Positions 1 through 44,358 of a stretch of DNA of 44,358 nt are shown here, in pieces; position 1 is the stretch's first letter; each line of letters starts with the position of its first letter. Source of the DNA: a virus. Location: the IMG/VR virus record IMGVR_UViG_3300044675_002639, positions 1 to 44,358 of that record. One strand, given 5' to 3'. The notes beneath the pieces were generated by a model. The model was not told the origin of the DNA and ran no database searches. It saw nothing but the letters and a program-made list of their open reading frames with translations. Both the position numbers and the translations under genes were made by a program.

Positions 1-72
1 TTTTCGTAGGCAAGACTTCTAGCTCAAAGATTAAGCGATGGATTTCAGAATTTGAGAGGGAGATGGTGTCCA
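1..72. repeat. Terminal overlap of a circular sequence, left copy
   Basis: These 72 bases recur at 44287-44358 in the same orientation, with two substitutions (position 6 G versus T, position 65 G versus A). Joining the two copies restores one continuous reading frame for a RusA-like protein. This fits a circularly closed or circularly permuted genome, with the two mismatches reflecting strain variation or read error. A true short terminal repeat is less likely because the copies lie within a gene. Confidence 0.85.
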
Positions 73-374
73 AGTCTCTACCAAAATCCCCAATCGATGG
101 GCCAATCTCTGTCCATATCTCATTCAGGTTCGGATACAACAAAGGCATCAGAAAGAAGGATATTGGCAAGATACTGTGGAAGACCACAAGACCGGATCTT
201 GATAATATGGAGAAATCCATACTTGACTCACTTTCCAGGGTTGGCGTGATAACCGAAGACAAGAACGTTGTCTTAAAGTCATCGGAAAAGTGTTATTGCA
301 AGAAACCGGGCATTTACATAACCATCGATAAACTTGGAGAATACAGGGACTTTTCTGAAGATTTCCAAAAATAA
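3..374 (+). CDS. rusA: RusA-like Holliday junction resolvase, C-terminal part (gene spans the contig ends)
   Basis: The frame is open from base 3 and continues the N-terminus encoded at 44187-44358. The joined protein is about 160 residues, within the usual RusA range. RusA enzymes are homodimeric, metal-dependent nucleases that cut four-way junctions during recombination and replication. The diagnostic block is visible: RPDLDN with two aspartates, then a helix, GVITED with a further acidic residue, and a lysine shortly after (KNVVLKSSEK). The ATG at 63 is internal and is not the real start. It is the first gene of the plus-strand recombination operon, 41 bases before an exonuclease gene, so exonuclease, ERF annealing protein and resolvase form one recombination set. 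Family assignment is firm; the specificity is inferred. Confidence 0.85.
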   Translation, partial: FVGKTSSSKIKRWISEFEREMVSKSLPKSPIDGPISVHISFRFGYNKGIRKKDIGKILWKTTRPDLDNMEKSILDSLSRVGVITEDKNVVLKSSEKCYCKKPGIYITIDKLGEYRDFSEDFQK

Positions 375-415
375 TGCCTTGACGTAGGCATCCATAGTGG
401 CATCCTCACCCTGCC

Positions 416-1255
416 ATGCAATTAATACACGACCTGTCCGACCAGCAATACAAAGACCTTGAAGGAGTTAACTTCTCTTCTTTCAAGAACTTCTTCGTAT
501 CTCCTAACTACTTCAAGTGGAAACTTGAGAACCCAGAGCAAGAAACCGAAGACCTCCTTGTTGGTAATGCAGTCCATTGTGCTGTTCTTCAGCCAAAGGA
601 GTTCAGTAAGAAGTATGCTGTCGCTCCGAAGGTGGACAGGAGAAAGACTCAAGATAAGTTAATCTGGAATGAGTTCATTGAAGCGAACGCAAACAAGTGC
701 GTCCTTTCCGACGAAAGCATGGATATCGTTGCTTCTTGCACCGCTGCTCTTTCCAACTCCAGTTACTTCAAGTCTTTGTTCTCAAAAGGAGATGAGATTT
801 ATATCGAATCGGCCGGCAATTGCGACTTTGCAGGCAGCAAAATCAAGGGCAGAATCGACTTTTATAATAAGACGAAGAACATCATCTTCGATATCAAGAC
901 CTGTAAAGACCATCCAGACTTCCTTCAGATGCGTAGATATGCAGAGGGAAGACTTCATTATATGCAGGGTTTCTTTTACAGCGAGATTGTGATGCAGAAC
1001 TTTCAACTAAAAGAAAGACCTGTTGTAGTCTTCGGATACGTCCACAAGAAGAAGCCTAACACTATCGGACTCTCACAGTTCGGACCTGTTTATATGGAAA
1101 AGGCAAAGAGAGAACTCTCAGAAGCATTGTGCAGATATGAGAACTGCAAGCATACCAATATCTGGCCAGAAGCGTCCACCTCTCTCCTGCCTTCAATCGT
1201 CGAGCCTTTCGGCATTGACACCAGCAATTCCTCTGACGAAGATGCAGACGCATGA
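416..1255 (+). CDS. RecE/exodeoxyribonuclease VIII-like PD-(D/E)XK nuclease
   Basis: This 279-residue protein resembles the exodeoxyribonuclease VIII-like nucleases that degrade one strand of double-stranded DNA to give single strands for annealing. Visible motifs are GNAVH at 50-54, an acidic residue at E131, KGRIDF with D148, FDIKT with D159 and K161 (the D-x-K signature), and QGFFYSE at 184-190, which matches the QxxxY motif of RecB-type nucleases. The C-terminus is acidic (SSDEDADA). It ends in an ATGA overlap with the next gene. The ERF-family annealing protein at 3425 is the expected partner, as RecE pairs with RecT. Family call is strong; the 5'-3' polarity is inferred from the family. 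Confidence 0.88.
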   Translation: MQLIHDLSDQQYKDLEGVNFSSFKNFFVSPNYFKWKLENPEQETEDLLVGNAVHCAVLQPKEFSKKYAVAPKVDRRKTQDKLIWNEFIEANANKCVLSDESMDIVASCTAALSNSSYFKSLFSKGDEIYIESAGNCDFAGSKIKGRIDFYNKTKNIIFDIKTCKDHPDFLQMRRYAEGRLHYMQGFFYSEIVMQNFQLKERPVVVFGYVHKKKPNTIGLSQFGPVYMEKAKRELSEALCRYENCKHTNIWPEASTSLLPSIVEPFGIDTSNSSDEDADA

Positions 1256-1914
1256 ACGAAAAATACGAGCGTTTCTCTGGGGTGTTCGTCCCTAGGGAGG
1301 TGTTGTTGGACAACGAACTATCTGCTAACGCAAAACTGATATTTGCTATCGTGCAATCCCTCGATAACGACAGGGGTTGCTTTGCTAGCAACGAATACAT
1401 CGGCGGTATGGTCGGTATCTGCGACTCCGCTGTTAGGGCTTCCTTGTCTGTCTTGGAGGACAGGAAGTATATCGTAAGACACATAGACTCCGATGGAAAC
1501 CGTTCCATCAAGACCTGCACTACTCAGTCTTTCCGTGCCGAACCCCGCCAGATTTCTAGCGACCCCCCGCCAGAAATCCAGCACGCCCCCCGCCAGATTT
1601 CTAGCACATATAATACTAGGAAGAAGAGAATAGTTAATAACAAGACGCTCCTCCTGCCTCCTCTGCCTCATGGGGAAGAGTTCGCAAAGGCTTGGGAGTC
1701 TTGGGTCGCTTACAGGTCTGAACTGAAAAAGCCGTTGACAAGTGCATCGATGGTGGCACAGTTGAAGTTCCTCAAAGAACAACAAGAACATGACGCAATT
1801 ACATCAATCCAGCAATCTATTCGAAGCGGTTGGTTGGGCCTTTTCCCAGCAACAAAAGTCACCAAGCAAGCCGTCAGGAAACTCCTTACCGACTCCGACC
1901 ATGAAGCCTTTTAA
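1252..1914 (+). CDS. Helix-turn-helix replication-initiator-like protein with origin repeats inside the gene
   Basis: The 220-residue protein starts in an ATGA overlap with the exonuclease gene. Residues 1-95 look like a winged helix-turn-helix of the phage replication-protein type: a start resembling FVPREVLLDNELSANAKLIFAIV, then SNEYIGGMVGICDSAVRASLSVLEDRKYI and a basic wing. Residues about 97-122 are low in complexity and repeat the peptide PRQISS; the DNA there holds three iteron-like repeats followed by an AT-rich stretch. The C-terminal part (about 135-220) is a separate domain. The next gene is a DnaC-like loader. This arrangement, initiator with an embedded origin followed by a helicase loader, mirrors lambda O and P. 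Initiator function is inferred from domain order and context; a plain regulator is the alternative. Confidence 0.68.
   Translation: MNEKYERFSGVFVPREVLLDNELSANAKLIFAIVQSLDNDRGCFASNEYIGGMVGICDSAVRASLSVLEDRKYIVRHIDSDGNRSIKTCTTQSFRAEPRQISSDPPPEIQHAPRQISSTYNTRKKRIVNNKTLLLPPLPHGEEFAKAWESWVAYRSELKKPLTSASMVAQLKFLKEQQEHDAITSIQQSIRSGWLGLFPATKVTKQAVRKLLTDSDHEAF
1547..1642 (+). repeat. Iteron-like repeats and AT-rich stretch inside the initiator gene: candidate replication origin
   Basis: Three 14-base near-dyads lie at 1547-1560 (GCCAGATTTCTAGC), 1569-1582 (GCCAGAAATCCAGC) and 1592-1605 (GCCAGATTTCTAGC). Each follows a C run, and they are spaced 22 and 23 bases apart, about two helical turns. Bases 1606-1642 are A/T-rich (ACATATAATACTAGG and onward). 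The same dyad plus ACATATA recurs in the intergenic region at 34950-34970. Regular spacing next to an AT-rich stretch is typical of initiator-bound origins; that this is an origin is inference. Confidence 0.6.
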
Positions 1915-2569
1915 GTGCGATTGCGGAGGAGACAGGGTTCCTCTCGTTCAAGACGGAAAGATGCGTTCTGCCGAATACTTCTGCCCTTCGTGCGAGCACA
2001 AGTATACGCTTCAAGGCGACCCCAAGCGTGGTGCGTCTTGGGCTTATGAGCCACTTAATCTTCCAGCCGAATACGCAAAGACCGAAGTATCCAAGATACC
2101 CTGCAAGAAGATGCAGGAGGTCGCAGAGAATTGGTGCGGATGGGAGGCTGGACGCTCGTTGCTTCTCCACGGAACCACCAGAGTCGGAAAGACTAGGGCG
2201 GCTTGGGAAGTTACCCGCCGTCATTGGAAGAAGCACTACAAGAGACAGGTCTGCATGACCATGCGTGGCTTCGAGAGAATGATTGAAGAAGGCTTTCAAA
2301 GAAATGACCATAGCAAAAGAATCGATGAAATCATCTCAATGCCATATCTCTACATTGACGACTTGGGCAAGGAACGCACGACACAGCGTGTTGCTTGCGA
2401 CCTCTTCGCCATCATTGACGAACGCACAATCAATCATCGACCGACTATCATTACTACCAATTTCACCTCTTCTGGCCTTCTTGGACGCTTTGACGACCAA
2501 GAGTTAGGGGCTGCTCTGATTGGTCGTTTCCGTGATTACTTCGATTGCATCGGTGCAACCAAAGAATGA
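1901..2569 (+). CDS. DnaC-like helicase loader ATPase with N-terminal zinc ribbon
   Basis: The 222-residue protein is an AAA+ ATPase of the DnaC/IstB type, which loads the replicative helicase onto DNA. An N-terminal zinc-ribbon pattern has cysteines at 6, 8, 28 and 31. Walker A is GTTRVGKT at 91-98, Walker B LYIDD at 150-154, sensor 1 TTN at 185-187, and a basic GRFRDY block at 209-213 may supply the arginine finger. The ATG at 1901 is chosen because the zinc ribbon begins there and it overlaps the previous gene by only 14 bases. An upstream ATG at 1790 would overlap it by 125 bases and encode an unrelated tail. No helicase gene is visible, so a host DnaB-type helicase is the likely client. 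Confidence 0.85.
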   Translation: MKPFKCDCGGDRVPLVQDGKMRSAEYFCPSCEHKYTLQGDPKRGASWAYEPLNLPAEYAKTEVSKIPCKKMQEVAENWCGWEAGRSLLLHGTTRVGKTRAAWEVTRRHWKKHYKRQVCMTMRGFERMIEEGFQRNDHSKRIDEIISMPYLYIDDLGKERTTQRVACDLFAIIDERTINHRPTIITTNFTSSGLLGRFDDQELGAALIGRFRDYFDCIGATKE

Positions 2570-2727
2570 AACACCCAAAGCAAGTAGGAATGTCCTGCAA
2601 GAACATTCGTTTCGTAAAGCGTGGACTTACCGAAAGTGAGTCCAAGAAGGCAGAGACTGTTCTCAAAGCAGACAGGGACAGATGGAATGAACTGATGTCC
2701 AAGCCTTTAAACAAGTGGAGCAAATGA
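2566..2727 (+). CDS. Small basic protein of unknown function
   Basis: This 53-residue basic protein is not recognised. It starts in an ATGA overlap with the helicase-loader gene and ends in an ATGA overlap with the methyltransferase gene, which supports it as a translated, coupled gene. The sequence begins MKHPKQVGMSCKNIRF and is rich in lysine and arginine, with a predicted helical middle (LTESESKKAETVLKADRD). There is no membrane segment. Its position suggests an accessory role in replication or DNA modification, but nothing in the sequence shows which. Confidence 0.65.
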   Translation: MKHPKQVGMSCKNIRFVKRGLTESESKKAETVLKADRDRWNELMSKPLNKWSK

Positions 2728-3428
2728 AGCCGTATTACCAGAACGAGTTGACTACAATCTACCACGGAGACGTAAACCAGGTCTTCGAGCAGATAGTCCT
2801 ACCAGAAGGGTATACTACAATCAGCGACCCGCCTTATAATCTTGGCTATCACTACGACTATTACGACGACAAGAAGAGCGAAACAGCATATCTTGATTGG
2901 ATGAAGTTCTGGTTCTCAAACAAGAGCGTCATAATCAACTACCCAGAGGCTATGTTCGATATCGCAATCCATATGAACAAGAAGCCGGAAAGGATTGTTA
3001 CTTGGGTTTATCCTTCCAATACTCCTAGGCAGTCTAGGATTATCGCTTGGTTCGGATGCAAGCCAGACCTTACCAGAGACGGACAGCCATACAAAGACCC
3101 CAAAGACCCTCGTTGCATCAAGAGAATGGAAGAGGGCTTCTTGGCTCGTCTGTATGATTGGTGGGAAATCAACCAAATTAAGAACAGAAACACCGAAAAG
3201 ACAGACCACCCCTGTCAGATACCTTTGTTCTTGATGGAACGCATCGTAAGGGTTACACAACCATCTTTTGTATTCGAACCTTTCTCTGGCTCTGGAACAA
3301 CCAACCTTGCTTGCCAGAACCTAGGAGTAAAGTCGGTTGGCGTAGAAGTCTCCGAAAAATACTGCGAAATAATTGCGAAACGACTTGACGACAACCTCCC
3401 TATGTTCCATAACGAACTTGCCAAATGA
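2724..3428 (+). CDS. DNA adenine-type methyltransferase (N6/N4 family), orphan
   Basis: The 234-residue protein has the two hallmark motifs of DNA amino-methyltransferases: DPPY at 35-38 (catalytic motif IV) near the N-terminus and FEPFSGSGTT at 184-193 (motif I, which binds S-adenosylmethionine) near the C-terminus. This order is that of the beta class, and DPPY usually means N6-adenine methylation. The ATG at 2724 overlaps the preceding stop (ATGA) and is preferred over the ATG at 2715. No restriction endonuclease is adjacent, so it is probably an orphan enzyme that protects phage DNA or marks it for replication. The target sequence cannot be predicted here. Confidence 0.88.
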   Translation: MKPYYQNELTTIYHGDVNQVFEQIVLPEGYTTISDPPYNLGYHYDYYDDKKSETAYLDWMKFWFSNKSVIINYPEAMFDIAIHMNKKPERIVTWVYPSNTPRQSRIIAWFGCKPDLTRDGQPYKDPKDPRCIKRMEEGFLARLYDWWEINQIKNRNTEKTDHPCQIPLFLMERIVRVTQPSFVFEPFSGSGTTNLACQNLGVKSVGVEVSEKYCEIIAKRLDDNLPMFHNELAK

Positions 3429-4231
3429 GCCAATACAGACCATACAACTACTATTCTTGGAAAGACTTCTCCGACGAATTTATGCCCGACAACACCATGA
3501 CCAACAACATCGAATATCGTGCCCAACTGAACTCCGCCCTAGTCGCTGCTATCGCAGAAACTAAGGACGTTCTGGCTGACAGCACTAATCCGTTCCACAA
3601 GAACAAGTATGCCTCTCTGGGTGCTCACCTTGAGGCCATCAAGCCTATCTTCCATAAGCACGGATTGGCTATCTTGCAGTTCCCGACCTCGACCGAAAAG
3701 GCGATTGGCGTGAACACCTGCATCGTCCATACTTCTGGTGCTTCCATCGAGGAGAGCATCTGCATCCCTGTTGCTGATAACGTCAAGGGTCAGGAGGCTG
3801 GTGCCATCATCTCGTATCTGCGTCGCTACGCTCTCGCCGCTGTCGCTGGAGTTGCCACCGAAGATGATGATGCCGAGGTCAACCGCATCAGCCAATCCGC
3901 CTCGTCTGGTGCGAGCGTCAAGACCACTTATGTCGCTCCTACGGCTAAATTCATCCCGAACCCTAACGCCTCGTCTGCTCCTGTCGGAGAGGTCAATTTT
4001 GACATTCCTGTTCCGTTCGGCAAGGCTAAGGGGACTACCCTCAACAACCTTCCTCTTGCGGACCTCGACTATTGGGCGAACAAGTGGGAACCCAAGCCGT
4101 GGGAAAAGACCGGAAAGGTAGGTCCTAAGGACTTAGCCTTGAAGTCGTCCGCACAGGCTTTGTGGTCTATCAAGAGTGTCGAACAGGGTTCTAATGACTC
4201 TGACGGCACGGAGGACGCAATTCCCTTCTAA
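3425..4231 (+). CDS. erf: ERF-family single-strand annealing protein with SSB-like acidic tail
   Basis: ERF proteins bind single-stranded DNA and anneal complementary strands in phage recombination. The ERF core covers roughly residues 30-150: STNPFHKNKYASLGAHLEAIKPIFHKHGLAILQ, a HTSG turn, and the signature GAIISYLRRYALAAVAGV followed by EDDD. After a low-complexity linker, about residues 197-223 carry an FGKAKGTTLNNLP...YWAN block resembling the small FGKxKG domain found in some phage recombination proteins. The last residues (DSDGTEDAIPF) imitate the acidic DDDIPF tip of bacterial SSB. The start at 3425 uses an ATGA overlap; the internal ATGs at 3482 and 3497 could also start the core. With the RecE-like nuclease it forms a classical recombination pair. 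Confidence 0.87.
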   Translation: MSQYRPYNYYSWKDFSDEFMPDNTMTNNIEYRAQLNSALVAAIAETKDVLADSTNPFHKNKYASLGAHLEAIKPIFHKHGLAILQFPTSTEKAIGVNTCIVHTSGASIEESICIPVADNVKGQEAGAIISYLRRYALAAVAGVATEDDDAEVNRISQSASSGASVKTTYVAPTAKFIPNPNASSAPVGEVNFDIPVPFGKAKGTTLNNLPLADLDYWANKWEPKPWEKTGKVGPKDLALKSSAQALWSIKSVEQGSNDSDGTEDAIPF

Positions 4232-4240
4232 TCTGGTTTT

Positions 4241-4312
4241 CGGCTTTTAGTTCAACGGATAGAACAACCGCCTTCTAAGCGGTGAATCAAGGTTCGATTC
4301 CTTGAAAGCCGA
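4241..4312 (+). tRNA. tRNA-Arg (anticodon TCT)
   Basis: The cloverleaf can be drawn in full. The acceptor stem is CGGCTTT (4241-4247) with AAAGCCG (4305-4311). The D stem is GTTC with GAAC, the anticodon stem ACCGC with GCGGT around the loop CTTCTAA, the variable loop GAAT, and the T stem CAAGG with CCTTG around TTCGATT. The anticodon TCT at 4274-4276 reads AGA and AGG. The discriminator base is A4312; CCA does not follow directly. It lies 9 bases after the ERF stop, inside the plus-strand operon, so it must be cut out of a polycistronic transcript. AGA/AGG are the main arginine codons in many of the structural genes. Confidence 0.95.
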
Positions 4313-4325
4313 CTCCACAACCAAT

Positions 4326-4928
4326 ATGAGATATCGACTAGAACGAGTAGACGAACTAACCCAGTCAATCTGGGATGATGTCGAAGGACGCAGAGTAATC
4401 AGGTTCATGGAGACTGATTATGCTGAAGACTTCAGTATCAGTAGTCCAAAGTTGATAGTCGATTTTCTCAACAACCAGGGGGGACTTGACAAGTATGATG
4501 CGTATGCTGCGATCAAGTCCCTCCTTTCACTTTCAAATAGGATTGCACTTAAGTTCAACGAAATGTCAGAGACAATCGAAGGACTAAAGGAGGGCGGCAC
4601 CGCCCTTAACTACATACTGCCAAAGCCGTGTGTCAACTACTCCGACTGCATCACAAACTCTGAGTTATACAGAATTCAGTATAAGATGGCAAAGGAGAAG
4701 TGGGATGCCTATTACAAGAGGTTCTATCTCAAGAGGCCCGGCGAAACCGATGAAATCGTAGCAAGAGCACATCGCTCTGACCTGCACCATATGAGAAGCA
4801 AGGATGGCAGATGGTATTTCAAGTGCACCATGAACAACAAAACAACCAGCAAATTCCTTGGAGAAAACGAGGAAGAGGCTAAAAAGAAAAGAGACTCACT
4901 TCTAAAAGAACTAGGATACCATGGCTAA
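4326..4928 (+). CDS. Unknown protein with C-terminal AP2/arm-like DNA-binding segment
   Basis: The 200-residue protein is not recognised as a whole. The start at ATG 4326 is chosen because the earlier ATG at 4302 lies inside the tRNA acceptor region. The final 40 residues (RSKDGRWYFKCTMNN, then KFLGENEEEAKKKRDSLL) have the pattern of AP2-like or integrase arm-type domains: three short strands with a GRWY turn, then a helix. Such domains bind DNA. The central part contains a helix-rich region with LSLSNRIALKFNEMSETIEGL. The gene overlaps the metallophosphoesterase gene by 8 bases. A DNA-binding role is inferred only from the C-terminal pattern. Confidence 0.7.
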   Translation: MRYRLERVDELTQSIWDDVEGRRVIRFMETDYAEDFSISSPKLIVDFLNNQGGLDKYDAYAAIKSLLSLSNRIALKFNEMSETIEGLKEGGTALNYILPKPCVNYSDCITNSELYRIQYKMAKEKWDAYYKRFYLKRPGETDEIVARAHRSDLHHMRSKDGRWYFKCTMNNKTTSKFLGENEEEAKKKRDSLLKELGYHG

Positions 4929-5688
4929 ATACGAAACATTCATCGCCGTAGGCGACAATCACGGAGACAAGGCCGACCCCATCGCTTTTGATGGAATGGT
5001 CGCTTTCCTCAAAGACTTCAAACCCAAGCACCGAATTCACCTCGGAGACTGCTTTGACTTCCGTTCAATCCGAAGGGGCGTAGGTGCTCTCGACAAGGAG
5101 TCCCATGAGTCGATGAAGGAAGACATCTATATGGGCAAGGAGTTCATCTCTGCACTACGCCCTACTGTGTTTCACTACGGAAACCACGAGGACAGACTTC
5201 ACCAACTGATTACGGGTTCATCCTCTGGCCTTATCAGAGACGCAGCAGAAAAGCAGGACGAGGAGATTAAGTCCTACCTGAGAAAGAAAGGATGCAAGAC
5301 CATCCTTCCCTATCACGCAGACCTTGGCGTATATACCCTAGGCCCCATCAAGACTGTCCACGGATACACCTGCAACAAGAACGCCGTAGAGGAACAAGCC
5401 TCTCATTACGGAAGCCCTGGCGGTGCCGTAATCATGGGACACATCCACCGCATCGCCTGTGTTACCGCAAAGAAGCACGGGGGCGTTGTAGGCTTCTCTG
5501 GTGGCTGTATGTGCCTTAAGAGAGAGATGGACTACGCAAAGAACAGGCTGGCTACCTCGCAATGGGGTTTGGGCTGGACTTACGGCATCGTCGAAGGTAA
5601 TGAATGGAAAGTCTGGCAAGCCCATCGCTTCAATGATGGGTGGATTTGGACTACCGAAATCAAGACATGGAAGCACAACATAAACTAA
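4921..5688 (+). CDS. Calcineurin-like metallophosphoesterase
   Basis: The 255-residue protein has all five conserved blocks of the metallophosphoesterase superfamily: GDNHGD at 11-16, GDCFDF at 42-47, GNHEDR at 87-92, HGY at 147-149 and GHIHR at 173-177. These ligate two metal ions and hydrolyse phosphoester bonds in nucleotides, nucleic acids or proteins. The protein has no signal peptide and should be cytoplasmic. It overlaps the upstream gene by 8 bases and sits at the distal part of the replication/recombination operon. Phage enzymes of this type have been linked to nuclease or nucleotide-phosphatase roles; the substrate cannot be told from sequence. Confidence 0.88.
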   Translation: MAKYETFIAVGDNHGDKADPIAFDGMVAFLKDFKPKHRIHLGDCFDFRSIRRGVGALDKESHESMKEDIYMGKEFISALRPTVFHYGNHEDRLHQLITGSSSGLIRDAAEKQDEEIKSYLRKKGCKTILPYHADLGVYTLGPIKTVHGYTCNKNAVEEQASHYGSPGGAVIMGHIHRIACVTAKKHGGVVGFSGGCMCLKREMDYAKNRLATSQWGLGWTYGIVEGNEWKVWQAHRFNDGWIWTTEIKTWKHNIN

Positions 5689-5960
5689 CCCTAAAGGACA
5701 TATACCTTAAAGCACTAGCAAGAGGACTTACTGCAAAAGAGGCCGGGTCCGAATACGGAGTAAACTACATATCCTTGTTGAACAGAGGCCCAGAAAACGG
5801 ACTCCCTCCATTGTATTCGCATTGGAGAAGGAAGGACCAAAGAAACTTGGAAAAGATGACCAGCGAAGAACTACTTAAACTTAAGCAGGAATTCGAGTCG
5901 TGGCTCAATCTCGTCAACCTAGTAATCGATGAAAAACAAAAGCAGCAAGGCAACCAGTAA
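5667..5960 (+). CDS. Small protein with helix-turn-helix-like segment
   Basis: The 97-residue protein is not assigned to a family. The ATG at 5667 overlaps the phosphoesterase gene by 22 bases; an in-frame ATG at 5640 would overlap more. Residues about 8-38 (LTLKDIYLKALARGLT, then AKEAGSEYGVNYISLLN) fit a helix-turn-helix in which the second half would be the recognition helix. The C-terminal half is a charged amphipathic helix (SEELLKLKQEFESWLNLVNLVIDEKQKQ) that could mediate dimerisation. It overlaps the next small gene by 32 bases. A transcriptional regulator of the operon is possible. Confidence 0.65.
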   Translation: MEAQHKLTLKDIYLKALARGLTAKEAGSEYGVNYISLLNRGPENGLPPLYSHWRRKDQRNLEKMTSEELLKLKQEFESWLNLVNLVIDEKQKQQGNQ

Positions 5961-6180
5961 TCTCATAGACGCATTATTCTTGAACGATGTGTGCAATGAT
6001 ACTCCAGGTCCCGAATGGTTTACTGTCTGGGATATCGTAAAAAAATACAACATCTCCAGAAGTCATGCGTCTCGAAAGATTACCACCCTTATCAAGAAGG
6101 GTAAGATCGAGATGAAGAAGTTTCGTATCGTAATCGACCTTAGTTCTAGGGTCGTCCCTCATTATAAACCCGTCAAATAG
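5929..6180 (+). CDS. Small winged-helix DNA-binding protein
   Basis: This 83-residue basic protein is the last gene of the plus-strand operon. Residues about 28-75 have a winged-helix layout: WFTVWDIVKKYNISRSHASRKI matches helix, turn and recognition helix, and KGKIEMKKFRIVID the wing strands. Such small proteins usually regulate transcription. It overlaps the previous gene by 32 bases. The stop is followed almost at once by a large hairpin at 6182-6216, then by the convergent end of the late operon. No specific family was recognised. Confidence 0.68.
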   Translation: MKNKSSKATSNLIDALFLNDVCNDTPGPEWFTVWDIVKKYNISRSHASRKITTLIKKGKIEMKKFRIVIDLSSRVVPHYKPVK

Positions 6181-6181
6181 C

Positions 6182-6216
6182 GTTTCATCCTTCCTGTGTG
6201 CAGCAGAAGGAGAAAC
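6182..6216. terminator. Long hairpin between convergent operons, probable bidirectional terminator
   Basis: GTTTC (6182-6186) and TCCTTC (6188-6193) pair with GAAGGA (6206-6211) and GAAAC (6212-6216), with one bulged A. An inner CTG/CAG closes a TGTG loop. It begins 2 bases after the last plus-strand operon gene and 90 bases beyond the last minus-strand late gene. There is no clean T tract on either side, so the terminator call rests on position and stem length. Bases 6217-6305 show no other feature. Confidence 0.5.
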
Positions 6217-6305
6217 TTATCAGACAAGACCCCAAAAGGTAAACGACGCGAAACCCGCCCACGCCTCATCTGACTAGAATGATTATCCCTATTTTATTCA
6301 GTTCG

Positions 6306-7010
6306 TCAAGAGACTTTTCCGAAAAATCTCTCCCTGATAAAACGCCAGACCGCAAATGTAATTGCGGCTCCGACATTGACTATTACAAGTGCTCCTGTTC
6401 CCAGCAGAACCCAAGAATACACCTCGGACTCGAAGAGCCAAGCGGAGGAAGCACAAAGAAACCCGCCAGCGACAACTATCGCACCCGCTATCTTCTTTGG
6501 CGTAAAGGCCGCTACAAGGACACCTATGGCAATAAGCCCGCAACCCAATGCTGTAACATACCAGATGCTCTTCTCTTTCGTGGCTTGTTTGGAAAGGGCG
6601 ATGGCTTTTTCTTCGCTGGCCTTTGCATCACTCAACTTCTTGTCAAGACTAGCAATCTTGGTGTAAAGTTCGGAGGTTTCTTTATCAACTTTAACGGCTT
6701 CTGCCTTGTCTTTGGAGGCAGCCTTGGTGTCGTTATTGGCGACTATCGCCCTTTGTTCTTCAAGTTTGGCAACACTAGGTGGCTTGATACCAGAGAGTCT
6801 GATGAACTGGGACTCTAGGACTTGAGCCTTGATGTCGTCGGTTGACAGTTTTTCCTGAACTGCTAAAACTCCGGCAGACGCTTCGGATGCAACGTTTTCG
6901 ATGTATTCGATGTATTCGTCCTTTGCCTTGTTGTTGTCAACAATGACCTCGACGGGCTTTCTGGTGCACGCAGTAAAAGCAAAAAGCAAGAATACCAAAG
7001 AAGTTCTCAT
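6306..7010 (-). CDS. Spanin-like lipoprotein with coiled coil and C-terminal membrane segments
   Basis: The 234-residue protein begins with a lipoprotein signal (MRTSLVFLLFAFTAC), giving a predicted lipidated cysteine at residue 15. A long charged helical region follows (about 20-145, rich in Ala, Glu and Lys). Then come about three hydrophobic segments (WYVTALGCGLIAIGVLVAAF, AGAIVVAGGFLCASSAW, SWVLLGTGALVIVNVGAAI) and a basic C-terminus. An N-terminal lipid anchor with a C-terminal membrane anchor is the topology of unimolecular spanins, which fuse inner and outer membranes in the last step of lysis. It follows holin and endolysin and overlaps the endolysin gene by 4 bases. Usual u-spanins are shorter with a single transmembrane segment, so the call is tentative. 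It ends the late operon. Confidence 0.55.
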   Translation of the reverse strand: MRTSLVFLLFAFTACTRKPVEVIVDNNKAKDEYIEYIENVASEASAGVLAVQEKLSTDDIKAQVLESQFIRLSGIKPPSVAKLEEQRAIVANNDTKAASKDKAEAVKVDKETSELYTKIASLDKKLSDAKASEEKAIALSKQATKEKSIWYVTALGCGLIAIGVLVAAFTPKKIAGAIVVAGGFLCASSAWLFESEVYSWVLLGTGALVIVNVGAAITFAVWRFIRERFFGKVS

Positions 7011-7564
7011 TGTTCGTCGAACATTTTCTTTTCGATTGCTCTTCTGTTTTCAAGACCCTTAACGACCTTTCCTCCAGACTTTCTGATGGTAGGGATTTCT
7101 TGACTGAATACTCTGATGGCATCAGCAACCTTTGCTTTATCGGTGGTCATCATGGCTGCTCTCATCTTGGGCCAATTGTCCAAGGCGGCAGGTCCAGCGT
7201 TCCACAGGAGAGATTGAACCACCATCTTCTGCTTGTCGGTCATTGAGTTGAACACAGTTCCGTATTGTTGCTCAAGGATAGCCCTGTTAGCCATAGCCCT
7301 CTTGTCAAAGTCAGCACGAATTTGCTCGTCAGTCCACTTTGTTCCTTTCGTAATGCCATTGCCAGTCTGACCTACTCCGACAGTCCAGACTCCAGCAACT
7401 TTATCCCAATATGCTTCATTTGCGATATTTTCAATGCCTGGGGTCTTCAGGTGATTGTAAAGTAAGTCAATGTCCGACGGAGTAATCTTAGGCTGTGCCT
7501 TCGGAACATCCTTGCTTGATAGTTCTGCGGCAATTGGACTTAGGAATGCAAATTGGTCATTCAT
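7007..7564 (-). CDS. Endolysin, T4-type lysozyme (glycoside hydrolase family 24)
   Basis: The 185-residue enzyme cleaves the glycan chains of peptidoglycan. The catalytic block is visible: a glutamate in GIENIANEAYWD, the aspartate of YWD nine residues later, and WTVGVGQT carrying the conserved threonine. That is the Glu-Asp-Thr arrangement of this family, at T4 lysozyme spacing between the first two. Conserved later parts include the helix QSLLWNAGPAALDNWP. The start is ATG 7564, overlapping the holin gene by 8 bases; an extension to 7687 would only translate holin DNA in another frame. The mature start has no signal peptide, so it depends on the holin to reach the cell wall. Confidence 0.87.
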   Translation of the reverse strand: MNDQFAFLSPIAAELSSKDVPKAQPKITPSDIDLLYNHLKTPGIENIANEAYWDKVAGVWTVGVGQTGNGITKGTKWTDEQIRADFDKRAMANRAILEQQYGTVFNSMTDKQKMVVQSLLWNAGPAALDNWPKMRAAMMTTDKAKVADAIRVFSQEIPTIRKSGGKVVKGLENRRAIEKKMFDEQ

Positions 7565-7865
7565 GGCTGGATATTTTTCGTAAAATCTTGTTTTTGACAA
7601 ACTCAAACAACTCTGGAGCAAAAGAACCAGAGATAGAGCATAGAACGCTCTTATACATTTCTGAGATTTCCATGTCATGCAGGGCAAAGTGGACTAGTAT
7701 GCCAATAATCGATGCTGCTACAATTTTTCTAAGCCATACTGACCAAATAAACTTTTCATTGGTAAATACCAGCCTTGCCAGCATTCCCAACGCACCAAGA
7801 ATACCCATGACCCAGCCAGCCCTTTTGAACTCGGCTACTATCTGTGAGTATTCTTGGTCGTTCAT
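7557..7865 (-). CDS. Holin (small membrane protein)
   Basis: The 102-residue protein has two clear hydrophobic helices, GWVMGILGALGMLARLVF near residues 17-34 and LRKIVAASIIGILVHFAL near 45-62. A third amphipathic or weakly hydrophobic stretch follows, and the tail is basic (FVKNKILRKISSHE). Small two-helix proteins directly upstream of an endolysin are the standard holin arrangement; holins open the inner membrane at a set time. It overlaps the giant ejection protein gene upstream by 4 bases and the endolysin downstream by 8, so the lysis genes are translated as part of the late transcript. Family not named; role inferred from topology and position. Confidence 0.75.
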   Translation of the reverse strand: MNDQEYSQIVAEFKRAGWVMGILGALGMLARLVFTNEKFIWSVWLRKIVAASIIGILVHFALHDMEISEMYKSVLCSISGSFAPELFEFVKNKILRKISSHE

Positions 7866-10800
7866 TTGACAGCCTTTCTGTCGTTGGGATTTCTAAGGTT
7901 CTTAAGTCCTTCCGCGTTGGCCTTTCCAGCCATGTCAAGGAATACGCCGTTTTGTGCGTCTTCGAACTTGTCAAACTTGCCAACAAGTTGTCCCTGTTGA
8001 GTGAACAGCCAGAAGTTAACTCTCTGACCCTGCTCCATAGACAGGGGCTTCTTGTCCTTGAATCTGATATTGATGCCAGGCCCGAACTTAGGCTCATTAT
8101 ACATCATCTTCTGGATTAGATATCCGGACTTGTTGACCCAGAAATCGGAAGCAATGGCCTGCTGCGACTCCCTGAGCGCATTCTCAGTTCTGATGAACTT
8201 TGCGACAGCATCAAGTGCGGCCGTAGCCTCTGGGGTAGTTCCGCCAACCTCAGGAGTCTTCCAAGCCTCAACTTTCTTGATGTCTCTTCTTACGAGTTCT
8301 CGCAGGATACCGATGCTATTCTGACGAAGTTCGTCGGCTAGTTTGGCCTGTTCCCACTCGGTCATAGCATCTTTCCAGAACTCCCAATCACCAAGTTGTC
8401 TGTCATACTCTCTTGACAGGTTGTCAAACTCAAGAAGAGCAGCGTTGTATGCCTCAACAGTATCATACGCTTCAGGAATTGGCTTTACTGGCTTATTCTT
8501 GGGTTTTGTAGGAACAGACTTAGGGTCGTCAACCGCAAGACCCTCACGTATTGCCCTTGCTCTTTCTCTCTTGGTTTCAAGATGCTCGTCAGCCTTGATT
8601 TGGTCAAAACTTCTGGTGTCGATGAGGGTTGCGAACAACCCTTCTCTTTCGAGTCTATCAACGAAGTCAGCGGCCCACTTTCTGGTAACAGTTCCATCCT
8701 TATCGTTCTCAACCACATCTTCTCCCAAGGCTTCAACCATTCGTCTGGTAGCCTCGATAGCAAAAGCGGGAGAAGTAGACTGGGCCAAGGTTCTCTTGAA
8801 CTCCCAGTAGAACGTGTTGTTTTCGGCAAATCTTCTCTTCATCAAGGGCGAAGTCTTGCCCTGATTCGGAACCCACTCCATATACGCAGAAGTCAGCATA
8901 CCAGTAGGATTTACACCCTTGGCAACATTCTCGGAAGAAACAATGGACGGAGCGTGCTTCTGGATGAAGTCATAATCGATTGCCACCTGTCTGATTCCAG
9001 ACTCTTCAGCCAACTTGACAGAAGCGGCCAATTCATTCGGGTCTATTACTCCTCTTCCCTGCCTGTCCCTCTTCTGTCCGTAGATTCGGATATTATCCAT
9101 AACCATGAGTCCAGTAGAGTTTTCATACAAGTCCCATCCGCCTCTGCCGTTTCTCTTGACGAACCATCTGTCGTCGATGCTGGAGAATTCACTTCTAGCA
9201 TTAACCTTAAAGTCAATGCCTCTAGGAAGCCATCCAGCCTCCTTCATGGCCTGTTCAATTTCGTTGCCGACAATAGGAACGTTCGACTGTCTGTTCTGCT
9301 TGGAGTGCTGTCCTGCAAGTTCAAAAGCACCCTCCTTGGTGTCGAAGTCTCTCCAAATCTTGTCGCCAATCTTTCTCTCAACAACGCTTCCGTCTGGTGC
9401 GATAAGAGTAAATCTGGCAGGTTGGAACTTGCCACCCTTTCTAGGCATAACAGACCAAACTAGGTAGCCAGAAGGATGCTCCCAGACCTCGTTGAGTCTG
9501 GACGAGCCCCACTCAAACGAGCCTCTGATTTGGTTGACCTTATCGATGTTTGCCCTACCCCAAAGGCTTTGCGTTCCGTAACCAATCTGCATGAATCCGT
9601 AGGAAGCACCGGAAATCGGGAAATCAAGGTCCTTACCCTTTGACTCAGTTACTCTTACGGGTTCTCCGATAAATCTATCAGGCCTGAAAAGAAAGAACGA
9701 TTGTCTGGTGTCAGACATCGGACCAGCACCATACTCAGCCCTGTCTTTGCCAATAAGGGATGCAAGCCATTCCTTTCTGGCATCTGGTTCAAAATCTAGT
9801 TCGCTTCTTCTCTGTTCGGCAAACTCAAGAAGAGCCTTTCGTCTTCTTTCGCTACTAGTCAGAAGAGCATCTCTCTCTGCCTTGGTAGCCTCTGTGAAAG
9901 CGTCCTCGAAAGTCCCGATGGTTCTGTGGATGATTGCTGCCATCTTGAGGGCCTTCTTCTTATCATTTCCAGCAGCCTCCATGAGAACTTCCCAGGTTCT
10001 AAATTCTGGCTTGTCGGTAACTGCAGTTCCATACTTTGCCGTGGCATAGTTTTGCATCACCTTGAGATACTGGGTGGTGAAGTTATTGAAAGAACCGAAC
10101 AGGCTGACCATTTCATCGTTAGTCCATCCGTAAATCTTTCCGTTCTTGTCAGAAAGTCTTCCCTGCCAAGAAGCAGCAACTCTTGCAGACCTTGCTTGGT
10201 GGTCCATAGCCAAGACATAAAGCATAGGTCTGCTCATGTATACCTTTTGACCTTCCTTGTTGGTGCCTTCGTAAATCTTGGTTCCTTCTGCGGTAAGTTG
10301 AGTGTCCTTGATTACAAGCATCAACGGAGAAAACAGCATATCTCTAGGCCCATCAGCCTTGACTGATGCAGTAGTTCCTGCGCCAACACCTCTAGTTACG
10401 CCCTGATATTCTCCTCTATAAACCACGTTATATCCGGGATTAGAGGCATCCTTGTGGAATGAAGAATTAGAAAGAGAAGAGAGCATCTCTTTCACGATGT
10501 TTAACGTCTGTCCATTCATCCTGAACAGAACATCCTCGTCAGATACGATTCTATTCTGTTCCTTAATCCACTCGAAGACCTTTGCGGCCTGTTCTGGGTT
10601 GGGCTGACCTACGAGAGTGTAGTAGTTTCCGCTTTTTCTAACCTGAAGTCCGAAGCCTTCGCCATTAGGGTCATCCTTAACGACCATTCCGACGAAATCT
10701 CTGATGACCCTGTTTTCCATGAAAAACAGTTCTTCGACCTTTTTCTTAAATACACCAGCAGCCTTGTTTTGGCCAGGAGTTCCTACTCTGATTGGGTCAT

Positions 10801-13800
10801 TTCTAGCCGAAAGCCAATGCTGTCTGCCAGTAGCATACGCCCAAGTAACCCTAAATCTGGTTTCTTCTGGGTCGAGGGCATCCTGTCCTTTGATTACTCT
10901 CTGAACGTTGAAAGGGTCGTCAAAACTGATTCTAGAACCAAGACCTCTGCTATGAAGAATTCCAGCGTCAACCCATCCTTTTGCTTCGAACGGAATCTGT
11001 CTTAGAGAACCATCTGGGCTCCACATTTCGTCCATGTTCCAGTATCTAAACGGGTCGTTGGAGTCGTTGCCCTTTCTTAGAGCACCAAGATTTGTAAGTC
11101 TGTCATGAATGATGTTGTTCCAGGAATTAGGAAGAATTCCGTTCGGGCCAAAATAGTTGACCACGTTCATAACGCTTTGCAGATACTTTGACGCTTGTGC
11201 CGCTTCTGGAGAGTTGGGGTCGATACTCATCAGGTCATATCTTCCCTTCATCAAAATATCGACAAGCGTGGTTTCGCCAAATACGAACTTAAGCCAGTTT
11301 CTGGCACCCTCGCCACCTGCGACGACTGGAGAACCCATGATAGGTGATGTATTCCAGTTTCCGGTATAAGACTCGGCAGAGCCAAATCTGGACTTTGCCT
11401 GAGGAGCCATGTTCATCATGTTTCTCTGAACATACATGGAAGACCACAATTCCATGAACACGCCTTGAAGGTGTCTGGTGTCGAACTTGTTTTCTCCGAA
11501 CTTCTTTACGCCGTAATCAAATCTAGCCATGAATTCGGCTTTTGCAGCCTCGCTAGGCAGGGAGTTAGAGTATGCTAGGGCGTATTCCCTGATAATTTCA
11601 AGGTTTTTGTTAACATCTCCAGTAAGCCCAGGTTTAGCATCTACGAGATTACCCTTTGAATCCAGAACCTTCATTACCTGGGCACCGTTTTCATCGACAG
11701 ACCATCCTCCGAGAATGTCTCGCTCCATCTGGATTCTGGTAGGTCTCATCGCTTCTGCGAAATAAATCGAGTGAGCATACTCTTCCAAAGCAATTTGATA
11801 TCCGTGGGCAGAAAGGAACTTACCGTCTTTTGTGAATTCGGCTCTCTTTAGAAACTCCTCGATGTCAAGATACATTCTTGCTCTGGTTACTTCCTTGCCA
11901 GTAACGGGGTCAATAGAAGGAACTTCCCAGATGGTAAGACCTTTTCTGTTGATTACATAAGAACCATCGGGGTTTACGGCGATCTGTCTGTCAGAGTATC
12001 CTGGGGTTTCTGGAACTGACATGAGAGTGCTTCTCTCTTCTCCGAGTTCTCGGATTCTGTTGTTAATCTCAACAATGTTGTTGTTTTCGACCTGAATAGC
12101 CTGATTGATTGACCTCTTTTCCTCAAGAACGGCTTTAAGTCTGGAAATAACTTTGGGGTCAATTCCTGGAAGTTGAGAGAGGTTCTGGCCCTGATATATA
12201 ATATCTACAATATCAGTTCTTCCTTCTGCGTCAGCAAACTCCTGTCTAAGCGGATTTTCGCTTCTAAGGTCAAAAGTCCTAGGCTTGCCGTCTTCTGGCT
12301 TTACGAACTTCTGGCTATATCTTACAGAAAGGAGTTCTGGGTTAAGTCCAGCCTCTCTAACGATAAGGTCCAAGGCTTCTTTTACTTCCTGAAGCCTCTT
12401 GCCGACCTTTTCGCTGATTTTTACTTTCTCTCCTTCAAGCTTTTCGCTCTCTTCGTTGATATGGACGATTCTCTGTCTTGCCGTAAGGAACTTCTCATGG
12501 CTATCCATGATAGACATGGCATAGTTTCTGGCTTCGTCTCCAGTAAGCCCCAGTCTTCCAGCAGCCTCTTGAAGTTTGTCAATAAACTGTTGTCTGAGTT
12601 CTGGGTTGGTTCTGTATTCAATGGCAGACTGAAGCATGGCAACGCCGTCAATCAATCCAGAACCCTTGGTCAGAATTACATCTCCGTGGATAGAGTAAAT
12701 TCTATCAAGGATTGAAAGACCAATCTGGAACTCAATGTCAGCCCTAGACTCTGGAGAAAGGGTAAGGACACCCCTGCCAGGCTCGTTCTTTGATTTTTCT
12801 TTTCTATCGTAAAGTCTGGCGATGGCTTCCATCAGGATTGCACCCTGATCTGGAGCCATCGTTCTCATCTTCATAGAAAGAGAGTAGAGGGAAAGATTCG
12901 CTCTTTCCTTAACAGTAGCGGTAGGAGACGTATTTCTGAAGATAGAACCAGACAGGATGTGTCCGCCTCTCATTCCAGTAACAAAACCAGAACCAAGGCC
13001 AAACGACTCCGTGTCGTTCATCATCATCAATCCTTCTCCGACGACAAGGCTGCCCCCGTATCCCTTGATTTGAGAGGCCATGTCAAACACACCATATCTG
13101 CTAAGTGCGTCAACTCTGGAAACAAACTTAACCTTTTTAGTCAGAAGGCCAAGTTCGTTCTTAAGTGCGGCAATTTCAGTATCCTTGAGTTTTGCACCAG
13201 CGTTTATGTTGGCTTCAAGTGCTCTTTCAATTTCGTCAATTCTGGTAAGATAGGTTCTTTTAAGGTTATGGATATTTCCGGTAGCATCAACAGGAGCCTT
13301 TCTAGCAGAGAAGAAGTAGTCCTTTAGGGAGGCAAAAGCAGCCTCAAAATCACCAGCAACATTGGCAGCCTGAATCCACTTATTCACAGTAGAAACTCTC
13401 TCAAGTGCGGTCTGGCTTCCGACACCAAGTCTGGTGCTTGCAAGTTCGTGGTTTGAGGTGCTGGTAGTTCTCAGAACAGTCTGGACTTCAGACGGGTTTA
13501 CAAGGTGTGCTCCGAGCCACTTCACGACCTTGTTGGAAACCCAACCAAGCCCCTTGGCCATATACTCAAGGATGAAAGACCCGCTTCCAGCAGCACCATA
13601 ATAATAAAGGTTAGGGTCAAGAGGACTCATGCCGAGAGAGTCAGCTGCCCTGAATCCAGCTTTTCCAGTAACATTGATACCACTCCAATGCTTTCCTACC
13701 TCTTTGTTAAGGTCAGCGATCTCGGTAGCGGTAAGAGAAATAGCGGACTTAGTTCCAGGCTTTTCGATAGGAGCAGTCCTAGAGCGAAGGTAAATTACGC

Positions 13801-15928
13801 TATCATTTGCCTTATCCCAACCGCCATTGGGTTCAAGTTCGACAAGTCTATCCCTGATTTTCTTCATGGTAGCCTTGGAAGTATCGGAAAGATTGGCATA
13901 CCATTCTCTTGCACCAGCAGCAGTATTGGCAAGTTCTCTTCTTACGTGCCATACGTTGTTTGCGTGGTTCACGATATCATTCTTAACCAACTCGATTTCA
14001 CTCTTGGTTAGGGCTACCTTCTGACCTTTTGCGACAGGGCTTTCAAACAAGGCTTCGCCTTTAAGAATTGCTTCAAGAGCCTCAGTTTCGGTAACCTTGG
14101 CTTTTCCGGTTCTTGCCTTGATTTCGTCGATTGCAATATCGATGTATCTCTTTGCCGTAGCACCAAGGCCCATCTTCTTTCTTACGAGATACTCCATGTT
14201 GGCAAGGAGTCCTCTATGTTCAGCACTTGCGGACTCGAAGATACTTTCAAAACCTGCTCTTACTGCAGCCTGGGCTTTTGAGGCTCTCAAGGCACCAAGA
14301 CCTTTTGAGAGGGGTGCGGCAACAAGGAAGACATCAGACCACATTGACGTGTTATATCCAACCCTCGAATCATACCACTTTCCTTTGGCAATAAGACCCT
14401 CGTTAGACTTTTCCATGAACCAATCTTGGACATTTACGGAGTTCTGGAAATATGACATCTGAGCCCTAGTGGACACATTCTGGTCAATAAAGAAAGAGTA
14501 AAGCGGGTTAAATGCGGTAAGTCCGTATTTTGCTGCATTCTTGCTATCGATACCCTGTCGGGTTGACCAGGCCTGTGTGTCAATGAGGGCCTGAGACCAT
14601 CTGGTTCCAGCCCACCAAGCAACAGAATCTGGGTCGGTAGAAAAGCCCAACGCAGAAATAGCAAGAGTTCCTTGAACAGTAGCATCAAGTCCTGCGAACA
14701 AAGAAGACAGACCCCAGACATCCATCTGAAACGCACCTTTTGCGTCCAACTGCTTGTAAAGTTCAAGAAGTTCTCTGGTCTGTTCGTCAATTGGCTTTAC
14801 CTCAAGAGGGTCTGGGAAGTCCCAATCCTCTGGAGCCTGCATTGCACTCTTCTCGCCTCTCTCAAATGCTGCAAGTTGACCGCTTCCAGCCTGCTTGTTT
14901 CTTTTCGGGTCTTTAGACCATTCATCAAACTTCTTGATGAACTTTTCTTTCAGTTCAGCGTTTTCTCCGCTGGCAATCTTCCAGTCATCAGTCCAATTAA
15001 ACTCTGGATACACAGTAGACCTTGCAGCCTCTGCGATAGACATTCCGAAAGAGTCAACAAGGTGTCCTGCTCCAGTAAAGAAGTTTACGAAAAAGTTATG
15101 ACCTTCTTGAGACTTTCTCCACTCGACATATCTTTGGAAGTCGGCAACGTCCTGCTTGTTGTTAGCGTTAAGTTTTCTTCCTTTGATGATTTCCATCGGA
15201 AGAGAAGAAGCCTGCCAGCCCCTTTCAGGGTTCTGAGAAATCCAGTCTTGATAAAGGTTCTGATAGACGGAAATACCCCATTTCTTGGAATAAGGATTGT
15301 TAGCGTGTCTATCGAAGAGGTCTTTTTCTTCCTGAGTCTTGATTAGTCCATTGTAAAAAAGCCAGTCAGAAATCACGGGAGTTCCGCTTTTGCTGTTTCT
15401 TACGTCTTCAAAATCATTTGCAAGTTGTTTGTCGGCCTTTAGTTTCTCAAAAAAGCCAGACTCAAGGATTCTTTTGGTAATATGACCAGCCCTATCTTGG
15501 GCTGCTGCTACATTGGTAGCAACCTCGTCAGAAGTAGCACCAAAGGTAGAAACCCAAGCCCCGTAGTTGCTTCTTCTGGGGAAAGCGGTCATGTCAGGAA
15601 CTGCTCCAAAAGCATCCATGCTTCTTCGCAGATTCGTTTCCTCCATCTGTCTTTTTACAAACTCAGAGGACTCTTTTTGATATTTCTTTTCAGCCTGAAG
15701 AGCATACTCAAATCTCTGATACTCCTTGCCCATCGTCGGGTTGGCTTTCCATCTTTCCAAGAAAAGCCTGTTTTCAGCCGTTCCTTGGCTGATTTCGCCA
15801 GCAGGGAACCAGTCTGCGTAGTTAGCAGGAACTTCAACCGCAGGAGATACCGGCTTTTTGCCAGCAAGTTGTGCTGCGGTTGCGGTATCTGCTTTCGGAG
15901 CGTTAGTGATAGGTAGAAGGTCAGACAT
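7862..15928 (-). CDS. Giant virion protein (2688 residues), candidate DNA-ejection protein
   Basis: This single open frame covers 18 percent of the genome. It follows two smaller proteins with internal-virion character and precedes the lysis genes, the place of T7 gp16 after gp14 and gp15. The protein is mostly charged and helical, with no signal peptide and no long collagen or beta-helix repeats, which argues against a tail fibre. A stretch near residue 2080 (GASYGFMQIGYGTQS) superficially resembles lytic transglycosylase sequences but lacks the rest of that domain. Arginine codons are mainly AGA/AGG: 7 of 8 in residues about 55-125, matching the encoded tRNA. A virion RNA polymerase as in N4 was considered, but no polymerase motifs were seen. 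The start follows an A-rich leader without a Shine-Dalgarno. Confidence 0.72.
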   Translation of the reverse strand: MSDLLPITNAPKADTATAAQLAGKKPVSPAVEVPANYADWFPAGEISQGTAENRLFLERWKANPTMGKEYQRFEYALQAEKKYQKESSEFVKRQMEETNLRRSMDAFGAVPDMTAFPRRSNYGAWVSTFGATSDEVATNVAAAQDRAGHITKRILESGFFEKLKADKQLANDFEDVRNSKSGTPVISDWLFYNGLIKTQEEKDLFDRHANNPYSKKWGISVYQNLYQDWISQNPERGWQASSLPMEIIKGRKLNANNKQDVADFQRYVEWRKSQEGHNFFVNFFTGAGHLVDSFGMSIAEAARSTVYPEFNWTDDWKIASGENAELKEKFIKKFDEWSKDPKRNKQAGSGQLAAFERGEKSAMQAPEDWDFPDPLEVKPIDEQTRELLELYKQLDAKGAFQMDVWGLSSLFAGLDATVQGTLAISALGFSTDPDSVAWWAGTRWSQALIDTQAWSTRQGIDSKNAAKYGLTAFNPLYSFFIDQNVSTRAQMSYFQNSVNVQDWFMEKSNEGLIAKGKWYDSRVGYNTSMWSDVFLVAAPLSKGLGALRASKAQAAVRAGFESIFESASAEHRGLLANMEYLVRKKMGLGATAKRYIDIAIDEIKARTGKAKVTETEALEAILKGEALFESPVAKGQKVALTKSEIELVKNDIVNHANNVWHVRRELANTAAGAREWYANLSDTSKATMKKIRDRLVELEPNGGWDKANDSVIYLRSRTAPIEKPGTKSAISLTATEIADLNKEVGKHWSGINVTGKAGFRAADSLGMSPLDPNLYYYGAAGSGSFILEYMAKGLGWVSNKVVKWLGAHLVNPSEVQTVLRTTSTSNHELASTRLGVGSQTALERVSTVNKWIQAANVAGDFEAAFASLKDYFFSARKAPVDATGNIHNLKRTYLTRIDEIERALEANINAGAKLKDTEIAALKNELGLLTKKVKFVSRVDALSRYGVFDMASQIKGYGGSLVVGEGLMMMNDTESFGLGSGFVTGMRGGHILSGSIFRNTSPTATVKERANLSLYSLSMKMRTMAPDQGAILMEAIARLYDRKEKSKNEPGRGVLTLSPESRADIEFQIGLSILDRIYSIHGDVILTKGSGLIDGVAMLQSAIEYRTNPELRQQFIDKLQEAAGRLGLTGDEARNYAMSIMDSHEKFLTARQRIVHINEESEKLEGEKVKISEKVGKRLQEVKEALDLIVREAGLNPELLSVRYSQKFVKPEDGKPRTFDLRSENPLRQEFADAEGRTDIVDIIYQGQNLSQLPGIDPKVISRLKAVLEEKRSINQAIQVENNNIVEINNRIRELGEERSTLMSVPETPGYSDRQIAVNPDGSYVINRKGLTIWEVPSIDPVTGKEVTRARMYLDIEEFLKRAEFTKDGKFLSAHGYQIALEEYAHSIYFAEAMRPTRIQMERDILGGWSVDENGAQVMKVLDSKGNLVDAKPGLTGDVNKNLEIIREYALAYSNSLPSEAAKAEFMARFDYGVKKFGENKFDTRHLQGVFMELWSSMYVQRNMMNMAPQAKSRFGSAESYTGNWNTSPIMGSPVVAGGEGARNWLKFVFGETTLVDILMKGRYDLMSIDPNSPEAAQASKYLQSVMNVVNYFGPNGILPNSWNNIIHDRLTNLGALRKGNDSNDPFRYWNMDEMWSPDGSLRQIPFEAKGWVDAGILHSRGLGSRISFDDPFNVQRVIKGQDALDPEETRFRVTWAYATGRQHWLSARNDPIRVGTPGQNKAAGVFKKKVEELFFMENRVIRDFVGMVVKDDPNGEGFGLQVRKSGNYYTLVGQPNPEQAAKVFEWIKEQNRIVSDEDVLFRMNGQTLNIVKEMLSSLSNSSFHKDASNPGYNVVYRGEYQGVTRGVGAGTTASVKADGPRDMLFSPLMLVIKDTQLTAEGTKIYEGTNKEGQKVYMSRPMLYVLAMDHQARSARVAASWQGRLSDKNGKIYGWTNDEMVSLFGSFNNFTTQYLKVMQNYATAKYGTAVTDKPEFRTWEVLMEAAGNDKKKALKMAAIIHRTIGTFEDAFTEATKAERDALLTSSERRRKALLEFAEQRRSELDFEPDARKEWLASLIGKDRAEYGAGPMSDTRQSFFLFRPDRFIGEPVRVTESKGKDLDFPISGASYGFMQIGYGTQSLWGRANIDKVNQIRGSFEWGSSRLNEVWEHPSGYLVWSVMPRKGGKFQPARFTLIAPDGSVVERKIGDKIWRDFDTKEGAFELAGQHSKQNRQSNVPIVGNEIEQAMKEAGWLPRGIDFKVNARSEFSSIDDRWFVKRNGRGGWDLYENSTGLMVMDNIRIYGQKRDRQGRGVIDPNELAASVKLAEESGIRQVAIDYDFIQKHAPSIVSSENVAKGVNPTGMLTSAYMEWVPNQGKTSPLMKRRFAENNTFYWEFKRTLAQSTSPAFAIEATRRMVEALGEDVVENDKDGTVTRKWAADFVDRLEREGLFATLIDTRSFDQIKADEHLETKRERARAIREGLAVDDPKSVPTKPKNKPVKPIPEAYDTVEAYNAALLEFDNLSREYDRQLGDWEFWKDAMTEWEQAKLADELRQNSIGILRELVRRDIKKVEAWKTPEVGGTTPEATAALDAVAKFIRTENALRESQQAIASDFWVNKSGYLIQKMMYNEPKFGPGINIRFKDKKPLSMEQGQRVNFWLFTQQGQLVGKFDKFEDAQNGVFLDMAGKANAEGLKNLRNPNDRKAVK

Positions 15929-15933
15929 TTTGA

Positions 15934-18519
15934 TTATTTTTCAAGATTGCCAAATCTTTCATTAGCACCAGAAACAATAGCATCAAACGTAGCCTTCCCT
16001 CTTCCGCCGACATAGGTTCGTCTTTGTTCTGGAGTCATGTTTTGCATGACTTCATTTTCCCTATTCGTCATTCCTCTGAAGAACTGGAAGTCGTCCATTG
16101 TTAGTTTTCTGCCTAGGATTTTCCCAAAGTTGGCGTTATAAGCATCTAGCGAATCCTGGGTCATTACAAGTCCATTTGCTTCCATGGTTCTTGCGTGGTT
16201 CATCATAACAATCAACGCCAGACCTCTCATTCTATTAAGATTGAACTCCGTGATAGTAAAGGCAGCTCCAGGGTCAGGGACGGTTTCTCTGAGGATTTCC
16301 TGCTCAAAGTTGGAAGGATTACCACCACCGATAAACGCAGTTCTAATCAGAGAAATAAGACCAGCACGAAGCGGTTGAGCACCTGCATATTCAGGGTCAG
16401 TAAGCGAATCCACAACTCTAGTAGGTCCGTATTTTTTGTTAAGCTTAGAAAACAGGCCAAAAAGCTGATTAATCTGAGGAGCAAGGCTTCGCATACCGAT
16501 ATTGGCTTTGGCAATACCTCCGTGGGCATCAGAGTCTGTCAAAGACTTGAGGGATGGGGTTTGTCCAGAATACTGTGCCTGAACGCTAGAAACTTTACCT
16601 TCGTTTGCAGGGTTTCTAATTGCCCAATTTCTAAACTCTGAAATGGAGTATTTAGCAGGCTTTCCGTTTACAGTAGTAGGAAACCCCTTGAAGTTCTTTA
16701 CAATCTTGGCAACATATCCCCAATGGGTTTCCTTGTCGTCGGGATTAATACCAACCCAAGTAGAGAACTTTTCGTTCATTCTGTCAACAGCCTTTGCGTT
16801 TGACTCAGAAACGCCTTGAAGGGCCTGAACGACTGCAAGTTGATTCTTTTGCTCTTCAATTTCTCTGGTAAGGGCATCAGCCTTGGCTTTGACAGAAGTA
16901 GGGCCGTTTTCATTGTCCCAGGCGGTATGAGCAGCCTTGATAGCCTCAAGGTTGGTCATAGCAGCATTAACATCAGCCCTAAGGTCTTTTCCGATATCTC
17001 CGCCAACTCCGTCAGCAAGTCTAAGTTTAGAAGCAACAGCTTCCTGTGCCTTATACAGTTTGTCGGTATATGGGTTTGTAGTAACAGTAGAACCTACAAG
17101 GTCTGCTCTTTTCTTGATAAGGGCATCAACCTTCGAAGAAGAAGCAACAAATCTTGCTTCTGCGGCTGCTGCTTGTTCTGCAATAACATTAGAACCACTA
17201 AGGGTGTGCATATCTGCACCAAGTTCAACAAAGTCATTAGTAGGAACTTGGAATGCGTTAACAAACGCAGCATCGAGTTCTCCCTGTTCCCATGACATTG
17301 GAGCATTGGTTCTATCTCTTGAAGCCCAAGCAAAAGCCCTTTGAATGGTGATAAGGTCCGACTTGTTATCTTCGTTGATATATCCTTCGATAGCCATAGC
17401 AGCCTCTTCCTTCGTAGGCTGGATTCTTGAGAGAAGGCCAGGATGGTTGCTCATGGCCCAACTCATGATATGGAACATTCTTGCTCTGGACAGAATCTTC
17501 TCTTGTTCTTGCTTAGGAAGTTTTGAGTATGCGTCAGAAAGGGCCAGATTTCCGCTTTCATCAAACTTGAACGTATCTCCGCTAAGTTCAATGATAGGAG
17601 ACATAGCAGTTCCGTCGGCTGACTTTCTAGATACGATTTTACCAAGAACAGGGGCAGTAAACTGCTTTCCTTCCTTGTCCGTGAAGTTTCTGGTAATCTT
17701 AGACTTAGGGTCTAAAAGAGCAGGAACGTTAAGAAATGAAGTAAACTCGACCTTGCTACTCTGCTCGACTGGTGCAGTCGCAGAAGGAGTAGGTTCAGGA
17801 GTGGTGGTCTGAGGAAATTGAAGTTTTGCTTCTTCTTCCGTGATTTGAGCGACAGGATATTCTGGCTCTCCCCCTTCAGCACCGCTAGCAGCAGAGGGGG
17901 CTGAGTTAAAAGGGACTGCTCCAAGAGCCCTTGCTGTTCTATTCTTTGCTGGGTCTCTATAAGTAGGACCAAGGTCAGGTTGTTCTGGTGCTTGTGCTTG
18001 AGGAGAACCAAGTTCATTCATCTTGTTAAGGAAGTCCTGAAAACCCTTGTTGGTGTTCTGAAGGTCAAGCAAAATCTGAGCCTGTCTAGACTTAAGAGCA
18101 TCAAGGTCAGCAGGTGTAAGAACGGTCTTTTGTTCATTATGAGCATTCAGTCTTGCTTGAAGCATCTGATACTCATTGTTAAGACTTGCGGAGGTTTCCT
18201 TCAAAATACCACCTCTGGCGGTAAGCAGGGCATTTGTAGAATCAGACCTAATCTTTTCCCTGTCATTATCGGCCTTCTTATCGTCAGCACCAGCCTTGAC
18301 TTTTGCGGCTTCGGCGGAAACCCTGGCTGCTTCGGTTTCTTTTTCCTTAAGCTTAAATTCGGTATCCTTCATCAGCATATTTGCGATGTTGGACCCCATG
18401 TTACTATACATATTTGCTTCCTGGGCTACGGATTCCATGTATCCAGCGGGGATAGGGGACATATTCATCCCAGCGTAACGGGCGAACATACCTCCGCCCT
18501 GATTAGGAGTATTAGGCAT
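15934..18519 (-). CDS. Internal virion protein (861 residues), candidate ejection protein
   Basis: The protein starts MPNTPNQGGGMFARYAGMN and has a long coiled-coil region near residues 50-170 (repeated EAARVSAEAAKVKAG, then helices rich in Asn, Gln and Leu). A proline- and acid-rich linker follows (EQPDLGPTYRDP, TTPEPTPSATAPVE), then a large helical C-terminal part. No catalytic motif was recognised. Its size and place between a smaller CFI-box protein and the giant 2688-residue protein match T7 gp15 in the gp14-gp15-gp16 ejection set, which forms a channel across the host envelope. It overlaps the upstream gene by 8 bases and is separated from the giant gene by 5. Role inferred from context. 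Confidence 0.68.
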   Translation of the reverse strand: MPNTPNQGGGMFARYAGMNMSPIPAGYMESVAQEANMYSNMGSNIANMLMKDTEFKLKEKETEAARVSAEAAKVKAGADDKKADNDREKIRSDSTNALLTARGGILKETSASLNNEYQMLQARLNAHNEQKTVLTPADLDALKSRQAQILLDLQNTNKGFQDFLNKMNELGSPQAQAPEQPDLGPTYRDPAKNRTARALGAVPFNSAPSAASGAEGGEPEYPVAQITEEEAKLQFPQTTTPEPTPSATAPVEQSSKVEFTSFLNVPALLDPKSKITRNFTDKEGKQFTAPVLGKIVSRKSADGTAMSPIIELSGDTFKFDESGNLALSDAYSKLPKQEQEKILSRARMFHIMSWAMSNHPGLLSRIQPTKEEAAMAIEGYINEDNKSDLITIQRAFAWASRDRTNAPMSWEQGELDAAFVNAFQVPTNDFVELGADMHTLSGSNVIAEQAAAAEARFVASSSKVDALIKKRADLVGSTVTTNPYTDKLYKAQEAVASKLRLADGVGGDIGKDLRADVNAAMTNLEAIKAAHTAWDNENGPTSVKAKADALTREIEEQKNQLAVVQALQGVSESNAKAVDRMNEKFSTWVGINPDDKETHWGYVAKIVKNFKGFPTTVNGKPAKYSISEFRNWAIRNPANEGKVSSVQAQYSGQTPSLKSLTDSDAHGGIAKANIGMRSLAPQINQLFGLFSKLNKKYGPTRVVDSLTDPEYAGAQPLRAGLISLIRTAFIGGGNPSNFEQEILRETVPDPGAAFTITEFNLNRMRGLALIVMMNHARTMEANGLVMTQDSLDAYNANFGKILGRKLTMDDFQFFRGMTNRENEVMQNMTPEQRRTYVGGRGKATFDAIVSGANERFGNLEK

Positions 18520-19591
18520 AAATTTTAGAAAGTTGGTTTTCGTATCTTCTGATAACCATGTCCATCACGAATCTGATGATTCTCTTGGCGATAGGCTTGT
18601 CAGAAATGAAATTAGCGATAGATTCGCCGTGTTTGGCATAAAACTCAAACACGCAATCTGGGGAAGAAGTAACCATCCATTCTCTGAAAAGAAGCCACTT
18701 GGGATTGTCTTTGCCATAGACTTCTCTGGCAACCCAGCAAAACTTAGTGATAAGTGCAGCACCAAGCGTGGCAATGCCAGACATTTGACCTGCTCTTCTG
18801 GTAGCGTCAGCCTGCATCTGTGCAGTCTGACCCTGCATTCTGGAAGTTCTAAGGTCGGACATATACTGAGATTCGGGCTGAAGAACCCTAGGACCAAAAC
18901 TTCCGATAGCACCTTCAGAACCGGCAACAAGACCAGGAATAGAGTAAATAGAAGAACCCTCAAGAGCAGGGTTAAGATATGCCTTGGCACCATATTCCTG
19001 CATACCCTGAGCAGCCTGAAGAGCACCAACGGCAAACTGTCTGCGGTCCTTTTGTCTCTGCTGTCCGAGAGCATAAGTATTAAGGATTTCTAGGTCAGAA
19101 CCCTGTCTGCTGAAATTAAGACCTCTAGCAGAAGCGGCCGCTCTTGCAGAACCTCTGGCAATGTCAGTTTCCTGCTGGGTGAGGCTGGTTCCAAGTGCAA
19201 GTTCATCAGCAGCCTGAGTCTGCATCAGGTTGTAGTTTCTAGAAGCATCAGCACCAAGTCCAGCAATGGCTGCATTGGTAGCACCAGCACCAAGGGAGCC
19301 ATACATATTAATCAACTCAGAACCATAAGCACCTTGGTTTTGGACAGCACCCTGTCTAAGCGATCCGTAAAGGTCTTGAAGACCGCCAGCAGTCGAACCA
19401 AGCGTGTTGAAGTAATGCGACTGAAGCATCGGCAACATCTGGTTCTCCAGACTGATTGCGTGTGGGATTGCCCTAGACTGGGCAATCGGAGCACCCATCA
19501 ACTCCTGGGTATAAGCGTCAATGTCATTTTGGGTATAAACACCGCCAACCATAGGAGGAGGTGGAGTCTTGCTGCCTTTGCTTTTTCCCAT
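18512..19591 (-). CDS. Internal virion protein with C-terminal CFI-box-like domain
   Basis: The 359-residue protein is rich in Ala, Gly and Gln in its first 280 residues (YGSLGAGATNAAIAGLGADA, SARAAASARGLNF), a helical composition typical of proteins that insert into membranes during DNA ejection. The C-terminus, from FCWVAREVYGKDNPKWLLFR to IAKRIIRFVMDMVI, matches the CFI-box pattern (CFVATAAYG...HP...LR.FRD...) found at the ends of some phage tail-tip and ejection proteins. The order 359-861-2688 residues parallels T7 gp14-gp15-gp16. The start is preceded by an A/T-rich leader without a Shine-Dalgarno. Structural role likely; exact location in the virion inferred. Confidence 0.68.
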   Translation of the reverse strand: MGKSKGSKTPPPPMVGGVYTQNDIDAYTQELMGAPIAQSRAIPHAISLENQMLPMLQSHYFNTLGSTAGGLQDLYGSLRQGAVQNQGAYGSELINMYGSLGAGATNAAIAGLGADASRNYNLMQTQAADELALGTSLTQQETDIARGSARAAASARGLNFSRQGSDLEILNTYALGQQRQKDRRQFAVGALQAAQGMQEYGAKAYLNPALEGSSIYSIPGLVAGSEGAIGSFGPRVLQPESQYMSDLRTSRMQGQTAQMQADATRRAGQMSGIATLGAALITKFCWVAREVYGKDNPKWLLFREWMVTSSPDCVFEFYAKHGESIANFISDKPIAKRIIRFVMDMVIRRYENQLSKIYA

Positions 19592-19593
19592 AT

Positions 19594-20022
19594 TTAAAGA
19601 TAATAGAAGTGTTGGAAGTATTTATTCGGTAGTTTTACTACCTCGCCAAATCTCATGGCCCATTTTTCTTGATAAACAAAGTTATCAAACCTAACAAGCA
19701 GTTTTTCAATCATCTGCTTTCTTGCAGATTCTTTGATACAAATAAAGTCAAGGATTCCAAGAGGATAATCCTTTTCTTCGTTTATAGTGATAGATCTGTC
19801 AAACGAGAAAAGTTTGTCCTGTTCTGGATTGAAACCCTTGTTGAGAGGTGCAGCGACCATAAGACTACTAATTTTACCGTCTTCATATGTCAAGAATAGG
19901 TAGTCTCTTTGAAAGGCCCAGACGACGTATTTAACCAGAACCTCGTCAGAAAAGTCAAAAGAGCCACTACGCCCTTTGTTTCTATGCTCTATGATGAACT
20001 GTAAGATTTCAGAGAAAAGCAT
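19594..20022 (-). CDS. Unknown protein, possible GNAT-like fold, in the tail/ejection cassette
   Basis: The 142-residue protein begins in a one-base overlap with the fibre gene stop. It has alternating strands and helices: YLFLTYEDGKISSLMVAAPL, then LGILDFICIKESARKQMIEKLLVRFDNFV. The second block resembles the strand and helix around the acyl-CoA site in GNAT proteins, but the Q/RxxGxG/A signature is not clear. Such small proteins occur between fibre and internal virion genes in several podoviruses. It could modify a virion protein or be a degenerate structural protein. Function uncertain. Confidence 0.6.
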   Translation of the reverse strand: MLFSEILQFIIEHRNKGRSGSFDFSDEVLVKYVVWAFQRDYLFLTYEDGKISSLMVAAPLNKGFNPEQDKLFSFDRSITINEEKDYPLGILDFICIKESARKQMIEKLLVRFDNFVYQEKWAMRFGEVVKLPNKYFQHFYYL

Positions 20023-21200
20023 TAGGATACTCGATAACGAATGATTACAACTCCATTAGCACCTTGATGCCCAGCACCGCCAGAACCGCCACCGCCAGAG
20101 TTGGCTTCAGGGGCACCATAAGCACCGCCACCGCCATAAAGATTAGGAGTCATTCCTGTGGCAAAACAGGACCCGCTGCCACCTCCACCATATTCTTTAT
20201 ATGTGCCACTAATGCTAGAGCCAATGCCTAGACCTCCCATACCAGCGTGAGGTGTAACCCCATAGGCTCTATACCATTGTGCAGTCCTTGAGCCAGAACC
20301 GCCAGCACCGCCGTCATTATTGCCATTAGTTCCGGCAATAAGAGAGCCAGACATACCGCCATTCCATCCGCTTCCAGTTGGAGCAAAGCCGCCGCCAGCA
20401 GTAATTCCACCAAACGAAGAACTGCCTCCATTCGTGGCAGACCCAAGGCCGACAGTAACAGTCATAGGGGCGGTGTTTTTGTTAATAGTCAAGAACCCTG
20501 TCTTGACATCACCACCACCACCGCCGCCGCCCTTTTCCCAAAGCACGCCAGAACCACCAGCACCCACAATAAGGTATTCGACTTTTCCTTCTTTATTTAA
20601 AGCGGGAGTAAAAGTGCCAGAACCAATAAAGGTATGAATTTTAAATCCATCAATAGTGGCAACAGTTCCCCCGCTAGCGTCAAAAGGGCTGCCACCCACC
20701 GCTTTCCATTCAGTTCCAGAGTAGATTTCGGCTTGGTCTAGCGTGCTGTTATATCTAAGTTGACCAGCAACAGGAGTCGCTGGACGCTGAACCGTAGTTC
20801 CAACAGGAATCTTGATTGCAGTAGTAGTGTTAAAAGTAGCAGTTCCGTTGGTAGTGATATTCTGAGTTACAGTAATATCATTAACTTCAAGGTTTCCTTG
20901 AACATCAACCTTCTGTCCAGTCTGAGGAATAAGAAGCAAGTCGGAGCCAGCAATTCCGGTAACGGAAGGAGTTACGACAGGAATGCTTGATTCAAAAACC
21001 TGACTTACTGTTGCTTTTCTAAGTTGACCAGAAGACTGGTCTAGGACGAGGAGCGAATCGTTAGTCGAAAGGCTGTCAATGGGTTCCTGTTCGCTGATAA
21101 TACCAGGAAGAGGGTATGCCCCATCAACGTGGTTTTGCAAGTCCGAAGCAGTCAGAACATCGTTCGGACTGAAGGATTCTGGTGATTTAATTTTAGGCAT
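20022..21200 (-). CDS. Tail fibre or appendage with glycine-rich C-terminal domain
   Basis: The 392-residue protein has an N-terminal segment likely to attach to the tail (SPNDVLTASDLQNHVDGAYPLPG, then LVLDQSSGQLRKATVSQVF). A middle part with repeated short strands follows (VNDITVTQNITTNGTATFNTTTAI, then RPATPVAGQLRYNSTLDQAEIY). The last 180 residues are dense in glycine, with GGGGGGGDV, GGMSGSLIAGTNG, GGGGAYGAPEANSGGGGSGGAGHQG and the ending GVVIIRYRVS. That ending is common to glycine-rich receptor-binding domains of phage fibres. It probably contacts the host surface. It overlaps the upstream gene by one base. The adhesin role follows from the C-terminal pattern; the receptor is unknown. 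Confidence 0.8.
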   Translation of the reverse strand: MPKIKSPESFSPNDVLTASDLQNHVDGAYPLPGIISEQEPIDSLSTNDSLLVLDQSSGQLRKATVSQVFESSIPVVTPSVTGIAGSDLLLIPQTGQKVDVQGNLEVNDITVTQNITTNGTATFNTTTAIKIPVGTTVQRPATPVAGQLRYNSTLDQAEIYSGTEWKAVGGSPFDASGGTVATIDGFKIHTFIGSGTFTPALNKEGKVEYLIVGAGGSGVLWEKGGGGGGGDVKTGFLTINKNTAPMTVTVGLGSATNGGSSSFGGITAGGGFAPTGSGWNGGMSGSLIAGTNGNNDGGAGGSGSRTAQWYRAYGVTPHAGMGGLGIGSSISGTYKEYGGGGSGSCFATGMTPNLYGGGGAYGAPEANSGGGGSGGAGHQGANGVVIIRYRVS

Positions 21201-22831
21201 TATTGCTTAGTATGAATGTTATGACCTACGAGTTGTGCTTCGACAGAAACAGAACGAATGGCAGGTCTAAATGAATTGGTTTTAAACCTAACCTGCCCAG
21301 AGTATGCGATTTTTCTAGCAGGAAGTCTTAAGATATAATCTTCGTTTTTTACAGGAGAAAAGTCAAGAAGCTTCGTATTGGTGTCGGGATTGGTAGTCGT
21401 AAATTCGACTTCTACTTCTCCAAACTGAGGGAAGTTTACATCAGACTGAACACTAGAAAACCTCTTGTCCGCAGAAGTCTTGAAGATATATGCTCTGCTT
21501 ACGAGTTCTCCTTCAATGTTGTTAGGAGTATACGCAGTAGAGGAAATCTTGCAACCTTGGCTGTCAAGTCTGGAGTTCGGGTTGTCTAAGACGGGAGTTC
21601 CAACTCCAGGCCCAAACTCATCCCAATTAAGTTCTTCAAGCAAGAAAATACCTTCATTTGGGTCAATTGCCCAAAGTCTTCTCTTATTGTCTTTCTTAGC
21701 AACAAGGAATCTGTGGACATCAAACCCAGAAGGATAGACATCTACTGACTCCCACGATTTATTGATAAAGTTGTAGATCAGAATCGCGTTGTTTGTCTGA
21801 GAATTGTCAAGAGGGACGGCAAGGTAATACCTGTTTTCCCAATAAATTGCAGCAGCGTTTGATACGTAGTTATAATTGATTCTCGCAATTACGTCGTCAA
21901 TAGGTGCAGACATTGGCTCTGCCAAGGTAAGAAGTCTCATGCCCTCTGGGGAAGACTGAGAAGCACCAGCGGCAGACGCAGGATTAAGCAGGTATACTCC
22001 GTTGTCAGAGAGAAAGATAATGCCTCCGCCAGCCTGAACAATCGACTTCTTTGCGAGACAGCCGATATCAGTAGCCAACGATTTTACATAGGAGTTATCT
22101 TCTGTTGCGGGGTCGCTTAACAGATAGGCACCAACACCTACGGAGGCGTAAAAAATAGAGTTTCTCATAAAGATGATAAACTCATTCAAAGTCCAAGGAG
22201 TGACGGCAACTAGCCTGTCATTACTTCCATCGTTGATGGAAAACATGTCAAGCGCAGACCATTTATTATCCTCAAGGTAGTGGCTTACCCTGATAGTGTT
22301 ATGGTCAATCTGCACAATATGCCTATTGGCATAAAATATAGCGTGGTTTGATTTAGGGTAATTGTGGTGAGTCTGGTTGCTTGGAAGACTAATGCTTCCA
22401 GCATTGAACGTCCCGTTCCATCTCAACACGTGCTTATTAAACCCTCTAGTAATGTATACATAACCAGAACCCTGAGCTTGATAAACATCTACCTCATCTG
22501 ATGCCGTAATTACCTCTCCATTAGGAAAAGGAATTTTCTGAGATTCAGTATCGGTATCTGGGTTATAAAGAAAAAGACCATTACCAACAACAATGACAAA
22601 TCTTTCGCTTCCATCTGGATAGACGTAGCCACAAGAGCCATACATTGTTTCATTTGCAAGAGCTGCAAACGTGTATCTTTTTGCTCCTTTTCTGACTTCT
22701 GCAATTCCTCTGTTAAACCTGAAATTGACAGACTTGGTTACCATGCCAGTTTCCAACATGACAGGGTTATCCCTAGAGTTCAAACCAATGAACCCTTGGT
22801 CCCCGTCAGTTGTGTATGGCTGGGCTGGCAT
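21200..22831 (-). CDS. Tail hub/nozzle protein, beta-propeller-like
   Basis: The 543-residue protein is rich in beta strands with repeated propeller-like blades: GNGLFLYNPDTDTESQKIPF, GSGYVYITRGFNKHVLRWNG, NNAILIYNFINKSWESVDVY, and NKRRLWAIDPNEGIFLLEE. It starts GDQGFIGLNSRDNPVMLETGMVTKSVNFRFNRGIAEVRKG, a start typical of podoviral nozzle and stabilisation proteins that close the tail end. T7 gp12 and P22 gp10 have the same role with propeller folds. It lies downstream of the head-tail connector gene and just before the fibre gene, as expected. Its ATG overlaps the stop of the 35-residue gene upstream (TGATG). Confidence 0.75.
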   Translation of the reverse strand: MPAQPYTTDGDQGFIGLNSRDNPVMLETGMVTKSVNFRFNRGIAEVRKGAKRYTFAALANETMYGSCGYVYPDGSERFVIVVGNGLFLYNPDTDTESQKIPFPNGEVITASDEVDVYQAQGSGYVYITRGFNKHVLRWNGTFNAGSISLPSNQTHHNYPKSNHAIFYANRHIVQIDHNTIRVSHYLEDNKWSALDMFSINDGSNDRLVAVTPWTLNEFIIFMRNSIFYASVGVGAYLLSDPATEDNSYVKSLATDIGCLAKKSIVQAGGGIIFLSDNGVYLLNPASAAGASQSSPEGMRLLTLAEPMSAPIDDVIARINYNYVSNAAAIYWENRYYLAVPLDNSQTNNAILIYNFINKSWESVDVYPSGFDVHRFLVAKKDNKRRLWAIDPNEGIFLLEELNWDEFGPGVGTPVLDNPNSRLDSQGCKISSTAYTPNNIEGELVSRAYIFKTSADKRFSSVQSDVNFPQFGEVEVEFTTTNPDTNTKLLDFSPVKNEDYILRLPARKIAYSGQVRFKTNSFRPAIRSVSVEAQLVGHNIHTKQ

Positions 22832-22938
22832 CAGTTCTTGAAGATACTATACCAAGCAGCACGAAGGCTTTCGCCATAACGAGCACCGACATAAACGCCG
22901 CCGAGGAAACCGACGACAGTAGCAATAATAGTAATCAT
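22831..22938 (-). CDS. 35-residue single-pass membrane protein
   Basis: This small gene runs from ATG 22938 to the TGA at 22831-22833. The peptide begins MITIIATVVGFLGGVYVGAR and ends SIFKN. One glycine-rich hydrophobic helix covers about residues 2-19, followed by a short amphipathic, basic tail. It fits exactly between neighbours: the upstream stop is at 22940 and its own stop overlaps the next ATG (TGATG), which is strong support for translation. It could be a small virion membrane peptide or a minor lysis or ejection factor. No family recognised. Confidence 0.7.
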   Translation of the reverse strand: MITIIATVVGFLGGVYVGARYGESLRAAWYSIFKN

Positions 22939-22939
22939 A

Positions 22940-23125
22940 TTAGGAAGGGATAGAGATTTTGAGGCGGGTGAGTTCGGCCTTCAGTTCAGCCTCGGTGGGC
23001 TTGTTGATGAGGGTAAGAGTCCCCCAATACTTGCCACCAGTCGGGAAGTCCTTGAGTCCAAGGCAGGTCTTGTCCTTAACGAAGGCGTTCCAGCCAGTAG
23101 CAATGTTGATAGGTTCAGTAGCCAT
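22940..23125 (-). CDS. Small tail-cassette protein, unknown
   Basis: The 61-residue protein (MATEPINIATGWNAFVKDKT, then YWGTLTLINKPTEAELKAELTRLKISI) has a short beta-like centre and a C-terminal amphipathic helix. It sits between the tyrosine/glycine-rich repeat protein and the 35-residue membrane peptide with almost no spacer, so it belongs to the late operon. No catalytic motif, cysteine cluster or membrane segment is seen. A minor virion or assembly protein is likely from context only. Confidence 0.65.
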   Translation of the reverse strand: MATEPINIATGWNAFVKDKTCLGLKDFPTGGKYWGTLTLINKPTEAELKAELTRLKISIPS

Positions 23126-23130
23126 AAAGT

Positions 23131-23961
23131 TTAGTAGTAGTAGAAACCTCCAGAGCCGTCCCAGAAGTAGGAATAAGTTCCGTCATTGGTAATGTATGTT
23201 CCGTAACTTGCAGACCAATAATTACTATAAACAGTATAGTAACCTAGTGAACCATTGTAATAGTAGTTCTGGCTATCCCAAGTAGCGTAGGTAAAGAAAT
23301 TTCCCCATCCGTTTGGAACTTCAGTTTGGCTTGAACCGCTTGTTCCGTCATTGCCGATGTATGCTCCGTATCCTTGGGTCGATACATTTTGTTTAACGGA
23401 GTAGTATCCACCAGAACCATCGTGATACCAGTCTTTCCCAGTCCAAGTTTCGTAAGCATAATCACCGACAGGAGTGCTAATTGTTTCTGAGCCAGAAATA
23501 GAGTCGCTTGTAATAAGTGACCCGTTGTAAGCACATCCACCGCTTTGGTTTATCTCATTGTATCCACCATTACCATTGTGTTCAACATCGCCACTATAAC
23601 TGCATCCAGCCCCATAATTTGTGCCATTAATGATAATAGAATCAGAATAGTAGGAGTATGAAGCGAAAGTGTCAGTCTTATATGTCGTATTGAAGGCATT
23701 AGCCCAATCCAGATAGTCGCCACCAGTTCCATCTGCCTTGAGATAAACATCCACATTTTGGTTTGGATAATTTACGTTATTGTATTGAACATAACCACCT
23801 CCATTGCTAATTGGGTATGTCTGTGCCGTCAGCGTCTCAAGGATAGTCCCAGCGGGTGGATAAGACGGACCGCCAGAAGGAGGTTCGTTGAAAGACGCAA
23901 CAGAGCCAAGCCCACCCGCAAGGATTGACTTATCATTCGGGCTTCTGTATCTAAACCTCAT
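23131..23961 (-). CDS. Tyr/Gly/Ser-rich repeat virion protein
   Basis: The 276-residue protein contains a degenerate repeat centred on DGSGGYY-like turns: LKADGTGGDYLDWANAF, DWYHDGSGGYYSVKQNV, NYYYNGSLGYYTVYSNYW, and YSYFWDGSGGFYYY at the very end. Other glycine-, asparagine- and tyrosine-rich stretches lie between. It is poor in lysine and arginine. Such surface-rich beta repeats suggest a tail appendage or adhesin exposed on the virion. It overlaps the upstream gene by one base (TGATG) and lies between a small beta-sandwich-like protein and tail genes. The N-terminal RFRYRSPNDKSILAGGLGSV may be the attachment segment. Function inferred from composition and position. Confidence 0.68.
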   Translation of the reverse strand: MRFRYRSPNDKSILAGGLGSVASFNEPPSGGPSYPPAGTILETLTAQTYPISNGGGYVQYNNVNYPNQNVDVYLKADGTGGDYLDWANAFNTTYKTDTFASYSYYSDSIIINGTNYGAGCSYSGDVEHNGNGGYNEINQSGGCAYNGSLITSDSISGSETISTPVGDYAYETWTGKDWYHDGSGGYYSVKQNVSTQGYGAYIGNDGTSGSSQTEVPNGWGNFFTYATWDSQNYYYNGSLGYYTVYSNYWSASYGTYITNDGTYSYFWDGSGGFYYY

Positions 23962-24257
23962 CAGGCGTAGGCAAGGGCGATGTGGACGTTTTCTCCACCA
24001 TTGGCACCCTTAATCCAAATAGCTCCGTTGTAGTTTTCAAAAGCAAGAGTAAAGCCAGCGGCAACAATAAGGCCATTGCTACCACCATCAGAATTAAAAA
24101 ACACAGAGGTAGTGCCCTGGTTTTGAATGATGACAGAGACTCGTCTCTTGTAGGCATCAGCCTTGTCAACAACCTTAACATAAGAGGTGGTTGCGGTAAT
24201 ATTGCTATGCTCAAAGTTCTTAATGAACGGCGAGGAGATTTTAACGAAGGAAGACAT
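23961..24257 (-). CDS. Small beta-rich structural protein
   Basis: The 98-residue protein is made almost entirely of predicted strands: ATTSYVKVVDKADAYKRRVSVIIQNQG, TSVFFNSDGG, GLIVAAGFTLAFENYNGAIWIKG and ENVHIALAYA. This resembles small beta-sandwich proteins common in phage structural cassettes, which decorate capsids or tails. It follows the head-tail connector gene and precedes the repeat protein, in late-operon order. It is probably a virion or assembly protein; no more exact role can be read from the sequence. Confidence 0.68.
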   Translation of the reverse strand: MSSFVKISSPFIKNFEHSNITATTSYVKVVDKADAYKRRVSVIIQNQGTTSVFFNSDGGSNGLIVAAGFTLAFENYNGAIWIKGANGGENVHIALAYA

Positions 24258-24258
24258 A

Positions 24259-25107
24259 TTAGTAGGTTTGGTTGAACTTTAGACGAGGCTGAACACCTTG
24301 CTGGATGATTGCCTTGCCAACTTCAAAGTCAAGAACAGCCATTGCTTCTTTTTCGATAGCCTGTGCATATTCTACCTGCATTTCCGACCTTAGCCAGTCA
24401 GAATGGCAGCCTTTGATGATGTAATTGCCAAGGAAGGCAGGGATTTTAACCTTTTCCCAAGCATCAGAAGACGCAGGGGCGTTGTTGTTATTGACATTGG
24501 GAGATGCAGTTGACTGTGCAATGCACTTCCAGAAATTGCCCTTTTTGCCGGCATAAGCAGGACCGCTGGTAGGGGCAAAATACTTATTGTTTGAATATGC
24601 CCAATATACCTGTTGACCAGGGTAGTAAGTTCCAGAAGACCATAGGTCTCCTACAAGTTCTGGGCACTTGATACGATAGGTAACATAAACATATCCAGCC
24701 TCCTTTTCGGAAAGTATAAGTCTCTGGACCGTGTTAAATACATTGTTTCCAATATGTGATTCGTATTCGTCAAAGGTAAAAGAAAGGTCAATAACCTTTC
24801 CAGTCGTTCTAGGGTCTTCGATGGTTACCTGGAAGATGTCACCAATATCAATCTTAAAGGTGCCTTCGTTGTTGGTAACGATACCGTCGTCAGGAATGAC
24901 AACATAATGAATGTCTCCATTATGCACAACAGGCATTTTGGTAGTTCTTAGCAGTTGAGGCCAAGTATCATACTCAAAACCAAACCTGATTCTGTTGTTT
25001 GCAAAGTCTCTAAACTGACTGAAAGTCTCAAGACTGATGTTTTCCCTGTCAAGTCCGCACATTTGGAGGGACTGAGCAAGGAGGGTTTCGAAGTCAATAG
25101 TTCTCAT
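24259..25107 (-). CDS. Head-tail adaptor / tail tubular protein A-like
   Basis: The 282-residue protein starts with a helix bundle segment (DFETLLAQSLQMCGL, then FRDFANNRIRFGFEYDTWPQLLR) that is typical of adaptor proteins docking under the portal. T7 gp11 and P22 gp4 have this role. The middle is beta-rich, and the C-terminus returns to helices (SEMQVEYAQAIEKEAMAVLDFEV). An insert near residues 160-215 carries YYPGQQVYWAYSNNKYFAP, similar to carbohydrate-type inserts in tail proteins. It sits after the capsid gene and an unknown 120-residue protein, the expected position for the connector. It overlaps the upstream gene by 4 bases. Confidence 0.68.
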   Translation of the reverse strand: MRTIDFETLLAQSLQMCGLDRENISLETFSQFRDFANNRIRFGFEYDTWPQLLRTTKMPVVHNGDIHYVVIPDDGIVTNNEGTFKIDIGDIFQVTIEDPRTTGKVIDLSFTFDEYESHIGNNVFNTVQRLILSEKEAGYVYVTYRIKCPELVGDLWSSGTYYPGQQVYWAYSNNKYFAPTSGPAYAGKKGNFWKCIAQSTASPNVNNNNAPASSDAWEKVKIPAFLGNYIIKGCHSDWLRSEMQVEYAQAIEKEAMAVLDFEVGKAIIQQGVQPRLKFNQTY

Positions 25108-25466
25108 GTGAGATATCCATCGGCGGTAAAGACAGCACCACGAACCATGGTTCTTTTAAGCCTGTTTTTTACGGCAAGTTCTGGGTTATCCCTGAGGAAC
25201 TCACGGACAAATTGCTTATCTTCCCAGCACTCGTAGCCGAGTCTTTGACCCCAATAGTGAAATGCAGAAAGAGGAATGCTCCCTTGGAGTTCCCCGATGC
25301 CGTCGATTGGTTTTGCAACAGCGTTCTTATGAAAAATGCCGAGACGCTTCTTTTCGGCAACGTCCTTTACTTCGTTTAGTTTCCATCCATTGATGAGTTC
25401 CCTCTCCACCTCACGGCGGAGGTGGGAGGGAATTGCATCAGCCAGACTTTGGAACAGGTCTGACAC
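25104..25466 (-). CDS. Unknown head-completion-region protein
   Basis: The 120-residue protein is not assigned. It is charged and helical (LRREVERELINGWKLNEVKDVAEKKRL), with a conserved-looking block around PLSAFHYWGQRLGYECWEDKQFVREFLRDNP. It lies between the major capsid gene, 6 bases away, and the connector gene, with which it has an ATGA overlap. Small proteins at this place often are head-completion or capsid-associated factors, but nothing in the sequence confirms that. No membrane segment or metal site was seen. Confidence 0.65.
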   Translation of the reverse strand: MSDLFQSLADAIPSHLRREVERELINGWKLNEVKDVAEKKRLGIFHKNAVAKPIDGIGELQGSIPLSAFHYWGQRLGYECWEDKQFVREFLRDNPELAVKNRLKRTMVRGAVFTADGYLT

Positions 25467-25472
25467 TAGCGA

Positions 25473-26549
25473 TTAGGCGAGGTCGAGCTTACCGAACGCA
25501 AGCGGGTTGTGGACGCACAGGGCGGCAACAGCCTCGATGAGTCTGGCAGGACCGCCACCATAATCGGGCAGCGAGGTGATTTCGGCAACGTTACCACCAT
25601 AGCGGATTTCAACGAGGTCGAACGGGATCACATAGCCAACCGTGAAGTTCTTGAGGAACAGGGACGGGTGGATGCGAAGCTGGCCGAAGTCGCCGTCGAA
25701 CACATCGATGGACGAGGTGTAGGTGCTGTCGGAAGCGTTGCGGTTGAAGTTACGCTGAGACTCCACAGGAGAAACGTCGTCGCCAGGGACCTGTCTGGTC
25801 GTGAAGACGAGGTTGGTGAAGGCTCTCTTCATCAGAGGACCGGCAAGGCAGTCATAGGTCTTATACTGACCAGTCTGCTTGTAGATCGAGGTGAGGAGGT
25901 TCTGGAGGGTGGTTTCCGTGAGGTCAGCCAGGTTGCCAGAGACAATCGACGAGGAGGTGGCATCGTTAGAGACGAACGGAAGGCAGAACTCGTCAGGGAC
26001 GATGGCAGCGGTTTCGTTGGTGTCCTTGTCGGCAGCCTTAACAAGCCACTTGTCAAGACCACGGGTCTTGTAAGGAACGATGTTACCAGAGACGGTCTTT
26101 TCAGCCTGAGCAGAGTTGGCGGAGCACATCGTCTTTTCCATGTCACGCTTGAGCATGGTCATGGCCTTAGAGACGTTGTTCTGGAGTTCATCCTTAACGC
26201 CAGCAATGTTGGTCACGCTGGACTGGGTGAGCTTCGAGACTCTCGTGGAGCGTCTGAAAATCTGGATGAAGTTGCCAAGTTCGTTACGATACTGCTTCGC
26301 AGAGGTCTTGACGAAGTTTTCGTAGTCGGCAGAGGTAACGTCGGTGCCGTCAATGGTGCCGTCGGTCTTGGGTTCAGGAAGGGAGTCAACCTGCCAGCGG
26401 AAGAAGGTCTGCTGGGGCTGAGAACCCTTTCGGGCCATCGACGTGAAGGGGGTGTCCTTCGCATCGACGAGGGAGATGAGGTTGGCGATTTCTTCTCTAC
26501 GACCAAGCTTGTTGGCCTGGGAGAGATCGCGTTCGAATAGCATAGGCAT
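25473..26549 (-). CDS. Major capsid protein
   Basis: The 358-residue protein is the main shell subunit, probably of HK97 fold. Support comes from its place after portal and scaffold genes, a length usual for scaffolded podoviral and siphoviral capsid proteins, and typical elements: an N-terminal arm (LGRREEIANLISLVDAKDTPFTSMARKG), an E-loop-like region with WQVDSLPEPKTDGTIDGTDV, a long helix (KDELQNNVSKAMTMLKRDMEKT) and a C-terminal block GQLRIHPSLFLKNFTVGYVIP. Its codon use differs from its neighbours: 12 of the 18 arginine codons I read are CGN and only 6 AGA, with G/C-rich third positions. This suggests selection for high expression and leaves a long spurious frame on the other strand. Confidence 0.85.
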   Translation of the reverse strand: MPMLFERDLSQANKLGRREEIANLISLVDAKDTPFTSMARKGSQPQQTFFRWQVDSLPEPKTDGTIDGTDVTSADYENFVKTSAKQYRNELGNFIQIFRRSTRVSKLTQSSVTNIAGVKDELQNNVSKAMTMLKRDMEKTMCSANSAQAEKTVSGNIVPYKTRGLDKWLVKAADKDTNETAAIVPDEFCLPFVSNDATSSSIVSGNLADLTETTLQNLLTSIYKQTGQYKTYDCLAGPLMKRAFTNLVFTTRQVPGDDVSPVESQRNFNRNASDSTYTSSIDVFDGDFGQLRIHPSLFLKNFTVGYVIPFDLVEIRYGGNVAEITSLPDYGGGPARLIEAVAALCVHNPLAFGKLDLA

Positions 26550-26569
26550 AGGATTTTAGGATTTAGGGA

Positions 26570-27580
26570 TTAGAGGAATCTAGATACCGCCTTTTTAAGA
26601 TCATCACGACTCTGGGTCTTAGCATAGCGTGAAGCGACATTTCTGGCGGAAGCATCAACAGTTCCAGAAACAGTCTTTGCAGAAGTAGGCTTAACCTGGA
26701 GATTAGGAGCCGAGTTTTGAACTGGCTTCTTGATTCCTTTAGCATTCCTCATCACTAGTCCAGCAACGTAATCTCCGACAAACAACTTATGGTCAGGGAA
26801 ATGTTTGAAGTTCTTGAAGTTCTTCATCACTTCCTGGGCCAACTTGTATTCCTGAGACTCGGGCTTGCTATACCAAGGATAAATTGTGGAGGCTTGCTTA
26901 TCAAATTCAGACTTTTGTCTGACGAACTGAAGCTGACGGGGGAGGTGCTCCTCCATCGCTCTCATCGAGTTGATACGCATTTTATGAACCTGATCCGAAT
27001 TATAATAGGTTTCCCCAATTTGGAATCCGTTCGGGTTCTCCTCGCACATATACCGAAGTTTTCTGGCTTGCTCGTATTCAGTCTTGACTCTGGCTTCATC
27101 AACCAGGTCGGCAAACGGATTTTCAGGCGTAGGTTCTGGGATGGAGGACGAAGCCTCAATACCATCTAACTTAGCCTTATACGAGTTGACCTCTTCCGTC
27201 AGCTTTTCAACCTGCTCTTCAGCCTGCTTTCGCAGGAAGGTGAGCCTATCAATACGCTTCTGGAAGCCTTCAGATTTAACTTCTGGCTCGGTCTGCTGCT
27301 CTTCTGCATTTGAAAGAACATCGTTGCCATCCTCCGCCTTGGGGTCCGCTTCTGGCTGAAGTTCATCCCCGCTAAAGGATTCTCCGCTGTATTCGGCCTT
27401 GTCTTCCGTTTGGACTTCTTCTGAGTTATCCGAGGTATCAGAATTTCCCTCAACCTGCTGTTCGGCAAACAGGATGGATTCTAGTCTTTTGCTAAAATCC
27501 GGAATTTCATTGTTAACGATTCCGACATCGTTCTCCGCGGGGTTTAGTGCTTCACCGCTATCAGCAGGATTGTTATCCAT
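26570..27580 (-). CDS. Scaffolding protein
   Basis: The 336-residue protein lies between portal and major capsid genes, the standard place for the scaffold. The first 100 residues are strongly acidic and low in complexity (DKAEYSGESFSGDELQPEADPKAEDG). A coiled coil follows (FLRKQAEEQVEKLTEEVNSYKAKLDG), and the C-terminus is basic (SRYAKTQSRDDLKKAVSRFL), which commonly binds the capsid protein. The scaffold guides procapsid assembly and leaves before or during packaging. No protease motif was seen in it. The 64-base gap to the upstream small gene holds no other gene. Confidence 0.82.
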   Translation of the reverse strand: MDNNPADSGEALNPAENDVGIVNNEIPDFSKRLESILFAEQQVEGNSDTSDNSEEVQTEDKAEYSGESFSGDELQPEADPKAEDGNDVLSNAEEQQTEPEVKSEGFQKRIDRLTFLRKQAEEQVEKLTEEVNSYKAKLDGIEASSSIPEPTPENPFADLVDEARVKTEYEQARKLRYMCEENPNGFQIGETYYNSDQVHKMRINSMRAMEEHLPRQLQFVRQKSEFDKQASTIYPWYSKPESQEYKLAQEVMKNFKNFKHFPDHKLFVGDYVAGLVMRNAKGIKKPVQNSAPNLQVKPTSAKTVSGTVDASARNVASRYAKTQSRDDLKKAVSRFL

Positions 27581-27644
27581 ATGTATTGTTGGAACAGCGT
27601 TTCAATTAAGTCACGCAGAAACTAAAAAGTAGAAAAACAAGAAA

Positions 27645-27902
27645 CTATCGTTTGTCAACGTTTTTTCTATTATGCTTTATTAAGGCTTCTTGTCTAGTAT
27701 CATTAAGAAGGTCTTTGACATACTGAATGCCGTCAGCTCTTCCGCATTGGTGGGCACGCTTGGACTCTTCTTGACTCTGAGAAACGGCGAGAGAAAGCTC
27801 GTGCTTTTCTACGTCGTTGATAATCAACATGATAGAGTCCCACAGGTCGCTTTCGTGAAAAAGCAGGGACGTGAATACCTTATTCTTTTGTTCTTCGGTC
27901 AT
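27645..27902 (-). CDS. Small helical protein between portal and scaffold genes
   Basis: The 85-residue protein (MTEEQKNKVFTSLLFHESDLW, then a charged helix ending KHNRKNVDKR) overlaps the portal gene stop by 4 bases (ATGA). It appears all-helical and has one cysteine, in HQCGRADG. It is followed by 64 bases and then the scaffold gene. No family was recognised. Its coupling to the portal gene makes a minor morphogenesis role likely. Confidence 0.62.
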   Translation of the reverse strand: MTEEQKNKVFTSLLFHESDLWDSIMLIINDVEKHELSLAVSQSQEESKRAHQCGRADGIQYVKDLLNDTRQEALIKHNRKNVDKR

Positions 27903-30049
27903 TCGGTTTCAGGTTCAATAGGTTCGCCAGTTTCCATCTTTTGCTTAAGTTCGTCACCAACAGGGGTAACGCCAGTTCTGCCAATCTGGGCATTTTGCTG
28001 CTGCATGATGCTCATTTGGAGGTTCTTTTGATAGTTCTGGAAAAGAGCCTGGAATACGCCGTCAGACTGAGCCATCTGCTGTGCCTTGGGGTTCTTGGAC
28101 ATGATGTCCTGAACGGCCTGCATCTTGACTCCAGCCTGCGGGTCGTTTTCGGTATACTGAGCCTCAAGACCAAGCATCATCATAGCAAGGTCGTTCTGAA
28201 CTTCCTTATACTGCTTCTGGGTGGCGGTCTGCTGGTCGATGAAGATGTTCTGGGCACTTTCAGGAGCAATAGCGTCAACAGTAGCCTTGATTAGCTTGGC
28301 TCTGTCGATGTTGCCACCAGTATCCATCGGAAGGACGAACTGATTGATTGCCTTAAGTTTTTCCAGAACGTAGTTGGTATCAAGTTCTCTGACATCGAAC
28401 CTGACGGAGAAATCGAACATCTGGTTGATATCGATGCCAGAAGCCTCGAGTTTAGTTCCGGTGATTCTTTCGATTTCCTCAGGAAGCATATACTGCATGG
28501 CAAGGCAGAACATCTGCCTGTAAACCTGCGACCAAGAAAGGAAGAAGTTGTTAACTACGAACTGCTGGGTCATCTGCGTGTGCGTAGGAACTACGTTAGG
28601 ATGGTAGAGACCGAACATCTGTGCGGTCTTCAGTTCAATTCTTTCCATCAAAGCAAAGGCAGTCTGAGGAGTTCCACTAGGAGGAGGAAGCCAAGCATAG
28701 TCATCCTTGTTGGCGACAGGCAAAAGTTGTCCAGGTCCGATTCTCTGGTTGTTTCCAAGTCTTCTGGAAACAGTCATAGGAGGCATAACCTCAAAGGCGG
28801 TTCTGTCACGGCTTGCGTCGTGCTGTGCCTTGAGTTCTTCCTGGTCGGTAAATAGAATCTCAGGAATGCCTCTGGACTCCACGACAGGACGACGAAGGCG
28901 TTCTCTTCTGAGTTCTACGAAAGGATATTCCCCGTGTGCGTAGTCGAGGACTTCGTGTTTGCCGTATAGGTCGTTTTCAACCTGAGGGCAAAACACAGTA
29001 TAATGGATTGCAGCCTTTCCGTCATTATCTAGTTGTCTTGCGTAGGCATAAACAATCTCGATGAGGTTGTTGGCCTTTTCAACGGCGTTAGGGACGGAGT
29101 TGATAAGAGGAATAAGGTTGGAGTCGTGGAGATATCCAGACTTTCCAGCCGTATTTACGGCCTCTTCCATGAACTCCTTTGACCATCCTTCGCTGAGTCC
29201 GATGTTTTTCATCTGGACTTCGCTCATGAAGGTTCTCTTGAAAATCATTCTGGCTTCCTGAAGTTCGACAGTCTCGGGCGGGAAAGCAATTTCGTCGAAA
29301 GGCTTTAGGGCTGCGACGACAGGAAGGTTCTTCTGGATATACGGCATCTGGTAATCAGACCTTCCGAACTTAATGAGATTCTTTACGACCTGAGTAGCCT
29401 CTTCTTCCGTGCAACCAAGGGACTGCTGGACAAGCATCTTCGATAGGTCATCCTCTTTTCCAACCTTGATGGATTCAAGGACTTTCATCAGGATGCCATT
29501 TCCCTGTGCGGCCGCAAGTCCGATATCCTCAAGAGTGATGGTTTCGGTTCTATGTGCGACTCTTCTTTCCCATCCTACATGAATAGCAGACCAGCCGAAC
29601 TGAAATGCGTATTGAGCCCAAAGTTCGGCTTCTCTTTCAAGTTCAGGTCTGATTCTGTTCTGAACAATCCACATCATCAGAGTCTGGGCTGCGGCGGACT
29701 TTTCAGCGTCATTGATTTCAATTCCATTAACTCTGATGTTAGCCCTCTGCCAAGAGGTCATAACCAGCATAACGAGCTGATTGATGGTATTGTCAATAAG
29801 CCTGTTTCTTACATCGGATGCACCCTCAAAAGGAAAAGGCTCATGACCGAGATATTCTTCGTGCTTCTTGCCGTCGTCGCTTTGACCTTCCCATCTGCAC
29901 ATTCGCTGGTCGTCAGAGGTGGTAAGTCTGGACATATTGCCACCATAATACAAAGAACGATTAAGTTCGTCGTTCAGGTATTGGATGTCAGGCTTATTGT
30001 TGGAATAGGCAATCTTGTCAGAAGGATTGCCCCAGATTTGTTCAGACAT
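27899..30049 (-). CDS. Portal protein
   Basis: The 716-residue protein follows the large terminase and precedes scaffold and capsid genes. Its length suits podoviral (P22-like) portals of about 700 residues. An N-terminal segment (HEPFPFEGASDVRNRLIDNTINQLVMLV) is typical of the portal wing region. The C-terminal part contains long helices with many Gln and Met residues (IFIDQQTATQKQYKEVQNDL, then MQQQNAQIG) like the crown or barrel. Portals form a twelve-subunit ring at one vertex through which DNA is packaged and ejected. It starts 30 bases after the terminase stop with an A/T-rich leader and no clear Shine-Dalgarno. Confidence 0.85.
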   Translation of the reverse strand: MSEQIWGNPSDKIAYSNNKPDIQYLNDELNRSLYYGGNMSRLTTSDDQRMCRWEGQSDDGKKHEEYLGHEPFPFEGASDVRNRLIDNTINQLVMLVMTSWQRANIRVNGIEINDAEKSAAAQTLMMWIVQNRIRPELEREAELWAQYAFQFGWSAIHVGWERRVAHRTETITLEDIGLAAAQGNGILMKVLESIKVGKEDDLSKMLVQQSLGCTEEEATQVVKNLIKFGRSDYQMPYIQKNLPVVAALKPFDEIAFPPETVELQEARMIFKRTFMSEVQMKNIGLSEGWSKEFMEEAVNTAGKSGYLHDSNLIPLINSVPNAVEKANNLIEIVYAYARQLDNDGKAAIHYTVFCPQVENDLYGKHEVLDYAHGEYPFVELRRERLRRPVVESRGIPEILFTDQEELKAQHDASRDRTAFEVMPPMTVSRRLGNNQRIGPGQLLPVANKDDYAWLPPPSGTPQTAFALMERIELKTAQMFGLYHPNVVPTHTQMTQQFVVNNFFLSWSQVYRQMFCLAMQYMLPEEIERITGTKLEASGIDINQMFDFSVRFDVRELDTNYVLEKLKAINQFVLPMDTGGNIDRAKLIKATVDAIAPESAQNIFIDQQTATQKQYKEVQNDLAMMMLGLEAQYTENDPQAGVKMQAVQDIMSKNPKAQQMAQSDGVFQALFQNYQKNLQMSIMQQQNAQIGRTGVTPVGDELKQKMETGEPIEPETE

Positions 30050-30079
30050 AATAGTTTATTAATTGAAACAGATGGAAAA

Positions 30080-31702
30080 TCAATAAGAACCTCCGCCCAT
30101 CGGTTTGAATGACTGGTCGTCTTGATGGATGGGGTCCATGACTGCAAGGTATCTAAGGGAGTCGATAGGGTCTTTAGTCGCACCTTTTTCACCGTCCTGG
30201 CCAGTCCACTCACGCAGGGAGTAGATGAGGTTTTGACATTTATCGGAAATAAAGAGCTTTGGCTGATTTATAGCTGACAGAGGTTGCGAGCTGTCAAAAG
30301 ATAGCCAGTCGTTGATAATTGCAATGCCTTGGTCGATTTTAATGCCAGCAGAAGGCCTAAAGAACATAGGAGTCTCGCCCTCGCCAAGAAGTTCAATCAA
30401 AGAGGTCCCACCCTGATGCCCAATAGCCTGGGTTGCTCCAGCACGGGGGTCAATATACCTCTCAACTACCTCTTTTCCGTCTTCGAGTTCGAGAATAAGC
30501 TTTTTATACTCATCCAGACCCCTTCCTGCACCAGACCTTTGAGCAGGTCCTTCACGCCCATCAGGGTCTGAGTCAGGCAAGGCCCATTCCCCGTATTTTT
30601 CGTCTGGGAATTCCCTGTAAATAAAGATTTTTCCGTCTGGAGTGACCCTTGCCCAAAGCATGAACCAATTTCTTGCTCCAGCTGGGTCGATTGCCATGTA
30701 GTTTGTGCCTTCTTCCGGGATTTCTTCGTCTTTGACGATGTGCGTGTCCGTGAATTGCGGGAATTGCGAGCCGACAAGTGCTTGCGCCCAGCCATACGCT
30801 CTGATTTTCTTTTCATAATCTGTTTTAGAAGACAATTCTTTCGCCATTCTCTCGAAAGACGAGTAAACATTGAACTTTGAGTGAAACCAGATAATGCCTT
30901 GGTTCTTATTTCTACTTTCTGCGGTAAAAGGCATCTTTCCTTTAGGGCATCCAGGCACATGAACTAGGTTTTGTGCGAGAAGTTCTGCTTTTTCGGTCTT
31001 CAAGAACCTACAACCGCTTACATACTCCTTGACTACCTGGGAAAATCCATTGATAGGAGTGAAAGTAATCAGCAATTTGCCTAGTCTGGTAAGGATTCGG
31101 TAACGCAACGTCTGCACCCAGTCGAGAGGAACAAGTTCGTCGCACCAAATAAAGTCAGGTTCGCCACCTTCGATGACTACTTTATCCTGTGCGTAGTTCA
31201 TGAAGATACATTGAGACCCGTTAGGGAAGACGAAACTGTTGTTTGAGAACCCGTTTTTCAGGGAATACTGGATATTTGTGACTCTACCTTTCTTTAGCGT
31301 CTTATATTCTGACGGCACATACTTCCAGAGAACGTTCTGTTGCATCTGGATTGAAGACATGGAGGTTGTATGGATGCACCAGACGATAGAATTAGGCTTG
31401 TTTACGAGCGTATAAATAGCTCTCTTGGCTGCATATTCGGTCTTGCCAGCACGATTGCCACCAAGAATCAGCAATTCATCCTTTTCCTTGAGCAGATTGT
31501 CGGCTTCAGCCCAATGAAACGGCTCATATCCGTGCCTGTAAGGGTCGGACTTCTCCGCTTGAATCTTGTCTTCTCTAAGTTGAATCAGTTTTGCAACATA
31601 ATCAAACCCCTTGGACTCAATCATCTGGCGAAGAGAATCTTCATCAGGCTTCTTGAGCACGGGATGCTCAGTCATCCTTTCAACAATTGAGGACGGGTTC
31701 AC
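30080..31702 (-). CDS. terL: Terminase large subunit
   Basis: The 540-residue motor-nuclease packages DNA into the procapsid. Walker A is GGNRAGKT at 81-88, Walker B FIWCDE at 184-189, and the coupling motif ITFTP at 212-216. The C-terminal RNase H-like nuclease has acidic residues in YMAIDPAG (D339), RYIDPRAG (D418) and KDPIDSLRY near residue 515. The GTG at 31702 overlaps the stop of the upstream gene (GTGA) and is taken as the start; an ATG at 31675 is an alternative nine codons in. No recognisable small terminase lies directly upstream; two coiled-coil paralogues take that place. Confidence 0.92.
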   Translation of the reverse strand: MNPSSIVERMTEHPVLKKPDEDSLRQMIESKGFDYVAKLIQLREDKIQAEKSDPYRHGYEPFHWAEADNLLKEKDELLILGGNRAGKTEYAAKRAIYTLVNKPNSIVWCIHTTSMSSIQMQQNVLWKYVPSEYKTLKKGRVTNIQYSLKNGFSNNSFVFPNGSQCIFMNYAQDKVVIEGGEPDFIWCDELVPLDWVQTLRYRILTRLGKLLITFTPINGFSQVVKEYVSGCRFLKTEKAELLAQNLVHVPGCPKGKMPFTAESRNKNQGIIWFHSKFNVYSSFERMAKELSSKTDYEKKIRAYGWAQALVGSQFPQFTDTHIVKDEEIPEEGTNYMAIDPAGARNWFMLWARVTPDGKIFIYREFPDEKYGEWALPDSDPDGREGPAQRSGAGRGLDEYKKLILELEDGKEVVERYIDPRAGATQAIGHQGGTSLIELLGEGETPMFFRPSAGIKIDQGIAIINDWLSFDSSQPLSAINQPKLFISDKCQNLIYSLREWTGQDGEKGATKDPIDSLRYLAVMDPIHQDDQSFKPMGGGSY

Positions 31703-32709
31703 TTGAAAAGGGCGGAGTTTAACTGAAATACTAGGTCGGGTCTGGCTTTAACAGTTTCACGAAGCTTTGCTTCAGAAAGGTTATACTCCCTGTTTTTTTC
31801 CCATCTGGCATCATTTTCGGCAGCCATCTTTGCAATGCCTTCAAGTGATTCCTTGGTAACAGTCATTCCTCCGATGTCTTGGACTTCTGAATCAAGATAA
31901 GAGTCTCCCTTGGAGTCCATGTGCCTGAACGGACCTACTCCAGCCAGAGTTGCAATATCTTTTACGTCGGCATACTGGCTGACAGGTTCTGCAAGAAGGC
32001 GACCCATCTTGCTTCCTCCCCACTTTTTCGGGTCTAGACCAAGTTCTTTTAATTTGGCATCCCAACTTGCAAGCGAGGAAACTATCTTCGACTGTCTTTT
32101 CGTAATATTTCCCTCTTGTGCTTCTATTTCTCTAACTCTTGCCATTTCTTCTTCAGTAAGACTTCTGTCCTGAAGAATGGCAATATTTTGAATAGTGTCA
32201 GACTCTCTTGCCAAGGCAAATTCTTTAAACGCTTCAGACTCAATATTGGAAGCAAGCCTATTAAGCCCAGGATATTCAAGTCTTAGTGCTTCGATTTTCT
32301 TTTGTCTTTGAATTGCGAGTTCGATTTTCTTCAAATCTGCAAGCGACTTCTTTGCATTCCTCCTGAGTTCTTCAGTATCAGCACGATAGCTTTCTCCTTG
32401 AGGTGCTTTCTTCTGCGATTCGAGTCTTCTTACAAGTTCTTCTCTTTGAATCGCAAGTTTTACCTTGGCGTATTCAGGATCGAATTTAGGAATGAAACGT
32501 TTTCCAGTTACTGCTTCAGTCGTAACGGACTTAAAGTCAAACGGCTCTGAAATATCTCTATACAAAGGAGCATTTCCTTCTGAAAATAGAAATTCTCTTG
32601 GACCAAACTCATCCTGGATGTCCATCCAATTAGACCTTAATGCAGATTCTCTCCAATCTCTGAATCCCCAATAGGATTCGATAAACTGTCGCTTGTCAGG
32701 TTGAGACAT
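31699..32709 (-). CDS. Coiled-coil protein, paralogue of the next gene, upstream of terL
   Basis: The 336-residue protein shares its last roughly 100 residues with the 417-residue protein encoded at 32725-33978. Common elements are GRLLAEPVSQYADVKDIA, AGVGPF, a DSxGxxYxDxEV turn, and an identical end RPDLVFQLNSALFK. The N-terminal 220 residues are charged and helical (RREELVRRLESQKKAPQGE, then KKSLADLKKIELAIQRQKKIEAL) and differ between the two. The gene overlaps the terL start by 4 bases. The position suggests a packaging or virion-internal role, perhaps in place of a small terminase, but no DNA-binding motif is evident. Confidence 0.68.
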   Translation of the reverse strand: MSQPDKRQFIESYWGFRDWRESALRSNWMDIQDEFGPREFLFSEGNAPLYRDISEPFDFKSVTTEAVTGKRFIPKFDPEYAKVKLAIQREELVRRLESQKKAPQGESYRADTEELRRNAKKSLADLKKIELAIQRQKKIEALRLEYPGLNRLASNIESEAFKEFALARESDTIQNIAILQDRSLTEEEMARVREIEAQEGNITKRQSKIVSSLASWDAKLKELGLDPKKWGGSKMGRLLAEPVSQYADVKDIATLAGVGPFRHMDSKGDSYLDSEVQDIGGMTVTKESLEGIAKMAAENDARWEKNREYNLSEAKLRETVKARPDLVFQLNSALFK

Positions 32710-32724
32710 AAATTAGGGGTCTAT

Positions 32725-33978
32725 TCATTTGAATAGTGCTGAGTTTAATTGAAATACCAAGTCGGGTCTGGACTTAACGGTTTCACGAAGCTTTGCTTCT
32801 TGTTCGATATAGCCTTTGTTTTTCTGTCTGCTATCTAGTTCTGCCTCATCCCATCTTGCCTGACGGAAAGCAGGTTCAAGAGATTCTGTCGAGAACTTTT
32901 GACCATCAATTTCAGTAACTTCAGCATCAGTATAAGTATTACCTTGACTGTCGTAATTTTTAAAAGGTCCTACTCCTGCAATTGAAGCAATGTCTTTAAC
33001 GTCAGCATACTGGCTTACAGGTTCAGCAAGAAGTCTTCCAGCAAGATTAAATCCTTTAACGTTTAGACCCTTTTCAGTAAGCGTATTAGATGCGTTTACA
33101 TGAGCAGATTTATATTCTTTGCTTCCGATGGTTTGCTTTTCAATTGCACTAGCAATTTTTTCTCTTTCTGCTTTCAGTTCTGCTAGTTGCTGCTTTAGTT
33201 TTTCCCATTCAGGCTTATGAAGCTCAGAAAGTTCTGGATTAAATTCTCCTGACAACTTGCTGGTAAGATCACGCAGTTCATAAAATCCAAGCATAGCTTC
33301 CGTGACCTTGATTTGTGAATCAATCACACGAGTAGGCTTCATCCCAGACTCATACTTGTCATAGATTTTTCTGACTGTTTTCCAGTTAGAGTCAAAGTCC
33401 GCGTCTTCTTCTGCAAGTTTTAGCATCTTAGCATCTCTTGACTCAAGCCGTCTTGCGTTCTCAAGATTCTGCTTTTGATTGCTTAACTCAACTCTTTGAG
33501 AGTCAACTTTTCCCTTCAAATCAGAGTAAGGTCCTTGAAGTTCCGCTTGCCTCCAATCTGGAGCATCGGCAAACTCTTGAAGAAGTGCCTGAAGCTTCTT
33601 ATCTTGAAAATCAAAAGAACCACTAAACCACTTAACCTTCTGTTCCAATGATGCAGGCTGAAGGATGTCAGGTAGAACCTTTCTTTTCCATGAATCGCCA
33701 CCATCCAACGGCCTGTCAGCTAACGGAGCACGAAACTCTGGCTCAAATGAGCCTTGTCCTCTCTTCTTAAGCCAAGCATCTGCACGTTTTCTCCAATCAG
33801 ACGCACTATCGCTTTCCTTAGGTGGTTCAAAATAACTTACATTTGGCCTGTCTTGGCCTTGTATGTAAAACTTTCTTGCCCTTTCAGTAGCCGCACCTTC
33901 TGCGTCACTAATGTTTACAGTTCCATAAGTGCCGTCATCCCATCCCAAGTAATAAGGGTCGAAGTATTGATTAGCCAT
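32725..33978 (-). CDS. Coiled-coil protein, paralogue of the preceding-in-list gene
   Basis: The 417-residue protein begins NQYFDPYYLGWDDGTYGTVN and carries a long coiled coil near residues 170-300 (VDSQRVELSNQKQNLENARRLESRDAKMLKLAEED, then LKQQLAELKAEREKIASAIEKQ). The last 100 residues match the 336-residue neighbour, with the same ending RPDLVFQLNSALFK. This points to tandem duplication followed by divergence of the N-terminal part, or to two proteins using one common docking domain. Spacing to the next gene is 15 bases. It is not recognised as a known family; a virion-associated role is plausible from the late-operon position. Confidence 0.68.
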   Translation of the reverse strand: MANQYFDPYYLGWDDGTYGTVNISDAEGAATERARKFYIQGQDRPNVSYFEPPKESDSASDWRKRADAWLKKRGQGSFEPEFRAPLADRPLDGGDSWKRKVLPDILQPASLEQKVKWFSGSFDFQDKKLQALLQEFADAPDWRQAELQGPYSDLKGKVDSQRVELSNQKQNLENARRLESRDAKMLKLAEEDADFDSNWKTVRKIYDKYESGMKPTRVIDSQIKVTEAMLGFYELRDLTSKLSGEFNPELSELHKPEWEKLKQQLAELKAEREKIASAIEKQTIGSKEYKSAHVNASNTLTEKGLNVKGFNLAGRLLAEPVSQYADVKDIASIAGVGPFKNYDSQGNTYTDAEVTEIDGQKFSTESLEPAFRQARWDEAELDSRQKNKGYIEQEAKLRETVKSRPDLVFQLNSALFK

Positions 33979-33981
33979 AAC

Positions 33982-34224
33982 TTACCAAGCCTTGCAAGAC
34001 CAGTATCTGGCCTTAGTCTTAGGGCCAGGGTTAGCACAGTTATGCCTCGCTCGGAAAGACTTCCTGCGAGCAGGATTGTTCTTCTTGATGCTCATCTTGG
34101 GGTCGCCAAAACGAACAATCTTAGTCTTGCCGCCAGCCTTGACATAGACAGCAGACTTCTTAGGGCCACCAGGAGTCCTGAACGGCTTGTTAAGGGTAAC
34201 CTTCCTTCCGTTCTTGGTAGCCAT
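33982..34224 (-). CDS. Small basic phage protein, unknown
   Basis: The 80-residue protein is very basic (MATKNGRKVTLNKPF, KSAVYVKAGGKTKIVRFG). It ends with a block NPARRKSFRARHNC, PGPKTKARYWSCKAW that I recall from many marine phage genomes, where it is often found next to structural genes. The two cysteines and the histidine (RHNC...WSC) could hold a metal. The start is ATG 34224, two bases after the previous stop; the longer upstream frame to 34314 reads through the neighbouring gene. It might be a head-associated or DNA-binding protein; that is not established from the sequence. Confidence 0.72.
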   Translation of the reverse strand: MATKNGRKVTLNKPFRTPGGPKKSAVYVKAGGKTKIVRFGDPKMSIKKNNPARRKSFRARHNCANPGPKTKARYWSCKAW

Positions 34225-34225
34225 A

Positions 34226-34393
34226 TTACTTCTTACGCTTGCAGTTGCAATCCTTGCCTCGGTAGTTCTTAGACTCACGCTTACCGGCCTTTTCGCCGTG
34301 CATAGCCTTCTCAATCATAACCATCTTGTTATGGCCAGACTTAGCTTCAGCCTTTTCGTGAGCCTTACGGGACTTATCAGAAGAGTATTCCAT
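34226..34393 (-). CDS. Small lysine-rich protein, unknown
   Basis: This 55-residue gene runs from ATG 34393 to the TAA at 34226-34228. The peptide starts MEYSSDKSRKAHEKAEAKSG and ends with CNCKRKK; about a quarter of residues are lysine. The next gene starts just after its stop (TAATATG), which supports translation. The cysteine pair near the end could bind metal. The highly basic, helical character suggests a nucleic acid- or capsid-interior-binding protein. No family recognised. Confidence 0.65.
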   Translation of the reverse strand: MEYSSDKSRKAHEKAEAKSGHNKMVMIEKAMHGEKAGKRESKNYRGKDCNCKRKK

Positions 34394-34425
34394 AGTTTAC
34401 AAAGATTGTTGGCGTGTTGAAAAAG

Positions 34426-34878
34426 TCAACCAGCAAAAACTCTTCCTGCATTATTTACCTTGAACAAGCCTACCCATCTACCACCCCTATAAACCGCCGT
34501 AATGATGCTGCCACGCCTCAGGAACGAGGAGTCCCTTACCAAGACATTCTCCCATTGTCCTCTGATTTCGCAAGCAACCAGTTTCTTGTTCGGAAGAATT
34601 TGTTTTACAATTGCAGGACATCTGTCAAGAGCATTGACCTCTGGCTTAGTCTCGACAACCTCAACCTCTTCCTGAGCCGTAGGCTCATCAAATTTTATAT
34701 TTTTGACAGACAGCAGCCTGCGAAGGCCGCTGTCGGTCCACAAAATAACAGGATTGCCGTTAGAGGTCTTGTCAAGAACCCAGTCAACGCCCTCCTTGTA
34801 ATCGTCCGACCTTCTGAACTCGACCAACTCCTTCTTCGTAAATGGCCAAGTTTCAATAATAGTCTTTTCTCTGAACAT
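34426..34878 (-). CDS. First gene of the late operon, unknown, possibly DNA-binding
   Basis: The 150-residue protein starts at ATG 34878, preceded by GGTGG five bases upstream; a GTG at 34902 would extend it by eight residues without an obvious ribosome site. The N-terminal half is helical and charged (WPFTKKELVEFRRSDDYKEGVDW, then ILWTDSGLRRLL), which could be a DNA-binding unit. The C-terminal half is beta-rich (AIVKQILPNKKLVACEIRG, then IITAVYRGGRWVGLFKV), like a small barrel. It faces the control region with the dyad repeats, so it may be autoregulated. A late regulator or a small terminase are both conceivable; neither is shown. Confidence 0.65.
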   Translation of the reverse strand: MFREKTIIETWPFTKKELVEFRRSDDYKEGVDWVLDKTSNGNPVILWTDSGLRRLLSVKNIKFDEPTAQEEVEVVETKPEVNALDRCPAIVKQILPNKKLVACEIRGQWENVLVRDSSFLRRGSIITAVYRGGRWVGLFKVNNAGRVFAG

Positions 34879-34926
34879 ATTTACCACCAATATACCTAGC
34901 ACCCGCCAAAAAACAAGCGGGGGGTC

Positions 34927-35023
34927 GCTATTTTTCTAGCGGGGGGGGCGCTAGATTTCTAGCACATATAGTAATAGAAGATAATAATAGTAGATAATAA
35001 AAAGAGGGTGCTAGTTTTCTAGC
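34927..35023. repeat. Dyad repeats and AT-rich stretch matching the repeats in the initiator gene
   Basis: Three 14-base dyads lie at 34927-34940 (GCTATTTTTCTAGC), 34950-34963 (GCTAGATTTCTAGC, a perfect 6-base palindrome around TT) and 35010-35023 (GCTAGTTTTCTAGC). The first two follow G runs and are 23 bases apart. Between the second and third lies an A/T-only stretch rich in TAATA. The second dyad plus ACATATA is nearly identical to 1592-1611 inside the initiator gene. The likely reading is a second binding site for the same protein, serving as origin or as operator for the divergent late and small-gene transcripts. Confidence 0.65.
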
Positions 35024-35079
35024 GTCTTGACAGCTCTTTTTTGTAAAAAAATTGTCTGGGGCAGGACCATTTGATTCTA

Positions 35080-35136
35080 CGGATTTTTACAAGTGTAAAG
35101 ACCCCCTCCCCCCTTTACACTTTTTTTACAAATCCG
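35080..35136 (+). terminator. Long hairpin with T tract in the control region
   Basis: AAGTGTAAAG (35091-35100) pairs perfectly with CTTTACACTT (35113-35122), with a C-rich loop and a following run of seven T. Outer arms CGGATTT (35080-35086) and AAATCCG (35130-35136) also pair. On the plus strand it looks like a rho-independent terminator. No gene ends just before it, so it might stop a short transcript or isolate the minus-strand promoter region; as DNA it could extrude as a cruciform near the origin-like repeats. Confidence 0.55.
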
Positions 35137-35137
35137 T

Positions 35138-35200
35138 CATAAAGCCTCCAAACGAGCGTAAAACGATCATAAACGCTCCAAACGCTCATAAATCAGTCGA
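35138..35200 (+). repeat. Direct repeats CATAAA..CTCCAAACG
   Basis: CATAAAGCCTCCAAACGAGC (35138-35157) and CATAAACGCTCCAAACGCTC (35168-35187) are 20-base direct repeats 30 bases apart. A third partial copy, CATAAATCAGTCG, begins at 35188. The element AAACGATCATAAACG between them adds to the periodic look. They lie next to the dyad repeats and the large hairpin, so a protein-binding array for replication or transcription control is likely. No protein partner can be named. Confidence 0.5.
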
Positions 35201-35300
35201 TTATTGTCATATTTGAGGCTTCCCTTTGGCGGTCAGATCGGTCATATTATTTGAGTCAGGGCAACCTAAGGGTCGAATGACTACCACCAGCCTAGCGAAA

Positions 35301-35560
35301 GGCGGGCGATCGGCGTGAAACCCTGTCGCACCCCCTCTGACCGAAGCCACGGACGTATCTTTGACATAGGGCTAACCACGCCTGCCAACAGAGGAACTGC
35401 GACACCCGCCCTAAATGCCAAGGCGTAAGCGTGAGCGTGAGACAGTAGGGCAAACCCTACCAAGTAGTCCCGAGGATTAGCACTATCAGGGATATGTCAG
35501 TAGAAAGCGTGCTGACTAAAACGATAGTGCGGTAACTTAGCACTCGGCCTGTTACGTAAG
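35301..35560. ncRNA. Candidate structured RNA or structured leader
   Basis: No credible protein frame lies here, but long-range complementarity is strong. GGCGGG (35301-35306) pairs with CCCGCC (35405-35410), TGTCGCA (35324-35330) with TGCGACA (35398-35404), and CCTCTG (35334-35339) with CAGAGG (35389-35394). These are collinear, giving one interrupted helix of 19 base pairs. Further elements are a GTAGGG/CCCTAC hairpin (35445-35460) and GCACTATC (35480-35487) with GATAGTGC (35523-35530), enclosing GTCAG/CTGAC. GTAAC/GTTAC at 35532-35555 may add a stem. The strand is unknown; on the plus strand it would lead into the gene at 35740. No known RNA family was recognised. Bases 35561-35739 hold no recognised gene. 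Confidence 0.5.
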
Positions 35561-35739
35561 TCATAATGGATAACATATGCGGTAGCACGCTAGAGGACGA
35601 ACCATCAGTAGCGTTGTGTAGTCGTAGTATTCGAACCTTCTTACTTTCGCCCGTGTGGGGCAACTCGCAAGAGGAATACCAGACTAGTAGAGTGAACCAA
35701 CAGCATCGAACGTCGAAACACATAGGAAGGTAATCAAAA

Positions 35740-36045
35740 ATGACGCAGAAACACAAGTGGAACACGTCCTGGAAGTTCAGCGAAGAGACCAACGCTCTCG
35801 TTACTTCTATCGAGTCTTCCTTCGATGTGTCTGATGAAGCCAAGCGAGTCCTCCGACTTCGCGTGGCCGCATCTGGTAAGACGCTTGCCTACATTGTCTC
35901 CTTGGAGTCTTCCTTGGAGGCTGGTGCTGGCTTCTTCCATCCTGCCCTTATCATCAGCCCTCACAAGCTGGATAAGCGTGGAGACATCATCGAGAAGCTC
36001 GAAGGACTTGGCATCGAGAACCCGTTTGATATCATCATCGGGTAA
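35740..36045 (+). CDS. Unknown 101-residue protein, first of the small-gene cluster
   Basis: The start has a recognisable ribosome site (AGGAAGG about ten bases upstream). The protein begins MTQKHKWNTSWKFSEETNAL and is mixed helix and strand, ending with an acidic and then hydrophobic tail (EKLEGLGIENPFDIIIG). It has no membrane segment or known motif. Codon use is more G/C-rich, with CGN arginine codons, unlike the late genes. It is followed by a strong terminator-like hairpin, so it may be made from its own short transcript starting in the structured control region. Function unknown; an early host-takeover protein is a reasonable guess. Confidence 0.65.
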   Translation: MTQKHKWNTSWKFSEETNALVTSIESSFDVSDEAKRVLRLRVAASGKTLAYIVSLESSLEAGAGFFHPALIISPHKLDKRGDIIEKLEGLGIENPFDIIIG

Positions 36046-36066
36046 TCGGTAACCAAGTGCTCGTCA

Positions 36067-36101
36067 GGGAGGGGAGTGTTGGAACGCTCCTCTCCCTTTT
36101 T
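36067..36101 (+). terminator. Rho-independent terminator after the 101-residue gene
   Basis: GGGAGGGGAGTGTT (36067-36080) pairs with AACGCTCCTCTCCC (36083-36096) through 14 pairs including two G-T wobbles, then TTTTT. This is a canonical intrinsic terminator for plus-strand transcription. It is the first of a series of hairpins that follow each gene in this cluster. Confidence 0.8.
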
Positions 36102-36176
36102 ACCTTCTCTACCTTTCGTGGCACTCCGCCACAAACTACGCCACCTAGATTGGTGGTAACCCCAACAAAGAAGGCT

Positions 36177-36476
36177 ATGAAGCACAGCGAAACCCAAGTG
36201 CTCGATGCTTATCTGATGGCGTGCAAGTTCCGGGATGCTCAGTCCCAGAACCTGTATCGCCTCCGCAATCCGAGTGCGGCCACCCTACGCAAGCAGACCG
36301 ACCTCTTCAAAGGTCTGGTCGATGTGTTCGGTGAGTCAGAAGGCAAGCGACGCTGGATGCAGTATCTGCACGCTCTCAGGAACGACAAGAGCAAGGCCAA
36401 GGAACTCCACTCCTACTGGAAGTCCGAAGCCAAGCGTCTGAACAAGGTCCTGCGGTTCCTCAAGACGATCCGATAA
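36177..36476 (+). CDS. Unknown 99-residue basic helical protein
   Basis: The start ATG 36177 follows AGAAGG closely. An upstream in-frame ATG at 36057 would read through the terminator hairpin and is rejected. The protein is helical and basic in its second half (KRRWMQYLHALRNDKSKAKELHSYWKSEAKRLNKVL). That pattern suggests nucleic acid or protein binding. It stands alone between two hairpins. Arginine codons are mostly CGN. No family recognised. Confidence 0.65.
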   Translation: MKHSETQVLDAYLMACKFRDAQSQNLYRLRNPSAATLRKQTDLFKGLVDVFGESEGKRRWMQYLHALRNDKSKAKELHSYWKSEAKRLNKVLRFLKTIR

Positions 36477-36494
36477 CATCCATCGACGCTAGTC

Positions 36495-36520
36495 GTGGGG
36501 AGGGCAACCTCCCCACTTAT
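36495..36520 (+). terminator. GNRA-loop hairpin after the 99-residue gene
   Basis: GTGGGGAGG (36495-36503) pairs perfectly with CCTCCCCAC (36508-36516) around a GCAA loop, a stable GNRA tetraloop, followed by TTATT. The T tract is weak, so it may terminate poorly or instead protect mRNA 3' ends. Position and stability agree with the other hairpins of the cluster. Confidence 0.6.
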
Positions 36521-36586
36521 TGGGGGTAGTTACTTTCCCAAGCCAACAGGGTCTGTTGTTGGCAACCAAAGTATAGAAAGGACGAT

Positions 36587-36796
36587 ATGAAAGAAATCAA
36601 CTGCATGCACGATCGTGATATCTGCATCGAGGAGATTGTCAAGATGACCTATCTGATGGGCATCCCCGACGATCCTCGGTTCAAGGTTCTCACGCTCATC
36701 CAGTTGCCGTATCACGAGCTGGCCCGTCGCCGTCTTGATTGCTACGTTGAGCTCATCAACTACGCATACAAGAAGCTGGGTCACCTCTCGATCTAA
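36587..36796 (+). CDS. Unknown 69-residue protein
   Basis: The start is preceded by AAAGGA at good spacing. The protein begins MKEINCMHDRDICIEEIVKM and is helical, with two cysteines early and one later, a PYHELARRRLDCYVEL helix and a hydrophobic-basic end (YAYKKLGHLSI). No membrane segment or known motif. It lies between two hairpins as a single gene. Function unknown; small early proteins of phages often bind and redirect one host protein. Confidence 0.65.
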   Translation: MKEINCMHDRDICIEEIVKMTYLMGIPDDPRFKVLTLIQLPYHELARRRLDCYVELINYAYKKLGHLSI

Positions 36797-36811
36797 CAGC
36801 AACTGACATAC

Positions 36812-36832
36812 AGGGGTGGTGACAGCACCCCT
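36812..36832 (+). terminator. Hairpin after the 69-residue gene
   Basis: AGGGGTG (36812-36818) pairs with CACCCCT (36826-36832) around a seven-base loop, followed by TCTCTTTCCC. The U-rich tract is interrupted, so termination would be partial. It lies 13 bases before the next ATG, so it could also influence translation of that gene. Confidence 0.5.
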
Positions 36833-36845
36833 TCTCTTTCCCACC

Positions 36846-37034
36846 ATGAAAACATACAATCCAAAGACGCACAAGATTCTTCCTATCAGGCATCCGATGC
36901 AGACGAGTTGGCCTCACAGCCCTCTCTATCCTGTCTATCTTGGTTGGATAATAGTCTCTATCGATGAGCTTTACGAAGGGCCGGTAGCAACGGCGGTCTT
37001 CACGCCGTTCGAACCAGAGGCTGTCGAGGAATAA
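36846..37034 (+). CDS. Unknown 62-residue protein
   Basis: The start ATG 36846 is chosen over an in-frame ATG at 36816, which lies within the hairpin. No clear Shine-Dalgarno is seen. The protein (MKTYNPKTHKILPIRHPMQ, then YPVYLGWIIVSIDELYEGPVATAVF) is rich in proline and aromatic residues and looks beta-like, with an acidic end. It is flanked by hairpins on both sides. No family recognised; the weaker start signal lowers confidence. Confidence 0.5.
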   Translation: MKTYNPKTHKILPIRHPMQTSWPHSPLYPVYLGWIIVSIDELYEGPVATAVFTPFEPEAVEE

Positions 37035-37043
37035 TTTCCCCAA

Positions 37044-37065
37044 GCACCCAGGGGATGTTGGGTGC
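37044..37065 (+). terminator. Hairpin between the 62- and 70-residue genes
   Basis: GCACCCA (37044-37050) pairs perfectly with TGGGTGC (37059-37065) around GGGGATGT. There is no T tract, so it is not a classical terminator. It continues the pattern of one stable hairpin after each gene and argues against the ATG at 37055, inside its loop, as a start. Confidence 0.45.
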
Positions 37066-37078
37066 AATCATCGCAACA

Positions 37079-37291
37079 ATGGAAGACAACGAACCCACAG
37101 CGTGCACACGTTGTAATGCCCCTACCATGTATCACATGATGTATTGGCTGAACGACGCACATGGCATCCCGCTGTGTAAGGTCTGTCCTCTCTGCGAAGC
37201 CAAGGCCAAAAAGAAGTATAACCCGGCAATCTTCCGGCACTATACTTCCTACGACCTGGACGCAGGTGAGCAGATCGAGCCTGACTACTAA
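37079..37291 (+). CDS. Small zinc-finger-like protein, 70 residues
   Basis: The protein carries CTRCNAP near residues 9-15 and PLCKVCPLCEAK in the middle. The two C-x2-C pairs about 25 residues apart, plus a further cysteine, are typical of small zinc ribbons. The rest is tyrosine-rich and acidic at the end (YDLDAGEQIEPDY). ATG 37079 is preferred to 37055, which lies in a hairpin loop. It is the last gene of the plus-strand cluster and is followed 20 bases later by a strong terminator. A nucleic acid or host-protein-binding role is possible. Confidence 0.6.
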   Translation: MEDNEPTACTRCNAPTMYHMMYWLNDAHGIPLCKVCPLCEAKAKKKYNPAIFRHYTSYDLDAGEQIEPDY

Positions 37292-37311
37292 ACACAGTCA
37301 GGGCATAATTC

Positions 37312-37344
37312 AGAGGCTGGCCTACGGGCTGGCCTCTTTTTTTG
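37312..37344 (+). terminator. Strong rho-independent terminator closing the small-gene cluster
   Basis: AGAGGCTGGCC (37312-37322) pairs with GGCTGGCCTCT (37327-37337) around a TACG loop, with two G-T wobbles, followed by a run of seven T. It ends the plus-strand small-gene cluster and separates it from the convergent amidoligase module. Confidence 0.85.
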
Positions 37345-37457
37345 TGCCCATTTGATAGCGCATAGCGCACGGATCCTGTCAAAGCTGCAAGTTTCTATTT
37401 GGCCACAGTCAAGCAGTATGTTGCGTCCAACCCCCCAACCAAACGGGAAACAGTAAT

Positions 37458-37688
37458 CTACCATTAAACCGTTATTGCATATTATCATAGAACCGCACAT
37501 CCAGGCAGTCTGTGGATCTAGCAACAGGCCAACAGGTGCGGAAAGCGGGAACTACCATTCTACCATTATTGGTATTTCCCAATAACCATTAAAACCGCAT
37601 AACTGTATAAACTGTTAAATGCCCGATGCCGGCCATTCTATCATTCTACCATTAACCCTATTCTACCATTAATAGCATTCTACCATTA
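37458..37688. repeat. CTACCATTA repeat array
   Basis: Copies of CTACCATTA or close variants start at 37458, 37552, 37560, 37638, 37646, 37663 and 37680; the last three are exactly 17 bases apart. An AACCATTA also lies at 37584. ACCATTA recurs at 41097-41103 and 41141-41147 on the far side of the amidoligase module. There is no gene between 37345 and 37828. The array looks like an iteron-type binding site; a boundary or replication function is speculative. Confidence 0.6.
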
Positions 37689-37828
37689 CCATGTTTTTCA
37701 CAAAGCCTTGACTTGTGGTGATCAGTCCAATCCACACATCCGTCAATGTTTACGATAGTCCAGGCTATGGGTCTTTGCCGGATTTGCGGAACTGTATTTT
37801 TTGACACATACCCATTTTAACTAGAAAC

Positions 37829-37856
37829 AAAAAAGGGAGACTATCGCTAGTCTCCC
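37829..37856 (-). terminator. Rho-independent terminator of the amidoligase operon
   Basis: On the minus strand GGGAGACTA and TAGTCTCCC form a perfect 9-base stem around a four-base loop (plus-strand 37835-37856), followed by six T (plus-strand A 37829-37834). It lies 37 bases after the amidoligase stop. A weaker stem CTTAC/GTAAG around 37870-37885 lies between the two. Confidence 0.85.
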
Positions 37857-37892
37857 TGATATCTGACTTACTTACTTTAAGTAAGTTGCTGA

Positions 37893-39455
37893 TTAACTGA
37901 GATTGTGATCGCTGGTATATTCGTGCCTAATGTTATCAATAGCACTTACGACATTTACCCACTTATCCCAAGTTGGGGTAGACTCATTGAGTGTGGGAAG
38001 TTGGAAAGCACCACAATGCGAGTTATTCGCAAGGTGCTTTTCCCACAAAGGTTTGAATTTGCCAATTCGCTCGATCACATAAACCTTGAGTTCCAGCGGA
38101 CATTCGGACTCCATAAAGTCCTCAAAGGTGTCAATCTTGGTAGAGTTATTGACACACCAGAACATAAGGCTTGCCCACATCTTCAACTTCCAGAAGTTTA
38201 GGGTAGGCATACCAACACGCACTTCCACAGTATTGTGTTCACTATGGCAATGGGTATTAATAGCAGAATACCTAGAAGCCTGAGAGTCAGCCCATACCGA
38301 ACAATAGCGGTTTGTGGCTCTACGAGGACTTATGGTTCTATGCAACCACGACTTAAACGCATCTCTGACCCTTCCAGCGATCCTGTAATAAGTAGCAGAA
38401 GGGCGGTTTCGCATATCAATATGAACGTGGCAACCACAGGATTTGTTGATCCTACCACCTGCGTCAGTTAGCAGTTTCAGGGTATTCTGGACTTTATCCC
38501 AATTCTCTTGATTGTTGATATTGAGGAAAGCCTTATACTCCTGATAACGAGCAACTGCCTCATCTTGGCAATCCGTAGTAATGCTACCATCCGTGGTAAA
38601 CGAATTCCACCTAGAAGTGGGGTAATCATCACTATCCCAAGTTGCCAAAGGTGCGTTATTCTCGGAAACGAATTCCAACTCGATCCCGATACAATCACCT
38701 TCTGGGAACTTACGGAAAGCCACAGTCTTGTGGAAGTTGTCAAGATGCCTAGACCAGTGCATTGGGGCAGTATGGTAGATCCTGTCCATTGCTGCTTCCC
38801 ACTTTTCTTGGATAGTCTCGCTTCTCACGAAACCACGAGCATAGTGGTTTCTGCCAGACTGCAGGTTCTCGCAACCATCCATAAAGTAGCGGAATGCGTT
38901 TCCGTGCAGTTTCATGAATTGCGAGACATTGACTTTCACCTCATTCCAGTCGGTTTCGAAAACCCAGGGATTGGTGATATAGGTGCTATGCTGGATATTC
39001 GTAGGAATACGATCTTTGCACAACAGGTGGATCCAGCCTTCCACATTATTGCGGAAATACCCAGATTGATGGGTTCCCTTGATATGGGAATTATAGACTT
39101 TCGTCACCCAATCAAAAAGGCTGGACTTGTGGTTTCGGTGGATCTTGCATTCCAGCAGTTGTCCGATAGCCTCACAACGCTGTTTAATGCCGTTTGCTGA
39201 GATCGAAGAACAATGGTTATGCGAGTAATTGGTGGAAGACGAGAGTCCCAGAACCACACAATCCGGATGCTTACGGACAATGGGGTTCAGGTTGTTCCAC
39301 CAATTCGCACGACTATCGAGAGTCATGTAATGGCCGAAATCAGCGCTATGCTTGTTTAGCATAGAAATGACTTTCTTCTGTTTCTTGGCAATCGGCTTCC
39401 GAATGGAAAGCAGAAAACCAAGTTTATCGGGGGTTTCCTTATTATCAGGCTTCAT
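37893..39455 (-). CDS. Amidoligase (glutamine-synthetase-like COOH-NH2 ligase) with large N-terminal extension
   Basis: The C-terminal half of this 520-residue protein carries the signatures of the amidoligase family, a glutamine-synthetase-fold group that uses ATP to join a carboxylate to an amine. They are GIELEF at 257-262 (metal/ATP glutamates), TTDGSI at 287-292, CGCHVHIDM at 340-348 (the HxH block), and TVEVRV at 409-414 (the E-x-R block). Residues 1-245 form an extra domain that I do not recognise, rich in Trp, His and Asn, with three Cys and His clusters (SSTNYSHNHCSS). It is the second gene of a two-gene operon after a class II glutamine amidotransferase, which could supply ammonia or transfer a glutaminyl group. 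Known amidoligases are predicted to make peptide-like tags or to modify proteins or cell wall; the substrate here is unknown. Confidence 0.82.
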   Translation of the reverse strand: MKPDNKETPDKLGFLLSIRKPIAKKQKKVISMLNKHSADFGHYMTLDSRANWWNNLNPIVRKHPDCVVLGLSSSTNYSHNHCSSISANGIKQRCEAIGQLLECKIHRNHKSSLFDWVTKVYNSHIKGTHQSGYFRNNVEGWIHLLCKDRIPTNIQHSTYITNPWVFETDWNEVKVNVSQFMKLHGNAFRYFMDGCENLQSGRNHYARGFVRSETIQEKWEAAMDRIYHTAPMHWSRHLDNFHKTVAFRKFPEGDCIGIELEFVSENNAPLATWDSDDYPTSRWNSFTTDGSITTDCQDEAVARYQEYKAFLNINNQENWDKVQNTLKLLTDAGGRINKSCGCHVHIDMRNRPSATYYRIAGRVRDAFKSWLHRTISPRRATNRYCSVWADSQASRYSAINTHCHSEHNTVEVRVGMPTLNFWKLKMWASLMFWCVNNSTKIDTFEDFMESECPLELKVYVIERIGKFKPLWEKHLANNSHCGAFQLPTLNESTPTWDKWVNVVSAIDNIRHEYTSDHNLS

Positions 39456-39467
39456 GTTTTTTTGGTA

Positions 39468-39486
39468 TTTGGTATTTTTTGGGTTT
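39468..39486 (-). promoter_or_regulatory. Leader motif AAACCCAAAAAATACCAAA before the amidoligase gene
   Basis: The 19 bases are identical to 40576-40594 in front of the amidotransferase gene. Here they end 12 bases before the ATG, in the 51-base gap between the two genes; there the distance is 7. There is no Shine-Dalgarno at either start. The motif could be a translation-enhancing A-rich leader or a binding site for a regulator that controls both genes together. Confidence 0.6.
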
Positions 39487-39506
39487 CGCCTTTTGGGGCA
39501 AATTGG

Positions 39507-40568
39507 TTAGTCGTTATGTTTCCAGGGTTTGTTGTTAGCCCTGTATCTACGCAGTTGTTCCTTTCGGAGTTCTTTGATATCCTCGGACTCCGGCTTTTGG
39601 GCAGGAGTAGTGGAAGGAGAGGAAGTGGGAGTATTAGTAGTTGCGGTATATCCGTCTACTTGGTCTTCCCAATAAGAACCGTATCCATAAGAACCGCTAG
39701 TAGTGCCATAACCAGCAACACCAGCAGAACCGAGAGATCGGCTAATTGCACCATATCCAATTCTACGGGAATATGACTCGAACTTGGAAAACTCATTACT
39801 CTCGATCTCACCATTTGCGAGGAACGTATGTTTCACATAAGGTGCGAGAAGCATAGGAGTAGTGATAGTGGCAGTTTTGAGTCCATTGAAGGTAAGCATC
39901 AAATTAGCCAATTCGGTGCAATGGGTAGAGTCTGTGCAAATGATATATTGCCCAAGTTGCTTGATATACACAAGATACAAAGGAGCACGATCATCACGTA
40001 AACAGAACATATCACCATTTGGGTTAATACCCACAACTGCGGCATATCCAGAAAGTCCCTCTTTAAAGGAATGTTCACCTTCTGCATAAAGGAAGCAATT
40101 TAGGATATGCTCAGAGTCGCAAGTTGTGTGGGTCGGGTATTTCTCACCTTCCCAATCAACTACGCCATTATGGGCAATCGTATATTCACCCTTTTCGCTG
40201 GTTCCATTGAAAGGGTGAGTATTGGTGATCGACTTTCCACAGGTTGCAGTCCTTCCGTGGGCAATATAAGACCTGAGGACTTTGCCATTTTCTGGCTTTG
40301 CACCTTTCTGGTCATAGTCGATCCCGTAGGTTAACTGAGTCCTGATACTTGCGGGAAGTGTGTCCCGAGAGTCTTTCAGCACTCCGATACCTTTGCAGGT
40401 TTCCGGGTTCTGGTATCTTTCCATGAACACACCTTTAGTGGTTTGCATGGCATAACCGAAACCATCCTTTTGTGAAGAACCCAGGAGTTCCGCAGATTTG
40501 CGGACTACCTGACTTGCCTGCTTTAAGGATTTGCAGGCAATTACGTTCATTGCTATTAGTTTACACAT
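39507..40568 (-). CDS. Class II glutamine amidotransferase (Ntn-hydrolase) with Tyr/Gly/Ser-rich tail
   Basis: The 353-residue protein begins MCK, so removal of Met exposes Cys2, the N-terminal nucleophile of class II glutaminases, which release ammonia from glutamine. Family motifs follow: QKDGFGY at 33-39, HGRTATCG at 104-111 with THPF at 117-120, AHNG at 132-135, CDSE at 150-153 and LRDDRAPL at 190-197. Only the glutaminase domain, about 230 residues, is present. No synthase domain is attached; the neighbouring amidoligase probably plays that part. Residues 265-312 are low in complexity (GYGTTSGSYGYGSYW) and the last 25 are charged and helical, perhaps a docking segment. It is the first gene of the operon, with a good promoter 90 bases upstream. 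Confidence 0.85.
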   Translation of the reverse strand: MCKLIAMNVIACKSLKQASQVVRKSAELLGSSQKDGFGYAMQTTKGVFMERYQNPETCKGIGVLKDSRDTLPASIRTQLTYGIDYDQKGAKPENGKVLRSYIAHGRTATCGKSITNTHPFNGTSEKGEYTIAHNGVVDWEGEKYPTHTTCDSEHILNCFLYAEGEHSFKEGLSGYAAVVGINPNGDMFCLRDDRAPLYLVYIKQLGQYIICTDSTHCTELANLMLTFNGLKTATITTPMLLAPYVKHTFLANGEIESNEFSKFESYSRRIGYGAISRSLGSAGVAGYGTTSGSYGYGSYWEDQVDGYTATTNTPTSSPSTTPAQKPESEDIKELRKEQLRRYRANNKPWKHND

Positions 40569-40575
40569 CGTGTTT

Positions 40576-40594
40576 TTTGGTATTTTTTGGGTTT
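40576..40594 (-). promoter_or_regulatory. Leader motif AAACCCAAAAAATACCAAA before the amidotransferase gene
   Basis: Identical over 19 bases to 39468-39486 in front of the amidoligase gene. It lies within the predicted 5' untranslated region, 7 bases before the ATG. A looser relative, GCCCAAAAAACACAC, stands upstream of the gene at 42454-42657. Confidence 0.6.
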
Positions 40595-40657
40595 TAGTGA
40601 GATCGGATATTTTGTAAATCTGCTAAATCTACAACTTCCCCTAGTTTCACTTTTCTT

Positions 40658-40685
40658 ATAATACATATATCTGATCACCTGTCAA
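40658..40685 (-). promoter_or_regulatory. Sigma70-type promoter for the amidotransferase-amidoligase operon
   Basis: On the minus strand TTGACA (plus 40680-40685) is followed by 16 bases and TATTAT (plus 40658-40663), nearly consensus for the housekeeping sigma factor. Transcription would begin near 40650, giving a leader of about 80 bases before the amidotransferase ATG at 40568. This suggests that the module can be transcribed by host RNA polymerase independently of other phage operons. Confidence 0.72.
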
Positions 40686-40701
40686 GCACATAATTTACTG
40701 G

Positions 40702-40900
40702 AAAACCGGAATCAGATTTTTGTTGGTTTGATAGTTTGTTGTAGTTTGCAAAATGATCTGCAATCAGTTTAAAACCGGAAGTGATTATCTTGCTTTTATC
40801 TGGATTTAACGCCGGCTTTCTTTTTGTGGAAAAACTGGAAGCGATCTAAAACTTGTTTCAGTCAAAAACGTGATCAGAACGTCAGCTGGAATGAGATTTT
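40702..40900. repeat. Degenerate repeats AAAACCGGAA..GAT upstream of the module promoter
   Basis: AAAACCGGAATCAGAT (40702-40717), AAAACCGGAAGTGATTAT (40771-40788), AAAACTGGAAGCGATCT (40831-40847) and CTGGAATGAGATTTT (40886-40900) share a core CYGGAAnnnGAT, spaced about 69, 60 and 53 bases. They begin about 16 bases upstream of the -35 element, so an activator or repressor array is likely. No gene is seen in 40569-41158; bases 40901-41158 are T-rich, with two ATATACCATTA copies near 41093 and 41137. Confidence 0.5.
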
Positions 40901-41158
40901 GGTGGGAACAGCCCAGGTCGAATTAGTCATAGTTTCTTAAATTTGGCCAGAAAACTTGACCCGTCAAACTTGCAGATTTTTCGTTCCGCATCTTTCGTTG
41001 ATTTTTGATCGCAGTTTTTTGCCAGCGCCAGACCTTGTTTTTCCGGCTTATTTTCAGTTTTCCGCGGCTTTCGGCCAGGATGATTTTGCCTCATATACCA
41101 TTAAATGGTTTCGAAATGAGATTTGATTTAACTGCAATATACCATTACTCGAATTTAA

Positions 41159-41401
41159 TTACGACTTTTTGTCGAAACTCGCTTCGAACTTTTCCATCTG
41201 AAGGTCTAGTATCAGTTTTGAGTAAGCCAAGATAAGGCCCTCTCTTGCTGCATAATCCTTAGTTCTCTCATATTGGTCTACGAGAGAAAGGACAGGCATC
41301 ATCTTCTCGATGGTGTCTGCCTTTACTCCGAGCATGACGGCACAGCCAGATATGGAAGAGTTCTTTCTCTGGCCTTTGTTAATCTTATCGTTTGGTGACA
41401 T
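41159..41401 (-). CDS. Unknown 80-residue helical protein
   Basis: The protein (MSPNDKINKGQRKNSSISGC, then a helix EKMMPVLSLVDQYERTKDYAAREGLILAYSKLILDLQMEKFEASFDKKS) is mostly alpha-helical, with two cysteines or hydrophobic pairs in its first third. It overlaps the upstream gene by 17 bases and is the last gene of the minus-strand group that starts at 44183. No motif recognised. It might be a small regulator or host-interacting protein. Confidence 0.6.
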   Translation of the reverse strand: MSPNDKINKGQRKNSSISGCAVMLGVKADTIEKMMPVLSLVDQYERTKDYAAREGLILAYSKLILDLQMEKFEASFDKKS

Positions 41402-41765
41402 GGAAGAAAGGAAGAGCGTCGATTAATACCTCACAGTTAGCGGAAGTATTGGTAGTGGTAAATGAGGAAACATACGTTCCGTCGGCGTTCTCATCTCCTG
41501 GGAATTTTGCACCAAGATGCTTTCTCGCCCACTTCCTAGCATTGAACATTATTTCGTCATGGTCTAGGGTTCTGAGTTCTCCATTACACTCTTCCGTGTC
41601 AAACTTGGTAACAGAGATGCAAGCCCAAGGTTCTCGGTGCATGGAGCCATCGGAATACCAAGCCTTATAGAACGAGATGTAAGGCTCGTTCATATTGTAT
41701 AGGCTATCAATCCTCTTAGAATAGTTTTCCAAGAATGTCTGTTTCATAAGCGTCAGAGTATCCAT
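41385..41765 (-). CDS. Unknown 126-residue protein
   Basis: The ATG at 41765 lies two bases after the upstream stop; a second ATG at codon 7 (MKQTFLENY) is an alternative. The sequence is mixed alpha/beta (EPYISFYKAWYSDGSMHREPW, then IMFNARKWARKHLGAKF) and has a serine/threonine-rich patch near the end (SSFTTTNTSANCEVLIDALPFF). No family recognised. It belongs to the minus-strand accessory operon. Confidence 0.6.
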   Translation of the reverse strand: MDTLTLMKQTFLENYSKRIDSLYNMNEPYISFYKAWYSDGSMHREPWACISVTKFDTEECNGELRTLDHDEIMFNARKWARKHLGAKFPGDENADGTYVSSFTTTNTSANCEVLIDALPFFHVTKR

Positions 41766-41767
41766 TG

Positions 41768-42280
41768 TTATTTCTTGTGGGTTTGGTAGGTTACTTGTTG
41801 TCCGTTGAGGTATATTGCGTCGAACGAGTCGAACAGGTCAAGTTCGTTCTGGCAACTAATCTCAAAAACGAGAAGCGGGAATTGAGAGGAGATTTCCTTC
41901 AGCCAAGGAAGAGGGTGTCCTTCCAAGGTTCTGAATTCGTATCTAAGGACTTCATTGGGAGTCCCCCTGTCAACGTAATCCAAGGTTACATCGACAGCAT
42001 CATACAGGGTTCCCCAGCGGTTCTTGCAGAACTCGAAAGAAGAGGAATACCCTGTCTTTGCAATTCTCTTGGCTCTGGCATCATCAGAGTCGTCCTCAAT
42101 CGTGTCGATTAGGATATCTGGGATTTGGACATGGAAGTAGAAAGACAGGGGAGAGCCATCATCTGGGTCTTCCACGTCAGACTCAAACAGGTCGAGTTCG
42201 TGTAGTGCGTCGGACTCATTATCTTGTGGTGCAACCTTGAGGGTGCAATAAGTCCAGTCGTTGATATTTTCTTGGGTCAT
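41768..42280 (-). CDS. Api92/YubB (DUF1281)-like protein with ferredoxin-like domain
   Basis: The 170-residue protein fits the pattern of Api92-like phage and plasmid proteins: N-terminal NDWTYCTLKVAP strand, middle SSSFEFCKNRWGTLYDAVDVTLDYVD (family form NWGTKWDA), then YEFRTLEGHPLPWLKEISSQFPLLVFEISC (family form F.T.W.pP...L...FP.L.F). The fold is predicted to be a ferredoxin-like pair; function in the family is unknown, though these genes often lie among accessory anti-host genes. The ATG at 42280 is preferred because upstream in-frame ATG 42325 would overlap the small gene before it. It follows that gene by 11 bases after an A-rich leader. Confidence 0.65.
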   Translation of the reverse strand: MTQENINDWTYCTLKVAPQDNESDALHELDLFESDVEDPDDGSPLSFYFHVQIPDILIDTIEDDSDDARAKRIAKTGYSSSFEFCKNRWGTLYDAVDVTLDYVDRGTPNEVLRYEFRTLEGHPLPWLKEISSQFPLLVFEISCQNELDLFDSFDAIYLNGQQVTYQTHKK

Positions 42281-42291
42281 ATGTTTTTTTG

Positions 42292-42450
42292 TTAGTAGTT
42301 TCGGCTTTCGCAGATTGCCTGCCAAGCAGACTCAATCTGCTCATCAACAGGCTTCTTGTCAAGGCCTTCTTCGACCAATTCGCACCACTTAACTCTGTCG
42401 ATTTTCCAGAGAGTATTAAGCAGGATTGATAGTTGTGCGTTCTCGTTCAT
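42292..42450 (-). CDS. Unknown 52-residue acidic helical protein
   Basis: This gene runs from ATG 42450 to TAA 42292-42294. The peptide begins MNENAQLSILLNTLWKIDR and ends with SAWQAICESRNY. It is helical, slightly acidic, with two cysteines. The upstream gene ends at 42454 and the next starts at 42280, so it fills the gap neatly. Codon pattern and spacing support it; function is unknown. Confidence 0.6.
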   Translation of the reverse strand: MNENAQLSILLNTLWKIDRVKWCELVEEGLDKKPVDEQIESAWQAICESRNY

Positions 42451-42453
42451 ATG

Positions 42454-42657
42454 TTAGGATAGTTTTGCGATGTTGAACTTTGCGAGATTGGTAAGCATCA
42501 CGAAGGCGTGATACTCTGCGATATCTTGTGGCTTCTCATCATCGAAGTATGCGTATAGAATTGCGTTCTTAACGTCCTTGTCGGACGACAGTAAGTCCAA
42601 TTCGATAACATCATTGGTGTTCTTGTTTTTGTTTTTTCGCTTTTTGTTTTTTGCCAT
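42454..42657 (-). CDS. Unknown 67-residue protein with basic start
   Basis: The first 14 residues are a lysine/asparagine run (MAKNKKRKNKNKNT). The remaining part is helical and acidic (IELDLLSSDKDVKNAILYAYFDDEKPQDIAEYHAFVMLTNLAKF). It could bind nucleic acid with its N-terminus. The leader contains GCCCAAAAAACACAC, similar to the motif before the amidotransferase and amidoligase genes. Two hairpins lie in the 132-base gap upstream. Function unknown. Confidence 0.6.
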   Translation of the reverse strand: MAKNKKRKNKNKNTNDVIELDLLSSDKDVKNAILYAYFDDEKPQDIAEYHAFVMLTNLAKFNIAKLS

Positions 42658-42723
42658 ATTTGTTTTGTGTGTTTTTTGGGCTTAATGTCAAGCAGGTATG
42701 GGCGGAATATTTCCGTTACCTCC

Positions 42724-42779
42724 CGTCCAACGCTGGACGAGAACCCATTCTGTTTGAAGCGCAAACGCTATTGTTTGCG
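42724..42779. other. Two small hairpins in the gap upstream of the 67-residue gene
   Basis: CGTCCA/TGGACG around ACGC (42724-42739) and CGCAAAC/GTTTGCG around GCTATT (42760-42779) are perfect 6- and 7-base stems. They lie between the stop at 42790 and the start at 42657 on the minus strand. No T tract follows either, so they are more likely binding sites or RNA processing elements than terminators. Confidence 0.45.
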
Positions 42780-42789
42780 TCAATCAAAA

Positions 42790-43227
42790 TTACTTCATCA
42801 TATCTACGGCCATAGACAAGATGCTCTTCTTATCTTCAAGAGTATACTCTGTGAGACTCTCGAACTGAGGAAGTCCTGCAATCTTGTGGACTGCCGCATC
42901 AATCTTATCCTTTATGGCCTGATTATATCTGGCCCTGGAAATAGAGAGGAACAGTTTCCTGTGCTTTTCATATTCCATGACGATCTTGGAACGAGACTGC
43001 TTCTGGGACTCTCCTTCTCCCTTCACATACTCATATGCCTTCTTGTCGATGTTAGGCTCTTTGCAGAAGTTGATATAGACAGACAGAACCTTCTGACTAG
43101 GAGAATTCTCAGTTCCGATGCCTTCTGGCACGATGGTGTAAAGTCGGGCTGCTTCTCGGTTGTTTAGACCTTGAAGTTTTCCGTAAAGGAACGTGGTGTT
43201 GTTCTTGATTTCTTCGGTGATTTTCAT
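42790..43227 (-). CDS. Unknown 145-residue charged helical protein
   Basis: ATG 43227 begins just after the upstream stop (43229-43231); longer in-frame starts are rejected. The protein (MKITEEIKNNTTFLYGKLQG, then GESQKQSRSKIVMEYEKHRKLFLSISRARYNQAIKDKIDAAVHK) is helical and basic in its middle, with an acidic C-terminal helix. No motif recognised. It lies in a three-gene set starting with the helix-turn-helix gene at 44183. Confidence 0.6.
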   Translation of the reverse strand: MKITEEIKNNTTFLYGKLQGLNNREAARLYTIVPEGIGTENSPSQKVLSVYINFCKEPNIDKKAYEYVKGEGESQKQSRSKIVMEYEKHRKLFLSISRARYNQAIKDKIDAAVHKIAGLPQFESLTEYTLEDKKSILSMAVDMMK

Positions 43228-43228
43228 G

Positions 43229-43672
43229 TTAGTTGAGTCCTTTGAAGCGGTCGGTGTTGGGGAAGTTGTTATTGATTTCACCATTGTCTTTCATCTTGAT
43301 GGTGAACTTGCCAGACTTGAGTGCATCGATGATTTGATTGGCTACATCGTTGTTCTCAATGTCAACTGCGAAGTCTTCTTCGATGTTCACAACATTGTTG
43401 TCTTGGAGCAGAGAGCAACCCTGCGAATACAGTTTCTTGAACTGCTTCAAGTCCTTAGAAAGACTGTAAACAGTAAGGGTTCCGTAGATGGAAAGAGGGC
43501 ACTTAATCTTGTTCTCGTGAACCATTCGAACAATCTGCCAAGCCATCAGTCGGGTAATCTTGTTCTCTTCCAGCAACTTGTAGATGCTGAGAAGGTCGCC
43601 TGCCTCGATTACGTTAATTCCATCGATAGTGATAGTCTTAAGAACCTGGCTTTTCTTGTATGGTAGTTTCAT
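43229..43672 (-). CDS. Unknown 147-residue protein in the regulator operon
   Basis: The ATG at 43672 overlaps the upstream gene by 35 bases; an earlier ATG at 43741 would overlap more. The N-terminal half has strands and helices (VLKTITIDGINVIEAGDLL, then KLLEENKITRLMAWQIVRMVHE), which could include a helix-turn-helix. The C-terminal half is acidic (NIEEDFAVDIENNDVANQI). No family was recognised. It is co-transcribed with the helix-turn-helix protein upstream. Confidence 0.6.
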   Translation of the reverse strand: MKLPYKKSQVLKTITIDGINVIEAGDLLSIYKLLEENKITRLMAWQIVRMVHENKIKCPLSIYGTLTVYSLSKDLKQFKKLYSQGCSLLQDNNVVNIEEDFAVDIENNDVANQIIDALKSGKFTIKMKDNGEINNNFPNTDRFKGLN

Positions 43673-44183
43673 CGTTATTCTGGGTGGGAAGATTGGTAGA
43701 TTGAACCTGCTGTTCGCCGTTGTCAACGGCTTTTTTCGCATCGGCTTCGATAATATCGATTGGCTCGGAGTCTGGGGTGAAGGCTTTGTTAAGGTCGTCT
43801 TGGCTGATTTTGAGTCTCGCTTCGACTTTCACAACGGGAGCGTCGGACATATCCCTAACCTTGTCAACAGCGATTGCGACAGCCATCATTACCTGTCCGA
43901 GAGGAAGGTTGTCGATTTCGTCGTTAAGTCTCTTTGCACCCTTTAATGCGAAGTTACCAAGCAGTTCGGTCATTTCCTTCTTCCAAGAACCGAGTTCCAA
44001 CTTGCCTTCTTGTTCCATGCTCTTCCTGATATCTACGACAGTCTGCTTTCTTACGATGGTAAGTTTAGCAGTCTCTTCTACCGTTCTGCCGTTCTTTAGC
44101 ATATTTTCAATCACTTCCTTCTTGCCTTTTGGAAGAGAAGAGCCAGGTTTCTTGGACAAGTCATCGTTTGGTTTGTAATCCAT
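43638..44183 (-). CDS. Helix-turn-helix protein, candidate regulator or small terminase
   Basis: The 181-residue protein has an N-terminal basic segment (KKPGSSLPKGKKEVIENML), then a likely helix-turn-helix (NGRTVEETAKLTIVRKQTVVDIRKSMEQ). A helical core follows (LLGNFALKGAKRLNDEIDNLPLGQVMMAVAIAVDKVRDMSDAP) and an acidic, glutamine-rich tail. The core recalls the region after the helix-turn-helix in several phage DNA-binding proteins, including some small terminases. Its ATG is three bases from the divergent RusA ATG, so it may control both directions. As no other small terminase is obvious, that role deserves testing. Confidence 0.65.
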   Translation of the reverse strand: MDYKPNDDLSKKPGSSLPKGKKEVIENMLKNGRTVEETAKLTIVRKQTVVDIRKSMEQEGKLELGSWKKEMTELLGNFALKGAKRLNDEIDNLPLGQVMMAVAIAVDKVRDMSDAPVVKVEARLKISQDDLNKAFTPDSEPIDIIEADAKKAVDNGEQQVQSTNLPTQNNDETTIQEKPGS

Positions 44184-44186
44184 AAT

Positions 44187-44358
44187 ATGAACAATATACA
44201 CGACTGGTCAGCGTTTGTCAATATAGAACCAATATCAGCAACACACCAATCTTCGCTAAGGGTTCTAAAGACAATAAGCGGCAGGTTTTTCTTAGGCAAG
44301 ACTTCTAGCTCAAAGATTAAGCGATGGATTTCAGAATTTGAGAGGGAGATAGTGTCCA
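44187..44358 (+). CDS. rusA: RusA-like resolvase, N-terminal part (runs off the end)
   Basis: The ATG at 44187 opens a frame that runs to the last base and continues into 3-374 through the terminal overlap. The first residues are MNNIHDWSAFVNIEPISATH; the FVNIEPISATHQSS strand and the following basic region (LRVLKTISGRFFLGKTSSSKIKRW) match the start of RusA proteins. No Shine-Dalgarno precedes it, and its start codon lies three bases from the divergent start of the helix-turn-helix gene, so its promoter must lie inside that gene. Confidence 0.82.
   Translation, partial: MNNIHDWSAFVNIEPISATHQSSLRVLKTISGRFFLGKTSSSKIKRWISEFEREIVS
44287..44358. repeat. Terminal overlap of a circular sequence, right copy
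   Basis: Repeats bases 1-72 with two substitutions. The non-redundant circular length would be 44286 bases. Confidence 0.85.

Follow-up and report, generated by a model that had tools for sequence, protein, structure and literature searches.

The locus studied here raises the question of why dyads that lie within the replication initiator gene of a phage should recur, together with the same neighbouring elements, in the control region upstream of its late operon. The window, meaning the whole stretch of DNA that was analysed (44,358 bp), was treated as a circle of 44,286 bp because two relatives, G001 and G007, have exact terminal repeats of 127 and 81 nt; the window's own 72-nt terminal repeat is imperfect (97%). 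We call the set of dyads within the initiator gene array A and the set upstream of the late operon array B. A sequence-only reading of this DNA had proposed that a single protein binds both, thereby either joining replication to late or small-gene transcription or giving the phage two origins.

Anatomy of the two arrays

Array A and its gene neighbourhood comprise the following features, in which dyads, found by a dyad scan, are given without strand:

1252..1914, plus strand: O-like initiator gene, 220 aa, with HTH_36 domain, housing array A (profile matches, structure model)
1547..1560: array A unit 1, GCCAGATTTCTAGC
1569..1582: array A unit 2, GCCAGAAATCCAGC
1592..1605: array A unit 3, GCCAGATTTCTAGC, adjoining the A/T-rich tract
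1606..1645, plus strand: ACATATA and A/T-rich tract, 75% A/T over 40 bp (top 0.3% of the genome's 40-bp windows)
1790..2569, plus strand: DnaC-like helicase loader (phrog_50, IstB-like ATPase)

Besides its HTH_36 domain, the initiator matches phrog_678, annotated as 'replication initiation O-like', with an E-value of 3e-17. According to its AlphaFold2 model, whose mean pLDDT is 70, it comprises a winged-helix region (about 15-88), a linker modelled with low confidence and helices at the C-terminus; PDB matches are mostly winged-helix proteins, with weak E-values. The linker, which the model suggests is probably disordered, is the stretch of protein that array A encodes. The array itself spans 1547-1605 and consists of three 14-bp dyads at a spacing of 22-23 bp, followed by ACATATA and the A/T-rich tract. 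There is thus an O-like initiator with an N-terminal DNA-binding domain, several dyad iterons within its gene, an A/T-rich tract after them and a helicase-loader gene beside it: judged by this anatomy, array A qualifies as a lambda-type origin. These dyads are translated in another reading frame in the distant phage G007 than in the window, which argues that the DNA of array A, and not the protein it encodes, is under selection.

Array B lies between divergent units, in intergenic DNA upstream of the late operon (34905-35023):

34426..34902, minus strand: 158-aa gene heading the leftward late block (terminase, portal, capsid), with array B just upstream of it
34905..34918: array B unit 0, weak dyad GCCAAAAAACAAGC, 22 bp upstream of unit 1, with 2 mismatches to the degenerate dyad pattern
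34927..34940: array B unit 1, GCTATTTTTCTAGC (dyad scan)
34950..34963: array B unit 2, GCTAGATTTCTAGC, adjoining the A/T-rich tract and conserved in L010, G001 and G010-G015
34964..35003, plus strand: ACATATA and A/T-rich tract, a putative unwinding element, 85% A/T over 40 bp
35010..35023: array B far-side unit 3, GCTAGTTTTCTAGC, 60 bp from unit 2 and at the same place in L010, G001, G011 and G013

The ACATATA of array B (34964-34970) directly follows GCTAGATTTCTAGC, and the fraction of 40-bp windows in the genome that reach 85% A/T rounds to 0.0000. Contig L010 has a recognisable dyad at the position that matches unit 0. The far-side dyad is a feature of array B that was not found in array A.

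Direct comparison bears out the proposed pair of dyads, GCTAGATTTCTAGC plus ACATATA at 34950-34970 and GCCAGATTTCTAGC plus ACATATA at 1592-1612, as well as the two further dyads alongside (34927 and 35010), to which the weak one at 34905 can be added as a fourth. The distance of about 10.9 kb also holds (10.93 kb on the circle). Ungapped, the arrays match over 29 nt at 90%; the gapped match covers the dyad and ACATATA and extends into the A/T-rich tract, over 58 columns at 81% (50.9 bits). When up to three mismatches were allowed, the dyad scan gave 18 matches in the genome, against a mean of 3.9 and a largest value of 9 in shuffles, and with up to two mismatches the only clusters in the whole genome are those at 1547/1569/1592 and 34927/34950/35010. 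Both arrays are thus built of 14-bp dyads, mostly 22-23 bp apart, followed by ACATATA and an A/T-rich tract, and on sequence grounds this is the anatomy of a lambda-type origin. The contrast between runs of G at array B and of C at array A, whose opposite sense had been thought unusual, is present in the window; it is unconserved, and since the B arrays of relatives mix senses, we attach no meaning to their direction.

Several observations concern the surroundings of array B. At 35030-35060 it is flanked by TTGACA and, about 6 nt on, by TTTTGTAAAAA, a pairing that recurs in G001 (41218-41300) and in the upstream region of L010 and is possibly a promoter or a site of another protein. From 35030 to 35739 some 700 nt are without a convincing gene, up to the first small gene (35740); a structured RNA at 35200-35740 was considered and dropped, since Rfam gave no match and blastn showed no similarity to the counterpart stretch of G001. 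The 158-aa gene has no family match in profile searches, and terminase and SU10-type capsid genes are located further left of it. Its homolog in G001, a 235-aa open frame, contains in frame two tRNA genes (Met, Ala; L021 1202-1354, which is G001:C1 about 40701-40853, minus strand). Two adjacent minus-strand genes, at 31699-32709 and 32725-33978, share stretches of about 80% DNA identity at a spacing of 1.03 kb, which suggests, from sequence, that DNA lying between the 110-aa gene and the terminase was duplicated in tandem. An amidoligase-like gene and a class-II glutamine amidotransferase-like gene, adjacent at 37893-39455 and 39507-40568 (minus strand), are kept in all 44-kb relatives.

The two-array plan and its covariation among relatives

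Relatives were gathered with the initiator, its neighbour and the motif as queries, and the initiator gene of each of 32 genomes was compared by blastn with the rest of its own genome; for G017, G025, G032, G033 and the phage Cruim01 this took in most, rather than all, of the record. The two-array plan is present in 12 of the 32: eight genomes of a 44-kb group, the window included, and four of a very distant group of 62-66 kb (G007, G020, G028 and G031), in which the initiator of G007 is about 28% identical to that of the window. The motif is therefore borne out in relatives, as the sequence-only reading had asked to be checked. All eight 44-kb genomes have array A within the initiator gene and array B beside the homolog of the 158-aa gene, and contigs L009 and L010 have array B at the same late-block position. 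In the 62-66-kb group array B is flanked by two conserved genes and is located a short way upstream of the large terminase. The separation of the arrays is 6-12 kb across the two-array genomes, and ACATATA with the A/T-rich tract is retained at array B in all twelve, although the DNA after array B is no richer in A/T than that after array A in five 44-kb genomes of the eight, and in G010 its A/T content is unremarkable.

By the same test no second array was found in lambda, GJ44, SE-1, Cormatin, ANDSL2, J-1 or Cruim01, and named phages gave no DNA similarity to either array. Apparent second copies in G022 and G023 proved to be just simple A/T-rich or coding similarity, and a motif match in L033 is isolated, without an array. 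Two motif matches in bacterial genomes, considered as a clue to the host, both fall within unrelated coding genes and seem to be due to chance. The stretch examined of Flavobacterium phage elemoF, a cultured relative by its terminase, holds no recognised O gene.

The two arrays of one genome are alike, including in those genomes that have exchanged the dyad for another sequence. Thus G020, G028 and G031 have a dyad centred on CTATAG in both arrays; G007, whose arrays occupy the same positions in the genome, carries GCCAGATTTCTGGC-like dyads in each. The mean within-genome match of the 44-kb group was reached by 84 of 40,320 permutations (54 of 5,040 when G015, a close relative of G014, was left out), and that of the 62-66-kb group by 1 of 24, the least possible. 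This covariation belongs to the set and comes mostly from G012, G013 and the 62-66-kb group; the window's own array A ranks fifth in likeness to its own array B, and is not the closest.

Because arrays A and B stay alike within a genome even after dyad replacement, one protein very probably binds both, and the proposal that the 220-residue initiator serves the two sites is strongly supported by the covariation across the 12 genomes. Joint replacement would be expected if one protein reads both arrays or if recombination keeps them alike, and the two may act together; gene conversion between the arrays could be a partial source of the signal. In G028 and G031 an odd middle unit, with a CTCGGCAAG core, is common to both arrays within the genome, as if it had been copied between them by recombination.

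Possible functions of array B

The direction of array B bears on what it might do. Its A/T-rich tract is directed away from the late block in G001, G011, L010 and the window, and toward it in G010 and G012-G015; in the latter the module is flipped as a unit, while the flanking gene and the TTTTGTAAAAA-like element stay put. The initiator tree is compatible with a single inversion; the portal tree needs two changes, with a single one still possible. A module that keeps its parts and is free in its direction would seem to fit a replication site better than a promoter-bound operator.

The genes around the initiator are also of interest, as they include a set for recombination:

63..374, plus strand: RusA Holliday-junction resolvase (PF05866, E 4e-16), with a frame that runs open to the window's left end
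416..1255, plus strand: exonuclease VIII-like nuclease (PF12684, phrog_412), conserved in the 44-kb group
3425..4231, plus strand: ERF-family single-strand annealing protein (PF04404), conserved in the 44-kb group

The start of the RusA gene probably lies across the circle junction, and RusA is present in all seven 44-kb relatives; the set of three is kept in 8/8 genomes of the group. Neither RusA, the exonuclease nor the ERF protein of the window found a match in the 62-66-kb group, so that the recombination part of the scheme below may not be general. A tRNA-Arg (TCT) gene lies just downstream of the ERF gene (4241-4313), and G014 and G015 have one near the ERF gene as well. GC skew gave no clear origin signal and is confounded by gene strand; minima about 0.6-2.7 kb from array B were seen only in the 62-66-kb group.

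We consider it reasonably probable, from the sequence comparisons, that array B is a second lambda-type origin bound by the initiator, which would act later as an origin, a fork barrier or both. The O-like initiator would bind the two arrays alike. Early (theta) replication most likely begins at array A, with the help of the DnaC-like loader, and array B would most likely come into play later, as a second origin and/or as an initiator-bound barrier to the fork, at which recombination by RusA, the exonuclease and ERF may restart replication and yield concatemers for packaging. We infer initiator binding, origin firing and this early and late division of labour from the arrays and the gene set; it is the like build of array B together with a set of restart genes that leads us to compare it with the oriR of phage SPP1. 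Of the functions proposed earlier, that of two origins has thus become the better supported, through the complete module, its inversion as a unit and the precedent of SPP1, and no direct evidence was found for a link between replication and late or small-gene transcription.

Such a link would be central if array B were mainly an operator, at which binding of the initiator switches the late (leftward) operon, the small-gene (rightward) operon or both and so couples transcription to replication. Its place between divergent units and, in either phage group, immediately upstream of the late block would suit this, as would the TTGACA and the conserved TTTTGTAAAAA-like element that adjoin it in several relatives. 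We nevertheless regard this as unlikely: a fixed spacing of promoter and operator would hardly tolerate the inversion in place, in five genomes, of a module with its A/T-rich tract and far-side dyad, sigma-70-like promoters are in no excess, and an operator would need no unwinding tract. The constant presence of that tract also weighs against the idea that array B is no origin and serves only as a control site, titrating the initiator or bridging it with array A (handcuffing) and so limiting or timing initiation there. Dyads alone would suffice for this, yet array B keeps ACATATA and the tract in 12/12 genomes, and we hold the idea to be rather improbable, even though iteron plasmids do use distant arrays for titration and handcuffing control and though arrays that stay 6-12 kb apart in all genomes with free orientation are what bridging would allow.

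That the likeness is due to chance, or that array B is a functionless remnant of an initiator-gene fragment that was once duplicated, we find scarcely credible. In G006 tblastn does give a weak, stop-containing initiator match over array B, as a duplicated gene piece would; array B is, however, kept in eight syntenic 44-kb genomes and in a distant group, covaries with array A and has a far-side dyad that is missing from array A. A bolder extension, to which we give rather little credence, is that the two arrays form one long-range unit in both distant phage groups, with the initiator bridging the in-gene origin and its late-operon copy, so that replication start, the switch to concatemers and late expression would be a single decision set by occupancy of the two arrays.

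Comparison with known systems

One initiator with two separated groups of its own sites is also known from the satellite phage P4 (ori and crr), whose initiator is a primase-helicase and which needs both sites, and from iteron plasmids such as P1 and R6K, where such arrays serve copy control. Neither P4 nor these plasmids are known to carry a further full origin module ahead of a late operon.

In lambda, two iterons and the adjacent A/T-rich tract suffice for unwinding (PMC7466680), and array B could unwind by this rule because it has two iterons and such a tract. The O/ori region of lambda and of Stx phages is like the window in that a helicase-loader gene follows (PMC7466680); lambda differs in its single array, a second being absent by the same blastn test.

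The closest likeness in layout is to the Bacillus subtilis phage SPP1, which has oriL within the gene of its initiator, G38P, and oriR in the late region, 12-13 kb apart; both are of like build and are bound by the same protein (PMC6316719, PMC3485210, PMC5615212). The role ascribed there to oriR, which so far has the standing of a proposal, is to block the fork and to trigger the switch to concatemers, aided by a resolvase of the RusA family, an exonuclease and an annealing protein (PMC6316719, PMC3485210, PMC5615212). The window likewise pairs a putative in-gene origin with a like-built site in non-coding late-region DNA, on a 44-kb circle, both with repeats and a putative A/T-rich unwinding element; array B is 10.9 kb from array A, and 6-12 kb in the relatives. 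As in SPP1, the initiator, helicase loader, RusA-family resolvase, exonuclease and annealing protein are encoded nearby, and in the 44-kb group the last three are phage-coded throughout. The comparison concerns layout and gene set. Differences are that the iterons of the window are lambda-like palindromes with G/C-run spacers, whereas those of SPP1 are direct repeats, and that array B has a far-side dyad, heads the late block and varies in orientation.

The 12 genomes, with their two distant groups, covarying arrays and in-place inversion, form a comparative test set: the identity of the dyads in A and B, the A/T-rich tract and the separation of 6-12 kb are kept, and the orientation of the module and the sense of the G/C runs are free. 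The set also suggests that a second origin of an O-like phage can be overlooked when only the one within the gene is annotated. On our analysis, we rate the window's case as a lambda-type origin that is present twice, in two phage groups and with covarying copies, and that would work like the pair of SPP1.

Follow-up and report, generated by a model that had tools for sequence, protein, structure and literature searches.

A glutaminase–amidoligase gene pair at a constant place upstream of terL in one phage group

Results

Two adjoining genes lie on the minus strand of the window, by which we mean the whole 44,358-nucleotide stretch of viral DNA analyzed (IMG/VR record IMGVR_UViG_3300044675_002639). 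They encode a class II glutaminase (39507–40568) and, after a gap of 51 nt, a GS-fold amidoligase (37893–39455). The features of this module and its flanks are as follows.

41096–41147, no strand: two TACCATTA copies upstream of the module (word count)
40658–40685, minus: promoter-like TTGACA-16-TATTAT, 11/12 consensus match, of doubtful function
39507–40568, minus: class II glutamine amidotransferase, 353 aa (Pfam GATase_6, fold, invariant residues)
40563–40565, minus: Cys2 of the glutaminase
39510–39773, minus: variable glutaminase tail, residues 266–353 (alignment, model)
39720–39737, minus: SLGSAG box, glutaminase residues 278–283 (alignment)
38721–39455, minus: ligase N-terminal part, residues 1–245, mostly helical (Pfam, model, homology)
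37893–38720, minus: predicted GS-fold amidoligase catalytic part, residues 246–520 plus stop (Pfam, fold, invariant residues)
37834–37857, minus: intrinsic terminator, a perfect 10-bp stem with a 4-nt loop and then a T-run
37459–37688, no strand: five further TACCATTA repeats, intergenic, downstream of the module (word count)

Both genes are real open reading frames, at the place and spacing given by a first-pass annotation of this DNA, and profile searches bore out the two families it had named. The glutaminase matches Pfam GATase_6 (PF13522) with an E-value of 1.8e-9 and 38.1 bits (curated cut-off 27), and the ligase matches Amidoligase_2 (PF12224) over residues 316–390 with an E-value of 2e-8 and 34.9 bits (curated cut-off 22). 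The pair is supported by these Pfam matches, by the predicted folds and by conserved catalytic-type residues; besides these we computed adjacency, purifying selection and the constant place of the module in the relatives examined. A PADLOC scan gave no match.

The glutaminase begins Met-Cys, in agreement with the N-terminal Cys noted before. M1, C2, R106, N134-G135 and D151 are invariant in 5/5 diverse sequences and in all 13 rows of the group, and we take the Cys2, Arg, Asn-Gly and Asp to be glutamine-site residues. The predicted structure is an N-terminal nucleophile, class II glutaminase fold that best matches E. coli PurF (Z 21.7 over 223 residues), with further matches to the GlmS glutaminase domain (1xff, Z 18.6), EgtC (Z 17.5) and GFAT; confidence in the model is modest (mean pLDDT 66, with residues 58–90 and 289–328 below 50). 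With the glutaminase as query, tblastn against named phages and phmmer against PDB sequences returned no match, and NCBIfam gave only purF and a GlmS-type model, both far below cut-off. The tail of the enzyme is variable, with 24–37% identity to the window among 11 relatives outside the SLGSAG box and low model confidence for the most part. Inside it the SLGSAG box is invariant in 13/13 aligned rows of the group. A looser tail motif, picked after inspection of the tails, has 21 carriers, 10 of which are this phage group.

The catalytic part of the ligase is modeled as a GS/YbdK/glutamate-cysteine-ligase fold. VIA-align matches, confined to residues 251–482 and hence outside the N-terminal part, were best for YbdK (Z 10.7), with glutamine synthetases at about 10; the 50 rows of the list, mostly glutamine synthetases, also include a plant glutamate-cysteine ligase and Dop (Z 9.5). 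The structure models thus agree with the earlier assignment of both enzymes. Foldseek alone against the PDB was weak, with a best E-value of 0.098 and nothing at 0.001. Residues E259, E261, D289, H343, H345, E411 and R413 are invariant in 7/7 diverse sequences, and these acidic, His and Arg residues presumably form an ATP/metal site. Amidoligase_2 was found in 13/13 group members at E ≤0.1. By tblastn the ligase matched 21 named-phage records at less than 60% identity and no more than 42% coverage, while phmmer against PDB sequences gave a best E-value of only 0.83 and NCBIfam no match.

Pfam has no family within the first ~245 residues of the window's ligase, a stretch that the first-pass annotation had described as a domain of no known type and had singled out, with the glutaminase tail, as an unusual element; on both points we concur. 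The model shows helices here, and homologous segments were found against all ORFs in two related loci, L010 (E 2.6e-12) and L090 (E 1.4e-7). Across 13 ligases, apart from Amidoligase_2, Pfam reported five stray families, each in a single ligase (E 0.004–0.08), and PHROGs five unnamed families, each in one or two ligases (E 0.03–0.07); we treated these matches, wherever in the protein they fall, as due to chance. The PDB sequence search gave three matches at E 0.13–0.46. Searches of Pfam and PHROGs with these 13 members and of PDB sequences therefore found no known family for the N-terminal part, which may still have a known fold.

The N-terminal part evolves far more rapidly than terL, the capsid protein or the catalytic core, with 14–20% identity compared to 35–52% for the core. 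Between the window and L002, a related locus 97% identical over 11 kb, dN/dS is 0.03 for the ligase catalytic part and 0.29 for the N-terminal part, and the glutaminase core has no amino-acid change at all. The module is under purifying selection.

The flanks had been read as a near-consensus promoter, a perfect terminator and repeat arrays on both sides, and of these the terminator is as described. The promoter does match 11/12 consensus positions but is near the chance level for the window. Sites of this quality number three in the whole window against a mean of 0.6 and a maximum of 2 in 20 first-order Markov sequences of the window's length, and a local scan gave four promoter-like sites against 7.9 in shuffles. 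Among 12 related loci an 11/12 match recurs only in L002, with 10/12 in L185. We therefore dropped the sigma-70-like promoter as a sign of autonomy. The left repeat array is real, since the seven copies of TACCATTA in the window, found in the two flanks only (five left, two right), were reached in 0/100 shuffles. The right side is thin, with two TACCATTA copies and three words resembling AAAACCGGAA, for which the window has nine one-mismatch matches versus 4.2 expected. More than three copies of TACCATTA, and likewise the combination of promoter, terminator and repeat array, occur only in L002 among the 12 loci.

Single-protein scans of viral contigs found one near copy only, so alignment queries were needed to find relatives. 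The module is resident in one phage group, where its place is constant: it shares the strand of terL and lies 3.8–7.2 kb upstream of that gene, both in the window and in the 10 relatives that were placed (a survey without records G001, G005, G012 and G014). In a terL tree built without G001, G005, G010, G012 and G014, the nine module-bearing rows form one fully supported clade. Amidoligase_2 is missing from 17/17 sister records (those that reach 30 kb and do not belong to the module group, among the best 80 of 430 terL loci) and was detected in 4/4 module-bearing controls, which indicates that the module was gained or lost. GATase_6 was found in just two of these four controls, and to call the glutaminase absent from sisters we therefore rely on the group's own profile, which matched 0/20 sister records in a search run without a positive control. 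The group's ligase profile matched one of the 20, partially and at a contig end; both profile searches also took in three sister records below 30 kb.

A GAT-II gene lies within 3 kb on the same strand at 63/80 viral amidoligase loci (the best 80 of 267 confirmed relatives, drawn from at least 599 stretches and near-duplicates included) and at 26/80 genome amidoligase loci. Seven of the 17 viral loci without a glutaminase end less than 900 bases downstream of the ligase. Nine viral loci were counted as glutaminase-first, four of which (L052, L059, L067 and L082) have ligases on either side. Starting from the glutaminase, a ligase was present at 5 of 15 loci, twice weakly, and 4 of the other 10 start at a contig edge. 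The functional pairing claimed by the first-pass annotation is, in our judgment, right, but its account was overstated, the pair being already published and common.

Discussion

Our preferred reading, to which we give a probability of roughly 45%, is a two-enzyme, glutamine-dependent amidation module that joins ammonia or an amine to an ATP-activated carboxylate, likely of the envelope or a small molecule. Removal of Met would expose Cys2 as the N-terminus of the glutaminase, which would split the gamma-amide of glutamine and free ammonia. The GS-fold ligase, with ATP and metal, would then activate a carboxylate for amide formation with this ammonia or with an amine. The helical, variable N-terminal part of the ligase would most likely select the substrate and the SLGSAG box would most likely dock the two enzymes. 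The likeliest target would be a host-envelope or small-molecule carboxylate, for example a peptidoglycan stem peptide, altered during infection. All of the chemistry is inferred, and so are the physical association of the two enzymes, their substrate and the gain for the phage. Where the published accounts of related cassettes address function, they propose cell-wall modification (PMC5498523, PMC3890496, PMC11945000); the glutamine-derived conjugate on the cell wall, a virion protein or a host factor suggested before is one of several candidate readings.

A credible though rather unlikely alternative is a cycle in which an amine or peptide would be gamma-glutamylated by the ligase and a gamma-glutamyl amide subsequently hydrolyzed by the GAT-II enzyme. 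EgtA/EgtC is the precedent, and YbdK and the plant glutamate-cysteine ligase on one fold list, EgtC on the other, and the gamma-glutamyl cyclotransferases of related cassettes all fit such a cycle. However, the GGACT family was found in none of the 10 group records searched and the closest glutaminase folds are the ammonia-transferring PurF and GFAT, with which a hydrolase is still compatible.

As an unlikely elaboration of the amidation reading, the two components would stand alone, the fast helical N-terminal part retargeting one conserved chemistry to different host substrates and the docking of SLGSAG in the ligase coupling the transfer of ammonia, so that envelope or protein editing could diversify without other cassette genes. 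We consider it quite unlikely that the target is a protein, be it a virion component, a host factor or a defense protein, rather than an envelope component or metabolite, with the fast N-terminal part as the recognition element. The rate of this part relative to the catalytic core, terL and capsid protein fits this, as does Dop, an enzyme of a protein-modifying pathway; but Dop is 1 of 50 fold rows, PADLOC was silent and dN/dS is below 1 in the sole close comparison, window versus L002. An autonomous, roaming cargo cassette, as first proposed, is very improbable, for despite the terminator, the left array and the gain or loss implied by the sister records, the module keeps its place and strand upstream of terL within a single clade, its flanks are not conserved and its promoter is near chance.

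We ruled out the pair as a new discovery, as it is annotated in named phages, published and common at viral loci. Where the literature touches on the role of phage amidoligase and glutaminase genes, it offers proposals only (cell-wall change, superinfection exclusion). In the portions of the reports that describe them, PSA-HP1, the LUZ24-like UFV-P2 and U17 carry a peptidoglycan modification cassette with proposed roles in cell-wall change and superinfection exclusion (PMC5498523, PMC3890496, PMC11945000). As described there, the cassettes resemble the window in pairing an amidoligase with either a glutamine amidotransferase or an 'aminohydrolase', but run to three to five enzymes, among them an ATP-grasp enzyme and a gamma-glutamyl cyclotransferase (GGACT), the latter not detected in the window's group; those of UFV-P2 and U17 also carry a COOH-NH2 ligase, and in UFV-P2 an HNH gene separates ligase and glutaminase. 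GGACT (PF06094) was detected in 0/10 records (the window's and nine relatives, which may be incomplete) and in 9/14 controls, COOH-NH2 ligase (PF14395) in 0/10 group records and 0/14 controls, and ATP-grasp in none of the 32 window proteins scanned with Pfam. With GGACT not found, the link of the group to these fuller cassettes is looser. The marine OM43 phages MEP401 and MEP402 and more than 30 metagenomic genomes carry amidoligase and GATase as auxiliary genes, given as of unknown function where that report lists them (PMC10580990); they are likened to the window's pair by the two Pfam families only.

The Arthrobacter phages Salgado and Ottawa have, like the window, neighboring same-strand amidoligase and glutamine amidotransferase genes, but with the ligase first. 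Their ligases (337 and 324 aa) lack the long N-terminal part and share ~24% identity with the window's over residues 245–463 or 286–463, and their glutaminase tails lack SLGSAG. MurT-GatD of Gram-positive bacteria is likewise an ATP-dependent ligase with a glutaminase and amidates peptidoglycan; we claim no homology, since MurT is Mur-ligase-like and GatD, a class I glutaminase, is of the other class. EgtA/EgtC resembles the window's pair in combining a GS/GCL-type ligase with an N-terminal-Cys class II enzyme; it acts in ergothioneine synthesis, where EgtC hydrolyzes a gamma-glutamyl amide rather than feeding ammonia to the ligase. Specific to the window's group are, beside the lack of a detectable GGACT, the ligase's fast-evolving, mostly helical N-terminal part and, within a variable glutaminase tail, the SLGSAG box. 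With its constant tail motif and variable domain, this small version could allow coupling and substrate to be approached with two proteins rather than with as many as five cassette enzymes.

Predicted folds and families of the two enzymes

The two genes of the module follow one another on the minus strand of the window, a virus record of 44,358 bases, with a gap of 51 bases:

39507–40568, minus strand, glutaminase of 353 residues, Pfam GATase_6
37893–39455, minus strand, amidoligase of 520 residues, Pfam Amidoligase_2

Both Pfam matches exceed the curated cut-offs (GATase_6, E 1.8e-9; Amidoligase_2, E 2e-8), and the 520-residue protein is an amidoligase in PHROGs as well (E 4.1e-9). AlphaFold models, for which 13 homologues served as input, had mean pLDDT values of 66 (glutaminase) and 79 (ligase). 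The glutaminase model resembles class II glutaminases, the top match being E. coli PurF (Z 21.7, 223 residues, rmsd 2.6), while residues 251–482 of the ligase model match GS-type ligases, with YbdK at the top (Z 10.7, 212 residues, rmsd 5.1) followed by glutamine synthetases, plant glutamate-cysteine ligase and Dop. Foldseek alone gave weak ligase matches in the PDB (best E 0.098) and strong ones among viral proteins (33 at E <= 0.001, many named amidoligase). In alignments, the catalytic-type residues of both enzymes are invariant across diverse relatives. Thus, profiles and model folds agree with the GAT-II and amidoligase assignments of the first-pass annotation.

The best reading is probably that glutamine would be hydrolyzed at Cys2 of the glutaminase and that ammonia, or an amine, would be supplied to the ATP-driven ligase. 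EgtA and EgtC form a gamma-glutamyl add-and-remove pair, and a pair resembling them is the main rival; EgtC is among the fold matches of the predicted glutaminase structure (Z 17.5). A profile search found GGACT, the gamma-glutamyl cyclotransferase family of fuller phage cassettes, in 0 of 10 group records. The COOH-NH2 ligase profile (PF14395) matched 0 of 10 group records and likewise 0 of 14 controls. The comparisons favor neither reading.

Adjacency of the two genes

Among viral amidoligase loci (the best 80 of 267 confirmed relatives), 63 of 80 are accompanied within 3 kb by a same-strand GAT-II gene; 54 of these are ligase-first and 9 were counted as glutaminase-first, 4 of the latter carrying ligases on both sides. 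By the same measure, 26 of 80 amidoligase loci from bacterial genomes are paired. Loci seeded with the glutaminase show a ligase in 5 of 15 cases, two of them weakly, and 4 of the remaining 10 start at a contig edge. Three loci (L052, L067 and L082) have a single glutaminase flanked on both sides by ligases, and L059 holds five amidoligase ORFs and one glutaminase.

A probably resident rather than roaming module

The gene terL was found in all 14 records with a full or partial module and the capsid gene in 11, the other three being 8.5–21.5 kb long. In the window and 10 placed relatives the module and terL share a strand, with the module 3.8–7.2 kb upstream, a distance that in two placed records holds only with the record treated as circular; two have a swapped gene order. 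Amidoligase_2 was absent from 17 of 17 sister records (30.8–46.3 kb), chosen by terL from the best 80 of 430 terL loci, and matched in 4 of 4 module-bearing positive controls. A terL tree built from 27 rows places 9 of the 10 module-bearing rows in one fully supported clade and the tenth (record G013) on a long branch; the best tree requires two changes, one forced by well-supported branches. The constant position and the clade of nine rows argue against the independent cargo unit proposed earlier; the module is probably resident.

Flanks of the module

Of the promoter, terminator and repeat flanks first ascribed to the module, the terminator and the left repeat array stood:

37834–37857, minus strand, intrinsic terminator

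This terminator was judged convincing, and TACCATTA is confined to the two module flanks (5 + 2 copies), a count in the window equaled by 0 of 100 shuffles. The promoter is a good match, yet three such sites occur in the window (Markov sequences, mean 0.6, maximum 2), and its function is doubtful. Conservation of the flanks as a unit fails, since among 12 related loci the full set co-occurs only in the near copy L002, which is 97% identical to the window across 11 kb. In a scan for perfect 7–12 bp stems and sigma-70 hexamers, which other signal types would escape, one of the other 11 loci had a 10-of-12 promoter match and one a perfect-stem terminator; none of the 11, scanned over the whole locus, had the repeat word in more than 3 copies on a strand.

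The iteron-like TACCATTA array at 37459–37688, with partly 17-base spacing, occupies a non-coding site separating two convergent gene groups and may serve as an origin or operator. A 55-codon ORF (40927–41094, minus strand), readable also in L002, separates the module from the genes upstream of it; a Pfam search with this ORF gave zero matches.

Elsewhere in the window, Shine-Dalgarno-like words precede 4 of 45 picked gene starts, two of them in the plus-strand cluster 35740–36796, and A-rich leaders are common, both module genes included; we take this combination to fit a Bacteroidota host. Further features are:

7862–15928, minus strand, gene of 2688 residues
15934–18519, minus strand, gene of 861 residues
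4241–4313, plus strand, tRNA-Arg (tct)

Neither large gene has Pfam or PHROGs matches at E 0.01. The tRNA overlaps the start given for the ORF at 4302, so the true start of that ORF is probably later.

A variable ligase domain and a conserved tail motif

In searches against all ORFs, the ligase N-terminal part (residues 1–245) is homologous in two related loci, L010 (E 2.6e-12) and L090 (E 1.4e-7). Across 11 relatives, with L002 left out, identity to the window is 14–20% in this part, a level at which the alignment itself is unsure, and 35–52% in the catalytic core; the glutaminase values are 45–65% for the core and 24–37% for the tail (residues 266–353). For comparison, terL shows 60–81% (nine relatives) and the capsid protein 59–94% (eight relatives). 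Comparing the window with L002 gives a dN/dS of 0.29 for the ligase N-terminal part, from 13 and 11 changes, and of 0.03 for the catalytic part, from 1 and 8 (Fisher p 0.047). All 10 changes in the glutaminase core are synonymous, and there is no sign of dN/dS >1. From this pattern and the identities, we infer that both genes are constrained and translated, with one faster domain.

Within the tail, SLGSAG (residues 278–283) is unchanged in all 13 rows of the group alignment, which comprises the sequences sharing the module, window counted. A looser motif, [RKSTNG][SA][LF]G, is present in 21 of 52 non-redundant MCK-type glutaminases, 10 of them from the window's group, where shuffled sequences gave a mean of 2.1 and a maximum of 10. 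None of 11 MCG-type glutaminases and 3 of 11 others carry it. The ligase N-terminal part and the tail motif, with putative roles, are the new elements of this variant; the literature search covered the pair, and we claim no unpublished status.

Comparison with known phage pairs

The records of Arthrobacter phages Salgado and Ottawa annotate adjacent amidoligase and glutaminase genes, and an unannotated gut phage record has the same arrangement. Salgado gene 99 (L004) is a glutamine amidotransferase in its record, unlike in the cluster AL text, where it is a GTPase domain protein (PMC5513430). A glutaminase was not found in the examined stretches of one Bacillus and one Porphyromonas phage that bear an amidoligase. 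In the literature, both enzymes are described for UFV-P2 (PMC3890496), phage tf (PMC3517423), OM43 phages (PMC10580990) and PSA-HP1, the last with a list of further podoviruses (PMC5498523), as are an amidoligase and an 'aminohydrolase' for U17 (PMC11945000) and amidoligases with cyclotransferases for Clostridium clostridioforme prophages (PMC11318856). Several of these papers, crediting Iyer et al. 2009 or Hardies et al. 2013, suggest that the enzymes change the cell wall or keep other phages out. The pair as such is a sound but mostly known finding, represented here by a distinct variant.
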